DNA of 64,000 bases, taken from contig NZ_BOON01000017.1 in assembly GCF_016863255.1 (NCBI RefSeq), forward strand, positions 124,001 through 188,000, given 5' to 3'. Under the pieces are notes generated by a model. That model did no database searches. It worked only from the letters and a program-made list of their open reading frames with translations, and was not told the DNA's origin. Each line of letters opens with the position of its first letter. Positions within the stretch are counted from its first letter, which is position 1. This DNA is from Planosporangium mesophilum (GTDB lineage Bacteria; Actinomycetota; Actinomycetes; Mycobacteriales; Micromonosporaceae). Made by a program: the position numbers and the translations under genes. Positions 1 to 64,000 of the stretch are shown piece by piece.

Positions 1-932
<932 letters not shown>

Positions 933-970
933 GCGTCATTCCTTACTAGTCATTGCGTCCGATTGTCCGC

Positions 971-979
971 TGTGGACAA
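971..979 (-). promoter_or_regulatory. DnaA box in the gyrB-gyrA spacer
   Basis: The 9-mer TGTGGACAA is a perfect copy, on the minus strand, of the high-GC actinobacterial DnaA box TTGTCCACA. A weaker relative (TGTGGAAAG) follows at 989-997. The spacer holds nothing else that I recognise. Binding is inferred from the motif only. Confidence 0.5.
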
Positions 980-1052
980 CCGGCTGTGCTGTGGAAAGTC
1001 TCAACGGCGCGGGCCGACGGACGGCGGCCACGCCGCCCGTCGGCACGGACAC

Positions 1053-3526
<2,474 letters not shown>

Positions 3527-4084
3527 ATGGGGCTGGACAACGTCGCGGTGCAGTGGCCGCGAACCGGCCGCTTCTACGACCCGGTGGCGCCGGCGGAGTT
3601 CGTCGACTTCGGCGATCTGATCGACAAGGTCCCGGACCTGCCGGGCCCCGCCGCGGCGCTCGCCGACCACATCGCCAAGACCGGAACGCTCCGGGCCACC
3701 GGCTACACCGAACTCGTCGATCTCCTACTCGGCCTCGGCGGCGTGCTCTACGCCACGGAGGCCGCGTCCGAGGACGAGGACCCGGTGATCGACCCCGACG
3801 GGTGCGCCTGGATCGCCGGCGGCCTGGAGCGGTTCGTCGACGGCCACCGCGAGCTGGGCGAGGAGGTCACCTTCGAGACCGTCGCCACGGTGCTGCGCGC
3901 CGCGCTGGAGGGTTCCCGCCTGGCCGACCAGCAGCTCAAGTGGCTGGACGGCCGGCTCGACGCGCTTCGCGACGATTCCGGCGAGCCGCCGCAGTGGAGC
4001 TTCACCCGTACCGAGCTGCAGATCCTCGCCGGCTTCTACCGTCGCTGCGCCGACCGCGGCTTCGCCGTCTACGCCGACTACTGA
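3527..4084 (+). CDS. Conserved hypothetical protein, 185 aa, acidic
   Basis: I do not recognise this family. The ATG start is well supported by GGGAGGTGA with 6 nt spacing. The protein is soluble-looking and acidic (many D and E), with no signal peptide, membrane segment or cysteine cluster. It is largely helical, and has a DPVIDPDGCAW stretch in the middle and a C-terminus ending FYRRCADRGFAVYADY. It faces gyrB divergently and converges on the membrane protein ending at 4093, leaving only 8 bp. Its composition matches its neighbours and there is no sign of recent transfer. The position between gyrB and recF hints at a lineage-specific insertion in a conserved locus. Confidence 0.8.
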   Translation: MGLDNVAVQWPRTGRFYDPVAPAEFVDFGDLIDKVPDLPGPAAALADHIAKTGTLRATGYTELVDLLLGLGGVLYATEAASEDEDPVIDPDGCAWIAGGLERFVDGHRELGEEVTFETVATVLRAALEGSRLADQQLKWLDGRLDALRDDSGEPPQWSFTRTELQILAGFYRRCADRGFAVYADY

Positions 4085-4092
4085 GCCGACCG

Positions 4093-6063
4093 TTACCCGG
4101 TGACCCGCGGAGCCGGTAGCGCCTCCCGCGGCATCGGGTTGCGCCCCGGCACCGCCACGCCGTACCAGTCGTAGATGATTTCCAGGCGCCACCCCGGCGG
4201 CACGAAGTGCCGGCACTCCTCGGCCGGCGCCGCGCACAGGATCGCGTCGACCGTGCCGGCCGGCGGAGCCGGGTGGTGCGGCAGCACGCTCTCCAACGGC
4301 ACCAGCTCGGCGTCGGGAAGCATCAGCCACCACGGATACTCCCACTGGTCACCGCGGATCACGAGCCCCACCCGCCTGGCGCCGGACGCGCGTACCTTCT
4401 CGGCGGCCCACTCGTAGAAGGCGCGGTTGCGGGGTATCCGCGCGAAGCGCTGGTCCCACTCGTCCCGCGACAGCACCGAGTTCTGGCCGACGAGCGGGCG
4501 CGGCGTTCCGGCCAGGGCGGCCCAGTACCCGTGGAGCAGCCCGGCGCAGACCACGACAGCGAGGGCACCGGCGACCAGGCGCAGCCGCACGCGGGGCACC
4601 CGGATCGCCCCGAGGCGGGGCAGCGCCCAGCCGACCAGTGGCGCGCCGAGGATCAGGGCACTGCCGACGAGCCGGTTGCCCCACGGCTGCCACTTCACCA
4701 CCACCGCGTACAAGACCAGGACCCCGAGCACGGTCAGCGCGTACGCCCGTACCCGCCCCGGCACCCGCCGGGCGGCGACCGCGCCGGCCGTGGCCAGGAG
4801 TACCAGCGCCGACTGCACCGGGTACGGCGAGTGGTCCTCGTCCGGCCACCAGCGCGGGTTGGGGTACCGGGCCCTGCCGACCGTGATCGCCCGGTCCTGC
4901 GGGTCGACGCCGATCGCGTGGGCGAACCCGATCACCCCGTCGGCGACGGCCTTGTTTATTGCCGGTACCGGTACGACCAGCGTCGAGGCGGCGATGCGCG
5001 CGGCGTTGACCAGCAGCGCGGGCGGGTCGTGGCGCTCCAGCGCGAGGCCGTCGCTCTGGCTGGGCGGACCCAGCGGGCTGCCGAACTCGGCGTTCACGCG
5101 GCCCAGGTACGGCCCGGCCAGCACCCCGATCAGCACGAGGACACCGAGCGTACCGGCGGCCGCGTGCAGGACGGCCCGCTGACGGAGCTGGGACAGGCCC
5201 CAGAGGAGCAGGACCGGCGCGACGGCGAGCCAGCCGGTCGGCTTCGTGACGACGACCAGGCCGGCCGCGGCCCCGATACCGACGACCGCCGGCAACCGGC
5301 TGCGCCGGCCGAGCTCGTCGACCACCAGCGTCGCCGTGCACACCACCCAGGCCGCGACGACCAGGTCGTTCTGGGTACTGGTCGCCTCGAGCACCACCAT
5401 CGGCGCGCTCGCCACCGTGGCCGCGGCGAGCAGCTGACCGAGCCGCCCCACCCCCAGTTGGGCGGCGATCCGCGACGCGGCGAGCGCGCAGCCGAGCGCG
5501 GCCGACCACTGCACCAGGTTGTACAGCCCGTCGCCGCCGGTGAGCAGGCGGAGGTGGAGCAGCAGGTACTCGGCGCCCGGTGCCAGTACCACCTGGGGCA
5601 GCATCAGCGTCGGGTACAGCGAGACGTCGTGCTGCGCCACCCAGTGCTCGATCTTGGGAAGGTGGTAGTAGTTCGAGTCGTAGTTGTTCGGGGCGCTGAC
5701 GAGCGCGAGGAAGAGCTCGACGCCGGCCAGGACCGCCAGCGCGGCGAACAGCAGCCGCTCCACCGGTGACGCGGACCGGGCCCGCTCCCGGAGCGCGGAC
5801 CGGAGACAGGCACCGTCACGCCGGCGACGCAGGAGCGCGAGTACCGCCGAAGCGGCGAACCCGACCAGCCACAGTCCCACGATCGGCGCCGTCGTGACGG
5901 CGTGGACCGCCGACAGCACCTCCACCCCCATGATCGCGAAGGCGCCGACGGCCACCCCCGCCCGGACGGCGGCCAGCCGCAGTGGCGCCGTGGCGGCGGC
6001 GCGTGGGCGCAGCGCGTACCCGGTCAGGACGACGGTCGCGACGGGAAGCAGGGCGCCGAGCAT
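4093..6063 (-). CDS. GT-C-type (GT39/ArnT-like) polytopic membrane glycosyltransferase, putative
   Basis: A membrane protein of about 656 residues with ten or more hydrophobic helices and a soluble C-terminal part. After the first helices comes an acidic loop (SAPNNYDSNYYHLPKIEHWVA). This resembles the first extracytoplasmic loop of lipid-linked-sugar GT-C enzymes, where a D/E/N-rich motif is catalytic. A long C-terminal domain follows (RNRAFYEWAAEKVRASGARR). I chose ATG 6063, which shares one base with the dciA stop (TGATG) and suggests translational coupling. A longer form from 6120 would overlap dciA by 58 bp. The sugar and acceptor are unknown. The GT-C call rests on topology and the acidic loop only. 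Confidence 0.7.
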   Translation of the reverse strand: MLGALLPVATVVLTGYALRPRAAATAPLRLAAVRAGVAVGAFAIMGVEVLSAVHAVTTAPIVGLWLVGFAASAVLALLRRRRDGACLRSALRERARSASPVERLLFAALAVLAGVELFLALVSAPNNYDSNYYHLPKIEHWVAQHDVSLYPTLMLPQVVLAPGAEYLLLHLRLLTGGDGLYNLVQWSAALGCALAASRIAAQLGVGRLGQLLAAATVASAPMVVLEATSTQNDLVVAAWVVCTATLVVDELGRRSRLPAVVGIGAAAGLVVVTKPTGWLAVAPVLLLWGLSQLRQRAVLHAAAGTLGVLVLIGVLAGPYLGRVNAEFGSPLGPPSQSDGLALERHDPPALLVNAARIAASTLVVPVPAINKAVADGVIGFAHAIGVDPQDRAITVGRARYPNPRWWPDEDHSPYPVQSALVLLATAGAVAARRVPGRVRAYALTVLGVLVLYAVVVKWQPWGNRLVGSALILGAPLVGWALPRLGAIRVPRVRLRLVAGALAVVVCAGLLHGYWAALAGTPRPLVGQNSVLSRDEWDQRFARIPRNRAFYEWAAEKVRASGARRVGLVIRGDQWEYPWWLMLPDAELVPLESVLPHHPAPPAGTVDAILCAAPAEECRHFVPPGWRLEIIYDWYGVAVPGRNPMPREALPAPRVTG

Positions 6064-6629
6064 CACCCGTACGTGTCCCGGGGCCCGCGCCCGCGCACCC
6101 GCCTGGGTCCGCGGCTCCACGACGGCGCAGCCGGCCCGTGGATGTGAAGCTTCGTCACGACCCCGTTCCCGATCTCGCCGGCGATGCGGATCAGCAGCTT
6201 GGCGGCGAGCAGGCGCAACTGGGTGGCCCAGGCCGTGGACTCGGCCTCGACGGTCAGCTCACCGTTCTCGAGCTTCACCGGCCGGCAGTGCCCGGCGACG
6301 TCTGAGCCGACCACCCGCTCCCAGGCCCCGAACACGGTCGCCTCGGCGGTCGGGCGCTGCCAGCCGCGGGCCTTCACCATGCGGGCCAGGACCGAGGCGA
6401 GCGGCTGCGGGTCACGCGGATCGGGGCCGGGACCGGAGTAGCCACGTAACCGGCGTCCGCCCTCGGTACCCGTACCGTCGCCCGAATTGCGGCGCCGGGT
6501 CGGGCGGGACGCCTCCCGTCGCACGCGGGCCGCTTCCAGCGCGGCCCGGGCCAGTTTCGGGCCGGTGAGATCCTCACCGGAGGGCTGTGATGAACCGGAC
6601 GGCGGTGACCGGTCCGCGTCATCCGACAC
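6063..6629 (-). CDS. dciA: DciA-family (DUF721) protein, putative replicative helicase loader
   Basis: A 188-residue protein of the DUF721/DciA family. In bacteria lacking DnaC-type loaders, members help load DnaB. The N-terminal third is disordered and basic ([24 protein letters not shown]). The conserved DUF721 fold follows, with [32 protein letters not shown] and [11 protein letters not shown], ending in a short basic tail. I chose GTG 6629 (VSDDADR), which overlaps the recF stop by 11 bp. A longer reading from 6701 would run deep into recF. The position dnaN-gnd-recF-dciA-gyrB is typical of actinobacteria, and the cognate helicase DnaB is also in this window. Confidence 0.9.
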
Positions 6630-7755
6630 GCCGCACCTCCCCGTTCCCGACCTCGTACCGTGTCCCTCGCAGGGCGGCGGGCACATCCGCCTCGACGGCA
6701 CAGGTGACCAACGTCTGACTGGAGTCGGAGACCAGCTCTGCCAGCCGCTCGCGACGACCCGCGTCCAGTTCTGCGAAGACGTCGTCGAGCGCGAGCACCG
6801 GCTCGATGCCCTCCGAGCGGAGCAGATCGTACGCCGCCAATCTGAGTGCGAGCGCGTAGGACCACGACTCCCCGTGGCTGGCGTACCCCTTGGCCGGCAC
6901 GTCTCCCAGCGTGAGCGTCAGATCGTCGCGGTGCGGCCCGACCAGGGTCGTGCCGCGCTCCACCTCCGACGCCCGGGACGCCTGCAGCGCCTCCCGGAGC
7001 CGCTCTTCCAGATTCTGGACACTCAACGGTGCGACAGAACCGTCATCCGTCCACGATGCCGAGTAGCTGAGCTGCGCGCTGCCCCGGCCGGCGCTCACCG
7101 CGTCGTAGGCCTTGGCCACCAGCGGGACCAGGGCTGCGACCAGCTCCAGCCGGCCCGCGAGCAGCTCGGCGCCGTACTTCGCCAGGTGCACGTCCCACAC
7201 GTCCAGCGTCGACAGGTCACCGCGGCTGCCACCGCCCCGCTTCGCCAGGTACGAGGTCCGCAGCAGCGCGTTGCGCTGCTTGAGTACCCGGTCGTAGTCG
7301 GCCCGCACGCCGGCGAAGCGCGGCTGGCGGAGCGTGAGCAGCTCGTCGAGGTACCGGCGACGCTCGCTCGGGTCGCCCCGTACCAGCGCCAGGTCCTCCG
7401 GCGCGAACAGCACCATCCGCAGCGCGCCGAGGACGTCCCGCATCCGGGTGACCGGGGAGCGCCCGAGTCGGGCCTTGTTCGCCTTGCCCGGCTCGATCGA
7501 CAGCTCGATCAGCAACTCCCGGGCGTCCTGGACGACCGCGGTGCGGACCACCGCCCGCTGCGCGCCCACCCGTACCAGCGGCGCGTCGGTGGCGACCCGG
7601 TGGCTGCCGAGCGTCGCGACGTACCCCAGGGCCTCCACCAGGTTGGTCTTGCCCTGGCCGTTGCGGCCGACGAACACGCACGGGCCCTGCTCAAGGTCGA
7701 CGGCGACGCGGGGGTAGTTGCGGAAGTCGACCAGTTCGAGCTGGCGTACGTACAC
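6619..7755 (-). CDS. recF: DNA replication/repair protein RecF
   Basis: An SMC-like ATPase that helps load RecA at ssDNA gaps in the RecFOR pathway. It has 378 residues, the normal length. The start is [13 protein letters not shown] with a GTG codon directly after the gnd stop (TAGGTG, no gap). Walker A is [10 protein letters not shown] near residue 30. The ABC signature region is in the C-terminal third, and Walker B is [13 protein letters not shown], followed by the D-loop RRERL. It lies in a tight leftward run with gnd upstream and dciA overlapping downstream, all probably one transcript from dnaN. Confidence 0.98.
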
Positions 7756-8628
7756 CTAATCCTTCTTGAACGCGTGGCCGCCGAACTGGAAGCGCAGCGC
7801 GGCGATCGCCTTCATCGCCGGCGAGTCTTCCTGACGGGAGGCGAACCGGGCGAACAGTGACGCGGCGATCACGTTCATCGGCACCGCGAGGCGGATGGCC
7901 TCCTCGACGGTCCAGCGCCCCTCGCCGGTGTCCTCAGCGTACCCGCGGATGCCGGACAGGTCGGGGTCCTCCTCGAGCGCCCGGTCGAGCAGGTCGAGCA
8001 GCCACGACTTGACGACGGTGCCCTCGCGCCAGGACTTGAACACGCCGGGCACGTCCTCCACGTACTCGGAGGCGCGCAGCAGCTCGTACCCCTCGGCGTA
8101 CGCGTGCATCAGGCCGTACTCGATGCCGTTGTGCACCATCTTCGCGTAGTGCCCGGCTCCGACACCGCCGGCGTGGACGAAGCCGTACGGGCCCTCCGGC
8201 TTGAGCGCCTCGAAGATCGGCATGCAGCGCTGTACGTGCTCGTCGGCGCCGCCGACCATCAGGCCGTACCCGTACTCGATGCCCCAGACGCCGCCGGAGA
8301 CCCCGACGTCGACGTAGCCGATGCCGCGCTTGCCCAGCCGCTCGGCGCGCGGCCGGTCGTTGCTGAACCGCGAGTTTCCGCCGTCGATGATGATGTCGCC
8401 CTCGGACATCGTCGCGGCCAGCTCGTCGATCGTGGCCTCGGTGACGTCGGCCGGCACCATGACCCACACGACCCGGGGAGCCGCGAGCTTGCCGACCAGT
8501 TCCTGCAGGCTCGCGACGTCGGAGACTTCCCGGTGGTGGTCATAACCGACCACCTCGTGCCCGGCGCGGCGTAGCCGTTCGCGCATGTTGCCGCCCATGC
8601 GGCCGAGGCCGACGAGACCGAGTTGCAT
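7756..8628 (-). CDS. gnd: 6-phosphogluconate dehydrogenase, short (NAD-type) form
   Basis: Oxidative decarboxylation of 6-phosphogluconate to ribulose 5-phosphate. At 290 residues this is the short GndA/YqeC-type enzyme rather than the roughly 470-residue NADP form. The N-terminal Rossmann motif is GLVGLGRMGGNM. Acidic substrate-loop features IIDGGNSRFSND, the VSGGVWGIEYGYGLMVGG segment and the catalytic-lysine helix HYAKMVHNGIEYGLMHAYAEGYE are all present. Its place between dnaN and recF is a conserved actinobacterial quirk. It abuts recF with no intervening base, so expression is probably coupled to the replication genes. Which cofactor is used is inferred from family length only. Confidence 0.95.
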   Translation of the reverse strand: MQLGLVGLGRMGGNMRERLRRAGHEVVGYDHHREVSDVASLQELVGKLAAPRVVWVMVPADVTEATIDELAATMSEGDIIIDGGNSRFSNDRPRAERLGKRGIGYVDVGVSGGVWGIEYGYGLMVGGADEHVQRCMPIFEALKPEGPYGFVHAGGVGAGHYAKMVHNGIEYGLMHAYAEGYELLRASEYVEDVPGVFKSWREGTVVKSWLLDLLDRALEEDPDLSGIRGYAEDTGEGRWTVEEAIRLAVPMNVIAASLFARFASRQEDSPAMKAIAALRFQFGGHAFKKD

Positions 8629-8694
8629 GTCTTCTCTCCCAGGATGGATCGTCGCCGCCCCGCGCGCTCCGGGGCGACCAGTCGCGAGGTGCCG

Positions 8695-9825
8695 TCAGCC
8701 GCCGATGCGCACGGGCATGATGAGGTACCAGTACCCCGACGAGATCTCGCCATCCTCACCGGCCGGCTCGATGATGGCCGGCTTCTTCGGGTCGGTGAAC
8801 GAGAACACGGCAAACGGCCCGTCCAGCGCGTTCAGCCCGTCCAGCAGGTACTGGTGGTTGAACGCGATCGTGAGCGGGTCGCCGGTGAACGTGCAGTCCA
8901 GCGCCTCGCTGGCCCGCGCGTCCTCGGTACCGCCGGCCTCGACGACCAGCCCGTCCTCGCTGAAGCGCAGGCGGACCGGGGTGGCGCGCTCGGCGACGAG
9001 CGAGACGCGCTTGACGACCTCGGTGAGCGCCGAGACCGCCACCCTGGCCTGTGCGCTGTGGGTGTCCGGGCGCAGCGAGCGCACCTTGGGGAAGTCCCCG
9101 TCGAGCAGTCGGGACGTGGTCCGCCGGGCACCACCGGCGAAGCCGATCATGCCCTCACCCACGCTGCCGCGCGCCAGCGCGATCGTCACCTGGCCACCGA
9201 GGGGGCCGAGGGTCTTCGCCGTGTCGTGGAGGGTCTTGGCCGGCACCAGGGTGGCGGCGCTCATCTCCGACTCGTCGGCGGTCCACTCGATCTCGCGCAC
9301 GGCCAGCCGGTACCGGTCGGTGGCGAGCAGCGCGATGCTGTTGCCCTCGATCTCGAGCCGGACGCCGGTGAGGATCGGCAGCGTGTCGTCACGGCCGGCC
9401 GCGATGGCGACCTGGGAGACGGCCTCCGCGAAGATCTTGGCGTCGACCGTTCCGGCGGTCTCCGGCATCTGCGGCAGGCTCGGGTAGTCCTCCACCGGCA
9501 TCGTCGGCAGGGTGAACCGGGCGCTGCCGCACGTGATCTCGACGTGCGAGCCGACCGCGGCCACCTCCACCGGCTTGCTCGGCAGCGCCTTGGTGATCTC
9601 GGCCAGCAGGCGGCCGGAGACCAGGGCGGCGCCGTCGGCGTCTGCGTGCACATCCACCGTGACCTGGCTGGAGACCTCGTAGTCGAAGCCCGAGACCTGC
9701 AGGGTGCCGTTCTCCACGCGCATCAGAACGCCAGCGAGCACTGGCACGGACGGCCGACTGGGCAGGCTCTTGGCCGTCCAGGCGACAGCGTCGGCCAGTG
9801 CGTCACGCTCGACTCGAAACTTCAT
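8695..9825 (-). CDS. dnaN: DNA polymerase III beta sliding clamp
   Basis: The 376-residue sliding clamp that tethers DNA polymerase III to DNA. The three repeated clamp folds are all present. The start MKFRVERDALADAVAWTAKSLPSRP is the typical DnaN N-terminus, and the C-terminal YWYLIMPVRIGG matches the usual MPMR-type ending that forms part of the partner-binding pocket. It is the first gene left of oriC and probably the head of the dnaN-gnd-recF-dciA transcript. The gap to gnd is 66 bp. Confidence 0.99.
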   Translation of the reverse strand: MKFRVERDALADAVAWTAKSLPSRPSVPVLAGVLMRVENGTLQVSGFDYEVSSQVTVDVHADADGAALVSGRLLAEITKALPSKPVEVAAVGSHVEITCGSARFTLPTMPVEDYPSLPQMPETAGTVDAKIFAEAVSQVAIAAGRDDTLPILTGVRLEIEGNSIALLATDRYRLAVREIEWTADESEMSAATLVPAKTLHDTAKTLGPLGGQVTIALARGSVGEGMIGFAGGARRTTSRLLDGDFPKVRSLRPDTHSAQARVAVSALTEVVKRVSLVAERATPVRLRFSEDGLVVEAGGTEDARASEALDCTFTGDPLTIAFNHQYLLDGLNALDGPFAVFSFTDPKKPAIIEPAGEDGEISSGYWYLIMPVRIGG

Positions 9826-10361
9826 CGCGGTGCCTCCCGCGTCGACAGATCTGGTTGTGCCTACGGAACCTTAATGGCAGATGTTGACCTCTGTGCGCTG
9901 ACCCCGACGATCCGCTCGATCAAGTTTTTCCCCACCCTGATGATTGGGTTTTTCTTTTCTAAGAGATAAAACCCATCGTCGTCATAGGTCCTGTGCGTTC
10001 TGTGGATGACGGTCGTTTTAGCAGCTCAGACTGGATATTGGTACGTTGACATCCTGTGGGTATCTCGTGCTCCGTCATCCACAGAACGCCGTCTGCGGCT
10101 GTGTGGACACCGTCGTCCACAGCTCGTCCACCGACTATCCACCGGTAGTCCACCGCGTTCAGGGGACTTATCCGCAGGCCTGGGGACAGTCGGAAGGCCA
10201 AGATGATCACTCTCAGTGGCTAATCCAGATACGCGGAGATACGTCCACAGCGCTATCCCCACCGGTTATCCACAGGCTGTGGACCCGATCGGGTGGTAAA
10301 AACGGGCGCAGCGGGCCGCCGGATGGGCGACCCGCTGCGCTACGCGGTGAAATGTCGAGTG
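9826..10361. other. oriC: Chromosomal replication origin (oriC)
   Basis: The dnaA-dnaN spacer holds a dense cluster of DnaA-box-like 9-mers in both orientations. The best are TTATCCACA 10266-10274, TCGTCCACA 10113-10121, TCATCCACA 10075-10083, TGTGGATGA 10001-10009, TGTGGACAC 10102-10110, ACGTCCACA 10241-10249, TTATCCGCA 10168-10176 and TGTGGACCC 10279-10287, with several weaker copies. An AT-rich segment at 9925-9975 beside dnaN includes an 8-bp inverted repeat (TGGGTTTT/AAAACCCA) and is a candidate unwinding element or dnaN promoter. The layout matches the known Streptomyces and Mycobacterium oriC position. No ORF fits here. Confidence 0.93.
10296..10340 (-). terminator. Intrinsic terminator of dnaA
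   Basis: A 10-bp perfect stem (GCGCAGCGGG / CCCGCTGCGC, 10306-10315 and 10331-10340) is followed, in the dnaA direction, by CCGTTTTTACC. The stem plus U-tract lies about 20 bp past the dnaA stop and would protect oriC from dnaA read-through. Confidence 0.75.
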
Positions 10362-12032
10362 TTACGGCATCTGCTTGATGCGGTTGGTCAGCTCGGCGAT
10401 CTGGTTGTACAGCGAGCGTCGCTCGGCCATCTGCTGGCGGATCTTCCGGTCGGCGTGCATGACGGTGGTGTGGTCGCGGCCGCCGAAGGCCTGCCCGATC
10501 CGGGGCAGCGAGAGGTCGGTCAGCTCGCGGCAGAGGTACATCGCGACCTGGCGTGCGTTGACCAGTACCCGGGAGCGGGAGTGCCCCCGCAGGTCGTCCA
10601 GGCTCACGCCGAAGTAGTCGGACGTCGACGCCATGATCTGGTCGGCGGTGATCTCCGGGCCCGAGCCGTCCGGGATGAGGTCGCGCAGCACCTCCTCGGC
10701 GAGCGAGAGCTCGACCGGTGAGCGGGTCAGGTTGGCGAACGCGGTGACCCGGATCAGCGCACCCTCCAGCTCCCGGATCGAGGACGCGATCCGCGAGGCG
10801 ATGAACTCCAGGACGTCCGGCGGTGCGAACAGCCGCTCCTGGGCGGCCTTCTTCTGCAGGATCGCGATCCGCGTCTCCAGGTCCGGCGGCTGGATGTCGG
10901 CGAGCAGGCCCCACTCGAACCGCGTCCGCAGCCGGTCCTCCAGGGTGGCGAGCTGCCGGGGCGACCGGTCGGAGGTGATCACGATCTGCTTGTTGGCGTT
11001 GTGGAGCGTGTTGAAGGTGTGGAAGAACTCCTCCTGCGTACGCTCGCGGTTCTCCAGGAACTGGATGTCGTCGATCAGCAGGATGTCGACGTCGCGGTAG
11101 CGCCGCTGGAACGCGCTGGTCTTGTCGTCTCGCAGCGAGTTGATGAAGTCGTTGGTGAACTCCTCGGTCGACACGTACCGCACCGACCGGGCGTTGCCGA
11201 GGGTCTGAGCGTAATGGCCGATCGCGTGCAGCAGGTGCGTCTTGCCGAGCCCGGAGTGGCCGTAGATGAACAGCGGGTTGTACGCCTTGGCCGGCGACTC
11301 GGCGACCGCCACCGAGGCGGCGTGCGCGAACCGGTTGGACGAGCCGATGACGAACGTCTCGAACATGTACTTGGGGTTGAGCCGGTTGCCGCCGTTGTCG
11401 GCCCCCAGGGCGCCCCGGTCGCCGCGGCCGGTACCGGGGCGGACCCCGCGGGACGGCTCGTGGCGCAGATCGACGGCGGGGCGTGCGCCCCCGGTCGTAC
11501 CGTCGCCGTGCCGGCCGGTCGGGACGGTGGGGCGGTCACCGTGCGGGCCGGTCCGACCGTCGTCGCCGCGGCTGGCCATGGCACCGGCAGTGGACAGTCC
11601 CGGCAGCGTCGGGATCGCGCTGCCCCAGTCCGCCGCGGGCGCGGGCGAGACGGGGTCGTCGAAGAGCCGGTCGGGGTGCAGCGGGCCGCCGTCGAGGGCG
11701 GCCGGTACGGACGGGACGGGCCCCGCGGGCGAGAGGGGGGACTCGATGGGCGCGGGCAGGGTCGGGCTCTCCTCGGGCTGCCGTACGGTGACCGCCACCT
11801 GGACGGGCCGGCCGAGCCGGCGCGAGAGCGCCTCCGTGATCGCGGGCCGCAGCCGGGACTCGATCACGTCGCGGGTGAAGGCGTCCGGTACCGCCAGGAG
11901 CGCGGTGTCCTCCACGATCGCCCGTAGTCGGGTCAGTCGTAGGTACGCCCGCTGCTGCGGCGAGACGATCTCGTCGGCAAGCTCCTCCGTCGCCGCGGCC
12001 CACACCGTGGCCAGCTCGCCCACGTCCGTCAC
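10362..12032 (-). CDS. dnaA: Chromosomal replication initiator DnaA
   Basis: The AAA+ initiator that binds DnaA boxes and opens oriC. About 556 residues from GTG 12032 ([11 protein letters not shown]), preceded by a G-rich stretch. ATG 12047 and a start at 12107 are in frame, but the latter would place the start within the upstream DnaA boxes. Domain I is followed by a long Pro/Gly-rich domain II, typical of actinobacteria. Domain III has Walker [14 protein letters not shown] and Walker [14 protein letters not shown]. Domain IV carries the box-recognition signature [16 protein letters not shown] near the C-terminus. A terminator follows. Confidence 0.97.
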
Positions 12033-12099
12033 CGTCGCCACCCCCATCGTTCGTCGCGGTCCATCCCGCGCCCCCCGCCGACCCCGGCGACAGACCCCA

Positions 12100-12119
12100 T
12101 TGTCCACAGGTTGTCCACA
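12100..12119 (+). promoter_or_regulatory. Tandem perfect DnaA boxes upstream of dnaA
   Basis: Two exact TTGTCCACA copies, at 12100-12108 and 12111-12119, are spaced 11 bp start to start, one helical turn. They lie 68-87 bp upstream of the chosen dnaA start. Autoregulation by DnaA at such sites is well known, so this is a likely autoregulatory operator. Confidence 0.75.
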
Positions 12120-12543
12120 GCCTGTGTATCAACGAGTGACGTGCCGCAGACGGTCGGTCTAGATACGGACGCTGCGCTACGAAAGTGGCATCGGTGCTGC
12201 TTCACCCTGCCCCAACGAACGAACGCCTCGTCGGTTGCTCTGCTGTTCCCCCGGGGCGGGCACGATCGGGGTCGTTCCCGCGTGCACCGCAACGGGGCAC
12301 GCTAACAGCGTTGTCCACAACCTCTCAACCGCTGTCCACACCTGCTCGCATCGGTCGAACGGATGGCAGGCGGCGCCACGAAGCCGCGATATTGGTCTTT
12401 GGGCAGGTACGGCGTACCCTGGAACGGCTGTCCTGTCGCCGGCTGGTAGGCTGGCGCGACGGTGTGTCCGCCTTGACAGCGGTCGCCAGTCCTGAACTGA
12501 CGGGCGCAGGTCGCCCCCGAAGCATACGAAGACGGAGCCTGAC
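12120..12543. other. dnaA-rpmH divergent spacer with further DnaA boxes
   Basis: A spacer between divergent dnaA and rpmH with no gene that I can support. It carries TTGTCCACA 12311-12319 and CTGTCCACA 12332-12340, about 210-230 bp upstream of rpmH. The rpmH promoter must lie here. The stretch 12389-12480 is less GC-rich and contains TTGGTCTTTGGGCAGGTACG-like sequence near 12393, but I cannot assign -35/-10 elements with confidence. Confidence 0.5.
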
Positions 12544-12681
12544 GTGAGCAAGCGCACCTTCCAGCCGAACAACCGCCGGCGCGCGAAGACCCACGGTTTC
12601 CGCCTGCGCATGCGGACCCGCGCCGGTCGCGCGATCATCTCGACGCGCCGCGGCAAGGGCCGCACCCGCCTCGCGGCCTGA
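12544..12681 (+). CDS. rpmH: 50S ribosomal protein bL34
   Basis: A 45-residue, strongly basic ribosomal protein of the large subunit. It starts at GTG 12544 ([14 protein letters not shown]) and ends KGRTRLAA. The bL34 signature is unmistakable: [17 protein letters not shown], then [15 protein letters not shown]. It is the first gene of the rightward rpmH-rnpA-yidD-yidC run and lies 30 bp before rnpA. The rpmH-rnpA pairing next to dnaA is conserved across bacteria. Confidence 0.97.
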
Positions 12682-12711
12682 CCGCCCCGCCCGACAGGAC
12701 TGGGGCGTGCC

Positions 12712-13134
12712 GTGCTGTCAGCCGCGCAGCGACTGAGGCGGCGGGAAGAATTCGCCGCCACGATCCGAGCGGGCCGCAGAGCGGGCCGGGGCGTGGTGGT
12801 CGTTCACCTCGACGCTCCGGATGATCTCGGTACCCCCCAGGTTCCCGACGACACCTCACCGGCGCCCGCCGGGAGAGCCGATCTCCCGGTGCGCGCCGGT
12901 TTTGTCGTACCCAAGACAGTGGGCAAGGCGGTCGCCCGCAACAAGGTCCGCCGGCGCCTGCGGCACCTGATTCGGGAGCGGCTGGATCGATTGCCGCCAG
13001 GCGCTACCGTTGTGGTGCGGGCGCTGCCCGGGGCGGCCGACCGGGCTTTCCCGGAACTGGCTGAGGATCTCGACGCCGCTCTGATCGCGGCGCGTAGACG
13101 CCAGCCACGCCGCTCCCGCAGGGAGGGCAGATGA
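12712..13134 (+). CDS. rnpA: Ribonuclease P protein component
   Basis: The protein cofactor of RNase P, which trims tRNA 5' ends together with the catalytic RNA. It has 140 residues, starting at GTG 12712 ([26 protein letters not shown]). The conserved RNR motif is [20 protein letters not shown]. An extra acidic/proline-rich stretch ([21 protein letters not shown]) between the first and second strands makes it longer than the usual roughly 120 residues. Its end overlaps the yidD start by 4 bp (ATGA). Confidence 0.96.
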
Positions 13135-13403
13135 AACCGGGCCGACTCGTTGCGCTGCCCATTATCGCGTACCGTCGTTGGATAAGCCCGGCGATGCCGG
13201 CGCGGTGCCGGTTCTACCCTTCCTGTAGCGCCTACGCGCTCGAGGCGGTAACCACCCACGGCGCCCTGCGCGGTATCTGCTTGGCAGTCTGGCGATTGCT
13301 GCGCTGCCACCCATTCCACCCCGGTGGGTACGACCCGGTGCCGCCACGCTCCGGCAAGCGCCCCCGAACCAATCTCGACGAAGTAACTGGAGCCGTGCAG
13401 TGA
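13131..13403 (+). CDS. yidD: Membrane protein insertion efficiency factor YidD
   Basis: A 90-residue membrane-associated protein of the YidD (DUF37) family, which assists YidC-dependent insertion. The diagnostic cysteine motif is [17 protein letters not shown], with a third cysteine in [18 protein letters not shown]. An N-terminal amphipathic helix ([14 protein letters not shown]) precedes it. The start overlaps rnpA and the end overlaps yidC (GTGA), so translation is probably coupled along the run. Confidence 0.96.
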
Positions 13404-14362
13404 GCAACCTCTTCAGCCCACTGATGGCAGTGATCTACGAGGCCATCTCCGCGATCCTGCTGTTCTGGCATGCCGCCTGGCACAAGGTGCTGGGCGATGC
13501 CAGTTGGTTGGCCACCAACTGGTCGTGGGTGCTCGGCATCATCTTCCTGGTCATCACCGTACGGGCCATCCTCTTCCCGATCTTCGTCAAGCAGATCAAG
13601 TCGCAGCGGGCGATGCAGGCGCTCCAGCCCAAGGTCAAGGCCCTGCAGGAGAAGCACAAGGGCGACCGGGAGACCATGCAGCAGGAGCTGATGAAGCTCT
13701 ACCGGGAGGAGAAGGCCAACCCGCTGATGGGCTGCCTCCCGATGTTCCTCCAGGTGCCGGTGTTCCTGGGTCTGTTCCACGTGCTCAAGCACCTCAAGCC
13801 GACCATGCCGGAGCGCCTGAAGACGCTGTACGGCTGGACCGTCGGCCAGTTCGACAGCGCCTCGCACGCCAAGCTGTTCGGCGCCCCGATCGCCGGGAGT
13901 TTCAAGTCCACGCCGCACGAGCTGGAGCTGCTCGGGGCCAACGGCACCACCGTCAAGGTCGTCGCCGCCATCCTGATCGCCACCATGATCGCCACGACGT
14001 TCCTCACCAGCCGCCAGATGATCCTCAAGACCGGCTGGGCCGAGGACCCGCAGCAGCGGATGGTGCAGCGGCTGATGCTGTACGGCGTCCCGTTCTCGCT
14101 GCTCATCTCCGGCGCGATCTTCCCGATCGGTGTGGTCATCTACTGGGTGACGCAGAACCTCTTCTCGCTGGGCCAGCAGATGTGGGTGCTGCGTAAGTAC
14201 CCGCCGCCGAACCAGCCCGGCGCGGCGGCCAAGCAGCCGGCGAAGCCCGACGCCAAGGGCAAGGGTGACGGTGCGGCAAAGCCGGCCGAGCCCAAGGCGC
14301 TGGGCCCCAAAGTCGGCGCGAAGCCGGTGAACCCGAAGAAGGGCGGAGCGGCCAAGCGGTAG
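13400..14362 (+). CDS. yidC: Membrane protein insertase YidC/Oxa1
   Basis: A 320-residue membrane insertase, the short Gram-positive form lacking the large periplasmic domain. It has five predicted helices. The first ends before [27 protein letters not shown], and a cytoplasmic coiled hairpin follows ([42 protein letters not shown], the family hallmark). The C-terminal tail is Lys/Ala/Pro-rich ([18 protein letters not shown]), as expected for ribosome contact. The GTG start overlaps yidD by 4 bp. A 151-bp gap to jag contains no gene. Confidence 0.96.
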
Positions 14363-14513
14363 GTGGGTCGATGCGACCGGCTCGGGTCGCGGGGCACGGC
14401 ACCCAGGTGCGGCGTCCGATCCGGGCCGTGGCGCTCCCCACCGGCGGCCATCGCCCTCTATACCGACGTCATGTGACGGCGCCCAGTGCGCCCCGATCAT
14501 CCGGAGATGACCT

Positions 14514-15095
14514 GTGACTGATACGAGTACTTCTTCCGTCCCCGAGTCGACCGCGGACGCGACTGCCGCCGAGCCCGAGGCCACCACGGCCGAGGAGACC
14601 GCTGACGGAGGTACGGAGCGCCCGGCCGCCGACAACAAGGACCTGTTCCGGGAGAGCGAGATCGCCGCGGACTACGTGGAGGGCCTGCTCGACATCCTCG
14701 ACTACGACGGCGACATCGACGAGCTGACCCAGGGCGGCCGCCCGGTCGTAGAGGTCGTCGGTGCGCGGCTCCAGTCGCTCGTAGGGCAGCGGGGCGCGAC
14801 CCTCGAGGCCCTGCAGGAGCTGACCCGGCTCGCCGTCTTCCGCCAGACCGGTACGCCCAGCCGACTGCTGCTCGACGTCGGTGGCTACCGTGCCAGCCGT
14901 CGCAAGGAACTGGCGGCGGTGGCGAAGAACGCGGCCGAGAAGGTGAAGCAGTACGGCGAGGCGATCAAGCTGGACCCGATGAGCGCGTTCGAGCGCAAGT
15001 GCGTGCACGACGTGATCAACGCGCTTTCCGGGGTAGAGAGTGAGTCCGAAGGTGTCGAGCCGAGCCGGCGGATCGTGGTACGACCCGCAAGCTGA
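14514..15095 (+). CDS. jag: Jag/KhpB-type RNA-binding protein (KH and R3H domains)
   Basis: An RNA-binding protein of 193 residues that partners with KhpA in Gram-positives and affects division and envelope genes. The first 45 residues are acidic and disordered. A KH domain follows, with IDELTQGGRPVVEVVGARLQSLVGQRGATLEALQELTRLA and the GxxG-type loop GQRG. Then comes an R3H domain containing SRRKELAAVAKNAAEKVKQYGEAIKLDPMSAFERKCVHDVI. The start is GTG 14514. Its position after yidC is conserved. Confidence 0.95.
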   Translation: MTDTSTSSVPESTADATAAEPEATTAEETADGGTERPAADNKDLFRESEIAADYVEGLLDILDYDGDIDELTQGGRPVVEVVGARLQSLVGQRGATLEALQELTRLAVFRQTGTPSRLLLDVGGYRASRRKELAAVAKNAAEKVKQYGEAIKLDPMSAFERKCVHDVINALSGVESESEGVEPSRRIVVRPAS

Positions 15096-15386
15096 CGACA
15101 TCCGGTACGACCTACGGCGCCGCGCACCTCGTGCGCGGCGCCGTCGTTTGAGCGGGGAGGTCGGCGTGAGCTACCGGGTCGCACGTAGGTCTGGGCGCTT
15201 CGTCCGGCGGTTTTCGCGCTTCGGTCCGGTGCCCTGCGCGCCTCGCCGGGCGCCCTGCGAGTCTCGTGCGGTGGTCCGTGCGTTTCGTGCGGCGGTCCAC
15301 GCGCCTCGCGCCCGTCCCGGCAGCCGTGGTTGCCCAGCCGTGAGCCACCCCGACACATCGCTGACCGATTCGACCTGGAGGCCCCT
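15096..15386. other. jag-rsmG spacer with degenerate 21-bp repeats
   Basis: No gene that I can support. At 15220-15310 the sequence is built from imperfect 21-bp units of the type GTGCGGTGGTCCGTGCGTTTC, four or more copies diverging toward the ends. It is GC-rich and low in complexity. The GGAGG for rsmG is at 15377-15381. Confidence 0.45.
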
Positions 15387-16136
15387 GTGACCGGCCCGTC
15401 CTTCGACCCACCGGCCGAAGTCGCCGAGGCGGCGACCGCTCTCTTCGGCGAGCGGTTACCGCTCGCGGCCGAGTACGCCCGGCGACTGGCGACGGACGGC
15501 GTCGTCCGGGGCCTGATCGGCCCCCGCGAGACCGAGCGGCTCTGGGGCCGTCATCTCCTCAACTGTGCCGCCGTCAGCGAATTGGCGCCTTCAGAGGCAT
15601 CTGTTACGGATGTCGGTTCTGGGGCTGGGCTGCCGGGCCTCGTGCTGGCGGTGGCACGGCCGGATCTGACCGTGGTCCTGGTCGAACCGCTCGCTCGCCG
15701 CGTCGACTTCCTCTCGGAGGTGGTGGACGATCTCGGGCTCGACAACGTGTCGGTGGTACGGGCACGTGCCGAGGACGCTACCGATCTGTCCCCCACCGAC
15801 GTCGTCACCGCCCGGGCGGTTGCGCCCCTGGACCGACTGGCCGCCTGGTGCCTGCCGCTCGCCCGGGTCGGCGGACGTCTGCTTGCCCTCAAGGGCGCGA
15901 CGGCGGCCGACGAGGTGGCGGCACACCGGGATGCGATCGCCCGCCTCGGCGGAGGCGATCCGGTGATCCGATCATGCGGGGTGGGGCTCCTGCCGGAGCC
16001 GACCACGGTCGTCGAGGTGGTACGGGAACGGGACGTGACGCCGGCGGCGAAGCGCCCTCGGGGGGCGGGAGCGGTGCGATCCCGCGGGGGTTCCCGGTCT
16101 CGGTCGGGCTCGGGGCCGCGTCCACCCAGGCGGTGA
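15387..16136 (+). CDS. rsmG: 16S rRNA (guanine527-N7)-methyltransferase RsmG (GidB)
   Basis: SAM-dependent methyltransferase that modifies G527 of 16S rRNA. In other bacteria its loss gives low-level streptomycin resistance. It has 249 residues from GTG 15387 (VTGPSFDPPAEV), behind a good GGAGG site. The SAM-binding loop is VTDVGSGAGLPGLVLAVARP. Upstream, the substrate segment ETERLWGRHLLNCAAVSEL is typical of RsmG. A second conserved stretch is TARAVAPLDRLAAWCLPL followed by LLALKG. The C-terminus (KRPRGAGAVRSRGGSRSRSGSGPRPPRR) is an added Arg/Ser/Gly tail. The parA-parB pair follows. Confidence 0.95.
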   Translation: MTGPSFDPPAEVAEAATALFGERLPLAAEYARRLATDGVVRGLIGPRETERLWGRHLLNCAAVSELAPSEASVTDVGSGAGLPGLVLAVARPDLTVVLVEPLARRVDFLSEVVDDLGLDNVSVVRARAEDATDLSPTDVVTARAVAPLDRLAAWCLPLARVGGRLLALKGATAADEVAAHRDAIARLGGGDPVIRSCGVGLLPEPTTVVEVVRERDVTPAAKRPRGAGAVRSRGGSRSRSGSGPRPPRR

Positions 16137-16915
16137 CCCTGCGCCGCCTCAGGCGGCGAGGGCGGTGGTGGGCCGGCATGGGTTTCGGCCAGGCGCCACT
16201 CCCGGGTTGGGATGGTGTGACCCGGGCGGATCGCCGGCTGTGGTCCGGGATGCCGTCGGCGGCCGGTGCGCGTAATCATCGACCCTGTGGTCGCGCAGTG
16301 CGGTCTTCCCGCGCGGCCGTAGCCTTGCGGGCGGCCCTGGCGCACCGGGCTAGCCGCACAGGGGTCTTCGTGCGGGGGGTAGCCCTGTGGGCCGCCTCGG
16401 CGTGCCGGGGTGGTGCCAGAGGGTGGCCTCGTGGCCGGCGGGCGCCTGCGCGGCCGCCATGCCCGCGGTCCGCCACCACCCGGCGAGCGACACCGCGCCC
16501 GAACGGGGAGCGGTCGGCGGCTCACCGCCAACCGCGCCGCGGTCGGCCGGTGGTCGCGGAGTCGGGGCAAGCGATTCGGTGCCGTCTCGCGTCTCGCGCT
16601 GTGGCCGGCCGGGCTCGATTTTCGGATAGTGAGATCACGTACCGTCGGAGATCCGAGCCTCCGCGACCCGTCATACGCCAGTAGCTGGCCTTTGCCGGTC
16701 GACCAATGTCTGGTCCCGATCGCCGTTCGTCCATCGCTCGTGGGAAGTCCATAGATTCGTGTTCCGGCGCACCGTAGGCTGACCGCGGCGTCTGCGGCTC
16801 GCCAAGCCGGGTGTCTGGATCAACGCCCACCTCCTCACTGGAACCGCATGCGCCGTCCGAGTGGCCGACCAGGTCGGCGGCGTTCAGTTATCCGGGACGG
16901 ACGGGGTTTGACACG
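16137..16915. other. rsmG-parA spacer
   Basis: About 780 bp without a gene that I trust. At 16308-16440 there are imperfect repeats around GTAGCCTTGCGGGC and GTAGCCCTGTGGGC. An in-frame extension of parA reaches back to GTG 16811, so part of 16811-16915 could be coding. Base composition drops at 16610-16770, where the parAB promoter may lie. Confidence 0.4.
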
Positions 16916-18208
16916 GTGCGCGAGAACGGTACGTATGACGAACTCGAACCCGAGCAGGGTGGCAGAGGCAATGTTTCACGTGAAACTGAGGGGTCTCACC
17001 GGTTGGCGGTGCCTCATCCTCGGTTCTCGGGCGTCTCGACCAACGAGGCATACCCCGATTGGGCGCCCAACGCCGCGACGCGGGCACCCTCGCCAAGAAT
17101 ATCGGCCGGGCCTCGGCCCCCCGTGGTGGAATTGGACATCTCTGCTCCTGCGAACGTGAGGTGGACCGGTACCGTGTACGAGCGCGGTGCTGCGCCGATC
17201 GACGAGGAAGTACCCCTCGGGCAAGACGAGTTGCCCGCATCGACTCGACGCACGCCGCCATCGCCCCGTCCTCACTCCGCCGTACCCGCCGATACCGAGG
17301 TCGCCGTGACCGATGCATACGTTTCACGTGAAACTGAAGATCCGCCCCTAGCCCTGGAGGCCAAGCGGGCGGTCCAGATCCTTAACCCGAGCGGCGAGGT
17401 CACCATGCCGCGCCCGCTGCACCGCCGGATCGTCAGTGTCGCCAACCAGAAGGGAGGCGTCGGGAAGACCACCACCGCCGTGAACATCGCGGTGGCCCTG
17501 GCGCTCCACGGCAACCGGGTTCTGGTGGTCGATCTGGACCCGCAGGGCAACGCCTCCACGGGGCTGAACGTGCCCCACCACGCCGGCGTACCCGACATCT
17601 ACGACTGCCTGATCGACGGCGCTCCGCTGGACGCCGTGACCCAGGCCGTCGAGGGCATTCCGAACCTCTGGGCCGTACCCGCGACGATCGACCTCGCGGG
17701 TGCCGAGATCGAGCTGGTGTCCGTCGTTGCCCGTGAGTCGCGGCTCCGTCGTGCCATCGAAGCGTCCCGGGCGGAGTACGACTACATCTTCATCGACTGC
17801 CCGCCTTCCCTCGGCCTGTTGACCGTCAACGCCCTCGTGGCTTCCAGGGAGGTGCTGATCCCGATCCAGTGCGAGTACTACGCGCTGGAGGGTGTTCAGG
17901 CCCTCACGAGCAACATCGACCTCGTACGGTCGCACCTCAACCCGAACCTGGACGTCAGCACGGTCGTACTGACGATGTACGACCGGCGCACCCGTCTGGC
18001 CGATCTAGTCGAGCAGGACGTGCGCACCCACTTCGGCCCGAAGGTGCTCGACGTGGTCATCCCCCGCAACGTCCGCGTCTCGGAGGCTCCCAGCTACAGC
18101 CAGTCGGTCATGACGTACGACCCGGGCTCGCGGGGCGCGGTCTCGTACTTCGAGGCGGCTCGGGAGATCGCACTGCGAGGCGCGGAACAGACAGGAGAGC
18201 AGGAATGA
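16916..18208 (+). CDS. parA: Chromosome partitioning ATPase ParA (Soj)
   Basis: Walker-type ATPase that, with ParB bound at parS, segregates origins. The deviant Walker A is [16 protein letters not shown]; other motifs are [30 protein letters not shown] and [12 protein letters not shown] poorly conserved N-terminal extension precedes the ATPase. The start is uncertain: GTG 16916 has a GGACGGGG upstream, GTG 16811 is the longest option, and GTG 17306 ([10 protein letters not shown]) has a good GAGG site and gives a roughly 300-residue protein like many relatives. Both parS sites in this frame are read as VSRET, and mycobacterial ParA also encodes NVSRET near its N-terminus. Its end overlaps parB by 4 bp. 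Confidence 0.93.
16973..16986. other. parS: parS site 1 (inside parA frame)
   Basis: A perfect 14-bp palindrome GTTTCACGTGAAAC, the universal ParB binding site, flanked by T on both sides. It lies in the N-terminal extension of parA, where it would be translated as NVSRET. Confidence 0.93.
17321..17334. other. parS: parS site 2 (inside parA frame)
   Basis: A second perfect GTTTCACGTGAAAC, 348 bp after the first (an exact multiple of 3), read as YVSRET. It lies 5 codons after the alternative GTG start at 17306. Confidence 0.93.
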
Positions 18209-19248
18209 AGAACAACCGTCGTGGTGGTCTGGGACGAGGTCTCGGAGCCCTCATCCCCACCGCACCCCCGGAAGCTCCCGGGGCGACGGCGACGGCGACG
18301 GCCCTGGCGACGCCGCCCGGCTACTCCCCTGCCCCGTCCCGCCCGGCCGCCGCTGCCGGAGGCTCTCAGGCCGACTCCGCGGAGTTCGTAACACCAGCCG
18401 GTCCTGAACGTGACCTCGCACCGGTACCGGGCGCCCGCTTCGCCGAGGTGCCGGTCGACTCGATCGTCCCCAACCTCAAGCAGCCGCGTCAGGTCTTCGA
18501 CGAAGAGGCCTTGGAGGAGCTCAAGGTCTCGATCGACCAGGTCGGGTTCCTTCAGCCGATCGTGGTTCGGGAAGTCGAGCCGGAGCGCTACGAGCTCGTC
18601 ATGGGCGAGCGGCGGTGGCGGGCGGCTCAGGCGCTGGGCCGGGAAATCATCCCGGCGATCATCCGCGATACCCGCGACGACGACATGCTGCGGGATGCGC
18701 TCCTGGAGAACATCCACCGGGCCAACCTGAACCCGCTGGAAGAGGCCGCCGCCTACCAACAGCTCCTGGAGGAGTTCGGGGCGACCCACGACGAGCTGGC
18801 CAAGCGGATCGGGCGTAGCCGTCCTCAGATCTCCAATACGATCCGGCTGCTGAACCTCCCCGCGAACGTCCAGCGCCGGGTGGCGGCCGGCGTCCTGTCG
18901 GCCGGGCACGCGCGGGCGCTCCTGAGCCTCGACGATGAGGAAGAGCAGGAGAAGCTCGCGCACCGCATCGTCGCGGAGGGTCTGTCGGTCCGCGCGACGG
19001 AGGAACTGGTGGCGCTGGCCGGAGCCGAGGGCAACTCCCGCAAGGCCCCGGCGCAGCGGCGCCCCAAACCGCATGCGCCGGCGCTGTCCGACCTCGCGGA
19101 TCGGCTCTCCAATCGCTTCGACACGAGCGTGAAGGTCGATATCGGCCGCCGCAAGGGGAAGATAACGATCGAGTTCGCGACTGTGGACGACCTCGAGCGA
19201 ATCGTCGGGCTCATCGGGCTTGAGGGGCGAGCTCCGCAGGCCGAGTGA
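18205..19248 (+). CDS. parB: Chromosome partitioning protein ParB
   Basis: A CTP-dependent clamp that loads at parS and spreads. It has 347 residues, starting at ATG 18205 within the parA stop (ATGA), behind AGGAGAGCAGGA. The N-terminus has the ParA-stimulating motif [14 protein letters not shown]. An Ala/Pro-rich linker follows. The ParB/Srx domain carries [26 protein letters not shown] (box I) and [14 protein letters not shown] (box II, CTP/nucleic acid interface). The helix-turn-helix is [22 protein letters not shown], then AGHARALL. The C-terminal dimerisation domain ends [13 protein letters not shown] strong terminator follows 15 bp later. Confidence 0.97.
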
Positions 19249-19260
19249 CGGTGTACTGAG

Positions 19261-19293
19261 AAAGGGGCGGCCGGTATCCGGCCGCCCCTTTCT
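19261..19293 (+). terminator. Terminator after parB
   Basis: An 11-bp perfect stem GGGGCGGCCGG / CCGGCCGCCCC (19264-19274 and 19278-19288) with loop TAT is followed by TTTCTGTTCCTCTC. It closes the parAB transcript. Confidence 0.85.
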
Positions 19294-19312
19294 GTTCCTC
19301 TCCGTGCCGGAG

Positions 19313-19391
19313 TTCTCCACAGGCTTTTTCCACAGGCGGAGCCGTTTCACGTGAAACCACGCTGAAAACGGGGTCACCGCTCTGTGGATAA
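19313..19391. promoter_or_regulatory. parS: parS site 3 with flanking DnaA-box-like motifs
   Basis: A perfect GTTTCACGTGAAAC at 19344-19357 lies between TTCTCCACA (19313-19321), TTTTCCACA (19326-19334) and TGTGGATAA (19383-19391, the E. coli-type consensus). It is downstream of the parB terminator, in non-coding DNA. ParB and DnaA sites are therefore packed into 80 bp. Confidence 0.85.
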
Positions 19392-19547
19392 CCCTGGGAG
19401 TTGGTGCGTCACACTGCGCTCGACTGGTCACTCTCCGCCATGCCGGCTCCGTTCGTGACGACGGCTTCCGATGAGCGCCGACCCTCGCGCTTCGGCCCTG
19501 CTCAGTAGGGGGGAGACATCGGTATGGACGGTTGCTAGGGTCGGCTC

Positions 19548-20603
19548 GTGTCCGAGGTACCGCGCCCCCTACCAGGCTTCGCCGCCTGGCCCACGTTCCC
19601 CTTCGAAGGCGACCTGCGCGTCAAGAAGCTGGACGATCCAGTTGCCGTGGAGCCTCCGCGGCATGGCGACGATCCGTCCGAGTGCCGTGCCTGCCATGCC
19701 CCAGACCAGGCGTACATCTGGGTGAGCGATCGGTGGCGGGTACGAAGCCTGGACCGTCCCACTGGTCTGCCCATGGTCCTCATCCTCGAATCGCGATCGC
19801 ATCTCGACCTCGGCGATCTGCCCAACATGCTCGCCGCCGAGTTGGGGGTCATGACGGTACGGCTGGAGCGAGCAGTCCGGTCGCTGGACGGTGTGGCGCG
19901 GGTCCACGTCAATCGGTGGGGCGACGGCTCGGCCCATCTGCACCTGTGGTTCCTGGCCCGCCCGGCCGGGCGGCTCCAGCTACGGGGGACCTTCCTCTCG
20001 CTGTGGGACGAGATCCTGCCGCCGATTCCTGAACATCAGTGGCGGGAGAACCTCGCGCTCGTGGCGGCCTGGCTCGCCGAGTTCGGCGGTACTCCGCTCG
20101 CTGAGCCGCCGCGCATCGACTGGAAGTCCCCGGCGACCCTCACCCCCGTTGCCCAGTCGGGACCGGATGCGAACGGCCCCGCGGCCGCCGGTGGTGCGCT
20201 GGCAACCGCCGCGGAGGCGCCTACCCCGGATGTGAGCGAGTCGGAGGCCGCCAGGGACCGGGGCGCGGCTCCCGATGACCCGGCGACCACGAGCGCGGAC
20301 GGGGAGGGGACGCCCGGCGCCCCAGCCCCGAGCGGCGATGATGCGACTGCGGTACCGGCCGTGCCCGGCGAGTCCGCGAGCACGGATGAGATCCGGGTGG
20401 TCCCAGGCCCGTCCGGCTTCCCGCCCATCGGCGAGCCAGGCACGCAGCGGCGCACCCGAGCCGCCGACAAGCCCGGTCCGGTCCCGGGTCAGCGCGACGG
20501 CTCGGCGGACGGCCAGGGTCAGCGCGACGGCTCGGCGGACGGCCAGGGTCAGCGCGACGGCTCGGCGGACAGCCGAGATCCGGCCGCGTCGACGCCCGCC
20601 TAG
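19548..20603 (+). CDS. HIT-like protein with long disordered repeat tail
   Basis: A 351-residue protein starting at GTG 19548. The first 190 residues look like a HIT-superfamily (nucleotide hydrolase/transferase) fold. Near residue 125 it has ARVHVNRWGDGSAHLHLWF, in which the histidine motif is HxHxW, so the third His of the classic triad is replaced while the middle (nucleophile) His remains. An N-terminal CRACH gives a possible metal pair. From about residue 190 the protein is Pro/Ala/Gly/Asp-rich and disordered, ending in three copies of GQRDGSADGQ. It follows parAB and precedes the GNAT gene. Catalytic activity is unproven. Confidence 0.75.
   Translation: MSEVPRPLPGFAAWPTFPFEGDLRVKKLDDPVAVEPPRHGDDPSECRACHAPDQAYIWVSDRWRVRSLDRPTGLPMVLILESRSHLDLGDLPNMLAAELGVMTVRLERAVRSLDGVARVHVNRWGDGSAHLHLWFLARPAGRLQLRGTFLSLWDEILPPIPEHQWRENLALVAAWLAEFGGTPLAEPPRIDWKSPATLTPVAQSGPDANGPAAAGGALATAAEAPTPDVSESEAARDRGAAPDDPATTSADGEGTPGAPAPSGDDATAVPAVPGESASTDEIRVVPGPSGFPPIGEPGTQRRTRAADKPGPVPGQRDGSADGQGQRDGSADGQGQRDGSADSRDPAASTPA
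20487..20573 (+). repeat. 30-bp tandem repeat, 2.9 copies
   Basis: Units at 20487-20516, 20517-20546 and 20547-20573 (partial), essentially identical. The period is 30 bp, so length changes keep the frame. Encodes GQRDGSADGQ at the C-terminus of the HIT-like protein. Confidence 0.95.
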
Positions 20604-20968
20604 TCCGCCGACACCGGACCAGCCCGGCTTGTGCCGCCGCCACAAGCCGGCAAAGCCCGCCAGACGCCTGTAGCCGGTCGCACGGCGGCTGGGTACCCGA
20701 TGGTGCCGCCAGGGCTGGCACAGGGCCACCAGCGGCCGTACAAGGGCACGCCGCCCACCAAGGGCGGCCGGCCTCCCGGCGATTCCGGCCTCTCCCCCTG
20801 AAACGGGCGCCGAGGCGCGATCCGCCGGCATGGCCCGGCTCGGCCGGTACGGGATGGTTGGTGCCGCCGTTACCCTCCCCCGACCGAAAAATGCGCGTAC
20901 GATCCCTCACGGGGGCAAGGAGGCGGGCGGGTGGCTGGACGACGTAACAGCTCTGTGGGGAACGGCCG
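20604..20968. other. Spacer between HIT-like and GNAT genes, with a hairpin
   Basis: No supported gene in 365 bp. A perfect 10-bp hairpin CCGGCTTGTG / CACAAGCCGG (20624-20650, 7-nt loop) lies 20 bp past the HIT-like stop. It probably acts in termination, although it lacks a U-tract. The rest is GC-rich and degenerate. The promoter of the GNAT gene is presumably in 20870-20960. Confidence 0.45.
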
Positions 20969-21631
20969 ATGTCACGCCGCCTTGTCAATCTGACCCTCGA
21001 CACGCTCGAGGACCTGCCACGCGCCTGTCGCAGGTGCGTCTTCTGGGAGCTTGACCCGGTAGCCGCCGAACGGGCCTGCAGTTCGGGTGATCCAGAGCTG
21101 GAGAAAGAGGCCTGGGTCTCGCAGACCCTGCTCGAGTGGGGTTCGTGCGGAAAACTGGTGTACGTCGACGGGATGCCGGCTGGCTTCGTCATGTTCGCGC
21201 CGCCGGCCTACGTTCCGCGCTCCATGGCGTTCCCGACGTCTCCGGTCTCGCCCGATGCCGTCCTGCTGACGACCGCGCGGGTCGTCGGGGCGTTCGCCGG
21301 CGGCGGTCTCGGCCGGATGCTCGTCCAGGGCGTCGCCCGTGACCTGACCAAGCGCGGGGTCAAGGCCATCGAGGCGTTCGGCGACGCCAAGTTCGGTGAC
21401 GAAGCCGCCGACGACCGGTCCGGGGGCTGTCTGGCCCCGGCGGACTACTTTCTCTCGGTGGGGTTCAAGACCGTACGGCCGCATCCGCGGTACCCACGGC
21501 TGCGGCTGGAGTTACGCACCGCCCTGTCCTGGAAGTCCGACGTGGAGTACGCGCTGGAGAAGTTGCTCGGCTCCATGAGTCCCGAGGCGCTGCTGCGCCC
21601 GGTACGACCGGCGACCCGCTCGACCCTCTAG
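20969..21631 (+). CDS. GNAT-family N-acetyltransferase-like protein
   Basis: A 220-residue soluble protein with ATG at 20969 behind GGGGAACGG. A GNAT-like core is suggested by LLTTARVVGAFAGGGLGRMLVQGVARDLTKRGVKAIEAFG. Within it GGGLGRMLVQG corresponds to the acetyl-CoA pyrophosphate-binding loop (Q/RxxGxG/A). The N-terminus has three cysteines (LPRACRRCVFWELDP and RACSSGDPE), a feature of the actinobacterial family found beside parB and cwlM. The substrate is unknown. It converges on cwlM with a 17-bp gap. Confidence 0.85.
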   Translation: MSRRLVNLTLDTLEDLPRACRRCVFWELDPVAAERACSSGDPELEKEAWVSQTLLEWGSCGKLVYVDGMPAGFVMFAPPAYVPRSMAFPTSPVSPDAVLLTTARVVGAFAGGGLGRMLVQGVARDLTKRGVKAIEAFGDAKFGDEAADDRSGGCLAPADYFLSVGFKTVRPHPRYPRLRLELRTALSWKSDVEYALEKLLGSMSPEALLRPVRPATRSTL

Positions 21632-21648
21632 GACCGACGAGAACCGCG

Positions 21649-22821
21649 TCAGTGGGCGGCGGCCTGTGCCGCCGACGAGGCAGCCGACGCACGCAGCTTG
21701 CTGACGTCGATCGAGCCGGTGGGCACGTCGATCTCGACCGGGTAGTACATCCGCTGCACCGCGGCCATGATGGCCTCGACCATCAGGTCCCGGAACAGCG
21801 GGTCGACGAGCCTGGTGCGGTCGACCGGCGAGGTGAGGTATCCGGCGTCCACCCGGACCGCGGGCATGCGGGTCAGGCGCAGCAGGTCCCAGGTCTTGGA
21901 GTGGGTCTGGCAGTTACGCATGCTGGTACGTGCCACGATCTCCCGCTGGACCAGGCCCGCGAGCCGCTCCCCGACCGTGGAGGTCACGCCGCTGGTCGTG
22001 CCGTAGTGGTACGTGGCGACGCCGTCCGCGGCGGTGTTGCGGTGACCGTCAAGGTGGATTGAGATGAGCAGGTCGGCGCCGAGGTCGTTGGCGAGCTTCG
22101 CGCGTTCCCGGTTGGTGATCGTCTCGACCGGGTTGGGTCCGCGGGTGAGGTACACCCGCATGCCGGCGGCGGCGAGCCGCCCCTCCAACCGGAGCGCGAT
22201 GTCGAACGCCAGGTCCGACTCGGTCCAGCGCAGCGGACCGTCCGGTACGACGAAGCCGGGGTCGGTCGGACCGCCGTGACCAGGATCGATGACGATCTTT
22301 TTTCCTACCAGGGCGGGGCCGGAGGCGTGGAAGGCGGCGGTCTCGCGCAGCAGCTGCGGGCGTCCACCGACGACCTTGCGGCCGAGCCGGCGCAGGGCGT
22401 TGACCGTGGCCGGTCCACAGGAGCCGTCGGGCGACAGCCCGACCTCGCGCTGGAACTGCGCCACCGCCCGCGCGGTGTACCCGCCGTACACGCCGTCGGC
22501 GCGGCCCAGGTCGTAACCCATCTCCAGCAGCCGCTCCTGCAGTTGCCGGACGTCGTCGCCGACGAGCGGGTCGGTGACCGCGTGGTACAGCGCCCGCTGC
22601 CCCAGCCGCCAGCGCGCGGCGTCGAGCGCCCGCCAGGTCTCGTCGCTCACCTGGCCGTCGATGGACAGGCCACGCCTCTGCTGGAAGGCCCGTACGGCGA
22701 TCTCCGTGTCGGCGTCGTACTCAGCGCCGCCGTCGGAGTCACCCAGCAGTCCCAGCGTGCTCAGGATCGTCCTGATCTCCACCACTGCTGGACCGTGGTC
22801 ACCGCGCCGGATCGGACGCAT
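21649..22821 (-). CDS. cwlM: CwlM-like N-acetylmuramoyl-L-alanine amidase-family regulator
   Basis: Related to CwlM, which in mycobacteria lacks amidase activity and stimulates MurA when phosphorylated. About 390 residues from ATG 22821 (RPIRRGDHGPAV), with AGGGAGGTCG upstream. A longer in-frame start at 22956 has no comparable site. Two peptidoglycan-binding repeats come first (AVVEIRTILSTLGLL and VRQLQERLLEMGYDLG), then an Amidase_3 domain. Unlike M. tuberculosis CwlM (DPGRGG), the zinc ligands H182 (IDPGHGG), E201 and H256 (SIHLDGH) are kept. The catalytic Glu near the end is Asp325 (VDAGYLTS). No signal peptide is visible, so it is cytoplasmic. Confidence 0.93.
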   Translation of the reverse strand: MRPIRRGDHGPAVVEIRTILSTLGLLGDSDGGAEYDADTEIAVRAFQQRRGLSIDGQVSDETWRALDAARWRLGQRALYHAVTDPLVGDDVRQLQERLLEMGYDLGRADGVYGGYTARAVAQFQREVGLSPDGSCGPATVNALRRLGRKVVGGRPQLLRETAAFHASGPALVGKKIVIDPGHGGPTDPGFVVPDGPLRWTESDLAFDIALRLEGRLAAAGMRVYLTRGPNPVETITNRERAKLANDLGADLLISIHLDGHRNTAADGVATYHYGTTSGVTSTVGERLAGLVQREIVARTSMRNCQTHSKTWDLLRLTRMPAVRVDAGYLTSPVDRTRLVDPLFRDLMVEAIMAAVQRMYYPVEIDVPTGSIDVSKLRASAASSAAQAAAH

Positions 22822-23142
22822 CGACGACCTCCCTCTGCCTCCCCGAGCGTGCACGGGAAACGCTTGTCGTGCCGGTACTGTGTGCGGGCCGCCGCCGTTA
22901 TGGGCGAATGCACCGGAGCGTACCGTCCCACGTCCGCTCGCGCCCTTCGGCGGCAACGCCGGTCATGGCGAGGTGGATGAGGCGGACCGGGACGGCGAAA
23001 GACGCCTTCGGGAACCTATCGCGGATCTCGTCTGGGAACAAAACACCTAGGAAAGCATGAACTTCTACAAAGAAAACGTCCCGTGCCCTGCAGGGCACGG
23101 GACGCTGTAAAGGTACAACTCAGGGCGTTGCTCTGATACGCC
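22822..23142. other. trxA-cwlM spacer
   Basis: 321 bp on the minus strand between trxA (upstream) and cwlM (downstream). It contains the trxA terminator at 23066-23105. The moderately AT-rich stretch 23035-23080 follows from the terminator tail. The cwlM promoter should lie in 22850-23030, but I cannot define it. Confidence 0.4.
23066..23105 (-). terminator. Terminator of trxB-trxA
   Basis: A perfect 28-bp palindrome (23078-23105, arms CGTCCCGTGCCCTG) is followed on the minus strand by TTTTCTTTGTAG. It is a classic intrinsic terminator 37 bp beyond the trxA stop. Confidence 0.9.
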
Positions 23143-23466
23143 TCAGATCGCCGCTTCGATCATGCGGAGCAGCGCACTCTTCGGGTGCGCACCCACGATC
23201 GACTTCACCGGCTCACCATTCTTGAAGATGGTCAGCGTAGGCACCGACATCACCTGGTACGCGGTGGTGGTAGACGGGTTGGCGTCGATGTCGAGCTTCA
23301 CGATCTCCAGTTTCTCGCCGAGTTCGGAGGCGATCTCCTCGAGTACGGGCGCCACCTTGCGGCATGGCCCGCACCACTCTGCCCAGAAGTCGACGAGTAC
23401 CGGCTTGTCCGACTGAAGGACGTCGCTGGCGAAGGTGGCGTCGCTGACCGACTTGGTGGCTCCCAT
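23143..23466 (-). CDS. trxA: Thioredoxin
   Basis: The small disulfide reductase recycled by TrxB using NADPH. It has 107 residues, the standard size. The active site is WCGPC with Cys32 and Cys35. The cis-proline segment is [15 protein letters not shown]. It lies 26 bp downstream of trxB on the same strand and shares its terminator. The pair probably responds to thiol stress through the sigma-R-type promoter ahead of trxB. Confidence 0.98.
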
Positions 23467-23492
23467 TTCGGTTCTCCCCTACTTGGTTGTGC

Positions 23493-24425
23493 TCAGGATT
23501 CCAGGGCGATGATGTGACGCTCGGCGTCAAGCGCCGCCGCACAGCCGGTACCGGCTGCGGTGATGGCCTGACGGTACGTGTGGTCGACGACGTCACCGGC
23601 GGCGTACACGCCGGTGAGGTTGGTACGGGTAGTGGGAGCGGCCACTTTCACGTAGCCCTCGTCGTCCAGCTCGACCTGGCCGCGGAACAGGTCGCTCCGT
23701 GGGTCGTGGCCGATCGCGACGAACACGCCGGTGACGTCGAGCTTGGTCTCCTCGCCCGTCTTGATGTTGCGGACCTTCAACCCGCCGACCTTGCCGCCCC
23801 CGTCGATCACCTCGGTCACCACCGTGTCCCACAGCACACGGATCTTCGGGTTGGACAGCGCCCGCTCCGCCATGATCTTGCTGGCGCGGAACTGGTCGCG
23901 GCGGTGGATGATCGTGACGGTCTCGGCGAACCGGGTGAGGAACGTCGCCTCCTCCATCGCGGAGTCACCGCCACCCACCACGGCGATGTTCTGGCCCCTG
24001 AAGAAGAAGCCGTCACAGGTCGCGCAGGACGAGACACCGTGGCCCAGTAGCTCCTGTTCGCCCGGAACCCCGAGCGGACGCCAGGCCGAACCGGTAGCCA
24101 GGATCACGGACCTGGACCGGTACTCGGTGTCACCGATCCGGACGATCTTGATGTCCCCGGTCAACTCCACCGAGGTGACGTCGTCGGTGATGAACTCCGC
24201 GCCGAAGCGCTCGGCCTGCTTGCGCATGTTGTCCATGAGCTCAGGGCCGAGAACACCGTCCGGGAAGCCGGGGAAGTTCTCCACTTCGGTCGTGGTCATC
24301 AGGGCACCACCCGAGGTCGCGCCCTCGATCACCAGCGGCTGGAGGTTGGCGCGTGCGGCGTAGACCGCGGCCGTGTAGCCGGCCGGCCCCGAGCCAACAA
24401 TGACGAGGTTGCGGACGTCGTCCAC
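23493..24425 (-). CDS. trxB: Thioredoxin reductase (NADPH)
   Basis: The FAD-dependent enzyme reducing thioredoxin, 310 residues. The FAD-binding motif is [19 protein letters not shown] near the N-terminus. The redox pair is Cys134 and Cys137 in [15 protein letters not shown]-binding [15 protein letters not shown] and the C-terminal FAD motif [29 protein letters not shown] are present. The start is GTG 24425 with GGGAG 6 nt upstream. It is transcribed ahead of trxA. The neighbouring anti-sigma/sigM pair lies just upstream on the same strand, as in mycobacteria. Confidence 0.98.
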
Positions 24426-24470
24426 GTGGACTCCCTAACGATTGAGGCTGCGCGAGCCTGTGCTGGCCAG

Positions 24471-24498
24471 AACGCCATCGTACGAACCGGAGATTCCC
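24471..24498 (-). promoter_or_regulatory. Sigma-R-type promoter for trxBA
   Basis: On the minus strand GGGAAT (24498-24493) is followed after exactly 19 nt by GTT (24473-24471). This matches the actinobacterial sigma-R/SigH consensus GGAAT-N18/19-GTT. It sits 46 nt upstream of the trxB start, inside the gap before the anti-sigma gene stop. trxBA is a known sigma-R target in Streptomyces. Confidence 0.75.
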
Positions 24499-24518
24499 GC
24501 TGTCGTACGTGTCCCGCA

Positions 24519-25415
24519 TCACCCGAGCGGGGCGCTGTACCGCTGATCGGTGGCGACGCCGCCGGCGCCGCAGGTCGGGCCCACCGCGACCACCCATTTC
24601 TGCCCGGTGACCCCGCGTGCGCCGTCCAGCAGGACGATCAGGGCGGGGCTGCCCTCGTACCGCGCGTAGTCCAGCAGGCTGGCCGTGCCACCGTACTGCG
24701 TCACGAGCGCCTTGATGCAGGCGGCTCTGGCGATCGGCTCGGTGAGCGGCCGCAGCGCCTCGGGCACGTCCGTCGGCCGGGCCGAGGGCTGTGCGGGCGC
24801 CCCGAGGGTGTTCGGGCGGGCGTCGGACTTCGCCGCGCCGCTCGGGGTTACGGGGGTCGAGGAGCGGCCGAGAACCGCGAGGGTCTCGGGGCTGTAGTCC
24901 GAGCCCGACGCGTTGACGGCGGCGCTCGCGGCGTCGGAGGCCGCCTCGGGGCCACCCGTGGCCGGCGTCGGCGCGGTCGCGGAGGTGCCGGCCGCGTTGT
25001 CCGACGCGTCGCCCGCGCCGCCGAGCAGGTGTGGTCCCAGGCTCACCGTCCCGAGGCCCAGAACGAGGACGGCGGCGGCCACGCCGACCACCGTGCGCCG
25101 ACGCCAGCGGGGCCGCGCGGCGGTTTCGAGCCCACCGGGCAGCACCGAAAGGTGGGCTTTCACGGGCGGTCTCGGCTCGGCGGCGAGCGCGGCGTCCAGC
25201 CGCGCCACCACGTCGTCGGGCATCGGCTCCGACCGCCCGGCCAACTGGGCCAGGTCGGCCCGTACGAACGCGTCAGCGGCAACGAGAGCGGCGTGCGCCC
25301 GGGTCCAGGCCGGGTCGGTGGCGACAAGGTGGGCAACGCGTGCCTCATCGGGAGTGCCGTCCAGCGCTCCGCCGATGTAGTCGGCGAGCCGATCGAGATC
25401 GACATCACCGTTCAC
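24519..25415 (-). CDS. Membrane anti-sigma factor, partner of SigM
   Basis: A 298-residue single-pass membrane protein overlapping sigM by 4 bp (ATGA). The cytoplasmic N-terminal half (DLDRLADYIGGALDGTPDEARVAHLVATDP) resembles the anti-sigma domain placed next to SigM (RsmA in M. tuberculosis, Rv3912). A transmembrane segment TVVGVAAAVLVLGLGTVSL lies near residues 107-125. The external part is Ala/Pro/Thr/Ser-rich, then ends in a small folded domain with two cysteines (ARAACIKALVTQYGG and VAVGPTCGAGG) that may pair. No zinc-binding HxxxCxxC motif is seen, so it is not of the ZAS class. The role is inferred from context. Confidence 0.82.
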   Translation of the reverse strand: MNGDVDLDRLADYIGGALDGTPDEARVAHLVATDPAWTRAHAALVAADAFVRADLAQLAGRSEPMPDDVVARLDAALAAEPRPPVKAHLSVLPGGLETAARPRWRRRTVVGVAAAVLVLGLGTVSLGPHLLGGAGDASDNAAGTSATAPTPATGGPEAASDAASAAVNASGSDYSPETLAVLGRSSTPVTPSGAAKSDARPNTLGAPAQPSARPTDVPEALRPLTEPIARAACIKALVTQYGGTASLLDYARYEGSPALIVLLDGARGVTGQKWVVAVGPTCGAGGVATDQRYSAPLG

Positions 25416-26062
25416 GTGCTGCCCTCCTTCCCTGCGGTCGTGATGCCGGACGGGTTACCGGTCGGTGATGGGACGTCCGCGTCGACCGCCCGGTTCCGCA
25501 CCTCGGCCGGATCGTGATCGCGCAGGTGGCCCAGCAGGACCGCCAGGCGGGCCCGGCCGCGGGCGCACCGGCTCTTGATCGTGCCTTCCGCCACCCCGAG
25601 GACGCGGGCCGCGTCGGCCACCGGGTACCCCTGCAGGTCGACAAGGACCAGGGCGGCCCGCTGGTCCGCCGGTAACTGGGCCAGCGCGGCGTGGACGACC
25701 AGCGCGGTGTCCGGGTCGGTGGACGGCGCCACGGTCCGGTCGACCTCCGGCAGCGGTACGGTCGGACGGGCCTGACGCCGGCGTAACCGGTCCAGACACG
25801 AGTTGACCACGATGCGGTGCAGCCACGTCGTCACCGCGGAGTCGCCGCGGAACCGGTCAGCGGCCCGGAACGCCGACAGGAGCGCGTCCTGCAGCGCGTC
25901 CGCCGCCTCCTCACGGTCACCGGTGGTCCGCAGGGCGACCGCCCAGAGCCGGTCGCGGTGCCGCCGGACCAGCTCGGCGAAGGCCTGCCCGTCCCCGGCG
26001 GCATGAGCTAGCAGCAGCGCCCCGTCGTCGCGAGGGTCGCGCGCGTCGCTCTCGCCCACCAC
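25412..26062 (-). CDS. sigM: ECF RNA polymerase sigma factor SigM
   Basis: An extracytoplasmic-function sigma factor of 216 residues with regions 2 and 4 only. Region 2 has DALQDALLSAFRAADRFRGDSAVTTWLHRIVVNSCLDRLRR (core-binding and -10 recognition). Region 4 has ALAQLPADQRAALVLVDLQGYPVADAARVLGVAEGTIKSRCARGRARLAVLL, a helix-turn-helix for -35 recognition. It is followed by its overlapping anti-sigma gene and preceded, 36 bp away, by the pseudokinase. The order pseudokinase-sigM-anti-sigma-trxB-trxA-cwlM matches the mycobacterial Rv3910-Rv3915 cluster, supporting the SigM name. Confidence 0.92.
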   Translation of the reverse strand: MVGESDARDPRDDGALLLAHAAGDGQAFAELVRRHRDRLWAVALRTTGDREEAADALQDALLSAFRAADRFRGDSAVTTWLHRIVVNSCLDRLRRRQARPTVPLPEVDRTVAPSTDPDTALVVHAALAQLPADQRAALVLVDLQGYPVADAARVLGVAEGTIKSRCARGRARLAVLLGHLRDHDPAEVRNRAVDADVPSPTGNPSGITTAGKEGST

Positions 26063-26098
26063 GGCCTGAACCCTACCGGTCGGCCGCCAACCCCGGGT

Positions 26099-27649
26099 TC
26101 ACTGTACGGAGACCGTGACCTCTTGGACGCCCACCTGGTACTTGCCCGGGCTGGTCGGCACCGACGGCAGTTTCGAGATCCAGATGACCAGGTAGCGGAC
26201 CGGCTTGTCCGGCAGACCGGGCAGCAGGACGTTCGTCGCCGCGTCCGCCTTCGGGTCGCCGACCAGGCCGAACTCGGCACCGTTGATCTTGAGGGTGCCG
26301 CCCTCGCTGGTCGCGACCGCGAACGTGCCGCTGAGGTCGCTGGGCGCCGTCGAGGCGGCCCGGAGTTCCAACGACGCGCCCTGCGCCGACAGCTGTACCT
26401 GCACCCGGGCGACGTGCTGCTCGCTGCCCAGGTCGAGCAGGACGCCCATACCGGACTTGACATTCGCGAAGCTGGGGCTGTCGTTGTACTGGTCGGTGCG
26501 CCAACCGGTGTTGATGTTGCCGTCGACGATCTTCCGTACGTCGGTGTCGTTCTCGTTCTTCTTGCCCTTGACGTCGTCGACGAGGTGCACCTGGTTGGGG
26601 CTGAGCTTCAGCTCGGTGAGTTGACCGGAGCGGGCGTTGCCGGGAGTCGACGTGCTGCGGCCGGGACCCTGCGGAACGGCTTGTCGGTGATCCGACAACA
26701 CCTGGGTGGCGCCCAGCACACCGGCGAGTGCGATGACGATCAGTCCGGCGATCCCGATCATGATCTTGCGACTGGTGGGGCGGGACGGCCCGGCGACCGT
26801 ACCGGCGGAGTCGAACTCGTGGAAGCCGGACCCCTCGGCCGCGAAGAGCGGGTGACCGCCCTCCTGCTCGAACCGGCTGAGCTCGCCCACCAGGACATCC
26901 GCCGGGGGGACCGCGAGCGTCGGGTTGAGCAGATCCGTCGTGAGCTCGTCCAGGTACGACGGGATCCCGGCCCGTACCTGCCGGGGGGCGGCGAGATTGC
27001 CGTCGTTGTCGCGGATGGCGTCGGGCAGCGACGTAGGCCCGGCCTCGGCGTGCGGCCAGTGGCCCGTCAACGCGCAGTACAGGACGGCACCGATCGCCCG
27101 CAGATCCGCCTCGGGCGTGGTCGCCTCGTCGGCCCGCGCGTCGGCGAGCACGACCCGCCCGTCACCGGCGATCAGGACGGTGCCCGGGTGGATGTTGCCG
27201 TGCGCCATTCCGGTGCCGTGGATCGCCGCGACGGCGTCGGCCACCGCGCATGCGATCGTGGCGGCGCGGTCGGCGTCGAGCGGGCCGTCGGCCACCAGCT
27301 CGCGCAGGGCGGAGCCGTCGACCCACTCCCGGACGACGTAGGCCCGGTCCCCCTCGTCGATCGCGTCGTACACGCCGACGAGATGGGGGTGCACGATGCG
27401 GCTCGCGGCGACCGCCGCGGACAGCATCTCGCCGGCGGAGTCCCCGCCCGGGTAGCGCAGCACGACGGCGACCGGACGGCGCAGGACGACATCGATTCCG
27501 CGCCACATCTGCCGGCCGAGCGAGTCGTTGTTGACGTGCTGCTCGAGCTTGTACCGCTCGGCGAGCACCTCTCCCACGCTGGGGGCGCCGAAGGTCAGCA
27601 CCTGGGGAGCTCCACCGGGCGCCTCCTGACCTTCGCCGTTCTGGGTCAC
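26099..27649 (-). CDS. Membrane pseudokinase with external discoidin-like domain (MurJ partner)
   Basis: 516 residues from GTG 27649, with AGGGAGGACGG upstream. A longer TTG start at 27814 is less likely. The Ser/Thr kinase-like domain has lost key residues. The catalytic loop reads HGNIHPGTVLI instead of HRDxKxxN, DFG is replaced by LADAR, and the VAxK lysine is missing (AVVLRY). It is therefore a pseudokinase. A transmembrane segment IMIGIAGLIVIALAGVLGA follows near residue 295. The outer domain (VRKIVDGNINTGWRTDQY ... VLLDLGSEQHVARVQVQL) resembles a discoidin/F5-8-type carbohydrate-binding fold. In mycobacteria these domains are fused to MurJ and bind FhaA when phosphorylated; here they are separate. 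Confidence 0.88.
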   Translation of the reverse strand: MTQNGEGQEAPGGAPQVLTFGAPSVGEVLAERYKLEQHVNNDSLGRQMWRGIDVVLRRPVAVVLRYPGGDSAGEMLSAAVAASRIVHPHLVGVYDAIDEGDRAYVVREWVDGSALRELVADGPLDADRAATIACAVADAVAAIHGTGMAHGNIHPGTVLIAGDGRVVLADARADEATTPEADLRAIGAVLYCALTGHWPHAEAGPTSLPDAIRDNDGNLAAPRQVRAGIPSYLDELTTDLLNPTLAVPPADVLVGELSRFEQEGGHPLFAAEGSGFHEFDSAGTVAGPSRPTSRKIMIGIAGLIVIALAGVLGATQVLSDHRQAVPQGPGRSTSTPGNARSGQLTELKLSPNQVHLVDDVKGKKNENDTDVRKIVDGNINTGWRTDQYNDSPSFANVKSGMGVLLDLGSEQHVARVQVQLSAQGASLELRAASTAPSDLSGTFAVATSEGGTLKINGAEFGLVGDPKADAATNVLLPGLPDKPVRYLVIWISKLPSVPTSPGKYQVGVQEVTVSVQ

Positions 27650-27890
27650 CCGTCCTCCCTCTGGTCGGACCCGCGCCGCGCGGCGCCGTCGGTTCGCACA
27701 TAAGCCTAGGCGTTTCCGGCGACCGTCGGGACCGACCTTACCTGGCGGCTCTGATGTTGCGGATATCCCGTCATCGTTCTGTTGCGGACGCGGTGGCGTG
27801 CTGTAATTACTCAACTACTTAGTGATGCCGACCGTTGCGCTCGGTGTCCAAGGCTCTCTGGAACGGTACGAAGGGTGACCGGGCGCCGGT

Positions 27891-29693
27891 TCAACGCCCG
27901 AGCCGCGCCCGCAACATTCCGCCCAACTCGGTGACCTCGCGCACCCGCAGGGCGACCGCGGCGGCGACGTACCCGGCGAGCAGGACGACACCACCGACCA
28001 CGAGTTCGATCACGCTGCCCAGCCAGTCGTCGGCGAGGACGGCGCGCAGCCCCACGACGGCGAGCCCGGCCGGCACCGCCGCCAGCGCCGCCGCCAGAGC
28101 CAGCCGGGCCAGCGTCGAGCCGACCGCGCGCAGGCCCAGCCGCCCCATGCGCCGCCGCAGCAGCCAGTACCCGAGCACCGTGCCGAACACGAACGAGATG
28201 GCGTTGCCACCCATCAGGCCGGCCGCCACCCCGACGACGGGCAGTACCAGCAGGCCGAGCCACTGCACCGCGATGCGCAGCGCCACCACCGGAAGGTTGA
28301 TCAGTGCCGGTGTCCTGGTGTCGGGCATCGCGTAGAACGCGCCGAGCTGGAGCTGGCTGATGGCGAACGGCACCAGGCCCAGCCCGGCGACAGCGATCAC
28401 CCAGCCGGTCTTGACCGCGTTGTCGTGCCCGTAGTCGCCGTGGTCGAACAGTGTCACGCCCAGCGGGCGGCCGAGCACGAGGTAGGCGGCGGTGGCCGGG
28501 ACAAGGATCACCGACGAGAGCCGGGTGCCGAGCGAGAGCTGGTCGGCCAGGTCGGCGTAGCGGCCCTCGGAGGCGGCCGCCGACATCCGGGGCATCAGCG
28601 CGGTCAGGACGGACACCGCCACGATGCCGTGGGCCATCATGAAGATCAGGTACGAGTTGAGGTAGATGGCCGGACCGGGGGCACCTGCCCGGTCAGCGGC
28701 GATCTTGGCAATCTTCAGCGCGGCGACCACACCGACCTGGCTGACCAGGACGTAGCCCAACATCCAGCCGCCGATGCGGGCCAGTTCGCCAAGGTGCAGG
28801 GCACCGAAGTCCCAGCGCCAGCGCCACCGGAAGCCGACCTTGCGCAGGGCCGGGATCAGCCCGCAGGCCTGCACCACGATGCCCAGCGTGGTGCCGACGC
28901 CGAGGACCAGGACCTGGGTGGTGGAGATCGTGGCCGCGGAGTTCCCGGTCGACGGGAGCAGCATGTACAGCGCGGCCGTCGCGATGACCACGATGTTGTT
29001 GAGGATCGGAGTCCACATCGGGGCGGCGAAGTGCCCGCGCGTGTTGAGGATCGCCGCGAGCAGCGCCGCGACGCCGTAGAAGAAGATCTCCGGCAGCAGT
29101 AGGTAGCCGAGGATGGTGATCAGGTCACGGTCGGCGGCGGGTGTGTCCGCGTTCGCCATCAACCTCGTCAGCAGCGGCGCGGCGGCGACCGCGGCCACCG
29201 TGGCCACCGCCAGGAACACCGTGGCGAGGGTCAGCAGGCGCTGCGCGTACGCCTCGCCCCGGTCGGGGTCGTTGGTACGGGCCCGGACCAGCAGCGGTAC
29301 GACCACGCTCGCCAGCACGCCGCCGAGCAGCAGCTCGTACACCATGTTCGGCAGGTTGTTGGCGAGGTTGTAGTCGTCGGCCAGCGCGGCGGAGCCGATC
29401 GCCGCCCCGATCGTGGCGGTACGCAGGAAGCCGGTCACCCGGCTGACGACGCTCAGCGCGGCCATCACGGCGCTGTTGCGCGCGACCGATCCGCCGCCGT
29501 CCCCCGGCGAAGCCGGCTCGCCCGGCGGTACCGGGCCGGTGGGCGGCACCGTCGGCAGGACCACGGTCGGCTGTGACTCGTAGCCGGCCTCGTGGGCACC
29601 GCGGGTACTGGAGTCGGGGGTGACGACCGGCAGCGCGACGGTCGCGTCTGGGTCGAACGATCGCGAGTTGCCGTAGTCGGCCCGGCCGGTCAT
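27891..29693 (-). CDS. murJ: Lipid II flippase MurJ (MviN)
   Basis: A MOP-superfamily transporter that moves lipid II across the membrane for peptidoglycan synthesis. It has 600 residues. A disordered cytoplasmic N-terminus of about 70 residues (GNSRSFDPDATVALPVV) precedes about 14 helices. Family landmarks are SRVTGFLRTATIGAAIGSAALADDYNLANNLPNMVYELLLGGVLASVVVPLLVRA and ITILGYLLLPEIFFYGVAALLAAILNTRGHFAAPMWTPILNNIVVI. The protein ends just after the last helix (AGYVAAAVALRVREV) and lacks the kinase-like domain fused to the mycobacterial protein. The pseudokinase gene begins 241 bp downstream. It is divergent from pcnA with a 92-bp gap. Confidence 0.96.
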   Translation of the reverse strand: MTGRADYGNSRSFDPDATVALPVVTPDSSTRGAHEAGYESQPTVVLPTVPPTGPVPPGEPASPGDGGGSVARNSAVMAALSVVSRVTGFLRTATIGAAIGSAALADDYNLANNLPNMVYELLLGGVLASVVVPLLVRARTNDPDRGEAYAQRLLTLATVFLAVATVAAVAAAPLLTRLMANADTPAADRDLITILGYLLLPEIFFYGVAALLAAILNTRGHFAAPMWTPILNNIVVIATAALYMLLPSTGNSAATISTTQVLVLGVGTTLGIVVQACGLIPALRKVGFRWRWRWDFGALHLGELARIGGWMLGYVLVSQVGVVAALKIAKIAADRAGAPGPAIYLNSYLIFMMAHGIVAVSVLTALMPRMSAAASEGRYADLADQLSLGTRLSSVILVPATAAYLVLGRPLGVTLFDHGDYGHDNAVKTGWVIAVAGLGLVPFAISQLQLGAFYAMPDTRTPALINLPVVALRIAVQWLGLLVLPVVGVAAGLMGGNAISFVFGTVLGYWLLRRRMGRLGLRAVGSTLARLALAAALAAVPAGLAVVGLRAVLADDWLGSVIELVVGGVVLLAGYVAAAVALRVREVTELGGMLRARLGR

Positions 29694-29785
29694 GCCTGAG
29701 AAGAGTAATGCCCGTTCCCGTCGTCATCGCTGCGGCGGGATACCGGAGGCATCTACCTGCCGCTGCCCGATAGGCTTGCCATCCC

Positions 29786-31288
29786 ATGTCGAACTCGTCC
29801 CCCATTGCCCGGGCGAACGCCGCGACCGGCGATGGCCAGGAGCCCGCCGCCACCAACCGTGAGCTCACCGAGGCACAGCGTCGCGCCGTCGCGGAACTGA
29901 TGCGCGTCTCGCCCGTAGCCGACGAACTGGGGCGGCGTTTCGCCGCCGCCGGTCACGAGCTCCACCTCGTCGGCGGTTCGGTACGTGACGCGCTGCTCGG
30001 CCGGCTCGGCGACGATCTCGACTTCGCCACCAGCGCCCACCCGGAGGAGACCCAGCGGCTGCTCGAGGGCTGGGCCGAGGCGATCTGGACGACCGGCATC
30101 GAGTTCGGCACCATCGGTGCGGCCCGGCGGGGTCTGCGGTTGGAGATCACGACGTTCCGGGCCGAGGCGTACGACCGGGTCAGCCGCAACCCGATCGTCC
30201 GGTACGGCACGAACCTCGCCGACGACCTGAAGCGGCGCGACTTCACCGTGAACGCGATGGCCGTCTCCGTGCCAGACCACCGGTTCACCGACCCGCACGG
30301 CGGCCTGGCCGACCTGGCGGCGCACACACTGCGCACTCCCGGTACGCCACAGGAGTCCTTCGCCGACGACCCGCTGCGGATGCTGCGGGCGGCGCGGTTC
30401 GCGTCGCAGTTGCGGTTCACCGTCGCGCCCGAGGTGGTGGCCGCGATGACCGCGATGGCCCCCGACCTGGCGCGGATCACCGCCGAGCGCATCCGCGACG
30501 AGTTCACCAAGCTGCTGACCGGTGCCGATCCGGTCGCCGCGCTACGGCTGCTCGTCGACACCGGCCTGGCCGAGCAGTTTCTGCCGGAGCTGTCCGGACT
30601 GCGGTTGGAGATCGACGAGCACGCGCAGCACAAGGACGTGTACGAGCACACGCTGACCGTCGTTCGCAACGCCATCAACCTGGAGGAGGACGGACCGGAC
30701 TTCGTGCTGCGCATGGCGGCCCTCCTGCACGACGTGGGCAAGCCGGCGACCAAGTCGGTCGGCCTCGACGGGCGGGTCAGCTTCCACCACCACGAGGTGG
30801 TGGGCGCCCGCATGGCCAGGCAGCGGATGAAGGCGCTGCGGTACTCCAAGGACGTGACGACCGCCGTCACCGAGCTGGTCACCCTGCACCTGCGCTTCTA
30901 CGGGTACGGGCGGGGCGAGTGGACCGACTCCGCGGTGCGCCGCTACGTCGCGGACGCCGGTGACCTGCTCCCCCGGCTGCACAAGCTGACCCGCAGCGAC
31001 TGCACGACCCGCAACCGGCGCAAAGCGGCGGCCCTGGCAGCCGACTACGACGCGCTGGAGGAGCGTATCGAGAGGCTGCGGGCCGCCGAGGATCTCGCGA
31101 ACGTACGCCCGGACCTGGACGGAAACGCGATCATGGAGCTGCTCGGGCTCCCGCCGGGTCCGCTGGTCGGTCAGGCCTGGCGCCACCTCAAGGAGCTGAG
31201 GCTGGAGCGGGGCCCGCTCGACCACGACGAGGCCGTGGCCGAGCTGCACCGCTGGGCCGCCGAGCGGGGCGTCACCCCACCCGGCTGA
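29786..31288 (+). CDS. pcnA: CCA tRNA nucleotidyltransferase / poly(A) polymerase family
   Basis: Adds or repairs the tRNA 3' CCA end. 500 residues. The nucleotidyltransferase motif is HLVGGSVRDALLGRLGDDLDFATS (GGxVRD and DxD). NAMAVSVPDHRFTDPHGGLADLAAHTLRTPG and the RMLRAARF motif follow. A C-terminal HD domain has LRMAALLHDVGKPATK and FHHHEVVGARMA, the metal-binding histidine/aspartate set, suggesting added phosphohydrolase activity. The 3' end overlaps the convergent cyclophilin gene by 17 bp. The position next to murJ follows the mycobacterial order, minus the two genes normally between them. Confidence 0.96.
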   Translation: MSNSSPIARANAATGDGQEPAATNRELTEAQRRAVAELMRVSPVADELGRRFAAAGHELHLVGGSVRDALLGRLGDDLDFATSAHPEETQRLLEGWAEAIWTTGIEFGTIGAARRGLRLEITTFRAEAYDRVSRNPIVRYGTNLADDLKRRDFTVNAMAVSVPDHRFTDPHGGLADLAAHTLRTPGTPQESFADDPLRMLRAARFASQLRFTVAPEVVAAMTAMAPDLARITAERIRDEFTKLLTGADPVAALRLLVDTGLAEQFLPELSGLRLEIDEHAQHKDVYEHTLTVVRNAINLEEDGPDFVLRMAALLHDVGKPATKSVGLDGRVSFHHHEVVGARMARQRMKALRYSKDVTTAVTELVTLHLRFYGYGRGEWTDSAVRRYVADAGDLLPRLHKLTRSDCTTRNRRKAAALAADYDALEERIERLRAAEDLANVRPDLDGNAIMELLGLPPGPLVGQAWRHLKELRLERGPLDHDEAVAELHRWAAERGVTPPG

Positions 31289-32093
31289 TCGTCACCTCCA
31301 CCTTCGGGCGGCCGTCGCCGGGTCCGTTGGAGTCGTCGGTGCCGGCCTCCGCGATCTTCTCCAGGACGTCCAGCCCCGCGGTGATGCGGCCGAAGACGCT
31401 GTAGCTCGGGTCGATCGCACTGTCGCGGTACACCAGGAAGAACTGGCTGCCGTTGGTACCCGGCCCGGAGTTCGCCATCGCGACGGCGCCGCGGGGGTAC
31501 GCGGGGTTGCTCCTGGTGGGCAGGTTCTCGTCGCCGTACCGGTAGCCGGGGCCGCCCTGGCCGGTGCCGGTCGGATCGCCGCACTGCAGCACGTACAGGG
31601 CGTCGGTGGTGAGCCGGTGGCACTGGGTGCCGGTGAAGTACCCGCCCCGGGCCAGGGTCAGGAACGAGTTGACGGTGCAGGGAGCCGCGTCGGCGGCCAG
31701 GTCGATCTCGATCACGCCCTGGCCGGTGGTCAGCTTGACGTGCGGCCGGCCGGACACCGTCGGACGCGGGTTGGGCGTGGCGACCTGGCGCTGGCCGGAG
31801 TCGGTCGTGGCCTGGTACTGGCAGCGCGGACCCGTACCGCCGGACCCGCTGGCGACGGGGCTCTTCTTCGTGCCGCTCCCCGATCCGTCGTCGAGCCCGT
31901 CGTCGAGCCCGGGCGTCCCGGCGCTCGGATCGGCGCTCGTCTCGGCGCTCGGAGTGGGTGTGACCATCGCGGTGTCACCGGCGCGGTGGCGGGTCAGCGC
32001 GAGGGCCGCACCACCCCCGGCGACCAGGACCAGGGCCGTGACGAGGGCGACCAGCCCCCAGCGGCTGGAGCGGGGCGAAGCTTTACGTGGCAT
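31272..32093 (-). CDS. Membrane-anchored cyclophilin-type peptidyl-prolyl isomerase
   Basis: A 273-residue protein with an N-terminal basic stretch and one membrane helix (WGLVALVTALVLVAGGGAALALT) and an outward Thr/Pro/Ser/Asp linker to residue 100. A cyclophilin domain follows. Conserved elements are the catalytic Arg in CHRLTT, CGDPTGTGQGGPGY, and the AVAMANSGPGTNGSQFFLVY core. A YGDENLPTRSNPAYPRG stretch matches bacterial cyclophilin B. It probably folds secreted proteins at the outer face of the membrane. It is convergent with pcnA. Confidence 0.93.
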   Translation of the reverse strand: MPRKASPRSSRWGLVALVTALVLVAGGGAALALTRHRAGDTAMVTPTPSAETSADPSAGTPGLDDGLDDGSGSGTKKSPVASGSGGTGPRCQYQATTDSGQRQVATPNPRPTVSGRPHVKLTTGQGVIEIDLAADAAPCTVNSFLTLARGGYFTGTQCHRLTTDALYVLQCGDPTGTGQGGPGYRYGDENLPTRSNPAYPRGAVAMANSGPGTNGSQFFLVYRDSAIDPSYSVFGRITAGLDVLEKIAEAGTDDSNGPGDGRPKVEVTISRVG

Positions 32094-32247
32094 GTGGAGG
32101 AAGCATAGTCAAATCGGATATGTCGGGCTTGCGGAAAGCCGTGGCGGCGGGTCGTCGTGCGGAAGCCGTGGTGCGCGGGCCGCACGGGAAGCCGCAGCGC
32201 GGGCCCCACGGGAAGCCGCAGCGCGGGCCGCACGGAAAGCCGCGCGC
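32094..32247. repeat. Spacer with 24-bp tandem repeat
   Basis: Three near-identical 24-bp units (32173-32196, 32197-32220, 32221-32244) of the form GCGCGGGCCGCACGGGAAGC plus CGCA, between the MFS gene stop and the cyclophilin start. Two degenerate copies precede them (around 32130 and 32160). It is not in any supported coding frame. Confidence 0.85.
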
Positions 32248-33633
32248 TCAGACGCCGCGCCCCACCCCGCCACGAACCTGCCGCGCGCCGACGATGTCGT
32301 CGCCGACCCGCCGCGCCCAGCGCCCGGCCGTCACCGTGTACCAGGCGGCGACCACCGCGTACCCGATCCCGACGACCAGCAGCACGCCCGCCGAGTGCCC
32401 GTCCGGCGGGAGCACCAGCGCGGCGACGAACAGGCCGACCACGAAGCACAGGTTGAACAGGGTGTCGTTGACGCTGAAGACCCGGCCCCGGTAGGCGTCC
32501 TCGCACTCGTGCTGCAGGGCCGTGTCGACCACGATCTTGATGCCCTGGGTGGCGATGTTGACGAACACCACCGCGATCACGAGCAGGCCCGGCCTGAACG
32601 GCAGGCCGAAGGCGACCACCACGACGGCGGTGGCCATGAGCAGCGCGGCGACCCAGCGCCACCCGCCGAAGCGCCGGGTGACCGGAGGGGTGAGGAAGGC
32701 CGCGATGAGCACACCGGCCCCGCCTGCGACGAACACCATGCCGAGCCCGCTGATCGACCCGTTCAGGTCCCTGGACGGGTGGAAGTACTGGCGGTACAGC
32801 AGGAGCACCGCCAGCGCGAGCACCCCGTACAGCGCCCGGAAGGCCGACTGCGCCAGTACCGCGTACGCGGCGCCCCGCCGGCTGGCGAGGTGCCGTACTC
32901 CGCGCACCATGCCGTGGGCGACGGTGACCAGAGCGGCGGCGAGTGCGTCGCGGCGGCGCTCCCCCGCCTCCGGCCCCAACTCGTCCGGCCGGAACGACCA
33001 TCGCGCGAGTAATGCCGAGGCCAGGTAGCCGACCGGCGCGAGCGCCGCCAGCAGCGCGTACCCGTGCAGGGTCGCCGAGAGCGCGGTCTTCACCAGGATC
33101 ACGGCGGTGCCGAGCCCGAGCGAGAAGCAGATCGAGCCGAGCGTGCCGCTCAGCGCGTTCGCGGTGACCAGGCGCCGGTCCTCCACCACGTGCGGGATGG
33201 CCGCGGACAGCCCGGCCAGGAAGAACCGGTTCAGACCGATGACGAGCAGGGCCAGCCCGACGAAGGCGGCGGCATGCTCCGTCCCGTACCAGATGAAGGC
33301 GACCGTGGGCAGTACGAGCAGCGCGCGCAGCGCGTTGGCCATGACGATGATCGAGCGCCGGCTCCAGCGGTCGAGGAAGACCCCGACGTACGGGCCGATC
33401 AACGAGTACGGCAGCAGCAGCACCGCGAACCCGATCGCGATCTCCAGCGGGTCGGTGCGCTTCTCCGGGTTGAACAGGACGCTCCCGGCGAGGCCGGCCT
33501 GAAACCAACCGTCAGAGATCTGGCTGACCAGTCGGACGCCCAGGAGGCGGCGGAATCCGCGCGCGGCGAGCACGGCACGTAGGTTGCGGGCGTTCTTCTG
33601 GGTGTCCAGCAGGGGGCTGGCGGTCGCTGGCAC
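32248..33633 (-). CDS. MFS transporter
   Basis: A 461-residue polytopic membrane protein with about 12 hydrophobic segments. The MFS signature between helices 2 and 3 is visible as VGVFLDRWSRRSIIVMANALRALL (GxxxDRxxRR type), and a second copy of the fold begins at RDLNGSISGLGMVFVAGGAGVLI. The substrate cannot be told. The start is a GTG, 80 bp from the divergently read ogt. A long cytoplasmic middle loop (RPDELGPEAGERRRDALAAAL) separates the two halves. No regulator lies next to it, so an efflux role is only one possibility. Confidence 0.9.
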   Translation of the reverse strand: MPATASPLLDTQKNARNLRAVLAARGFRRLLGVRLVSQISDGWFQAGLAGSVLFNPEKRTDPLEIAIGFAVLLLPYSLIGPYVGVFLDRWSRRSIIVMANALRALLVLPTVAFIWYGTEHAAAFVGLALLVIGLNRFFLAGLSAAIPHVVEDRRLVTANALSGTLGSICFSLGLGTAVILVKTALSATLHGYALLAALAPVGYLASALLARWSFRPDELGPEAGERRRDALAAALVTVAHGMVRGVRHLASRRGAAYAVLAQSAFRALYGVLALAVLLLYRQYFHPSRDLNGSISGLGMVFVAGGAGVLIAAFLTPPVTRRFGGWRWVAALLMATAVVVVAFGLPFRPGLLVIAVVFVNIATQGIKIVVDTALQHECEDAYRGRVFSVNDTLFNLCFVVGLFVAALVLPPDGHSAGVLLVVGIGYAVVAAWYTVTAGRWARRVGDDIVGARQVRGGVGRGV

Positions 33634-33712
33634 CCCTCGAGCCTACGTGGCGGCGCGCCTGGACCGGGTGCTGCGAACACCGCCGGGGAGCGAGCGCGTG
33701 CACACTGGGCAG

Positions 33713-34204
33713 ATGCGCTGGATCGTGCTGTCGACCCCGGTGGGCGACCTGTCGGTCGCCTCCGCTCGTGAGGCCATCTGCCGGGTCGAGTTCGGGCGCG
33801 TCGACGCCCGGCCGGGAAGGGCTGAGGGGGTCGACGACGCCGTGCTGGCGGCGGCGACAGCCCAGTTGGAGGAGTACTTCGCCGGCCGCCGGACGGCGTT
33901 CGAGCTTCCGCTGGCCGAGGTCGGAGGCTCGGAGTTCGAGCGGGCGGTCCGGGCCGAGCTGTCGCGGATCCCCTACGGCGAGATGCGCACGTACGGCCAG
34001 GTCGCCACCGCGGTCGGCGATCCGGGCGCGGCGCGGGCGGTGGGGACCGCGTGCAACCGCAATCCCCTACCCGTACTCGTGCCCTGTCACCGGGTGGTGG
34101 GCGCCGGCGGGAAGCTCGTCGGCTTCGGCGGCGGCCTGCCGCGCAAGCGGGTCCTGCTGGAGTTGGAGGCGCGGGTACGGGTGGAGCGCGACTTCGCCCC
34201 GTAG
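33713..34204 (+). CDS. ogt: Methylated-DNA--protein-cysteine methyltransferase
   Basis: Suicide repair enzyme removing O6-alkyl groups from guanine. 163 residues from ATG 33713 (RWIVLSTPVGDLSVA). A longer frame back to 33584 has no homology-like sequence. The acceptor is Cys125 in LVPCHRVVG. The helix-turn-helix region has IPYGEMRTYGQVATAVGDPGAARAVGTACNRNPLPVL. It is divergent from the MFS gene and converges on ino1, with a strong hairpin in between. Confidence 0.96.
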   Translation: MRWIVLSTPVGDLSVASAREAICRVEFGRVDARPGRAEGVDDAVLAAATAQLEEYFAGRRTAFELPLAEVGGSEFERAVRAELSRIPYGEMRTYGQVATAVGDPGAARAVGTACNRNPLPVLVPCHRVVGAGGKLVGFGGGLPRKRVLLELEARVRVERDFAP

Positions 34205-34227
34205 CGCACTTCCCCGGTGCACAAACG

Positions 34228-34262
34228 CCGGACGGCGGCGGGATCACCCCGCCGCCGTCCGG
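34228..34262. terminator. Strong hairpin between convergent ogt and ino1
   Basis: A 15-bp perfect stem (CCGGACGGCGGCGGG, 34228-34242, and its complement 34248-34262) with a 5-nt loop. The A-run lies after it on the plus strand, so no U-tract follows in the ogt direction. On the minus strand TTTTTT comes before the stem and only CGTTTGTG after it. It is probably a shared terminator or transcript stabiliser. Confidence 0.6.
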
Positions 34263-34273
34263 AAAAAACGTAC

Positions 34274-34287
34274 GTTTCCCGTGAAAC
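34274..34287. other. Candidate degenerate parS
   Basis: GTTTCCCGTGAAAC differs from parS at a single base (A to C at 34279). It is non-coding, between the hairpin and the ino1 stop, about 17 kb from the parAB sites. ParB binding is an inference. Confidence 0.45.
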
Positions 34288-34293
34288 GTTCCG

Positions 34294-35373
34294 TCAGCGA
34301 TCGACCTCGCCGCGGATGAACTTCTCCACGGCCTCGTGCGCGTCGTGGTCGTTGTACTGCACCGGCGGCGACTTCATGAAGTAGCTGGAGGCGCTCAGGA
34401 TCGGGCCGCCGATACCCCGGTCCTTGGCGATCTTCGCGGCGCGCACCGCGTCGATGATGACGCCGGCCGAGTTGGGCGAGTCCCACACCTCGAGCTTGAG
34501 TTCGGCGTTGAGCGGCGTGTCGCCGAACGACCTGCCCTCCAGGCGGATGTAGGCCCACTTGCGGTCGTCGAGCCACGGCACGTGGTCGGAAGGTCCGATG
34601 TGGACGGAGGCCTTCTCCATCTCGTGCGGGATCTGCGAGGTCACCGACTGGGTCTTCGAGATCTTCTTCGACACCAGGCGGTTGCGCTCGAGCATGTTCA
34701 TGAAGTCCATGTTCCCGCCGAAGTTGAGCTGGTACGTGCGCAGCAGCTCGACGCCGCGGTCCTCGAACAGCTTCGCCAGCGCCCGGTGCACGATCGTCGC
34801 GCCCACCTGGCTCTTGATGTCGTCACCGACGATCGGCAGCCCCGCGTCCTCGAACTTCTTGGCCCACACCGGGTCCGACGCGATGAAGACCGGCAGCGCG
34901 TTGACGAACGCGCACCCGGCGTCGATGGCAGCCTGGGCGTAGAACTTGTCCGCCTGGTCCGAACCGACCGGCAGGTAGCTGACGACGACGTCGACCCGGG
35001 CCTCGCGAAGCGCGGCGGCCACGTCGACGGGGGCGTCGTCGGACTCCTCGATCATCTCTCGGTAGTACTGGCCCATGCCGTCGTAGGTCGGTCCACGCTG
35101 GACCGTCACGCCGGTGGGTGGCACGTCGCAGAGCTTGATGGTGTTGTTCTCGCTGGCGACGATCGCCTCGGCCAGGTCGCGCCCGACCTTCTTGGCGTCG
35201 ACGTCGAACGCGGCCACAAACTCGACATCGGAGACGTGGTAGTCCCCGAAGGTGACATGCATCAGACCCGGGACGCGATCTCCGGGATCGGCGTTGCGGT
35301 AGTACTCCACGCCCTGGACCAGGGACGAGGCGCAGTTACCGACACCGACGATGGCAACGCGGACGGAGCCCAT
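34294..35373 (-). CDS. ino1: myo-Inositol-3-phosphate synthase
   Basis: Converts glucose 6-phosphate to inositol 3-phosphate using NAD. In actinobacteria this feeds phosphatidylinositol, PIMs and mycothiol. It has 359 residues, the short bacterial form. The Rossmann motif is [20 protein letters not shown]. The core [12 protein letters not shown]-type motif reads [18 protein letters not shown], followed by [30 protein letters not shown] and [23 protein letters not shown], all typical. PadR lies 24 bp upstream on the same strand and probably shares its promoter and operator. Confidence 0.97.
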
Positions 35374-35397
35374 CGCGAGTGCCTCCTCACTTCTGGC

Positions 35398-35991
35398 TTA
35401 TCGCTCCGGCGGGTCCGGAGGCGGGTTGGAAGGGATAGTTACCTGGGGGGGTCGACCGGAGCGCTCGTGCGCGATGAGCTCCTCCAACCAGCGGACCTCG
35501 CGCTCACAGGCGTCCAGACCGTGGCGTTGCAGCTCGAGCGTGTAGGCGTCGAGTCGTTCGGCCGCGCGCGAGAGCACGTCTCGCATACCTTCGCGGCGCT
35601 CTTCGACCCGGCGACGGCGTCCCTCGAGGATGCGTAGCCGGGTCGCGGAATCGGTACGGGCGAAGAACGCGAAGTGCACGCCGAACCCCGGGTCGTCGAA
35701 GGTCTCGGGACCCGAGCTGCCGAGCAGTTCCTGGAAACGTTCCTTGCCCTCTGCCGTGATCTTGTAGACCACCCGGCTCCGCCGGTTGGTCAACAGTGGT
35801 GCGTCGGCGGCGGGCGCCACCGACTCCTCGGTGATGCAGCCGGCGGCCTGCAGCCGACGCAGCGTCGGATACAGCGATCCGTAGCTGATGGCTGCCCGGA
35901 ACGCGCCGAGCTTCGTGGTGAGCTGCTTGCGCAGCTCGTATCCGTGCATGGGCGACTCGTGCAGGAGTCCGAGAATGGCGAACTCGAGCAC
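35398..35991 (-). CDS. PadR-family transcriptional regulator
   Basis: 197 residues. The N-terminal winged helix starts EFAILGLLHESPMHGYELRKQL and continues ISYGSLYPTLRRLQAAGCITEE, then a wing with SRVVYKITAEGKERF. The C-terminal coiled region (RILEGRRRRVEERREGMRDVLSRAAERLDAYTLELQRHGLD) is the Vir_act_alpha_C dimerisation domain. It is followed by ino1 with only 24 bp between stop and start, the same pairing as Rv0047c-Rv0046c. A perfect inverted repeat lies 42 bp upstream of its start, so autoregulation together with control of ino1 is likely. The effector is unknown. Confidence 0.94.
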   Translation of the reverse strand: MLEFAILGLLHESPMHGYELRKQLTTKLGAFRAAISYGSLYPTLRRLQAAGCITEESVAPAADAPLLTNRRSRVVYKITAEGKERFQELLGSSGPETFDDPGFGVHFAFFARTDSATRLRILEGRRRRVEERREGMRDVLSRAAERLDAYTLELQRHGLDACEREVRWLEELIAHERSGRPPQVTIPSNPPPDPPER

Positions 35992-36032
35992 CGTCGCCTC
36001 CCTTCACCACCTGTCCCCCGTGACATCTGCCC

Positions 36033-36053
36033 GATGTATCGGGTCGATACATC
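36033..36053. promoter_or_regulatory. Likely PadR operator
   Basis: A perfect 9-3-9 inverted repeat GATGTATCG-GGT-CGATACATC, 42 bp upstream of padR and 126 bp upstream of the divergent DUF5318 gene. ATGT/ACAT half-sites are typical of PadR proteins. It could repress padR-ino1, the divergent gene, or both. Confidence 0.75.
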
Positions 36054-36178
36054 GCACGTTAGGCGCAGCGGTCCGGGCACGCAACTCGAAGCGGTGAAAT
36101 AGGCGTGTCGGGTCGCTCACTGATCACTATGGGTGACCGTTGTCGCCGTGTTGCGCATGACCGCGTACCCTCGGGCGC

Positions 36179-36661
36179 ATGCGTACGCAGCGCCAGGTCG
36201 TCGACTACTCGCTTCGGCGGCGGTCAGTGCTGCGCGAGGTGTACTCCGGGCGGGTCGGTACCCATGAGGTGTGCGACGCCTCGCCCTACCTCAAAAGCGC
36301 AGCCAAGTTCCACGGCGAGCCGACCGAGGACCACTGTCCCGTCTGCCGTCGCGAGAACCTCACGCACGTCCACTACATCTACGGCGACGAGCTCAAGCAG
36401 GCCGCCGGACAGGCCCGCCGCAAGGCGGAACTGCCGGTCCTGGCGATGACGTTCCGTGAGTTCCAGGTGTACGTCGTCGAGGTGTGTCGTGGCTGCGGCT
36501 GGAACCACCTCGTCGAGCAGTACCTGCTCGGCCGGGACGGGATCGAGCAGTCGACCGGGACGGCCGACGCGGTGGGCGCGAACGCGCCGGCCGGTTCGAC
36601 CGGCGCCGGCCGCACGCCGACCCGTGCCCGTACCCGGCTGCGACCCGGGAGCGGCGAGTGA
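36179..36661 (+). CDS. DUF5318-family protein with a CxxC pair
   Basis: A 160-residue small protein matching the actinobacterial family found upstream of ponA1 (Rv0049 in M. tuberculosis). The start MRTQRQVVDYSLRRRSVLREVYSGR is conserved. Two CxxC pairs (DHCPVCRREN and EVCRGCGWNHL) 48 residues apart suggest a zinc ribbon. The last 40 residues are Ala/Gly/Thr/Arg-rich and disordered. It precedes the class A PBP gene by 234 bp and is read the same way. The function is unknown. Confidence 0.88.
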   Translation: MRTQRQVVDYSLRRRSVLREVYSGRVGTHEVCDASPYLKSAAKFHGEPTEDHCPVCRRENLTHVHYIYGDELKQAAGQARRKAELPVLAMTFREFQVYVVEVCRGCGWNHLVEQYLLGRDGIEQSTGTADAVGANAPAGSTGAGRTPTRARTRLRPGSGE

Positions 36662-36895
36662 GGAGAGCTCGCCATACCGACCGTCGGTCCTCGTGGCCGG
36701 GTCGGAGCGAGACCTTTGGATCACGTCCGATAAATCGGAACTTATCTATTAACGGCCCTTTCGGTGGCGGCACCGCCCGTGACGTGCGCGGAACCCGGTA
36801 CGTACGGACGTGTGTCGCTTCGCCGGTAGGTGGCAGGGCTCACGGATCCTGATGATGGCAGTGGTGTCAGCATCACAACCGGCAAGGTGGGACGC

Positions 36896-39655
36896 ATGAA
36901 CGACGGTGACCCGAACGCCCCCCGGCGGGGGCGGGCCCAGGTTCCGGGCTCGCCCGGTGGCCCCGCTGGCGGGAACCCCTTCGGCGGCATGCCCATGGCG
37001 GATGGCTCCGGCGCCTCGTCCGGCCGTGCGCGGGTCGGCCGCGCGTCGGTCGGGGGTGCCGGCGGTGGCGCCGCCGGACGTGCCCCCGTGGGAGGTGCCG
37101 CCGGCAGTGCCGGACGGGCCCGCGTACCGGTTCAGAGCGGTGCGGCCGGTCGCGCCACGGTGGGCCGCGCCAGCGTGTCCGCCGGTGCGGCGGACGACGT
37201 CATCGAGAACCGGGGAAGCAGTGGCCGGCCGGCGAAGGGCTCGCCGCCGTCGGGCGCCGCGGCCGCGCGGGCCAAGCGGGCCCGGCGCCGCAACATGATC
37301 CTCGGCGCGTTCGCCCTCTTCATCATGATCGCCGGTGGCACGGTCGTCGGTGGCACGTTCTTCTACGACGACGTCGCCCTGCCCAAGGATCTGCCGCAGC
37401 GGGAGCAGTCGACGACGATCTACTACTCGGACAACAAGACCGAGATGGGGAAGATCGGTAACCAGAACCGGACCATCATCCCGAGCGACCAGATCCCGAA
37501 GGACGTCAAGAACGCGGTCGTCGCGACCGAGAACAAGACCTTCTACACCGACCGCGGTATCTCGTACACCGGCATCGCCCGGGCGGCCTGGAACAACATG
37601 ACCGGTGGCGAACGCCAGGGCGCCTCGACCATCACCCAGCAGTACGCCCGGGAGGTCGCCGAGCTCAAGGGGATCACGTACTCGCGGAAGCTGCGCGAGG
37701 CCGTGCTGGCGATGAAGCTCAACGACACGTACGACAAGGACAAGATCCTTACCGCGTACCTCAACACGGTCTACTTCGGACGTAACTCGTACGGTATCGA
37801 GGCGGCCGCTCAGGCGTACTTCGGCAAGAGCGCCAAGCAACTGGACGCCGCCGAGGGCATGGCCCTGGCCGCGATGATCAAGAACCCGGCGGGCGGCCCG
37901 AACGGCCTCAGCTACTACGACGGCACCGTCCAGCCGGAGCAGGCGGTCGCCCGGTTCGAGAGCATCAAGCCGAACATGGTCGAGATGAAGTTCATCACGC
38001 CGGAACAGGCCGCGACGCTGAAGTACCCGCCGATGAAGAGGTACGACCCGAGCGACCCGGCGTTCGCGCCGCAGTGGGGCCTCGACCGGCCGACCGGCAA
38101 CGTCCTGCACAACGTGATCGACGAACTGACCCACATGACCGACGCGAAGGGGAACCCGATGTTCCCCGACCTCGAGGCCGGCGGCTACCGGATCGTCACC
38201 ACGATCGACAAGAACATGCAGGACCAGGCCGAGAAGTACGCCAGCGGGAAGCTCAAGGACTCCCCGCTGGCGAGCGCGAAGGCCGGCGCGATCCAGGGCG
38301 TCCCACCGGAGCAGAACAAGGTCGTGGCGGCACTGGTGTCCGTCGAGCCGTACAGCGGCCGGGTCAAGGCCTACTACGGCGGCCCGAACGGCGCCGAGCA
38401 GGACGTGGCCGGGGTCTGGCGGGACAAGATCCTCAGCCCCGACAAGAAGGACGACTGGGCCGGCTTCGGCCGGCACGCGCCGGCGTCCTCATTCAAGGTC
38501 TACACGCTCGGTGCGGCGCTCCGGGAGGGCATCTCCGTCAACTCGTACTGGGACGCCCCGGCGACCAAGAAATACGACGGTGAGCCCGGCGAGATCCGCA
38601 ACGCGGAGGGGAACGGCAAGTGCGCCGCCGGCCAGACCTGCCGGCTGTGGGAGGCCACGGCGCAGTCGCTCAACGTGCCGTTCTACGACCTGACGAAGCA
38701 GATCGGGCCGAGCAAGGTGCTCGAGTTCGCCCGTGACGCCGGGGTCCGGTACATCTGGGACGACAACGGCAAGAAGTACGACCTCAACCCGACCGGTCCG
38801 ATCAAGGACCCCCTCAACGACGCCCACGTCGGCATCGGCCAGTTCCGGGTCACCGTCCTCGATCACGCCAACGGCGTCGCCACCCTCGCCGCCCGCGGCG
38901 CGCGGGCGCAGGCGCACTTCGTCTCGCAGGTGTACAAGGGCTCCGCGCTGCTGTACAAAGAGGCCTTCAAGCCGGCCCAGATCCGCGGGTTCACCCAGCA
39001 GATGGCGGACGACGAGGCGTACGCCCTGCAGAAGGTGCTCAGCAGTACCAACCCGGGTCTGCAGCTCGCCAACCAGCGCGTTGCCGCCGCCAAGACCGGT
39101 ACCTGGCAGGCCACCGAGGGTGCCAGCGACACCAAGAACAACGGCAACTCCAACGCCTGGATGGTCGGGTACATCGCCCCCGACCTGACCAAGAAGCCGC
39201 AGCAGTTCTACGGGTTGGCGACGGCGGTGTGGATGGGTGCGCTCAAGGGGGACAGTGTGCCGATCACCATCGGTCGCTCGCCGATGTTCGGCTCCTCCGG
39301 TCCGGGGAAGATCTGGAAGGGCTACATGGACGTCGTCACCACCAGCATGCCGAAGACCAAGTTCGCCGAGCCGAAGTTCGTCGGGGACGACAGCAGGGGC
39401 AACGTGGCGGCACCGGTGGCCCCGCCGCCCGCCGACCCGAACGCGGGTCAGCCCGGCGGTATCTGCATCCCGCCGTTCTGCCAGCCGGGGCAGCAGCAGC
39501 CGGGTGGGCCGGGGCAACCCGGTCAGCCCCCGGCCCAGCCGGGAGTCGTGCCCGGCAACGGCAACGGCAACGGCAACGGCCATGGCAACGGCGGTCAGGG
39601 CGGCGGCGGACCGGCACCGGGCACACCGGCCGTGTTCCCGTTCAGACGGAACTGA
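36896..39655 (+). CDS. ponA: Class A penicillin-binding protein (PonA1-like)
   Basis: Bifunctional peptidoglycan glycosyltransferase/transpeptidase of 919 residues, start ATG 36896 with AAGGTGGG upstream. A cytoplasmic tail of about 120 residues rich in GRAxVGRA repeats comes first. One helix follows (NMILGAFALFIMIAGGTVVGGTFF). The GT51 domain has the catalytic-glutamate motif ATENKTFYTDRG (E212; the usual following Asp is Asn) and QGASTITQQYAREV. The transpeptidase domain has SSFK (S531), SLN (S591) and KTGT (K733). The C-terminus is Pro/Gly/Gln-rich with NGNGNGNGHGNG. It lies downstream of the DUF5318 gene, as ponA1 does in mycobacteria. Confidence 0.95.
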   Translation: MNDGDPNAPRRGRAQVPGSPGGPAGGNPFGGMPMADGSGASSGRARVGRASVGGAGGGAAGRAPVGGAAGSAGRARVPVQSGAAGRATVGRASVSAGAADDVIENRGSSGRPAKGSPPSGAAAARAKRARRRNMILGAFALFIMIAGGTVVGGTFFYDDVALPKDLPQREQSTTIYYSDNKTEMGKIGNQNRTIIPSDQIPKDVKNAVVATENKTFYTDRGISYTGIARAAWNNMTGGERQGASTITQQYAREVAELKGITYSRKLREAVLAMKLNDTYDKDKILTAYLNTVYFGRNSYGIEAAAQAYFGKSAKQLDAAEGMALAAMIKNPAGGPNGLSYYDGTVQPEQAVARFESIKPNMVEMKFITPEQAATLKYPPMKRYDPSDPAFAPQWGLDRPTGNVLHNVIDELTHMTDAKGNPMFPDLEAGGYRIVTTIDKNMQDQAEKYASGKLKDSPLASAKAGAIQGVPPEQNKVVAALVSVEPYSGRVKAYYGGPNGAEQDVAGVWRDKILSPDKKDDWAGFGRHAPASSFKVYTLGAALREGISVNSYWDAPATKKYDGEPGEIRNAEGNGKCAAGQTCRLWEATAQSLNVPFYDLTKQIGPSKVLEFARDAGVRYIWDDNGKKYDLNPTGPIKDPLNDAHVGIGQFRVTVLDHANGVATLAARGARAQAHFVSQVYKGSALLYKEAFKPAQIRGFTQQMADDEAYALQKVLSSTNPGLQLANQRVAAAKTGTWQATEGASDTKNNGNSNAWMVGYIAPDLTKKPQQFYGLATAVWMGALKGDSVPITIGRSPMFGSSGPGKIWKGYMDVVTTSMPKTKFAEPKFVGDDSRGNVAAPVAPPPADPNAGQPGGICIPPFCQPGQQQPGGPGQPGQPPAQPGVVPGNGNGNGNGHGNGGQGGGGPAPGTPAVFPFRRN

Positions 39656-39667
39656 GCTGAAAGATGT

Positions 39668-39705
39668 CGAGGCCCCCGCGCGGTAGCGATCGCGCGGGGG
39701 CCTCG
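39668..39705 (+). terminator. Hairpin after ponA
   Basis: A 14-bp stem GAGGCCCCCGCGCG / CGCGCGGGGGCCTC (39669-39704, 8-nt loop) starts 13 bp past the ponA stop. It lacks a clear U-tract, as is common in high-GC actinomycetes. Confidence 0.65.
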
Positions 39706-39795
39706 CCGTTGCGCCCGCCCGGCCGATTACGGCCACCAGGGGCGAAAAGCTGCCGTCGCGCCACACGGCCGCCGGGATCGGGCAGGATGCCAACC

Positions 39796-41328
39796 ATGAG
39801 CACGAACACGGTGGCGCAGCCGGACCCCCGCCCGACGAACGGGAGGCCTGACGACCTCGTTGACGAGCCGGCCCGATCCGACCGGTTCGTCCGCGGCCTG
39901 TCCGAGGCGATCGGCGGCCCGCTCGGCGAGCACGCCGTACGGCCACCGCGCTCGAGGTTCGGCGGCGGCCGGTTCTGGACCCCGGTGCGCATCGTGCTGG
40001 CCCTGACCTGCCTGATGCTGTCGCTGCACTGGGTGCAGAAGTCGCCGTGTCGGGACGGCGCGTGGGGCCAGGACCTACCGCAGTACAAGCACTTCTGCTA
40101 CACCGACGTGCTCGCGCTGTACTACGCCGAAGGGCTGGCCGAGGGCAAGGTGCCCTACGCCGGTCACGCCGTCGAGTACCCGGTGCTGACCGGCGTGTTC
40201 ATGGGCGCGCTGGGGCTGCCGGTACACGCGTTCGCCGCCGACAGCCCGGGGATCAACCAGGCCCAGCGCTTCTACGACCTGAACGCGCTGGTCCTCGGCG
40301 CGCTCGCGGTCGCCACCGTGGCGATGATCCTGGCGCTGCGCCGGCGCCGACCCTGGGACGCGGCGATGTTCGCGCTGTCACCGGCGCTCTTCGTTTCCGC
40401 GACCGTCAACTGGGATCTGCTCGCGGTCGCGCTGTCCGCCTTCTTCCTGTACTTCTGGGCCCGCAAGCGACCCGTGCTGGCCGGGCTGATGCTCGGCCTG
40501 GCGACCGCCGCGAAGTTCTACCCGCTGCTGCTGGCCGGCGCGCTGATCGCGCTCGCCCTGCGGACCGCACGGCGGCGGGAGGTCTCCGCCGTGCTCACCA
40601 CGCTTGGCGTCGCGGCCGGCACCTGGGTGGCCGTGAACGCGCCGGTCGCGCTGCTGTATCCGAGTTCGTGGCGGGAGTTCTTCCGCCTCAACTCCGAACG
40701 GGGCGTCGACTGGGGAACGATCTGGTACATCGGCGAACACTTCCCGCTCGGCGGTGACCGGTACGGGCTCCCGCCGTTCCAGTGGCTGGACCACCAGCCC
40801 GGGCACGGGACGCTGAACACGCTGTACCTGCTGTTGTTCGTCCTCGCGTGCGTCGGCATCCTGCTGCTGGTCCTCCGCGCACCGCGGCGCCCGCGCCTGG
40901 CGCAGGTGGCGTTCCTGATCGTGGCGGCCTTCCTGGTGACCGGCAAGGTGTGGTCGCAGCAGTACGTGTTGTGGCTGCTGCCGCTGGCGATCCTGGCCCG
41001 CCCCCGCTGGGGCGCGTTCCTGGCCTGGCAGTTCGCTGAGGTCGCATACTTCGTGTCGTTCTACGGCGAGCTGATGAACGCCTCCGGGCGCAACGTCTTC
41101 CCCGAGTGGGTCTTCGTGCTGGCGTCCGTCCTGCGGCTGGGCACGGTGTGCGCCCTGATCTGGTTGGTGGTCCGCGACATCCTGCGGGCCGCCGACGACG
41201 TGGTGCGGCAGACGTACCCCGACGACCCTGACGGCGGCGTATTCGACGGCGCCCCGGACGCCGACTGGCTACGCCTGAGCCCGGAGCGCGGGTGGATCGA
41301 CGGCGAGGCCGCCCCGGCGACTCGCTGA
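39796..41328 (+). CDS. GT87-family polytopic glycosyltransferase (Rv0051-like), putative
   Basis: A 510-residue membrane protein with about 11 helices. ATG 39796 has AGGA 8 nt upstream; ATG 39787 is an alternative. The first external loop carries the GT87-like acidic pattern (CYTDVLALYYAEGLAEGKVPYAGHAVEYPVLTG) in which D and E residues are probably catalytic. AKFYPLLLAGALIALAL and SQQYVLWLLPLAI recur in DUF2029/GT87 proteins. The cytoplasmic C-terminus is acidic (YPDDPDGGVFDGAPDADW). Following ponA, as in mycobacteria (Rv0050-Rv0051), suggests a polyprenyl-phosphate-mannose-dependent enzyme of envelope glycan synthesis. Substrate unproven. Confidence 0.83.
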   Translation: MSTNTVAQPDPRPTNGRPDDLVDEPARSDRFVRGLSEAIGGPLGEHAVRPPRSRFGGGRFWTPVRIVLALTCLMLSLHWVQKSPCRDGAWGQDLPQYKHFCYTDVLALYYAEGLAEGKVPYAGHAVEYPVLTGVFMGALGLPVHAFAADSPGINQAQRFYDLNALVLGALAVATVAMILALRRRRPWDAAMFALSPALFVSATVNWDLLAVALSAFFLYFWARKRPVLAGLMLGLATAAKFYPLLLAGALIALALRTARRREVSAVLTTLGVAAGTWVAVNAPVALLYPSSWREFFRLNSERGVDWGTIWYIGEHFPLGGDRYGLPPFQWLDHQPGHGTLNTLYLLLFVLACVGILLLVLRAPRRPRLAQVAFLIVAAFLVTGKVWSQQYVLWLLPLAILARPRWGAFLAWQFAEVAYFVSFYGELMNASGRNVFPEWVFVLASVLRLGTVCALIWLVVRDILRAADDVVRQTYPDDPDGGVFDGAPDADWLRLSPERGWIDGEAAPATR

Positions 41329-41335
41329 CGCGGCG

Positions 41336-43249
41336 CTACGGCGTGAGCGTGTAGATGATCATGTCGCCGCGCTCCTCGCGGGTGATGCCCAGCGAGTCCA
41401 CGTTCGCGGCGAGCCGCATCGGGTCGTCGAGCTTGTCGCGGAGGATCACCACGGTGCGCACTCCGGCGGCACGAAGCTGCTCGACACTGTCCGCCTCGGG
41501 GAACTTGTCCCCCGCCGCGCGCAGCTCGGCCTGCTTCGGCGGCTGGTATCCGCTGAGGCCGTTGACCATGGTCGGGAAGCCCGACGTGCTCCACAGCATG
41601 TACACCTCGTCGTCGTTCCCCTCGTCCGGAAGGACCAGGAACGGACCCCGTAGCTGGCTGAACCCGGCCGGCGGGGCGGGTACCACGGGGTGCGGCATCG
41701 TGTTCACGCCCTCGGCCACCACCAGCGCGAGCGGGATCAGCGAGGCGACCCGTAGCAGCCGCTCGCGCCAACCCGGTACGCGGTCGCCCCGCGCGGTGCC
41801 ACCGCGCCCGGCCAGTCCGGTGAGCGCGCCGGCCGCGAGGACGCCGAGCAGCAGCGTGGTCCAGATGATCAGCCGACCGGGGGTACGGAGGGCGTCGATC
41901 CCCGGCAGATGGTAGAGGGCCACGTACCCCAGCCAGCCATTGAACGGCCCGTTGGTGCCGAGCGCGCAGACCAGCGTCACCACCACGGCGGCCGCCAGCG
42001 CCAGGCGGGCACGCAGCGACCACGCCGAGACGAACAGCCCGGCCAGCGCCAGCCCGATCAGCGCGAAGCCGGGGAGCAGCGCCATCTCGGGCGGGAACGG
42101 CAGGCTCTCCCGGATCGCCGTGTGCGCGGTGCCCCACACCAGCGAGTCCGGCGGGGCAACCAGGAAGCCGCGCAGCGGCGGCGAGAAGACCCTCAGGTCC
42201 GAGATGGTCCGGCCCACGTTCGGGTACGTGGCCATGACCCGGAAGAACGGGTAGGCCATGAACGCCGTGACGGCCAGGAACACGACGCCGCCGATCAGGT
42301 TGAACAGCACCGCACGGCGCGGTATCCGCCACCGACGCAGCAGCCAGGCGACCGCCCCGACCAGGACGCAGCCGCCGAGCACGTACCCGAAGATGATGCC
42401 GATGCCGAAGCCGATCGAGATCTGCCAGGCGGCCACCAACCAGCCCGCGAGGATCCATCGCGGGCGGACCAGCTCGCGCCGGTAGCCGTCGCGCAGCGAG
42501 AGCCCGTGCCCCCGGGCCAGCATCGCCAGCGCCAGCACGATCCCGCCGTTCGACATGATGTGCAGGTGGCCGGACTGGCTGTAGTGCCACGGCGCGTACG
42601 CGTAGGCGACGCCGGCGAGCGCCGCGCCGACGCGGTTCGCGCCGAGCTGGCGGACCAGGGCGTACGCCCCGACGAACGCGAGCGCGAACGCGAAGATGAA
42701 CAGCACGTTGTACCGGATCACCGCCGCCACCCAGCCGGTACCGATGAGGCCGGCCGGCAGGTATCCCAGCATGGTGTCGGTGAACGCCAGGCTGTACGGG
42801 TTGGGGTAGAACGCGTTGGTGTGCCACAACTGGGACGGGTCGTGGGTGAGGGCGTGACCCGACCAGGACAGGATCCAGGCCACCAGCGGCGGGTCCCCGA
42901 GGTCCTCGGGCAACGTGTCGCTCGGGTGCAGTGCGGCCGGCCACGTCATGGCCACGGAGAGCAGGACACCGAGGACGCTCACCACGGTCCATTCGTGGCT
43001 CAGCACCCGGCCCAGCCGTCCGGCCCATCGCCGTACCCGGCCCGGAGCCCGGACCGACGCCGGTCCGAACGCCTCCCACCGGTCCGGGCCGTCGCCGGAG
43101 GCGGTCACGCCGGCTGAGGCGCCGTCGGCGCCCGAGCCTGCTCCCGGATCCGTCGCTTCGCCGGGGGTGTCCTCCGCCTCCCCGGCCGCCGTGCTTTCCG
43201 TGGGCGTGTCGGCCCGGTCCGATCCCGTCGGTTCACGATCGCTGGTCAT
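41336..43249 (-). CDS. Polytopic membrane protein, GT-C glycosyltransferase-like
   Basis: 637 residues with a disordered acidic N-terminus of about 80 residues, then about 11 helices and a soluble C-terminal domain. The first external loop has LPEDLGDPPLVAWILSWSGHAL, an acidic pattern compatible with GT-C catalysis, and HTNAFYPNPYSLAFTDTMLGY. The C-terminal domain (PAPPAGFSQLRGPFLVLPDEGNDDEVYMLWSTSGFPTMVNG) is typical of large actinobacterial membrane proteins near nfo. It starts 7 bp after the endonuclease IV stop, so the two are probably co-transcribed. It converges with the GT87-like gene, leaving 7 bp. Enzymatic role unproven. Confidence 0.78.
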   Translation of the reverse strand: MTSDREPTGSDRADTPTESTAAGEAEDTPGEATDPGAGSGADGASAGVTASGDGPDRWEAFGPASVRAPGRVRRWAGRLGRVLSHEWTVVSVLGVLLSVAMTWPAALHPSDTLPEDLGDPPLVAWILSWSGHALTHDPSQLWHTNAFYPNPYSLAFTDTMLGYLPAGLIGTGWVAAVIRYNVLFIFAFALAFVGAYALVRQLGANRVGAALAGVAYAYAPWHYSQSGHLHIMSNGGIVLALAMLARGHGLSLRDGYRRELVRPRWILAGWLVAAWQISIGFGIGIIFGYVLGGCVLVGAVAWLLRRWRIPRRAVLFNLIGGVVFLAVTAFMAYPFFRVMATYPNVGRTISDLRVFSPPLRGFLVAPPDSLVWGTAHTAIRESLPFPPEMALLPGFALIGLALAGLFVSAWSLRARLALAAAVVVTLVCALGTNGPFNGWLGYVALYHLPGIDALRTPGRLIIWTTLLLGVLAAGALTGLAGRGGTARGDRVPGWRERLLRVASLIPLALVVAEGVNTMPHPVVPAPPAGFSQLRGPFLVLPDEGNDDEVYMLWSTSGFPTMVNGLSGYQPPKQAELRAAGDKFPEADSVEQLRAAGVRTVVILRDKLDDPMRLAANVDSLGITREERGDMIIYTLTP

Positions 43250-43256
43250 GGTCGCC

Positions 43257-44033
43257 TTACGTCGTCAGCCGTTCGCGCAGGTAGGCGATGTCCGCCGCCT
43301 GTCCCTCCGCCCCACCGGGCGTCTCCACCACGACCGGGCAGCCGGCCGCGCGGACCACCGCGGTGAGGAGGTCGGGGTCGATCGTGCCCTGTCCGAGGTT
43401 GGCGTGTCTGTCCCGTCCGGAGTCGAACGCGTCACGGGAATCGTTGGCGTGGACGAGATCGATACGGCCCGTGATGGCCTTTACCCGGTCGACGATGCCG
43501 AGCAGGTCTTCCCCGCCGGCGTGGGCGTGGCAGGTGTCGAGACAGAAACCGACCTCGTACTCCCCGATCGCGTCCCAGAGTCGGGCGAGCGAGTCGAAGC
43601 GGCGGGCGCACGCGTTGTCGCCGCCGGCCGTGTTCTCGATCAGGACCCGGGTGCCGAAGCCGCCCGACTCCGCCGCGTACGCGAAGGTCTTCCGCCAGTT
43701 GTCGAAGCCCTTGGCGATGTCGTCGCCCTTGTTGACGTGACCGCCGTGCACGATGACTCCGCTGGCGCCGATCTCGGCCGCGGACTTGGTGTGCGCCACG
43801 AGGAGCTTGCGACTGGGGATCCGGATGCGGTTGTTCAGCGTCGCCACATTGATCACGTACGGCGCGTGGACGAAGACATCGATCTCACTCGCGCGCAGCT
43901 CGGCGGCGTCCGCGCGCGGCTCGGGCGACGCCCAGCCCTGTGGGTCGGAGAGGAAGAACTGCACCACGTCGGCCGAGCGCGCTCCGGCGGCGCCGAGTGG
44001 GTCGGTTGAGTCGAGGTGTGCCCCGATACGCAT
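43257..44033 (-). CDS. nfo: Endonuclease IV-family AP endonuclease
   Basis: A TIM-barrel AP endonuclease of the Nfo/xylose-isomerase-like family, 258 residues from ATG 44033 ([33 protein letters not shown]). Metal-binding motifs are visible: [50 protein letters not shown] and the [25 protein letters not shown] segment. These carry the expected His/Glu/Asp zinc ligands. A longer frame upstream to 44624 is not supported. The membrane protein at 41336 follows immediately. Confidence 0.93.
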
Positions 44034-44165
44034 GCGGCAGAGCCTACGACGAACCGCTGACATCGAACCCGCGTCACTGTGCCCTATTCGCGTCGTTAGT
44101 CCGATCGACCCCGAACCAAAGGTATGAGCCGCGCCGGTCCCCCCGGTGCGCCCCGGAAGATGTGG

Positions 44166-44951
44166 ATGTCGACGTTGTCTGGACACCGAAGGACCCCAGG
44201 CGCGGCGGCGGCGATCGCGGCGGTAGCCTTCGCCGCCGGCCTGAGCCTGGGCACCGCCCCCGCGTACGCCGCAGACAGTCAGACGGTGAACTTCACCGGC
44301 GGCAGCGTGCTGAGCATGCTGGTGTGCAAGTCCGAGCCGAGTGTGGCCCGGCTGAACGTTCCCCGCGAGTCGCGCGTCATGTTCGTCAACCGCCTCGGCC
44401 AAGCCGCGACGCTGCGCATCAACGGACAGCCGGCGGTGGAGGTCGGTCCCAACAAGGCGGCGCCGGTCGTCTTCCACCGCGGGCCGGTCTCGGTCTCGAT
44501 GACCTTCTCCTGCGGCGCCGGCATCGTCCAGCAGTTCTCCGCCGCGTCGGTCTCCGTCACCGGTGGGGGTGCGCCGCCGACGCAGAAGCCGACCGCCAAG
44601 CCGTCGACGCCCGCCGCGAGCCACAGCGCACCGGCCAAGAGCCGTGCCGGTGAGACCGGTCGAGCGGCGCTGTCGCCGGTGCGGCCGGCCACCCCGAGCA
44701 GCGACGCGGTGGTGCCGGCCGGCGACGGCGGTGGTCCGGCCGCACCCGACCCGGCGGCCGGTGCGGCCACCAACTCCGGAAAGGGCGGTAACGCGGTCGC
44801 CCTTGAGCCGATCGTGACGGCCTCCGGTACGCCGAGGGACAGCGCCTCGGGCCTGCTCGCGCTGGTCGCCGCGGTTTGCGCGATCGGCGTGACGATAGCG
44901 TCTATTCGGGCTATTATCTCAAAACGTACAACTCAGACGCGCTACGCGTAG
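44166..44951 (+). CDS. Exported, membrane-tethered protein of unknown function
   Basis: About 261 residues. ATG 44166 is preceded by GGAAGA at good spacing; in-frame ATGs at 44160 and 44124 are alternatives. A signal peptide ends at TAPAYA. The mature part has an all-beta-looking domain ([53 protein letters not shown]) with two cysteines that may pair. A long Pro/Ala/Ser/Gly linker follows. The C-terminal helix [25 protein letters not shown] and basic tail KRTTQTRYA form a membrane anchor. There is no LPxTG motif. It is divergent from nfo and precedes the rpsF leader. I do not recognise the family. Confidence 0.8.
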
Positions 44952-45139
44952 GGTTCATACAGTCTCCGCGGGGCTCTCGTCCAACTCGCTGGTGTGGTCG
45001 TTCCTCCCCAGGTCCCACCCAAGAAACGGACGAGCGCCCCGCGGTCTCTTCAGGTGGTCGGCCGGCGTTCGCGCCGGTCGACTCTTGTATTGACAGTGGC
45101 CCGGCTCCACCTTCGGCGGGCCGAGCCGCTATTCTTGTT

Positions 45140-45170
45140 CGGTTCACCGGCATCCGGTGCCGGTGAACCG
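45140..45170 (+). promoter_or_regulatory. Leader hairpin of rpsF operon (candidate S6:S18 element)
   Basis: A 13-bp perfect stem CGGTTCACCGGCA / TGCCGGTGAACCG with loop TCCGG, ending 60 nt upstream of rpsF. The known S6:S18-binding leader needs a CCG trinucleotide presented by a hairpin, and here the loop carries CCG. Alternatively it is a simple terminator of the upstream gene. Confidence 0.45.
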
Positions 45171-45230
45171 ACGCACGACCTCCTGCCACGGAAGGACCGT
45201 GGCCGCCAGACCAGAGGGGGTGAGCACGTC

Positions 45231-45521
45231 TTGCGTCATTACGAAATCATGGTGATCCTCGATGGAAGTCTCGAGGAGCGCACCGTCGCACCGTCGCTTG
45301 ACACGTACCTGAACGTGATCCGGACGTCCGGTGGCTCGGTGGAGAAGCTCGACGTGTGGGGCCGTCGGCGCCTCGCGTACGAGATCAACAAGAAGACCGA
45401 GGGTATCTACGCCGTCATCGACCTGCAGGCTGAGCCGCAGGCCGTGGCAGAGCTGGACCGTCAGCTGCGACTCAACGAGTCCGTGCTGCGTACCAAGGTC
45501 ATTCGGCCGGAAGTCCGCTAA
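45231..45521 (+). CDS. rpsF: 30S ribosomal protein bS6
   Basis: A 96-residue small-subunit protein that binds bS18. The conserved start [18 protein letters not shown] requires a TTG start codon at 45231. No ATG or GTG in frame would give the right N-terminus, and GAGGGGG lies upstream. [29 protein letters not shown] and [14 protein letters not shown] are diagnostic. It heads the rpsF-ssb-rpsR-rplI run found in most bacteria. Confidence 0.96.
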
Positions 45522-45619
45522 GACATTTCCGGCAGAGCCCGATCACGCTCCGGGCCGAAATTGTCACACCCGAGTGACAATCTGAGCCCGAACAGCCGAA
45601 TGCGCGCGAGGAGCGACCA

Positions 45620-46153
45620 ATGGCAGGAGAAACGATCATCACGGTCGTCGGCAATCTGACCGATGACCCCGAGCTCCGCTTCACCCCCTCGGGTGCGGCG
45701 GTCGCCAAGTTCCGCGTCGCCTCGACCCCGCGCACGCTTGACCGGGCGTCCGGCGAGTGGAAGGACGGCGAGCCGCTCTTCCTGGCGTGCAACATCTGGC
45801 GCCAGGCGGCCGAGAACGTGGCCGAGTCGCTGCAGCGCGGCGCCCGGGTGATCGTCACCGGCCGGCTGCGTCAGCGGTCGTACGAGACGCGCGAGGGCGA
45901 GAAGCGCACGGTCATGGAGCTGGAAGTCGACGAGATCGGCCCCTCGCTGCGGTACGCCACGGCGAAGGTGCAGAAGATGTCGCGCAGCTCCGGTGGCGGT
46001 GGCGGCTTCGGTGCCTCCAGCGGCGGCGGTGGCGGTGGCGGTAACCGGGGCGGCGGCGGTGGTTACGCCGACGACCCCTGGGCCAGTGCCGCGCCGGCCG
46101 GTGGAAACGGCGGCGGATCGGGCTCCTCCTTCGAGGAAGAGCCCCCGTTCTAA
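45620..46153 (+). CDS. ssb: Single-stranded DNA-binding protein
   Basis: A 177-residue SSB. The OB fold covers the first 110 residues ([35 protein letters not shown]; then [39 protein letters not shown]). The linker is Gly-rich, with runs of 6-8 glycines. The C-terminal tip SFEEEPPF is the acidic, Phe-ending tail that recruits repair and replication partners. Its start is 98 bp after rpsF, and rpsR follows within 20 bp. Confidence 0.98.
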
Positions 46154-46173
46154 TGGCATTTGGAGCAAGGAAA

Positions 46174-46413
46174 ATGGCGAAGGCTGCGGCACTGCGCAAG
46201 CCGAAGAAGAAGGTGAACCCTCTCGACAAGGAGAGCATCACCTACATCGACTACAAGGACACCGCGCTGCTGCGCAAGTTCATCTCCGACCGCGGCAAGA
46301 TCCGCGCGCGGCGGGTGACGGGCGTGAGCGCCCAGCAGCAGCGGCAGGTTGCCCGTGCGGTCAAGAACGCCCGTGAGATGGCGCTCCTGCCGTACACGAC
46401 CACGACCCGCTGA
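46174..46413 (+). CDS. rpsR: 30S ribosomal protein bS18
   Basis: A 79-residue small-subunit protein. ATG 46174 ([16 protein letters not shown]) has GGAGCAAGGA upstream. An in-frame ATG at 46153 would overlap ssb but gives an unusual N-terminus. Conserved segments are [52 protein letters not shown]. There are no zinc-binding cysteines at the N-terminus, so this is the zinc-independent form. rplI follows 12 bp later. Confidence 0.97.
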
Positions 46414-46425
46414 GAGGAGGCCGAC

Positions 46426-46875
46426 ATGAAGATCATCCTGACCCAGGAAGTGAACGGACTCGGCTCTCCCGGCGACATCGTCGAGGTCAAGGGCGGTTAC
46501 GGACGCAACTACCTGCTCCCGCAGGGGTTCGCGATTCCGTGGAGCCGGGGCGCGGAGAAGCAGATCGACGTGATCAAGCGGGCCCGCGCGGCCCGGGAGA
46601 TCCGCGACCTGGACCACGCCAACGAGGTCAAGGCGAGCCTGGAGAACCTGTCGGTCAAGCTCCCCGTGCGCGCGGGTGAGGGCGGCCGGCTCTACGGCTC
46701 GGTCACCCCGGCCGAGATCGCCGCTGCCGTCAAGCGCGCCGGCGGTCCCGACCTGGACAAGCGCCGGCTCGAACTGTCCGGCCACATCAAGTCCACCGGT
46801 GCCCACAAGGTGCAGATCCGCCTGCACCCGGAGGTCTCGGCGGCGTTCACGCTGAACGTGGTGCCCGAGAAGTAG
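46426..46875 (+). CDS. rplI: 50S ribosomal protein bL9
   Basis: A 149-residue large-subunit protein. The N-terminal domain reads MKIILTQEVNGLGSPGDIVEVKGGYGRNYLLPQGFA, the standard bL9 signature. A long helix (VIKRARAAREIRDLDHANEVKASLENL) joins it to the C-terminal domain with GEGGRLYGSVTPAEIAAAVKRAGGPDLDKRRLEL. GAGAGGAGG lies just upstream of the ATG. A strong terminator follows. Confidence 0.98.
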   Translation: MKIILTQEVNGLGSPGDIVEVKGGYGRNYLLPQGFAIPWSRGAEKQIDVIKRARAAREIRDLDHANEVKASLENLSVKLPVRAGEGGRLYGSVTPAEIAAAVKRAGGPDLDKRRLELSGHIKSTGAHKVQIRLHPEVSAAFTLNVVPEK

Positions 46876-46888
46876 GTCACCCACGACG

Positions 46889-46930
46889 CGGAAAACGGGC
46901 GGTGCGTACGACGCGCCGCCCGTTTTCGTG
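46889..46930. terminator. Bidirectional terminator after rplI
   Basis: GAAAACGGGCGG / CCGCCCGTTTTC arms (46891-46927) plus an inner GCG/CGC pair. T-rich sequence is on the right for rplI and on the complementary side for the convergent gene at 46960. Confidence 0.85.
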
Positions 46931-46959
46931 TCCGCGGTCCACCGCTCGATCCGGGCGGG

Positions 46960-48888
46960 TCAGGCGGTGTTGACCACCGTGTAGAGAATGGTCGCGATGC
47001 CGGCCCCCACGACCGCGGCGGCGAAGCCGACCGTGGCGGACCGCCAGAACGGCGAGACCCACCGGATCAGCAGCGCCATGAAGGCACTGAGCACAATCGC
47101 GATCCCGAGCTCCGGCAGGTGCGCCTGGAACGTCTGGAACGCCGCATCGCGCGGGGCGGGACAGGGCTGCCCGGCCGCGGTGACGCAGCCGGCCTGGGCG
47201 GTACTACCCAGCAGCACGGCCCATAGCAGGAACGCGCCGATCGGCAGGCCGAACCAGCCGACCGAGGCGAGGGCGGCGCCGACATACCGGTACGACGACA
47301 CGTCGTCGGCGCCGCCGGCACGCCTCGCGGTGACGGCGGCCGGCCGGCGGACCGGCTCTCTCCGGCCGGTGGGGGTCTCCCTCCGGCCGTCAACGGTCTC
47401 ACCACGGCCGGTGACGGCGCGCTGGGTGGTGCTGCCGGCGACGCTCCGTGGACCGGCGTACGCGGTCGTTCGGATGGAACTACGCCTCGGTGGCCACTCT
47501 TCCTCGTCGTCGTAACCGCTCACGGCGTGCCGGCCGGACCGGTAGCGGGGCGCGTCGTCCTGGTCGGGCTCGTCGTCGTATCGGGAGCGGAGCGCCCGGC
47601 GGCCCGACGGCTCGGAGTCGCCGACCCGGTAGTCGTCCTCGCGGCCGCGGATCGCCCGCGTCACGCTCCTGGGGATCTCACCGGTGTCGTCGTACCGCCG
47701 GACGCTGAAGCTCGGCTGCTCACCGGTGTCGCCGCTACGCGGGACCCACTCGCCACGGCTGCTGCTCCAGGAACCGGTCTCCGTGCTCCGGTCGCCGCCG
47801 TCGAGGTCCTCGTCGAACGAGGGCGGACGGCGCCAGGAGCCGGTGGTCGCGGTGTCCCGGGCACGCCAGGTGCCCGTCTCGCTGCGCCACGTCTCCAGGT
47901 CGGAGTCGGCGTGCCTGCCACCGCCTTCCGCCGGAGTCCCGGCGGAACCGATGGCACGGGTACCGAAGCGGGCCGTGCCCGGGTCCCGGGACCCGACGCG
48001 GCCGCCGCTGATGTCACCGGGTTCAAGGTCGATCGTCGTGCCGCTGCGCCACGGGGCCGGTTCGGCACGCCAGGCCTCGGTCGCGGGATCCTCGCCGATC
48101 CCGGTCGGCTGCGGCGGACGCCACGAGTCCGTACCGCCCTGGTCGCGGGAGCGGGACGACGCGGGGATGAACCCGTTCCAGCTGGACGAGGAGTCCGACA
48201 GCAGGTCCAACGGGTCGATGCGCGGCCGGGTCGAAGCCGGGAGCGCTCGCAGGGCCGCCTGCTCCTCGGCGCGCCGGGAGCGGCGTGGGCCCTCCTCCTC
48301 GCTGCGGCGGGAGCGGCGGGGCTCCGGGTCGTCGACGACGCTCGGCCAGGAGCCGGGACGGTACGGGCGTACCGGCTCGTCGTCGTGGTCGCGCCGCGAG
48401 ACGGTACCGGGCTCCCACCGTGGCTCGTCGTCCGACGATTCGGGGTACGCGGAGTAGCGGCTACGCGGGGAGCGGGGCTCGGGCAGGAGGTCGTCGCGCT
48501 CCTCCCGGGAGAAGGACCGCTCCGACGGCGAGAACGACCGCTCCGACGGCGAGAAGGACCGCTCCGACGGCGAGAAGGACCGCTCCGCGGACGGGAGGGC
48601 CCGGTCGTCGGTACGGGAAGGCCGGTCCTCGGCCGGGGAGATGGTCGACCAACCGGCCGCGTCCGAGCGGACGCGCGGGACGGGACGGTCGGACTGCCGC
48701 CCGCTCCGCTCAGCGGTCCGAGCGGTGCGGTCGCGCCGGGCGTTCAACGGGGTCGGGCGGTCGATCGTCGCATCGCCGAACTCGGCAGCGCTTGGCGGTC
48801 GGCGACCATGGCCGTCACGCGGCCTGTCCCCCTTGTCGCGATAGCCCACAGCCGGAGAGCGACCCTTCTGTGACGATGTTGCGGACAC
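46960..48888 (-). CDS. Large disordered protein with C-terminal membrane helices
   Basis: A 642-residue protein that I do not recognise. About 520 residues are hydrophilic and disordered, rich in Arg, Ser, Asp, Glu and Trp-containing short motifs (TETGSWSSSRGEW, ETGTWRARD, TGSWRRPPS). Around residue 100-130 there are four copies of SERSFSP. The last 110 residues contain three hydrophobic segments (VGWFGLPIGAFLLWAVLLG, LGIAIVLSAFMALLIRW, VGFAAAVVGAGIATILYTVVNTA) with two cysteines between the first two (AGCVTAAGQPCPAP). It converges with rplI and is divergent from dnaB. The domain layout suggests a membrane-tethered cytoplasmic tail. Confidence 0.75.
   Translation of the reverse strand: MSATSSQKGRSPAVGYRDKGDRPRDGHGRRPPSAAEFGDATIDRPTPLNARRDRTARTAERSGRQSDRPVPRVRSDAAGWSTISPAEDRPSRTDDRALPSAERSFSPSERSFSPSERSFSPSERSFSREERDDLLPEPRSPRSRYSAYPESSDDEPRWEPGTVSRRDHDDEPVRPYRPGSWPSVVDDPEPRRSRRSEEEGPRRSRRAEEQAALRALPASTRPRIDPLDLLSDSSSSWNGFIPASSRSRDQGGTDSWRPPQPTGIGEDPATEAWRAEPAPWRSGTTIDLEPGDISGGRVGSRDPGTARFGTRAIGSAGTPAEGGGRHADSDLETWRSETGTWRARDTATTGSWRRPPSFDEDLDGGDRSTETGSWSSSRGEWVPRSGDTGEQPSFSVRRYDDTGEIPRSVTRAIRGREDDYRVGDSEPSGRRALRSRYDDEPDQDDAPRYRSGRHAVSGYDDEEEWPPRRSSIRTTAYAGPRSVAGSTTQRAVTGRGETVDGRRETPTGRREPVRRPAAVTARRAGGADDVSSYRYVGAALASVGWFGLPIGAFLLWAVLLGSTAQAGCVTAAGQPCPAPRDAAFQTFQAHLPELGIAIVLSAFMALLIRWVSPFWRSATVGFAAAVVGAGIATILYTVVNTA
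48511..48590 (-). repeat. 21-bp tandem repeat, about 3.8 copies
   Basis: Units at 48511-48531, 48532-48552, 48553-48573 and partial 48574-48590. They differ by one base in the second copy. The period of 21 keeps the frame and gives the SERSFSP heptads of the disordered protein. Confidence 0.95.
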
Positions 48889-49240
48889 CCGGAGCCGGAA
48901 TCCGGTCGGGTGGATCCGTTCGCCAGCGACGATACCCGGTGCCGTTCGGCGTGTCGTGACCTACTTTGTTTCGTCCACAGGCTGGGGACTAGATCAACCC
49001 AGGTCGGAGCGGGTACCGGTGCCTCGTCCCCAAGGTTTTCCCCAGCCACCGCACAGCTGTGCCCACCGGTTGCGGGCCGATGTCCACAGGTTGTCCCGAG
49101 GCCTGTCCACGACCCGAATTGTGCTCTGGCCTCGGAGTTTCTACGGTGGTCGCTCGGTGCTCTGTCGAAACTGTCGTACCCATGCGGTTTCCTGACACCT
49201 CCGGGGAACCGGGCGAGCAACAGGTCACGGAGGCGGGAGC
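48889..49240 (+). promoter_or_regulatory. dnaB upstream region with DnaA-box-like motifs
   Basis: 352 bp divergent spacer. It holds TCGTCCACA 48971-48979 and ATGTCCACA 49080-49088, each one mismatch from TTGTCCACA. Weaker TTGTCCCGA (49091-49099) and CTGTCCACG (49104-49112) follow. The dnaB promoter must lie here. GGAGG for dnaB is at 49229-49233. The density is above what I saw in other non-replication spacers. Confidence 0.5.
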
Positions 49241-50680
49241 ATGTCGATCACGGATGACGTGCGGGCGGCCGAGTCGTGGCCACCGGACGGTCACGGCGGC
49301 GGCGAGCCGCGCGGGACCGCGCAACGCGCCGGCGGGTCCGGCGGCGACGGGCACTTCGACCGCACCCCGCCCCAGGACGTGGCGGCCGAGCAGTCCGTCC
49401 TCGGCGGCATGCTGCTGTCCAAGGACGCGATCGCCGACGTGGTCGAGATCCTCCGGTCAGCCGACTTCTACAAGCCCGCGCACACCACGATCTTCGACGC
49501 GATCATCGACATCTACGGGCGGGGCGAGCCCGCGGACGCGATCACCGTGGCGGCCGCGCTGCACGACTCCGGCGACCTGGCCCGGGTCGGTGGCGCGCCC
49601 TATCTGCACACGCTGCTCGCGAGCGTGCCAACGGCGGCCAACGCCGCCTACTACGCGAAGATCGTCAGCGAGCGTGCCGTACTGCGCCGACTCATCGAGG
49701 CCGGCACCCGCATCGTTCAGCTCGGTTTCGGCAGCGCCGCCGGCAACGGCCGCGACACCGACGACCTGGTCGACATGGCGCAGCAGGCCGTGTACGAGAT
49801 CACCGAGCGCCGCACCAGCGAGGACTTCGCGGCGCTGGCCGAGATGCTGCAGCCCACGCTCGACGAGATCGAGGCGGTCGGCGCGTCGGGCGGGGTGATG
49901 ACCGGCGTGCCGACCGGCTTCACCGACCTGGACCGGCTGCTCAACGGCCTGCACCCGGGCCAGTTGATCATTGTTGCCGGCCGACCCGGACTCGGGAAGT
50001 CAACTGCATCGATGGACTTCGCCCGCAACGCGGCCATCCGGGCGAACTCGGCCAGCGCAATCTTCTCCCTGGAAATGAGCAAGGTCGAGATCGTCATGCG
50101 GGTGCTCTCGGCGGAGGCCAAGGTGCCGCTGCACGTGCTCCGCTCCGGCCAGCTCTCCGACGACGACTGGACCAAGCTGGCCCGCTGCATGGGCGAGATC
50201 AGCGACGCGCCGTTGTTCGTCGACGACACGCCCAACATGAACCTGATGGAGATCCGGGCGAAGGCTCGGCGGCTCAAGCAGAAGCACGACCTCAAGCTGA
50301 TCGTCGTGGACTACCTCCAGCTGATGAGCTCGCCGAAGCGCACCGAGAGCCGTCAGCAGGAGGTCGCAGAGCTGTCGCGTGGCCTCAAGCTGCTGGCCAA
50401 GGAGGTCGAGGCCCCGGTGATCGCGGTGAGCCAGCTCAACCGTGGTCCCGAGCAGCGCACCGACAAGCGCCCCCAGCTGTCCGACCTGCGTGAGTCGGGC
50501 TCGATCGAGCAGGACGCGGACGTCGTCATCCTGCTGCACCGAGACGACTACTACGACAAGGAGTCGCCGCGGGCCGGCGAGGCCGACTTCATCGTCGCCA
50601 AGCACCGTAACGGCCCCACCGACACCGTGACCGTGGCCGCGCAGCTGCACCTGTCGCGGTTCGTGGACATGGCGATCTAG
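49241..50680 (+). CDS. dnaB: Replicative DNA helicase DnaB
   Basis: Hexameric 5'-3' helicase of the replication fork, 479 residues. The start is ATG 49241 (SITDDVRAAES), 7 bp after GGAGGC. A disordered N-terminus precedes the DnaB N-domain (PPQDVAAEQSVLGGMLLSKDAIADVVEIL). The RecA-like domain has Walker A IVAGRPGLGKST, Walker B LIVVDYLQLM and the DnaB motif VIAVSQLNRGPEQRTDKRPQLSDLRESGSIEQDADVV. No intein is present, although DnaB is a frequent intein host in actinobacteria. The gene ends 4 bp into the convergent phosphoribosyltransferase gene. The DciA loader is also in this window. Confidence 0.98.
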   Translation: MSITDDVRAAESWPPDGHGGGEPRGTAQRAGGSGGDGHFDRTPPQDVAAEQSVLGGMLLSKDAIADVVEILRSADFYKPAHTTIFDAIIDIYGRGEPADAITVAAALHDSGDLARVGGAPYLHTLLASVPTAANAAYYAKIVSERAVLRRLIEAGTRIVQLGFGSAAGNGRDTDDLVDMAQQAVYEITERRTSEDFAALAEMLQPTLDEIEAVGASGGVMTGVPTGFTDLDRLLNGLHPGQLIIVAGRPGLGKSTASMDFARNAAIRANSASAIFSLEMSKVEIVMRVLSAEAKVPLHVLRSGQLSDDDWTKLARCMGEISDAPLFVDDTPNMNLMEIRAKARRLKQKHDLKLIVVDYLQLMSSPKRTESRQQEVAELSRGLKLLAKEVEAPVIAVSQLNRGPEQRTDKRPQLSDLRESGSIEQDADVVILLHRDDYYDKESPRAGEADFIVAKHRNGPTDTVTVAAQLHLSRFVDMAI

Positions 50681-51303
50681 ACCCGGGACAGTAGCGATAC
50701 CACCTCGGCGTCACTGACCTGCTCGAACTCTTCGTACCAGCGGCTCACCGCATCGAAGTCGGTTGGCTGTACCGGGCAGATGACCTCGTCGGCGACCCGG
50801 AGCAACTGCTCGACGGCGAGCGGGGAGCCGACCGGTACGGCGACGACCACCCAGCGGGCGCCGAGCCGGCGGGCCACCGCGACCGCCGCCCGGGCACTGG
50901 CGCCGGTGGCCAGCCCGTCGTCGACCAGTACCGCGATCCGCCCGTCCAGCGCGAGCGGGGGCCGGCCGAGCCGGTACCACTGTTCGCGCCGGTCCAACTC
51001 CGCGAGCTCCCGCCGCAGCACGCCGGTGATCTCGTCCGCGGGCAACTGCGCGGCCAGGTCCTCGTTGAGGATGCACACGTCCTCGGCGCTCAGCGCGCCG
51101 AACGCGATCTCGGGAGCCGACGGAACCCCGAGCTTCCGTACGACCAGCGCCTCGAGGGTCACCTCCAGGCGCCGGGCGATCACCGCGGCGACCGGCACGC
51201 CGCCGCGTACCAGGCCGACGACGACGAGATCCGGGCGCCCGGCGTACTTGGCCAGCGCACCGGCGAGGACGGCGCCGCCCGCCGCGCGGTCGCGGAAACT
51301 CAC
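50677..51303 (-). CDS. Phosphoribosyltransferase-family protein
   Basis: 208 residues. The type I phosphoribosyltransferase fold has the PRPP-binding loop IAVLVDDGLATGASARAAVAV. An N-terminal LVVVGLVRGGVPVAAVIARRL corresponds to the first strand-loop (PPi loop). ALVVRKLGVPSAPEIAFGALS is typical of the actinobacterial group often annotated as predicted phosphoribosyltransferase (COG1926-like). The nucleobase substrate is not known. It overlaps the upstream membrane-protein gene by 4 bp (its start is at the neighbour's stop) and converges on dnaB. Confidence 0.88.
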   Translation of the reverse strand: MSFRDRAAGGAVLAGALAKYAGRPDLVVVGLVRGGVPVAAVIARRLEVTLEALVVRKLGVPSAPEIAFGALSAEDVCILNEDLAAQLPADEITGVLRRELAELDRREQWYRLGRPPLALDGRIAVLVDDGLATGASARAAVAVARRLGARWVVVAVPVGSPLAVEQLLRVADEVICPVQPTDFDAVSRWYEEFEQVSDAEVVSLLSRV

Positions 51304-52556
51304 TCCCCCTGTGTACGCCCGACGGCGATGCGCCGCGAACCCACGTGGGCCGGCGCACCCGCGTCGGCAACCGGGTGCAGCGCCGACCGCCAGACCAGGT
51401 ACGCGGCCGGGTACAGCAGGTACCCGAACCGGGTGGCGGGCATCAGCGCGATCGCGGCGGTGAGCCCGTACGCGCTGAACGTCGCGGCGCTCCCGGCGTC
51501 ACGCGGTGGCCGGCGCAGCAGCCACCAGCCGATCACGAGGCCCGCCACGACCAGCAGCGCCGCGGCGATGCCCCGCCCGGCCGGCAGGGCCGCCGCGATC
51601 AGGTGGCCGGGGAACGGCGACGCCGCCGGGCTGCCGACCAGTCCTCGGCCGAGTGGGAAGTGGACGAGGTTCTCCACGGCCGCACCGGGGTCCACCGCCA
51701 CGGCCGGCACCACGGCCAGGACCGGCAACCCGAGGGCCGGTACGGCATAGCCGCCGAGCGCGCGCCGGCCGCGGGTCGCGGCGAACGCCAGCAGTACCAG
51801 CGCGACCGGCCAGGCGAACAGCTTGAGGGTCCCGGCCAGGCCCATCGCGAGTCCGGCGGCTGCCGGCCGGCCGGTCGCGGCGAGGGCGAACGCCAGCAGG
51901 CAGAGCGCGAGGACCGGCAGGTCGTCCCCGCCGACCGCGAGGGCGAGGGCGCACAGCGGCAGTACGGTCGCCGCCTGGGCAGCCCGTACCAGGGTCGCGC
52001 CGGGCACTCGCGGCGCCAGCACCGCCAGGGCCGCGCCGAGCGCGACGGCGGTGGCCAGTGCGAACCACACCCGGGCATCGGTCCACCAGGCGTTCCCGGC
52101 GAGCGCCCGGGGCAGCCCGAACACCGCCATGCCCGGCTGGTACGGGACGTACCCGAGCAGTCGCTCGTCGGGTGGCATCGCGGCGATCGCCGCCCGGCCG
52201 AGGTAGGGGGTACCGGCGTCCAGCAGGCGCCCGCCGGCGCGCTCGACGACGGTCACCTCCTCCTGCGCCTGGCCGTGGGCCGCCTCGACAACGAGTGGTA
52301 CGAGCGCGGTCGCCACCCAGCACAGCCCGGTGACGACCGCCCGCCCGATCACAGCCGCGCGTCCGACGACGAGTTGGACGAGCACGCAGAGCGTGGCCGC
52401 CGCGTACCCGAAGACGGCGATGGCGCCCCAGGCGCGGTGCGGGCCGAGCGTGGAACCGGCCGCGGTGACGAGCGCGAACAGTGCGGACAGGCCGTACAGG
52501 GCGAGGTCGACGGCGAGAACCCGCGCCGCCGGACCTCCACGCGGGCGTACCATCAC
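51300..52556 (-). CDS. GT87/DUF2029-like polytopic membrane protein
   Basis: 418 residues with about 10-11 hydrophobic helices and short loops. The start codons GTG 52556 and ATG 52553 are adjacent. The helix pattern and the AGTLKLFAWPVALVLLAFA segment (compare AKFYP / VKLTP in GT87) suggest a polyprenyl-phosphate-mannose-dependent transferase. The first loop (DAGTPYLGRAAIAAMPPDERLLGYVPYQPGMAVFG) resembles the GT87 loop but lacks the usual leading D..Y..G cluster. Its end overlaps the phosphoribosyltransferase start. The mannosyltransferase role is an inference. Confidence 0.68.
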   Translation of the reverse strand: MMVRPRGGPAARVLAVDLALYGLSALFALVTAAGSTLGPHRAWGAIAVFGYAAATLCVLVQLVVGRAAVIGRAVVTGLCWVATALVPLVVEAAHGQAQEEVTVVERAGGRLLDAGTPYLGRAAIAAMPPDERLLGYVPYQPGMAVFGLPRALAGNAWWTDARVWFALATAVALGAALAVLAPRVPGATLVRAAQAATVLPLCALALAVGGDDLPVLALCLLAFALAATGRPAAAGLAMGLAGTLKLFAWPVALVLLAFAATRGRRALGGYAVPALGLPVLAVVPAVAVDPGAAVENLVHFPLGRGLVGSPAASPFPGHLIAAALPAGRGIAAALLVVAGLVIGWWLLRRPPRDAGSAATFSAYGLTAAIALMPATRFGYLLYPAAYLVWRSALHPVADAGAPAHVGSRRIAVGRTQGE

Positions 52557-52574
52557 GGCCGCCAGTCTGGCAGA

Positions 52575-55121
52575 TCAGCTGCTGCGGTCGAGGCGCTGGC
52601 CGCCGCGGGGGCGTTTCGGGATGCGTACCACCGACCCCGCCTCGTGCAACGGTTCGGCCAGCCGGCCCGGCCGGCCGTCGAAGCCCCGGCCCAGCGCGGC
52701 GAGGAGCGCGTCCAGCGACATCGCGCGGGCGAACAGGTACCCCTGGCCGGCGGGGCAGCCCAGCTCCCACAGCCGCCGCCGCTGGTCCTCGCTCTCGACT
52801 CCCTCGGCCACGACCATCACCTGGAGGCTGCGGCCCAGCTCCACCGTGGACCGGACGACGGCCGCCTCGGCCGGGGAGTCCATCCCGGAGACGAAGCCAC
52901 GGTCGATCTTCAGCTCCTGTACGGGTACCCGCGCCAGGGTCGACAGCGACGAGTACCCGGTACCGAAGTCGTCGAGCGCGATCACGATGCCGTCCTCGCG
53001 CAGCGCGCGGAGCACCTCGTCGACTACCTCGAGCTGGCTGAGTATGAGCGACTCGGTCACCTCGATGACCAGTGCCTCCGGCGGCAGGCCGTACCGGGCG
53101 AGACTGGCCTTGACCGTGCCGGGGAACCGCGGGTCGAGCAGGCTGCGCGGTGACACGTTGACCGCCACCGGAATCGTGTAGCCGGCGGCGCGCCAGGTGA
53201 CGGCGGCGGCGAGGGCCTGGTTGAGGATCGACTTGGCGAACGCGCCCAGTTGGGTGGAGCGCTCGATCGCGTCGAGGAACCGGGCGGGCGGCAGGTCGCC
53301 GTGGTCGGGGTGGTGCCAGCGGGCGAGGGCCTCCGCCGCGATCACCTCGGCGCTGCCGAGGTCGACGATCGGCTGGAACTTGACGGTGAACTCCTCCTCG
53401 GCCAGCGCCCGGGCCAGGTCGCCGCCGAGGACGAGGGAGTCGACGTCCGCGGTGTCGCGGGTCGCGGCGTACCGGGTGACCTGCTGGCCGCTCTTCTTGG
53501 CCTGGTACATCGCGATGTCCGCGCGGCGGAGCAGTTCGGCGATGTCCGTGCTGCCGTCGGCGACCGCGATCCCGGCGCTGGCCTCGACGCTGATCCGCAT
53601 GCCGTCGAGGTCCATCGGAGCGGCGATCGACGCGAGTACGGCCTGCGCGCGGGGGATCGCGACCGGCGGCGCCGGCAGCCCGGTGAGCAGGATCGCGAAC
53701 TCGTCGCCACCGAACCGGGCGACCAGGTCACCGGCGGTGGACAGCGCCTCCAGCCGGCGGGCGATCTCGATCAGGACCCTGTCGCCGGCGGTGTGCCCGA
53801 GGGTGTCGTTGACCTCCTTGAACCGGTTGAGGTCGAGCAGCACCAGGGCGGTGACGCCGTGGGGCGGGCCGCCCAGGATCTCGTCGGCGTACTGCTCCAG
53901 CCGGCGACGGTTGGCGAGCGAGGTCAGCGGGTCCTGCGCGGCGGCGCGGGCGTGGCTCTCGGCGAGGCGCCGGGTCTCCGCGTGCGCGGACGCGTTGCGG
54001 ATCGCGGTGCAGAGCGCGGCCGCGAAGGTACGGAAGATGTACTCCTCCCGCTCGCTGAGCGCGACCTGACCGCGGAACCGCAGGCGAAGCTCGCCGATCG
54101 CGGTGTCGCCGTCGTGGCTCTCGAGCGGCGTGATGATGGCTGTGCCCTGTGCCGGCGGCGCCGAGTCCGGCGCGTCGTCGTAGTGGACGCGTTCGTCGGT
54201 GCCCCGTACCAGCCGGGCCGGCGACGACCCCTCGTGGACCTCGACCTCGACCTCGTCGGCCGAGAACAGCTCGGCGGCCCGCCTGACCGCGGAGCGCAGG
54301 ACGCCGTCGAGGTCGACCGCGTTGAGCTCGTCCGTCGTGCGGGCCAGACGTTGCCACGCGGCCCGCTCCTCGCGGTTGCGGACGCGGCCTGCGGATGACA
54401 GGTGCAGCGCGTACAGCAACGGGGAGAGCCCGATGACCAGCCAACGATCAACCGTCAAGATCATAGTGGCGCCGAGCGCCATGGCCAGGCCGATAGACCG
54501 GGAGACCAGCCGGATGTCGAGGTGTTCGAGGAACCGCTCACGGAGCGACGTCCTCGTCGCCAGCGCGATGACGGGGAAGATGAGGCCCTCGTCGACGATC
54601 GCGTACGCCAGGGCGGCGACGGGTATGACGAGAAGGTGCCGGGAGAGGCTGCCGGCCAGCTGCTCGGGGCCGACCGGCGGTGCGCCGAGGGCGACCATCA
54701 CGGCACACGCCGCGCTCGCCGCCAGGCTCTCCTTGGCGACGTTGAACCGGAGTTTCATGAACGCCGACCGGGCCCTCAGGTTGGCGACCAGGACCCCGAG
54801 CGCCATGCCGAGCACCACCCAGCCGAACGACACGATTGTCGACGCCATCAGCACCGTCGCGGACTCGGCCGACAGCCAGATGTTCGTGGAACGGATGCGG
54901 ATGCTGACGCCGCTGATCTTCGCCAGGGCGATCAGGCCGCACAGGACCACGGGGAACAGCCCGGCCGGTTGATGGTCGAAGATGACGTCGCGGAGCGCGG
55001 CGAGGATGTTGCCGGCCCCGCACACGACAACGAGACCAACCAGCAGCCGCAGCCGCCCGTTGGTCGCGTCGTCGTCTGTCGTCGTCACATCGCCCGTCCG
55101 TTCGCCCCCTGCATGGTGCAT
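52575..55121 (-). CDS. Membrane GGDEF-EAL protein (c-di-GMP turnover)
   Basis: 848 residues. The first about 230 form eight or so membrane helices. A GAF-like domain follows (DLDGVLRSAVRRAAELFSADEVEVEVHEG), then GGDEF and EAL domains. The GGDEF domain has VLLDLNRFKEVNDTLGH and ARFGGDEFAIL, so cyclase residues are intact. The inhibitory RxxD site is not kept (TAGD at that position). The EAL domain retains EALARW, PVAVNVSPRSL, VIEVTES, ALDDFGTGYSSL and ELKIDRGFV, so it should hydrolyse c-di-GMP. A GTG at 55088 is an alternative start. It stands alone, with a 536-bp spacer upstream. Confidence 0.93.
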   Translation of the reverse strand: MHHAGGERTGDVTTTDDDATNGRLRLLVGLVVVCGAGNILAALRDVIFDHQPAGLFPVVLCGLIALAKISGVSIRIRSTNIWLSAESATVLMASTIVSFGWVVLGMALGVLVANLRARSAFMKLRFNVAKESLAASAACAVMVALGAPPVGPEQLAGSLSRHLLVIPVAALAYAIVDEGLIFPVIALATRTSLRERFLEHLDIRLVSRSIGLAMALGATMILTVDRWLVIGLSPLLYALHLSSAGRVRNREERAAWQRLARTTDELNAVDLDGVLRSAVRRAAELFSADEVEVEVHEGSSPARLVRGTDERVHYDDAPDSAPPAQGTAIITPLESHDGDTAIGELRLRFRGQVALSEREEYIFRTFAAALCTAIRNASAHAETRRLAESHARAAAQDPLTSLANRRRLEQYADEILGGPPHGVTALVLLDLNRFKEVNDTLGHTAGDRVLIEIARRLEALSTAGDLVARFGGDEFAILLTGLPAPPVAIPRAQAVLASIAAPMDLDGMRISVEASAGIAVADGSTDIAELLRRADIAMYQAKKSGQQVTRYAATRDTADVDSLVLGGDLARALAEEEFTVKFQPIVDLGSAEVIAAEALARWHHPDHGDLPPARFLDAIERSTQLGAFAKSILNQALAAAVTWRAAGYTIPVAVNVSPRSLLDPRFPGTVKASLARYGLPPEALVIEVTESLILSQLEVVDEVLRALREDGIVIALDDFGTGYSSLSTLARVPVQELKIDRGFVSGMDSPAEAAVVRSTVELGRSLQVMVVAEGVESEDQRRRLWELGCPAGQGYLFARAMSLDALLAALGRGFDGRPGRLAEPLHEAGSVVRIPKRPRGGQRLDRSS

Positions 55122-55657
55122 GGGGGGCGGGGGCGGATGTCAACCGCTTCGACGGTCCGGTTCGGGCTTCGCGGGCCCGACCGATCGTCCGACTCGGTCC
55201 AGTCAGGCCTTTAGCGCCACTCGACTTCACGCACTGTAATCTCCTCATGATCGTCGCCAGCCTGTCGTCCAGCGAACCCCGACGATGTGGTGGTGCATCC
55301 GAGCGCTCTGAGCACAAGATATGAGGAGATCGTTGCCGGTGCCCAATTAATTTGTCAGAGCATTCGGCATGTGCGAACTTGGTAATATTTCGTAACAGAA
55401 GTCCGATTGTGTGATTACGGACCGTGTCGACTTCATGGACAGCTCTCTGCGATGGTGACTCGCCAGTGGCTGGCGGTCGAGGTTCAGAAATCGCACGGAG
55501 TAGTACGGTCGACCGCCGCCAAACGCCCGAACTGCTGTCGGTAAACGCCTCGTCACCGAATGACTGGTACCCGGGAATGAAATCGAGATGCGTCAATTCA
55601 CTGAACCGGGTGAACGCCGCGCGGCCCCGCCGCCGCTCGACCCGTACGCTCGTGGAC
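55122..55657. other. AT-richer spacer between GGDEF-EAL gene and moaC
   Basis: 536 bp without a supported gene. The segment 55340-55440 is markedly less GC-rich than the rest of the window (about half A+T by eye). It contains CCCAATTAATTTGTC and TTGGTAATATTTCGTAAC. It must hold divergent promoters for the GGDEF-EAL and molybdenum-cofactor genes. I could not recognise a Moco riboswitch fold. Confidence 0.5.
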
Positions 55658-56134
55658 GTGGCTGAGCGGTTGACACACGTGGACGACAGCGGCGCGGCGC
55701 GCATGGTCGACGTGTCGGGCAAGGACGTGACGGTGCGCCGGGCGGTCGCCGCCGGCACCGTGACCACCACCGCCGAGGTGATCGCGCTGCTGCGGCGGGA
55801 CGCGCTGCCCAAGGGCGACGCGCTCGGCGTCGCGCGGGTCGCCGGGATCATGGGCGCCAAGCGGACGCCGGACCTCATCCCGCTGTGCCACCCGATCGCC
55901 CTGCACGGCGTCCAGGTGGAGCTGACCCCGCGCGAGACGAGCATCGACATCGAGGTCGCGGTCAAGACCGCCGACCGAACCGGCGTCGAGATGGAGGCCC
56001 TGACCGCGGTGGCCGCGGCCGGGCTCGCCCTGATCGACATGGTCAAGGCCGTCGACCCCGCCGCCGGGCTGGACCGGGTACGGGTCCTGCGCAAGGAGGG
56101 CGGCAAGACCGGGCTGTGGGAGCGTCCGTCGTGA
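55658..56134 (+). CDS. moaC: Cyclic pyranopterin monophosphate synthase MoaC
   Basis: Second step of molybdenum-cofactor synthesis, forming cPMP with MoaA. It has 158 residues from GTG 55658 (AERLTHVDDSGAARMVDVSGKDVT); GTG 55652 is an alternative. An upstream in-frame extension has no relation to MoaC. Catalytic-site segments are GVARVAGIMGAKRTPDLIPLCHPIALHGV and VKTADRTGVEMEALTAVAAAGLALIDMVKA. It overlaps mogA by 4 bp (GTGA). Confidence 0.97.
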   Translation: MAERLTHVDDSGAARMVDVSGKDVTVRRAVAAGTVTTTAEVIALLRRDALPKGDALGVARVAGIMGAKRTPDLIPLCHPIALHGVQVELTPRETSIDIEVAVKTADRTGVEMEALTAVAAAGLALIDMVKAVDPAAGLDRVRVLRKEGGKTGLWERPS

Positions 56135-56598
56135 AGGCGCGGGTGGTGGTGGCGTCCAACCGGGCGTCCGCCGGGGTGTACGAGGACACCAGCGGGCCGC
56201 TGCTCGTCTCCGGCCTGCGTGACCTCGGCTGCGAGGTGGGTGAGCCGGTTGTCGTCCCGGACGGGCCGCCGGTCGAGGGCGCCCTGCGCACGGCCGTCGC
56301 CGATGGCATGGACGTGGTGGTCACCAGCGGGGGTACCGGCATCAGCCCCACCGACGCGACGCCGGACATGACCAAACGGGTCCTCGACTACGAGATCCCC
56401 GGCATCGCCGAGGCCATCCGGGCGTACAGCCGGGACAAGGTACCGACCGCGGTGCTGTCCCGAGGGGTGGCGGGCGTCGCGGGTCGCACCCTGATCGTCA
56501 ACCTGCCCGGCTCCAAGGGCGGCGCCAAGGACGGCCTGGCCGTGCTCGGACCCGTCCTGGCCCACGCGGTAGATCAGCTTCGCGGCGGCGACCACTAG
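56131..56598 (+). CDS. mogA: Molybdopterin adenylyltransferase-type protein (MogA/MoaB)
   Basis: 155-residue protein that adenylylates molybdopterin before metal insertion. The start is GTG 56131 overlapping moaC (GTGA). The fold signature is VVVTSGGTGISPTDATPDMTKRVLDYEIPGIAEAIR, and RTLIVNLPGSKGGAKDGLAVLGPVL carries the conserved PGSP-like region as PGSK. Coupled translation with moaC and an 18-bp gap to moeA place it in the same operon. Confidence 0.95.
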   Translation: MKARVVVASNRASAGVYEDTSGPLLVSGLRDLGCEVGEPVVVPDGPPVEGALRTAVADGMDVVVTSGGTGISPTDATPDMTKRVLDYEIPGIAEAIRAYSRDKVPTAVLSRGVAGVAGRTLIVNLPGSKGGAKDGLAVLGPVLAHAVDQLRGGDH

Positions 56599-56616
56599 AC
56601 CGTTAGGCTCGTACCC

Positions 56617-57807
56617 GTGACGCCGGTGCCCTGGGACGAAGCACGAGCGGCCGCCTACCGGGCCGGAGCCGACGCCGCGCGCGCGGCCGTCGAGACGCCA
56701 CTGGCCGAGGCCGACGGCCTCACGCTGGCCGCGCCCCTGGTGACCCTCACCGATCTGCCCGCCTTTCCCACGTCGAGTGTTGACGGGTGGGCGGTACGCG
56801 GGCCGGCGCCCTGGCGGGTGGTGGGGCGGGTGCTCGCCGGCGACCAGGCGGCGCCGCTGGCCGACGACGGTACGTGTGTCGAGATCGCCACCGGCGCGAT
56901 GGTGCCGGGCGGCACCGAACACGTGCTGCGCGTCGAGGAGTCCACCCTGGACGGTGAGCTGGTCACCGGCGAGCCGCGACCGAACCCGGAATGGCGCGTA
57001 CCCGGAGACGAGGCATCCCGGGGCGAGGAGCTGCTGCCCGCCGGCACCCCGGTCACCCCGGGGGTGATCGGCCTCGCCGCGTCCTGCGGTTACGACGCCG
57101 TACCGGCACGGCCGGCGCCGCGGGCCGCCCTGATCGTCTTCGGCGACGAGCTGCTGACCTCCGGGCCGCCCGGTGCCGGTCGGGTGCGCGACTCCCTCGG
57201 CCCGCAGCTCCCGGGCTGGCTGCGCCGGCTGGGCGCCACTGTGGACACGATGGTCGGGCCGGTCAAGGACACGCTCGACGCGCACGTGGAGGCGATCCGC
57301 ACGGCGTTCGAGAGCGGCGCGGACCTGGTGTGCACCACCGGCGGGACGATGCACGGGCCGGTCGACCACCTGCACCCGGCCCTCGCCGAGCTGGGTGCGT
57401 CCTATGTGGTCAACACCGTCGCGGTACGCCCGGGCTTTCCGATGCTGCTGGCGGCGCTGCCGGGCGGCAAGTTCCTCGCCGGGCTCCCCGGCAACCCGCA
57501 GTCCGCGGTCGTCGCGCTGATGTCGCTGGTCGCCCCGCTGCTGGCCGGGCTGCAGGGCCGGGCGTCGGCAGCGACGCGAACGGTCACGCTCGGCGCACCG
57601 ATTCCCGGCCGGGGCTCGTACACCCACCTGGCTCTGGTACGGCTGGAAGACGGCCTCGCGTACCCGGTCGGCCACGTCGCCTCGTCGATGCTCCGTGGGC
57701 TCTCCCGGTCGGCCGGCTTCGCGGTGGTCGCACCCGGTACGAACGGTGACAAGGGCGCTACGCTTCCGCTCGTACCGTTGCCCATGATGGACGGAGAACG
57801 GCCGTGA
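56617..57807 (+). CDS. moeA: Molybdopterin molybdenumtransferase MoeA
   Basis: Inserts molybdate into adenylylated molybdopterin. 396 residues, starting at GTG 56617. Domain landmarks are TSSVDGWAVRG, GTCVEIATGAMVPGGTEHVLRVEE, the MogA-like domain with VFGDELLTSG and ADLVCTTGGTMHGPVDHLHPALAELG, and LPGGKFLAGLPGNPQSAVVALMSLVAPLL. It overlaps moaE by 4 bp (GTGA). MoeA domain III lacks some of the canonical Mo-binding DSN sequence: the usual D-S/N-N appears here as VRDSLGPQL. Confidence 0.95.
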   Translation: MTPVPWDEARAAAYRAGADAARAAVETPLAEADGLTLAAPLVTLTDLPAFPTSSVDGWAVRGPAPWRVVGRVLAGDQAAPLADDGTCVEIATGAMVPGGTEHVLRVEESTLDGELVTGEPRPNPEWRVPGDEASRGEELLPAGTPVTPGVIGLAASCGYDAVPARPAPRAALIVFGDELLTSGPPGAGRVRDSLGPQLPGWLRRLGATVDTMVGPVKDTLDAHVEAIRTAFESGADLVCTTGGTMHGPVDHLHPALAELGASYVVNTVAVRPGFPMLLAALPGGKFLAGLPGNPQSAVVALMSLVAPLLAGLQGRASAATRTVTLGAPIPGRGSYTHLALVRLEDGLAYPVGHVASSMLRGLSRSAGFAVVAPGTNGDKGATLPLVPLPMMDGERP

Positions 57808-58238
57808 CCATCGCGGAGGGAGCGACCACGGCGGTGGCGGTGACCACCGAACCGCTCGACGTCGCCGCGCACGAGCGCCTCGTCGCGCGCGCCGCGGCCG
57901 GGGCGGTGGTGTCGTTCGCCGGGATCGTGCGCGACCACGACGACGGGCGCGGAGTCCTGGAGCTCGAGTACGAGGGGCACCCGAGCGCCGGCCGCATCCT
58001 CGCCGAGGTGGCCGCCGAGATCGCCGCCGACCCGGCGGTGTACGCGGTCGCGGTGTCGCACCGGATCGGCCGGTTGGAGATCGGCGACGTGGCCCTGGCC
58101 GCGGCGGTGTCGACGGCGCACCGCGCCGAGGCGTTCGCCGCCTGCGCCCGGCTGGTCGACGAGGTGAAGGCGCGGCTACCGATCTGGAAGCGTCAGGGTT
58201 TCGCCGACGGCACCGAAGAGTGGGTCAACTGCCCCTGA
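57804..58238 (+). CDS. moaE: Molybdopterin synthase catalytic subunit MoaE
   Basis: Transfers sulfur from MoaD-thiocarboxylate to cPMP, making molybdopterin. 144 residues, GTG 57804. VVSFAGIVRDHDDGRGVLELEYEGHPSAGRILAEVAAEIA and VSHRIGRLEIGDVALAAAVSTAHRAEAFAACARLVDEVKARLPIWKRQGFADGTEEWVNC are diagnostic, with the catalytic Lys in PIWKRQ. It closes the operon before a strong hairpin. MoaD and MoaA are not in the window. Confidence 0.97.
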   Translation: MTIAEGATTAVAVTTEPLDVAAHERLVARAAAGAVVSFAGIVRDHDDGRGVLELEYEGHPSAGRILAEVAAEIAADPAVYAVAVSHRIGRLEIGDVALAAAVSTAHRAEAFAACARLVDEVKARLPIWKRQGFADGTEEWVNCP

Positions 58239-58258
58239 TCGAAGAGGGTCGAACGGCA

Positions 58259-58292
58259 CGTGCCCCGCGAGCGTCGTCGCTCGCGGGGCACG
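58259..58292. terminator. Bidirectional hairpin after moaE
   Basis: A 15-bp perfect stem GTGCCCCGCGAGCG(T) with loop around TCGT (58260-58291), between the moaE stop and the convergent GT87-like gene stop at 58309. It has no clear U-tract. Confidence 0.7.
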
Positions 58293-58308
58293 GAGTCGGG
58301 CTACGGCG

Positions 58309-59748
58309 TCAGGCGGACGAGCGGACCAGGCCCCGGCGGGCGGTCGCCGGGCGGGGGTCGAAGACCGGCTCGGCCCCCTGCCGCCAGGGCAGCAGCACGA
58401 CCAGCATGATCGCGGCCAGCGCCAGGGAGTTCTCCATCAGCGCGCCGTACCGGCCGTCGGCGTAGTGCGACATCTGGGACAGCCGGTGCTCGTACCGCCA
58501 CATCGGTGAGATGACGATCAGCAGGTAGACACCGACCGCCGCGGTGGCGTGGCGCAGCCCCGCCAGTACCGGGAAGCGCCCGATGTTGAAGCCGCGCACC
58601 GCCCGCCGGCGCCGCAGCGCCACGTCGACCAGGATCACCAGCGCCGGTACCAGGAACACGAAGTGGTGGGTCCACGAGATCGGGCAGATCGCGTTCGCGG
58701 TCAGGCCGATGATCGTGAACGCGGCCATCTCGTCGCCCTCGACGTGGGCGGCCTTGGCCCGCGACAGCCCGACGGCGAGCAGCAGGACGGCGAACGCCAG
58801 CCACATCAGGGTGGGCGTGGTGGGCGAGTCGTAGGCCCGGGCGAGCAGGCCGGCCAGGGACTGGTTGGGGGTGGCGTCGACGACGCCGACCCGGTTGGTG
58901 TCCCAGACGACGCTGCTGAAGTAGGTGACCGACTCGCCACCGGCGAACAGGTACCCGACGGCGGTCGCGCCGATCGCGGCGCCGATCGCGGTGAAGGCGA
59001 CCCGCCACTGGCGGGTGACCATGAAGTACACGATGAACAGGCCCGGGGTCAGCTTGACCGAGGTGGCCAGCCCGACGCCGGCGCCGGCGAACGCGCCGGT
59101 CACCCAGGCGTGCCGCAGCCAGCCCAGCAGGGTCTGTTCCGGGCGCGGACCGCCGGCCGGTGCGGGGTCGAGGCCCGTCGCCGGTCCGCGGGTGAGGGTC
59201 GCCCGGCCGCGCCAGCGCAGGGCCACCAGGTCCGCGACGATGAGGCCGGCCAGGATGAGGTTGATCTGGCCGAAGCCGAGGGTCTCGCGGACCGGTTCGG
59301 TCGCGCCCGCCAGCGACACGGCGACCCCGACGGCGAACCAGCGCGGGACGCCGTACCGGTCGGCGATCGGACCGACGACGGTGAACAGGATCAACGCCAG
59401 TGCGGCGAGGTTGAGCAGCACGTTGACCCAGCCCGCGGCCTGCGTACCCAGCATCGCCATCGGCAGCATGGCCAGCGCGGCGAACGGGGGGTACGTGAAG
59501 CCGAGCGTTGTCTGGGGTGCAACGAACTGGTACAGGTCGCCGCCCTCGGCCCACCACACCACCGCGCCGTGATAGATCCGCAGGTCGAAGAAGTCGTACT
59601 GGCGACCGTACGTCCGGACGGCCCACACCGCGACGAGCGCGGTGGCGGCGACGACGCCGAGCCGTACGAACGTGGTCGTCCAGACCTGCCGTGCAACGCG
59701 GTGAACTGTGGTGAGCAGGGACGGCGGTCGCTCGACCGTCGCCGGCAT
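58309..59748 (-). CDS. GT87-family alpha-mannosyltransferase-like membrane protein
   Basis: 479 residues with about 11 helices, ATG 59748 behind GGGGGTGGCAG. GTG 59829 would add 27 residues. The first loop has YDFFDLRIYHGAVVWWAEGGDLYQFVAPQTTLGFTYPPFAALAM, the GT87/PimE hallmark in which the Asp of FDLRIYH is the likely catalytic base. SVKLTPGLFIVYFMVTRQWR and TANAICPISWTHHFVFLVPALVIL are further family motifs (SVKLTP; SWxHH). It probably transfers mannose from polyprenyl-phosphate-mannose to an envelope lipid or glycan. It converges on moaE. Confidence 0.9.
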   Translation of the reverse strand: MPATVERPPSLLTTVHRVARQVWTTTFVRLGVVAATALVAVWAVRTYGRQYDFFDLRIYHGAVVWWAEGGDLYQFVAPQTTLGFTYPPFAALAMLPMAMLGTQAAGWVNVLLNLAALALILFTVVGPIADRYGVPRWFAVGVAVSLAGATEPVRETLGFGQINLILAGLIVADLVALRWRGRATLTRGPATGLDPAPAGGPRPEQTLLGWLRHAWVTGAFAGAGVGLATSVKLTPGLFIVYFMVTRQWRVAFTAIGAAIGATAVGYLFAGGESVTYFSSVVWDTNRVGVVDATPNQSLAGLLARAYDSPTTPTLMWLAFAVLLLAVGLSRAKAAHVEGDEMAAFTIIGLTANAICPISWTHHFVFLVPALVILVDVALRRRRAVRGFNIGRFPVLAGLRHATAAVGVYLLIVISPMWRYEHRLSQMSHYADGRYGALMENSLALAAIMLVVLLPWRQGAEPVFDPRPATARRGLVRSSA

Positions 59749-60012
59749 TCGGCTGCCACCCCCGTACTGCTGTCGGTTATCTCGCCCATCTCGCCTTGTT
59801 CCGACAAGCAGCGTAGAACGGCCGGTCACGCACCACCTCCAGCGTTATCCGACCGTGTCCCATCGCACACGAGCCGGTGATCTGTACGCGCGTGTTAACT
59901 CATCGCTGTTTGCGGGGTTATCACCGCTGGAGGAGCGAATAGTCAGCGCGAGACCTTGTTGTTATGGTCTCGCGCTGATCGATGTGATCGTGCCCTTGGT
60001 CGGAGGCGGCCG

Positions 60013-60648
60013 TCAGCGGGTCAGCACACCTGCGACCGGTGTGGACTTCACCGCGAACTTGGCCTCCCTGGTCGCCGTACGCGCGGCGCGGCGCGCGTCG
60101 TCAGCGGCCCGCTTGGCCTCCTTCGCCGTGAGGTGTGCCGCCCGTTTCGTCTCTTTGGCGGTGGTGTGGGCGGCGCGCTTGACCGTGTCCTGGGCGTGCT
60201 CCGCGAGGTGACCCGTGCGCCAGGCCACGCCCGGCTTTCCTTCGGTGTCGACGGCGGCGAGCAGCAGGCCGCCGAGCAGGCCCAGGTTCTTGAGAAGCTC
60301 GGGGCGGTCGAGGATGGGGCGTCCGGTGGTGTCCCCGGGCTCGGGGGACCAGACGTCGCGGCCGGCCAGTGTGGACGGAACGAGCGTACCGGCGAGCGCC
60401 AGGGCGGCGGGGCCGACCGCCGTGTTGGTGCCGAGCAGGACACCGCCCACCATCTGCACCACGCCGGTGGCGCGCGCCAGCGAGCGCGGGTCGGTGGGCA
60501 GGCCGACCGAGTTGAGGGTCGGCCCCCACCGGTCGGTCACCGCCTGCGCGCCGTCGAGGTACCGGTCGGGATTCTTGTAGGCGTCCAGCCCTCCGCGGAC
60601 GAAAACTGCCGCGAGGAGAGCGCGAGCCACGGTACGAACTGGTTTCAT
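60013..60648 (-). CDS. DoxX-family membrane protein with helical repeat tail
   Basis: 211 residues. The first 125 form a small four-helix membrane domain of the DoxX type (VRTVARALLAAVFVRGGLDAYKNPDRYLDGAQAVTD; ATGVVQMVGGVLLGTNTAVGPAALALAGTLVPSTLAG). The tail has four 11-residue units (KRAAHTTAKET, KRAAHLTAKEA, KRAADDARRAA, RTATREAKFAV) forming a strongly amphipathic, Ala/Lys/Arg-rich helix. Start ATG 60648. DoxX relatives in mycobacteria associate with superoxide and thiosulfate-handling enzymes; the role here is unknown. Confidence 0.86.
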   Translation of the reverse strand: MKPVRTVARALLAAVFVRGGLDAYKNPDRYLDGAQAVTDRWGPTLNSVGLPTDPRSLARATGVVQMVGGVLLGTNTAVGPAALALAGTLVPSTLAGRDVWSPEPGDTTGRPILDRPELLKNLGLLGGLLLAAVDTEGKPGVAWRTGHLAEHAQDTVKRAAHTTAKETKRAAHLTAKEAKRAADDARRAARTATREAKFAVKSTPVAGVLTR

Positions 60649-60724
60649 GCGGCTCCCTTACCCGTCATCGACCGGCTTTACCCTCGACCGGCCTGAATCC
60701 TTGCCGCCGCGTCTACCGTGGACC

Positions 60725-61933
60725 TCAGGCATCCACCGCGGGCTGGGAGCGGAGGTACCGGCCGAAATGCGGCACCGTGAACGCGACGGCGCCCCGCTCG
60801 CCGGAGTAGATGAGGCCCTTCTTGATGAGCGCGTCGCGAGCCGGTGAAAGGCTCGCCGGCTTGCGCCCCAGCGCCTTGGCGATCTCGGCGGTCGCCACCG
60901 CCGTGTCCATGTCGTCGGCCTCGGCCAGGGCCGCCATGGTGCGCATGTACTCGCGCTCGGCCGGCGTGGCCCGCTCGTACCGGGAGCCGAAGAAGCCGAC
61001 CGCCAGTTCGGCCTCCGCGTCCGGGGCGGCGACCCGCACGTCGCCGGGGGTGATCGGGTTACGGGGTGCGTGGTCCCAGGTCGCCTTGCCGTAGGCCTGC
61101 ACGAAGTACGGATACCCGCCGGAGGTCTCGTAGAGGGCATCGAGCGCCTTCGGCTCGTACTCGACCCCCTCGCGCGCGGCCGGCGCGCTCAGCGCCCGGT
61201 CGGCGGCGAGCCGGTCGAGCCGGTCGATCCGCTGGTACCTGAACAGCCGCTCGGAGTACGACTTGGAGGCCGACAGCACCGCAGGCAGGTGCGGGAGGCC
61301 GGCGCCGACCACGACCAGCGGCGCCCCGGTCTGCGACAGTTCGTGGCACGCGGCGCACAGCGCCGAGACGTCGCCGGCCGGTACGTCCTGCATCTCGTCG
61401 ATGAACAGCGCGATCCCGGTACCGACGTCGGTGGCGATGCCCGCCGCGTCGGTGAGCAGTTCGACCAGGTCGATCTCGATGTCACCGGAGTCCGCGCGGC
61501 CCCGGGCGGCCGGCACATCGATGCCGGGGTTCCACCGGTCGCGCAGCTTGGCGTTGTCCGGGACCGACCTCGCGCCGAACGCTCTCAGGACGCCGAGGAA
61601 CTCGTCGATGCGGTCCGGCGCGCGGTGGCGTGGCGCCAGCTCGCGGATCGCCATGTGCAGCGCGGCCGTGACCGGCCGGCGCAGCGACTGGTCGGGGCGC
61701 GCCTCGATCTTGCCGGTGCCCCAGAGTCGCCCGATCGCCTGCGACCGCAGCGTGTTGAGCAGGACGGTCTTGCCGACACCGCGCAGGCCGGTGAGGACGA
61801 GCGAGCGCTCCGGACGGCCCCGGGCGATCCGTTCGAGGACCACCTCGAACATCTCCAACTCGCGGTCGCGTCCGGCGAGCTCCGGTGGGCGCTGGCCGGC
61901 TCCGGGCGCGTACGGGTTGCGAACCGGATCCAC
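60725..61933 (-). CDS. AAA ATPase of the Orc1/Cdc6-like STAND-type family
   Basis: 402 residues from GTG 61933. NPYAPGAGQRPPELAGRDRELEMFEVVLERIARGRPERSLVLTGLRGVGKTVLLNTLRSQA shows the usual AAA_16-type entry, with Walker A GLRGVGKT. Walker B is ALFIDEMQDVP. LVVVGAGLPHLPAVLS (sensor I) and YSERLFRYQRIDRLD follow, then a winged helix (TAVATAEIAKALGRKPASLSPARDALIKKGLIYSGERGAVAF). This matches the actinobacterial family of about 400-residue ATPases annotated as Orc1-like or P-loop ATPases with C-terminal wHTH. The role is unknown. No Shine-Dalgarno is visible upstream, so a leaderless mRNA is possible. Confidence 0.9.
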   Translation of the reverse strand: MDPVRNPYAPGAGQRPPELAGRDRELEMFEVVLERIARGRPERSLVLTGLRGVGKTVLLNTLRSQAIGRLWGTGKIEARPDQSLRRPVTAALHMAIRELAPRHRAPDRIDEFLGVLRAFGARSVPDNAKLRDRWNPGIDVPAARGRADSGDIEIDLVELLTDAAGIATDVGTGIALFIDEMQDVPAGDVSALCAACHELSQTGAPLVVVGAGLPHLPAVLSASKSYSERLFRYQRIDRLDRLAADRALSAPAAREGVEYEPKALDALYETSGGYPYFVQAYGKATWDHAPRNPITPGDVRVAAPDAEAELAVGFFGSRYERATPAEREYMRTMAALAEADDMDTAVATAEIAKALGRKPASLSPARDALIKKGLIYSGERGAVAFTVPHFGRYLRSQPAVDA

Positions 61934-61952
61934 GATCGCACGGTATCGGCAC

Positions 61953-62034
61953 GTCTAGTGCGTCCGCTAGACATTGGTAGAAGTAACTCGAGCCCCTTCT
62001 CGTGCTTTCTAGGAAATTGACTAGATAGCTCTAG
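61953..62034 (-). promoter_or_regulatory. CTAG-rich control region upstream of the ATPase
   Basis: Five CTAG tetramers in 80 bp, at 61955, 61967, 62009, 62021 and 62031 (gaps 12, 42, 12 and 10). Two form inverted repeats: GTCTAG-N8-CTAGAC (61953-61972) and CTAGATAGCTCTAG (62021-62034). The region is also AT-rich for this genome. A repressor or activator binding CTAG-centred sites is an inference. Confidence 0.6.
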
Positions 62035-62040
62035 AAGGTG

Positions 62041-63162
62041 CTACTTCCGTTGCTTGAGGCAGAGCACGAAGTCCTTGGAGTCGGCGGGGCTGTCGAAGAA
62101 GTAGTTGTGCGTGTATCCCGGTACGCCGTCGCACCTGGCCTTGTCGATCGTCCCGGAGAAGCGCTTGACCACCTCGAACGTGTCCTTGGCGCAGGTGACC
62201 ACGCGCATCCGAGGTACCTCGTTGCTGCCGTCGTTGACCAGGCATTCACCGAGCTTCACGTCGCCGGCGTCGCCGCTCACGGCCTCGCCGTCGCCGACCA
62301 CCGCGTCCGGTGGTGGTACCGGCGTCGGCGAGTCGGCGGTGGGTGCCGGCCCCGCGTCCGTCGCGCCGGAGGCGGCGCGCCCGTCGGTGCCCTTCTGCCG
62401 CATCAGGTAGAGGCCGACGCCACCGGCGCCGAGCAGGAGTACGGCCAGCACCGCGACCACGGTGACCAGAGACCGCGACCGGCGGCGGCCCGGCTTCCCC
62501 GCCGGCTTCGCCACCGGTTTCACCGGCAGACTTGCCGGCAGCGCGGCCGGTGCGTGCGTCGTCGGCGGTGCCTGGGTCTGCGTGGCCGCCGGGTAGGGCT
62601 CATTCGGCGTCGTCGGATAGGCCTGCGGGCCGGCCGGGTACGTCGGCGCTCCAGCCGGGTACGTCGGCGCTCCAGCCGACGGGTAGGTCTGCGTGCCGGC
62701 CGGGTCCCAGGTCGTCTCCGGGGAACGGGAGTGCGGCTCCCAGGCGGGTGGCTCCCACGCCTGCGGCTCCCTCCGGGGCTGCTGCTGGTACGGGTCGTAC
62801 GAGGGCGGTTGGCCGTAGCCCGGCGACTGCTCGTGCCTCGGCTGCCCGTGGAACGCCGTGTGCCGCAGATACTCGGGCTGCTGCGGGTAGTCGGCCTGCC
62901 CGTACCGCGACGCCGACGGCGGGTACGCGGTCGGGGTCACGTACGGGGAGTCCTGCTCGTACGAGCCGCCGCCCGGCGCGGTCGGCCCCGACGTCGTGCC
63001 CCAGGCCTCGCCCGGCCCCCAGGGCTGGCCGTACGACGGGGCCTGCTGCCCGTACGACTCGCCGTTCTGCTCCTGGTACGGATCCCCCGGCTCCTGGCCG
63101 TACCGCGGATCCCATGGTTGGCCTGCGGGGTGGCGTCCGCCCGGCGGTCCGGACATCGACAT
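62041..63162 (-). CDS. Membrane protein with Pro/Tyr/Gln-rich tail and LppU-like external domain
   Basis: 373 residues from ATG 63162, behind GGGAGGAGCCCCC. The first about 210 residues are disordered and cytoplasmic, with Tyr/Pro/Gln/Gly repeats (YGQPPSYDPYQQQPRREP; GAPTYPAGAPTYPAGPQAYP). One membrane helix follows (SLVTVVAVLAVLLLGAGGVGLYLM) and then a short linker. The external domain of about 80 residues (VKLGECLVNDGSNEVPRMRVVTCAKDTFEVVKRFSGTIDKARCDGVPGYTHNYFFDSPADSKDFVLCLKQRK) has four cysteines and resembles the LppU/SCO3897-type domain of actinobacterial envelope proteins. The function is unknown. Confidence 0.82.
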   Translation of the reverse strand: MSMSGPPGGRHPAGQPWDPRYGQEPGDPYQEQNGESYGQQAPSYGQPWGPGEAWGTTSGPTAPGGGSYEQDSPYVTPTAYPPSASRYGQADYPQQPEYLRHTAFHGQPRHEQSPGYGQPPSYDPYQQQPRREPQAWEPPAWEPHSRSPETTWDPAGTQTYPSAGAPTYPAGAPTYPAGPQAYPTTPNEPYPAATQTQAPPTTHAPAALPASLPVKPVAKPAGKPGRRRSRSLVTVVAVLAVLLLGAGGVGLYLMRQKGTDGRAASGATDAGPAPTADSPTPVPPPDAVVGDGEAVSGDAGDVKLGECLVNDGSNEVPRMRVVTCAKDTFEVVKRFSGTIDKARCDGVPGYTHNYFFDSPADSKDFVLCLKQRK

Positions 63163-63600
63163 GGGGGCTCCTCCCGGTCGTGGCGGCGTCGGCACCCGCT
63201 CCGACCACATGGGCACGGCTGTTACCGGCCACCGTAGCGTGATCGCCTGATCGGCTCATCTCAGGAAAAACCGCGGCGCGCCCATGACCGGAACGTTACG
63301 TATGACCGGCAGGTTACGTCGGGAGAAGCGCCGTCGGGGGGCGCCGCACCCTCCGCAACCCGACCGGGCGACCCCGGGTCACCGGTCTGGGTGGCGCTGC
63401 TCGTCGTGGTCGGCGTGGCGGTGGTTTCCACGGCGCGCCGCCGGAAGCGGTTGTCCACAGTGTCATCCACCGAACCGTCCACCGAGCCGATCACGCATAA
63501 CTGCAGCTCAAAGCCGTCCTGACGGCCGTTTTCCACAGGCTGTACGGACCTTTTCCACAAGAGCCCACAGACCGCGCGGAGGGTGCGCTACGGTGCCCCG
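63163..63600. other. Divergent spacer with DnaA-box-like cluster
   Basis: 438 bp without a gene. TTGTCCACA (63451-63459) is a perfect DnaA box. TTTTCCACA occurs at 63529-63537 and 63551-63559, and weaker TCATCCACC and CCGTCCACC lie between. It is about 53 kb from oriC. Start-proximal parts carry the promoters of the LppU-like gene and of the prepilin peptidase. Confidence 0.6.
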
Positions 63601-64000
63601 ATGCTCCGGGTGCTGCTCGCTGCCGCGACCGGCGCCGCTGCCGGGCCGCTGCTGCGGACGTGGGTGTCGGCGTACGCGCGGCCGCCCGCGACCGGTCTGG
63701 TGAGCGCGATCGCGGCCGGGGTGTTCGCCCTGCTCGCCTGGCGGATACCGGCGGTACCGGCGCTCGCGGCGTTCGGCTGGGTCGGTTGCGTCGGCATCGT
63801 CGCCGGGTTCGTGGACGCGGCCCTGCACCGGCTCCCCGACCGGCTCACCGGGCTTGCGTTCACCGGGGCGCTGGTCCTGCTGGCCGCCGACGCGCTCGCC
63901 GGCGGCCGGGCCGGCGCCCTCGGCCGGGCCGTCCTGTCCGGCGCCGCGCTGGCCGCCTTCTACGCCGCGCTGGTCGTGGCCAACCCGGTGGGGATGGGGG
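63601..64000 (+). CDS. Prepilin peptidase (A24 family), N-terminal part, cut by window edge
   Basis: At least 133 residues from ATG 63601 (LRVLLAAATGAAAGPLLRTWVSAYARPPATG), running off the window without a stop. Highly hydrophobic, at least four membrane helices. The conserved aspartate motif is IVAGFVDAALHRLPDRLT, where one catalytic Asp of the aspartic protease lies, and the visible end NPVGMG begins the second catalytic motif (GMGxGDxK). Compared with full-length PilD the N-terminal methylase domain is reduced, as in actinobacterial TadV-type enzymes. Targets are probably Flp/Tad or type IV pilins elsewhere. Confidence 0.88.
   Translation, partial: MLRVLLAAATGAAAGPLLRTWVSAYARPPATGLVSAIAAGVFALLAWRIPAVPALAAFGWVGCVGIVAGFVDAALHRLPDRLTGLAFTGALVLLAADALAGGRAGALGRAVLSGAALAAFYAALVVANPVGMG

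Follow-up and report, generated by a model that had tools for sequence, protein, structure and literature searches.

Autorepressors with phased or palindromic multisite operators place the operator over the −35/−10 region and use short half-sites at cooperative spacing, and STAND ATPases carry additional sensor repeats at the C terminus. MalT is described as a STAND transcription factor (PMC10427625). Archaeal Orc1/Cdc6 proteins combine an AAA+ core with a C-terminal winged helix, their genes are paired with their own boxes, and individual origins of Haloarcula hispanica are reported to depend on co-located cdc6 genes (PMC3936714). The tetranucleotide CTAG is reported to be rare in Salmonella, where conserved CTAG-containing sequences mark intergenic elements (PMC5337935).

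The locus analyzed here, a CTAG cluster in front of an ATPase gene, resembles each of these systems in part. As in Orc1/Cdc6, an AAA+ core is followed by a C-terminal winged helix and the gene is paired with boxes of its own; unlike Orc1/Cdc6, the ATPase is bacterial and scores far below the cut-off of that family, and its boxes lie over a promoter, at a fixed distance from the −10 box, with no sign of an origin. The archaeal-type STAND ATPases of Pyrococcus abyssi (2qen) and Sulfolobus (2fna) give the best structural alignments, and MalT is a precedent for the control of transcription that the ATPase would exert, whereas the ATPase lacks the C-terminal sensor repeats and seems to have its own gene as its main target. 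The putative operator shares with the classic autorepressors its place over the −35/−10 region, its short half-sites, and its cooperative spacing, but the presumed binder is an Orc1-like AAA+ ATPase, and the half-site varies from copy to copy while a layout of 10 bp, dyad, and 10 bp stays constant. The Salmonella CTAG sequences apparently form no fixed-spacing array before an ATPase (PMC5337935). Autoregulatory operators as such are known; what would be new is that an Orc1/STAND-like ATPase apparently reads this one, and that the letters drift while the geometry is constant. A search of open-licence papers retrieved, among the matches listed, no description of this ATPase or operator, which is weak evidence of absence.

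The features of the locus are given below, with positions counted along the window, that is, the whole stretch of 64,000 nucleotides that was analyzed.

60725..61933, minus strand: gene of an AAA_16 (Orc1/STAND-like) ATPase of 402 amino acids, with a GTG start (Pfam AAA_16, E value of 5.1e-21)
61940..61945, minus strand: −10-like TACCGT (TANNNT), 6 nt before the GTG, probable leaderless promoter
61954..61971, minus strand: putative proximal operator TCTAG-N8-CTAGA, a conserved pair at −38 to −21, over the −35 region
61991..62042, no strand assigned: computed imperfect inverted repeat that encloses the distal array and overlaps the stop codon of the upstream gene
62009..62034, minus strand: putative distal operator array of three CTAG with spacings of 10 and 12, from site positions and conservation
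62041..63216, minus strand: upstream gene of an LppU/SCO3897-family protein, on the same strand as the ATPase (NCBIfam NF049863, E value of 3.6e-13)

The preliminary description had read this region as a multisite operator made of five CTAG copies and two inverted repeats. A position count in the window bears out both the copies and their spacings of 12, 42, 12, and 10 bp, with CTAG starting at 61955, 61967, 62009, 62021, and 62031; counted from the GTG start of the minus-strand ATPase gene, and hence in the opposite order, the sites are at −101, −91, −79, −37, and −25. The first inverted repeat, read from the sequence, is the exact TCTAG-N8-CTAGA at 61954 to 61971, and the second has 22-nt arms (61991 to 62012 and 62021 to 62042) that are 82% complementary. 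CTAG is indeed scarce, with 20 copies in the window versus 87.2 expected from dinucleotide shuffles, and the 15 copies outside the cluster are dispersed, the nearest pair being 107 bp apart. The TACCGT begins 13 bp past the start of the second proximal CTAG, and a scan of the locus for sigma-70 TTGACA/TATAAT boxes gave no match. By eye, many promoters of the family are preceded by similar C-terminal coding ends.

The ATPase matches the AAA_16 profile (PF13191) with 76.3 bits, above the curated cut-off of 32.6, and its Walker A motif GLRGVGKT (residues 49 to 56) and D179-E180 are invariant across 42 aligned homologues. The predicted structure (pLDDT of 91.5, pTM of 0.89) is composed of an AAA+ core, a helical lid, and a C-terminal winged helix (approximately residues 324 to 385), and this model, like the alignment with 1w5t, presents the domain order of the Orc1/Cdc6 type. 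The top Foldseek match by E value is Orc1 (2v1u, 5.9e-10). The best structural alignments are those with the archaeal ATPases 2qen (Z of 24.3, RMSD of 4.3, 323 residues aligned) and 2fna (Z of 22.1, RMSD of 4.0, 319 aligned), followed by Aeropyrum Orc2 (1w5t, Z of 20.5, RMSD of 5.9, 341 aligned) and, at lower rank, by NLR/apoptosome STAND chains (Z of approximately 15 to 19), MalT (8bob, Z of 15.7, RMSD of 12.5), and TnsC. The alignments with 2qen, 2fna, and the NLR/apoptosome chains show a STAND-type NOD ATPase fold with a winged helix; the modelled chain of 402 residues stops right past this domain, leaving no sensor repeats. The winged helix modelled alone (pLDDT of 87.8) is weakly similar to ArsR/MarR/MntR-type domains (best E value of 5.9e-3) and gave no Foldseek match at an E value of ≤0.001, so that this part of the preliminary description is backed by the model and only weakly by the fold matches of the isolated domain. 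A sequence search of the PDB with the ATPase returned no match under an E value of 0.19, and in PHROGs the protein matches a family without assigned function (E value of 3e-14). A defence-system identity was rejected, as PADLOC gave weak P-loop matches only (best E value of 0.0017). Four plasmid matches (H82, H83, H85, and H86) are partial homologues that resemble the C-terminal part of the ATPase family, and two of them are annotated as MarR-family regulators.

An ATPase match at an E value of ≤0.001 was found in 74 of the 101 genomes searched (the own genome and its relatives), and 40 of 61 genomes of the same family carry an orthologue (hand tally). Loss of the CTAGs in orthologous promoters had been set beforehand as the observation that would speak against an operator; the comparison of these promoters shows instead that sites and spacings are conserved, which is strong support for a multisite operator. 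In the 150 bp upstream of the 40 family orthologues, CTAG reaches 28.0 per kb versus 0.386 per kb elsewhere in these loci (72-fold), with a mean of 4.2 per promoter, at least one copy in all 40, and at least two in 37. Successive spacings of up to 22 bp are 10 or 12 bp in 93 of 98 cases (38 and 55, respectively), the other five being 18 (one), 20 (three), and 22 (one). Thirty of the 40 promoters have the pair CTAG-N8-CTAG at most 45 bp from the start codon, always with T and A as flanks, and the exact TCTAG-N8-CTAGA is absent from 3 of the 40. In 36 family promoters, a TANNNT follows the last CTAG at a start-to-start distance of 13 bp; the remaining four comprise one that lacks a nearby CTAG and three that lack a TANNNT in range. 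The conserved sites of the 40 family promoters thus hold a fixed place in the promoter, defined by this +13 offset, as an autoregulatory operator would.

Beyond the family, the +13 TANNNT recurs at the order level (19 of 23 promoters) and among named orthologues (48 of 80 promoters). The latter are the best 80 of 570 in the genome collection, with 72 to 87% identity, and come from Micromonospora, Actinoplanes, Dactylosporangium, Phytohabitans, Salinispora, Jiangella, Nonomuraea, Actinomadura, Blastococcus, Rhodococcus, Nocardia, Amycolatopsis, and others. Among these 80, the promoters off the rule comprise 21 without CTAG within 75 bp, 10 without TANNNT in range, and one with the box at +10. 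By eye, many of the 21 show TCTAC/CTATA look-alikes at the same places, and promoters of the Streptosporangium and Actinomadura types carry TCTAC/CTATA variants with spacings unchanged. In Rhodococcus, the CTAG pair sits about 20 bp further upstream. The distances between distal and proximal arrays vary without clear periodicity (by eye), so a fixed DNA loop joining the two arrays is unsupported.

A Shine-Dalgarno-like word occurs in the last 18 nt of just 1 of the 40 family promoters. A TANNNT that precedes the start codon by about 12 bp is described as a sign of leaderless bacterial genes, which are reported to be frequent in Actinobacteria (PMC3160421), and the ATPase mRNA is probably leaderless and transcribed from the TANNNT promoter.

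The reading favored here, with a probability of roughly 0.7, is that the CTAG cluster serves as an operator for the gene of the ATPase itself and that the ATPase autoregulates by oligomerizing on the helically phased half-sites, probably as a repressor. It builds on what can be read directly from the DNA, namely, the sites with their spacings and conservation, the distance between operator and −10 box, a target that is nearly the only one per genome, and letters that change with the protein. The motif tracks the gene, which agrees with the autoregulation proposed in the preliminary description. We infer that the ATPase is the binder and that its C-terminal winged helix would recognize a short half-site, TCTAG in this lineage, while the AAA+ core would let several subunits assemble side by side; such an assembly would place the half-sites one helical turn (10 bp) apart or 12 bp apart across a dyad. 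The probable promoter is leaderless, its −35 region lies under the proximal pair, and its −10 box is fixed 13 bp from that pair; binding would therefore most likely block RNA polymerase, and autorepression is the most likely mode of action rather than activation. This repression would probably be gated by the ATP/ADP state of the protein. The distal array may add cooperative binding and, in some genera, double as an RNA hairpin behind the upstream gene.

The alternative that survives best, and is still improbable, is that the array is bound by another, unlinked regulator, which uses it as an operator to control the ATPase gene. The link between ATPase and DNA comes from comparing sequences, regulators with a single target exist, and other factors may act on these promoters: a GACAC box, reported as the WhiA-binding motif (PMC3781837), is found no more than 100 bp upstream in 28 of the 40 family promoters, 16 of the 23 order-level ones, and 64 of the 80 named ones (best 80 of 570). 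This box is separate from the CTAG array and sits mostly near −66; it is absent from the promoter in the window.

The distribution of the motif argues against such an unlinked regulator. The exact TCTAG-N8-CTAGA has two sites in the 6.62-Mb genome, both in the ATPase promoter, whereas a search allowing up to two mismatches returns 678 places and is uninformative. The wider regulon suggested in the preliminary description did not materialize, as this one exact motif, searched across the own genome, marks no target beyond the ATPase promoter. The exact motif is present in 107 of 150 family genomes. In the 61 of these 150 covered by the co-occurrence tally, it is found anywhere in 39 of 40 genomes with an orthologue versus 4 of 21 without (Fisher P of 1.8e-10; hand tally), so that the motif mostly goes when the ATPase goes. 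Within the 40 orthologue-bearing genomes, 57 of 62 sites lie within 300 bp upstream of the ATPase (totals tallied by hand), and these 57 are spread over 37 genomes. Two genomes, G037 and G060, have a motif site and no orthologue.

Fifteen listed sites in 14 regions, including two regions from G012 and G040, were read in context. One region (L255) is the ATPase promoter itself, the site in L126 is a TetR-operator-like palindrome, and those in L127 and L253 are long perfect palindromes of the terminator type. Regions L245 to L247 share one TCTAG-N8-CTAGA site, located between genes unrelated to the ATPase in three genomes of one genus (G009, G124, and G137), and this site is a possible second target in that genus. 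Because L248 carries five CTAG in about 65 bp at another gene, and L254 carries four at spacings of 9, 12, and 9 in front of a gene that is TetR-like by eye, CTAG-rich arrays are not exclusive to this ATPase, which fits a separate regulator. The other regions read in context have no evident link to the ATPase.

Distant homologues provide a further comparison. They occur in 112 plasmid records, mostly at approximately 25 to 45% identity (two chromosome-sized records reach 74 to 76% and the others stay below 60%), and at 36 loci on prophage-like contigs, mostly at 27 to 43%. From the plasmid records, 20 diverse copies were sampled. In the 19 with nearby annotation the neighbors mostly differ; one gene pair is common to two Clavibacter copies, and two other copies lie near mobF. 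Directly upstream of many distant copies are repeats with the geometry of the window (10 bp, dyad, 10 bp) in other letters. Eleven prophage copies together hold 40 exact 4-mer direct repeats at a lag of 10, versus 3.9 in shuffles (maximum of 12 in 200), and the same lag is again the top direct lag in 16 other distant copies, 12 viral and 4 chromosomal (122 versus 44, maximum of 76). Some copies were left out of at least one promoter count, namely, the near-identical prophage copies L215, L216, L231 to L236, and L238, as well as L219 (no upstream DNA), L244 (a fragment), L220, and L225.

The layout was also scored without regard to letters, from four 6-mers of which two are direct and 10 bp apart and two, across a dyad, inverted and 10 bp apart (maximum of 24, threshold of 20). 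Scores at or above the threshold occur in 11 of the 20 plasmid promoters (control windows, 1.0% of 300) and in 5 of the 11 prophage promoters (control windows, 1.2% of 165), and in both sets 10 bp gives the highest total among gaps of 7 to 13. For a later set, 296 genomes across the phylum were searched with a prophage homologue; 24 of them yielded 25 matches, of which 22 were scored after the own copy and two genomes seen before had been left out. With start codons assumed rather than annotated, and with some entries being chromosomal orthologues of a kind already sampled, 10 of these 22 reach the same threshold versus 16 of 440 control windows, and four of the 10 (L281, L290, L294, and L299) look chance-like by eye in GC-rich sequence. 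The layout total of the later set is 414 versus a shuffle mean of 373.4 (SD of 5.1, maximum of 386 in 200), with 10 bp the best among gaps of 6 to 14. Below the threshold are 9 of 20 plasmid, 6 of 11 prophage, and 12 of 22 later-set homologues. Among the direct lags of the later set, 13 bp is highest (64), by eye from one tandem repeat, and 10 bp is next (47). This tandem 13-bp repeat stands immediately before the distant homologue in L296.

The layout thus recurs in Actinomycetota and Pseudomonadota amid mostly different neighbors, which again speaks against an unlinked regulator, and the letters change with the copy: TCTAG in the chromosomal type, CTTATC in prophages, CTGTAG on a Cellulosimicrobium plasmid, and TATAGC on a Pandoraea plasmid. 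Within Rhodococcus, the plasmid half-sites are TTATGG and GTATGG while the contig-borne orthologues have TCTAG, a difference not expected from a host factor common to both. The specificity seems to go with the copy of the ATPase. Across 20 homologues, half-sites are more alike where winged-helix identity is higher (r of 0.49, 0 of 2,000 permutations) and also where AAA-domain identity is higher (r of 0.46). Once AAA-domain identity is given, the recognition helix shows no significant covariation of its own in these 20 (partial r of 0.13, 238 of 2,000), so the winged-helix correlation may reflect relatedness alone. The matching arrays often present before homologues on chromosomes, plasmids, and prophages suggest that each ATPase controls its own gene, and the occurrence of the ATPase in all three settings suggests a self-contained, self-limiting module.

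The pairing of an Orc1/Cdc6-type initiator gene with recognition boxes, as in archaea, raises the possibility of a replication-origin-like module. The Orc/Cdc6-like fold (2v1u and 1w5t), the homologues in plasmid records, and the dependence of the Haloarcula origins on co-located cdc6 genes reported in PMC3936714 are in line with this, and the module is nevertheless very unlikely. The Orc1/Cdc6 family profile TIGR02928 gives 18.3 bits and its cut-off of 181.3 is not reached, no very AT-rich stretch lies upstream in 30 family loci (40-bp means of 32 to 46% AT), the array keeps a fixed distance from a −10 box, and at least one of the plasmids (L257) has a separate annotated replication initiator nearby.

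Highly improbable, too, is that the array acts mainly as RNA, as a hairpin terminator behind the upstream LppU-like gene. Its best evidence comes from the distal palindrome of four CTAG spaced 10, 12, and 10 bp, of which relatives hold 23 distinct sequences. At their five variable stem positions, 113 of 115 cells are complementary, where shuffles give 87.5 (maximum of 96 in 1,000; the shuffle ignores relatedness). This suggests that a hairpin has been selected for, possibly as a terminator that follows the upstream gene, and one such palindrome folds at −35.5 kcal/mol. The inverted repeat of the window is weaker as RNA (−20.9 kcal/mol, z of −3.0), and the terminator scan of the locus found no terminator-like site. 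Moreover, promoters without the hairpin exist, and a hairpin leaves the proximal pair, the invariant CTAG letters, and the 13-bp distance to the −10 box unexplained.

Autoregulation by the ATPase would give a concrete DNA target to an apparently uncharacterized family, which is conserved in many actinomycetes and present in about a hundred plasmid records. With natural protein-operator pairs that differ in letters and agree in geometry, simple bacteria become a place to test how Orc1-like proteins recognize DNA and how AAA+ proteins assemble on it, and the pairs offer a handle on what these ATPases do. A tentative extension, with a modest chance of being right, is that of a widespread, mobile bacterial family of Orc1/STAND-like ATPases whose private phased arrays drift in their letters with the protein and keep the 10-dyad-10 geometry, so that each AAA+ assembly would be confined to a single place and the copies on chromosomes, plasmids, and prophages would behave as mutually orthogonal, self-limiting modules for copy sensing or incompatibility.

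That the copies cluster by chance, or at a mutational hot spot of a genome poor in CTAG, can be dismissed: further CTAG clusters do exist in the genome, but five copies within 80 bp arose in 0 of 20,000 uniform random placements of 20 sites, and conservation and spacing hold over 40 orthologues. The preliminary description had seen no similar CTAG density elsewhere, which is correct for the window and fails for the whole genome, where three mobile-element-like loci and a few others are CTAG dense with spacings unlike those of the cluster. The three loci (L002, L047, and L048 on contigs C3, C52, and C82) carry an intergenic element with 7 to 8 CTAG per approximately 150 bp at spacings of 6, 16, 6, 12, 31, and 7. 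By eye, the open reading frames of these loci resemble FtsK/TraB-type, primase-polymerase, or integrase genes, and the element is possibly a transfer or replication locus. Another such spot (L052, contig C36, approximately 3570 to 3643) consists of tandem units of 17 to 18 bp with a CTAG in each, in a layout unrelated to the operator.
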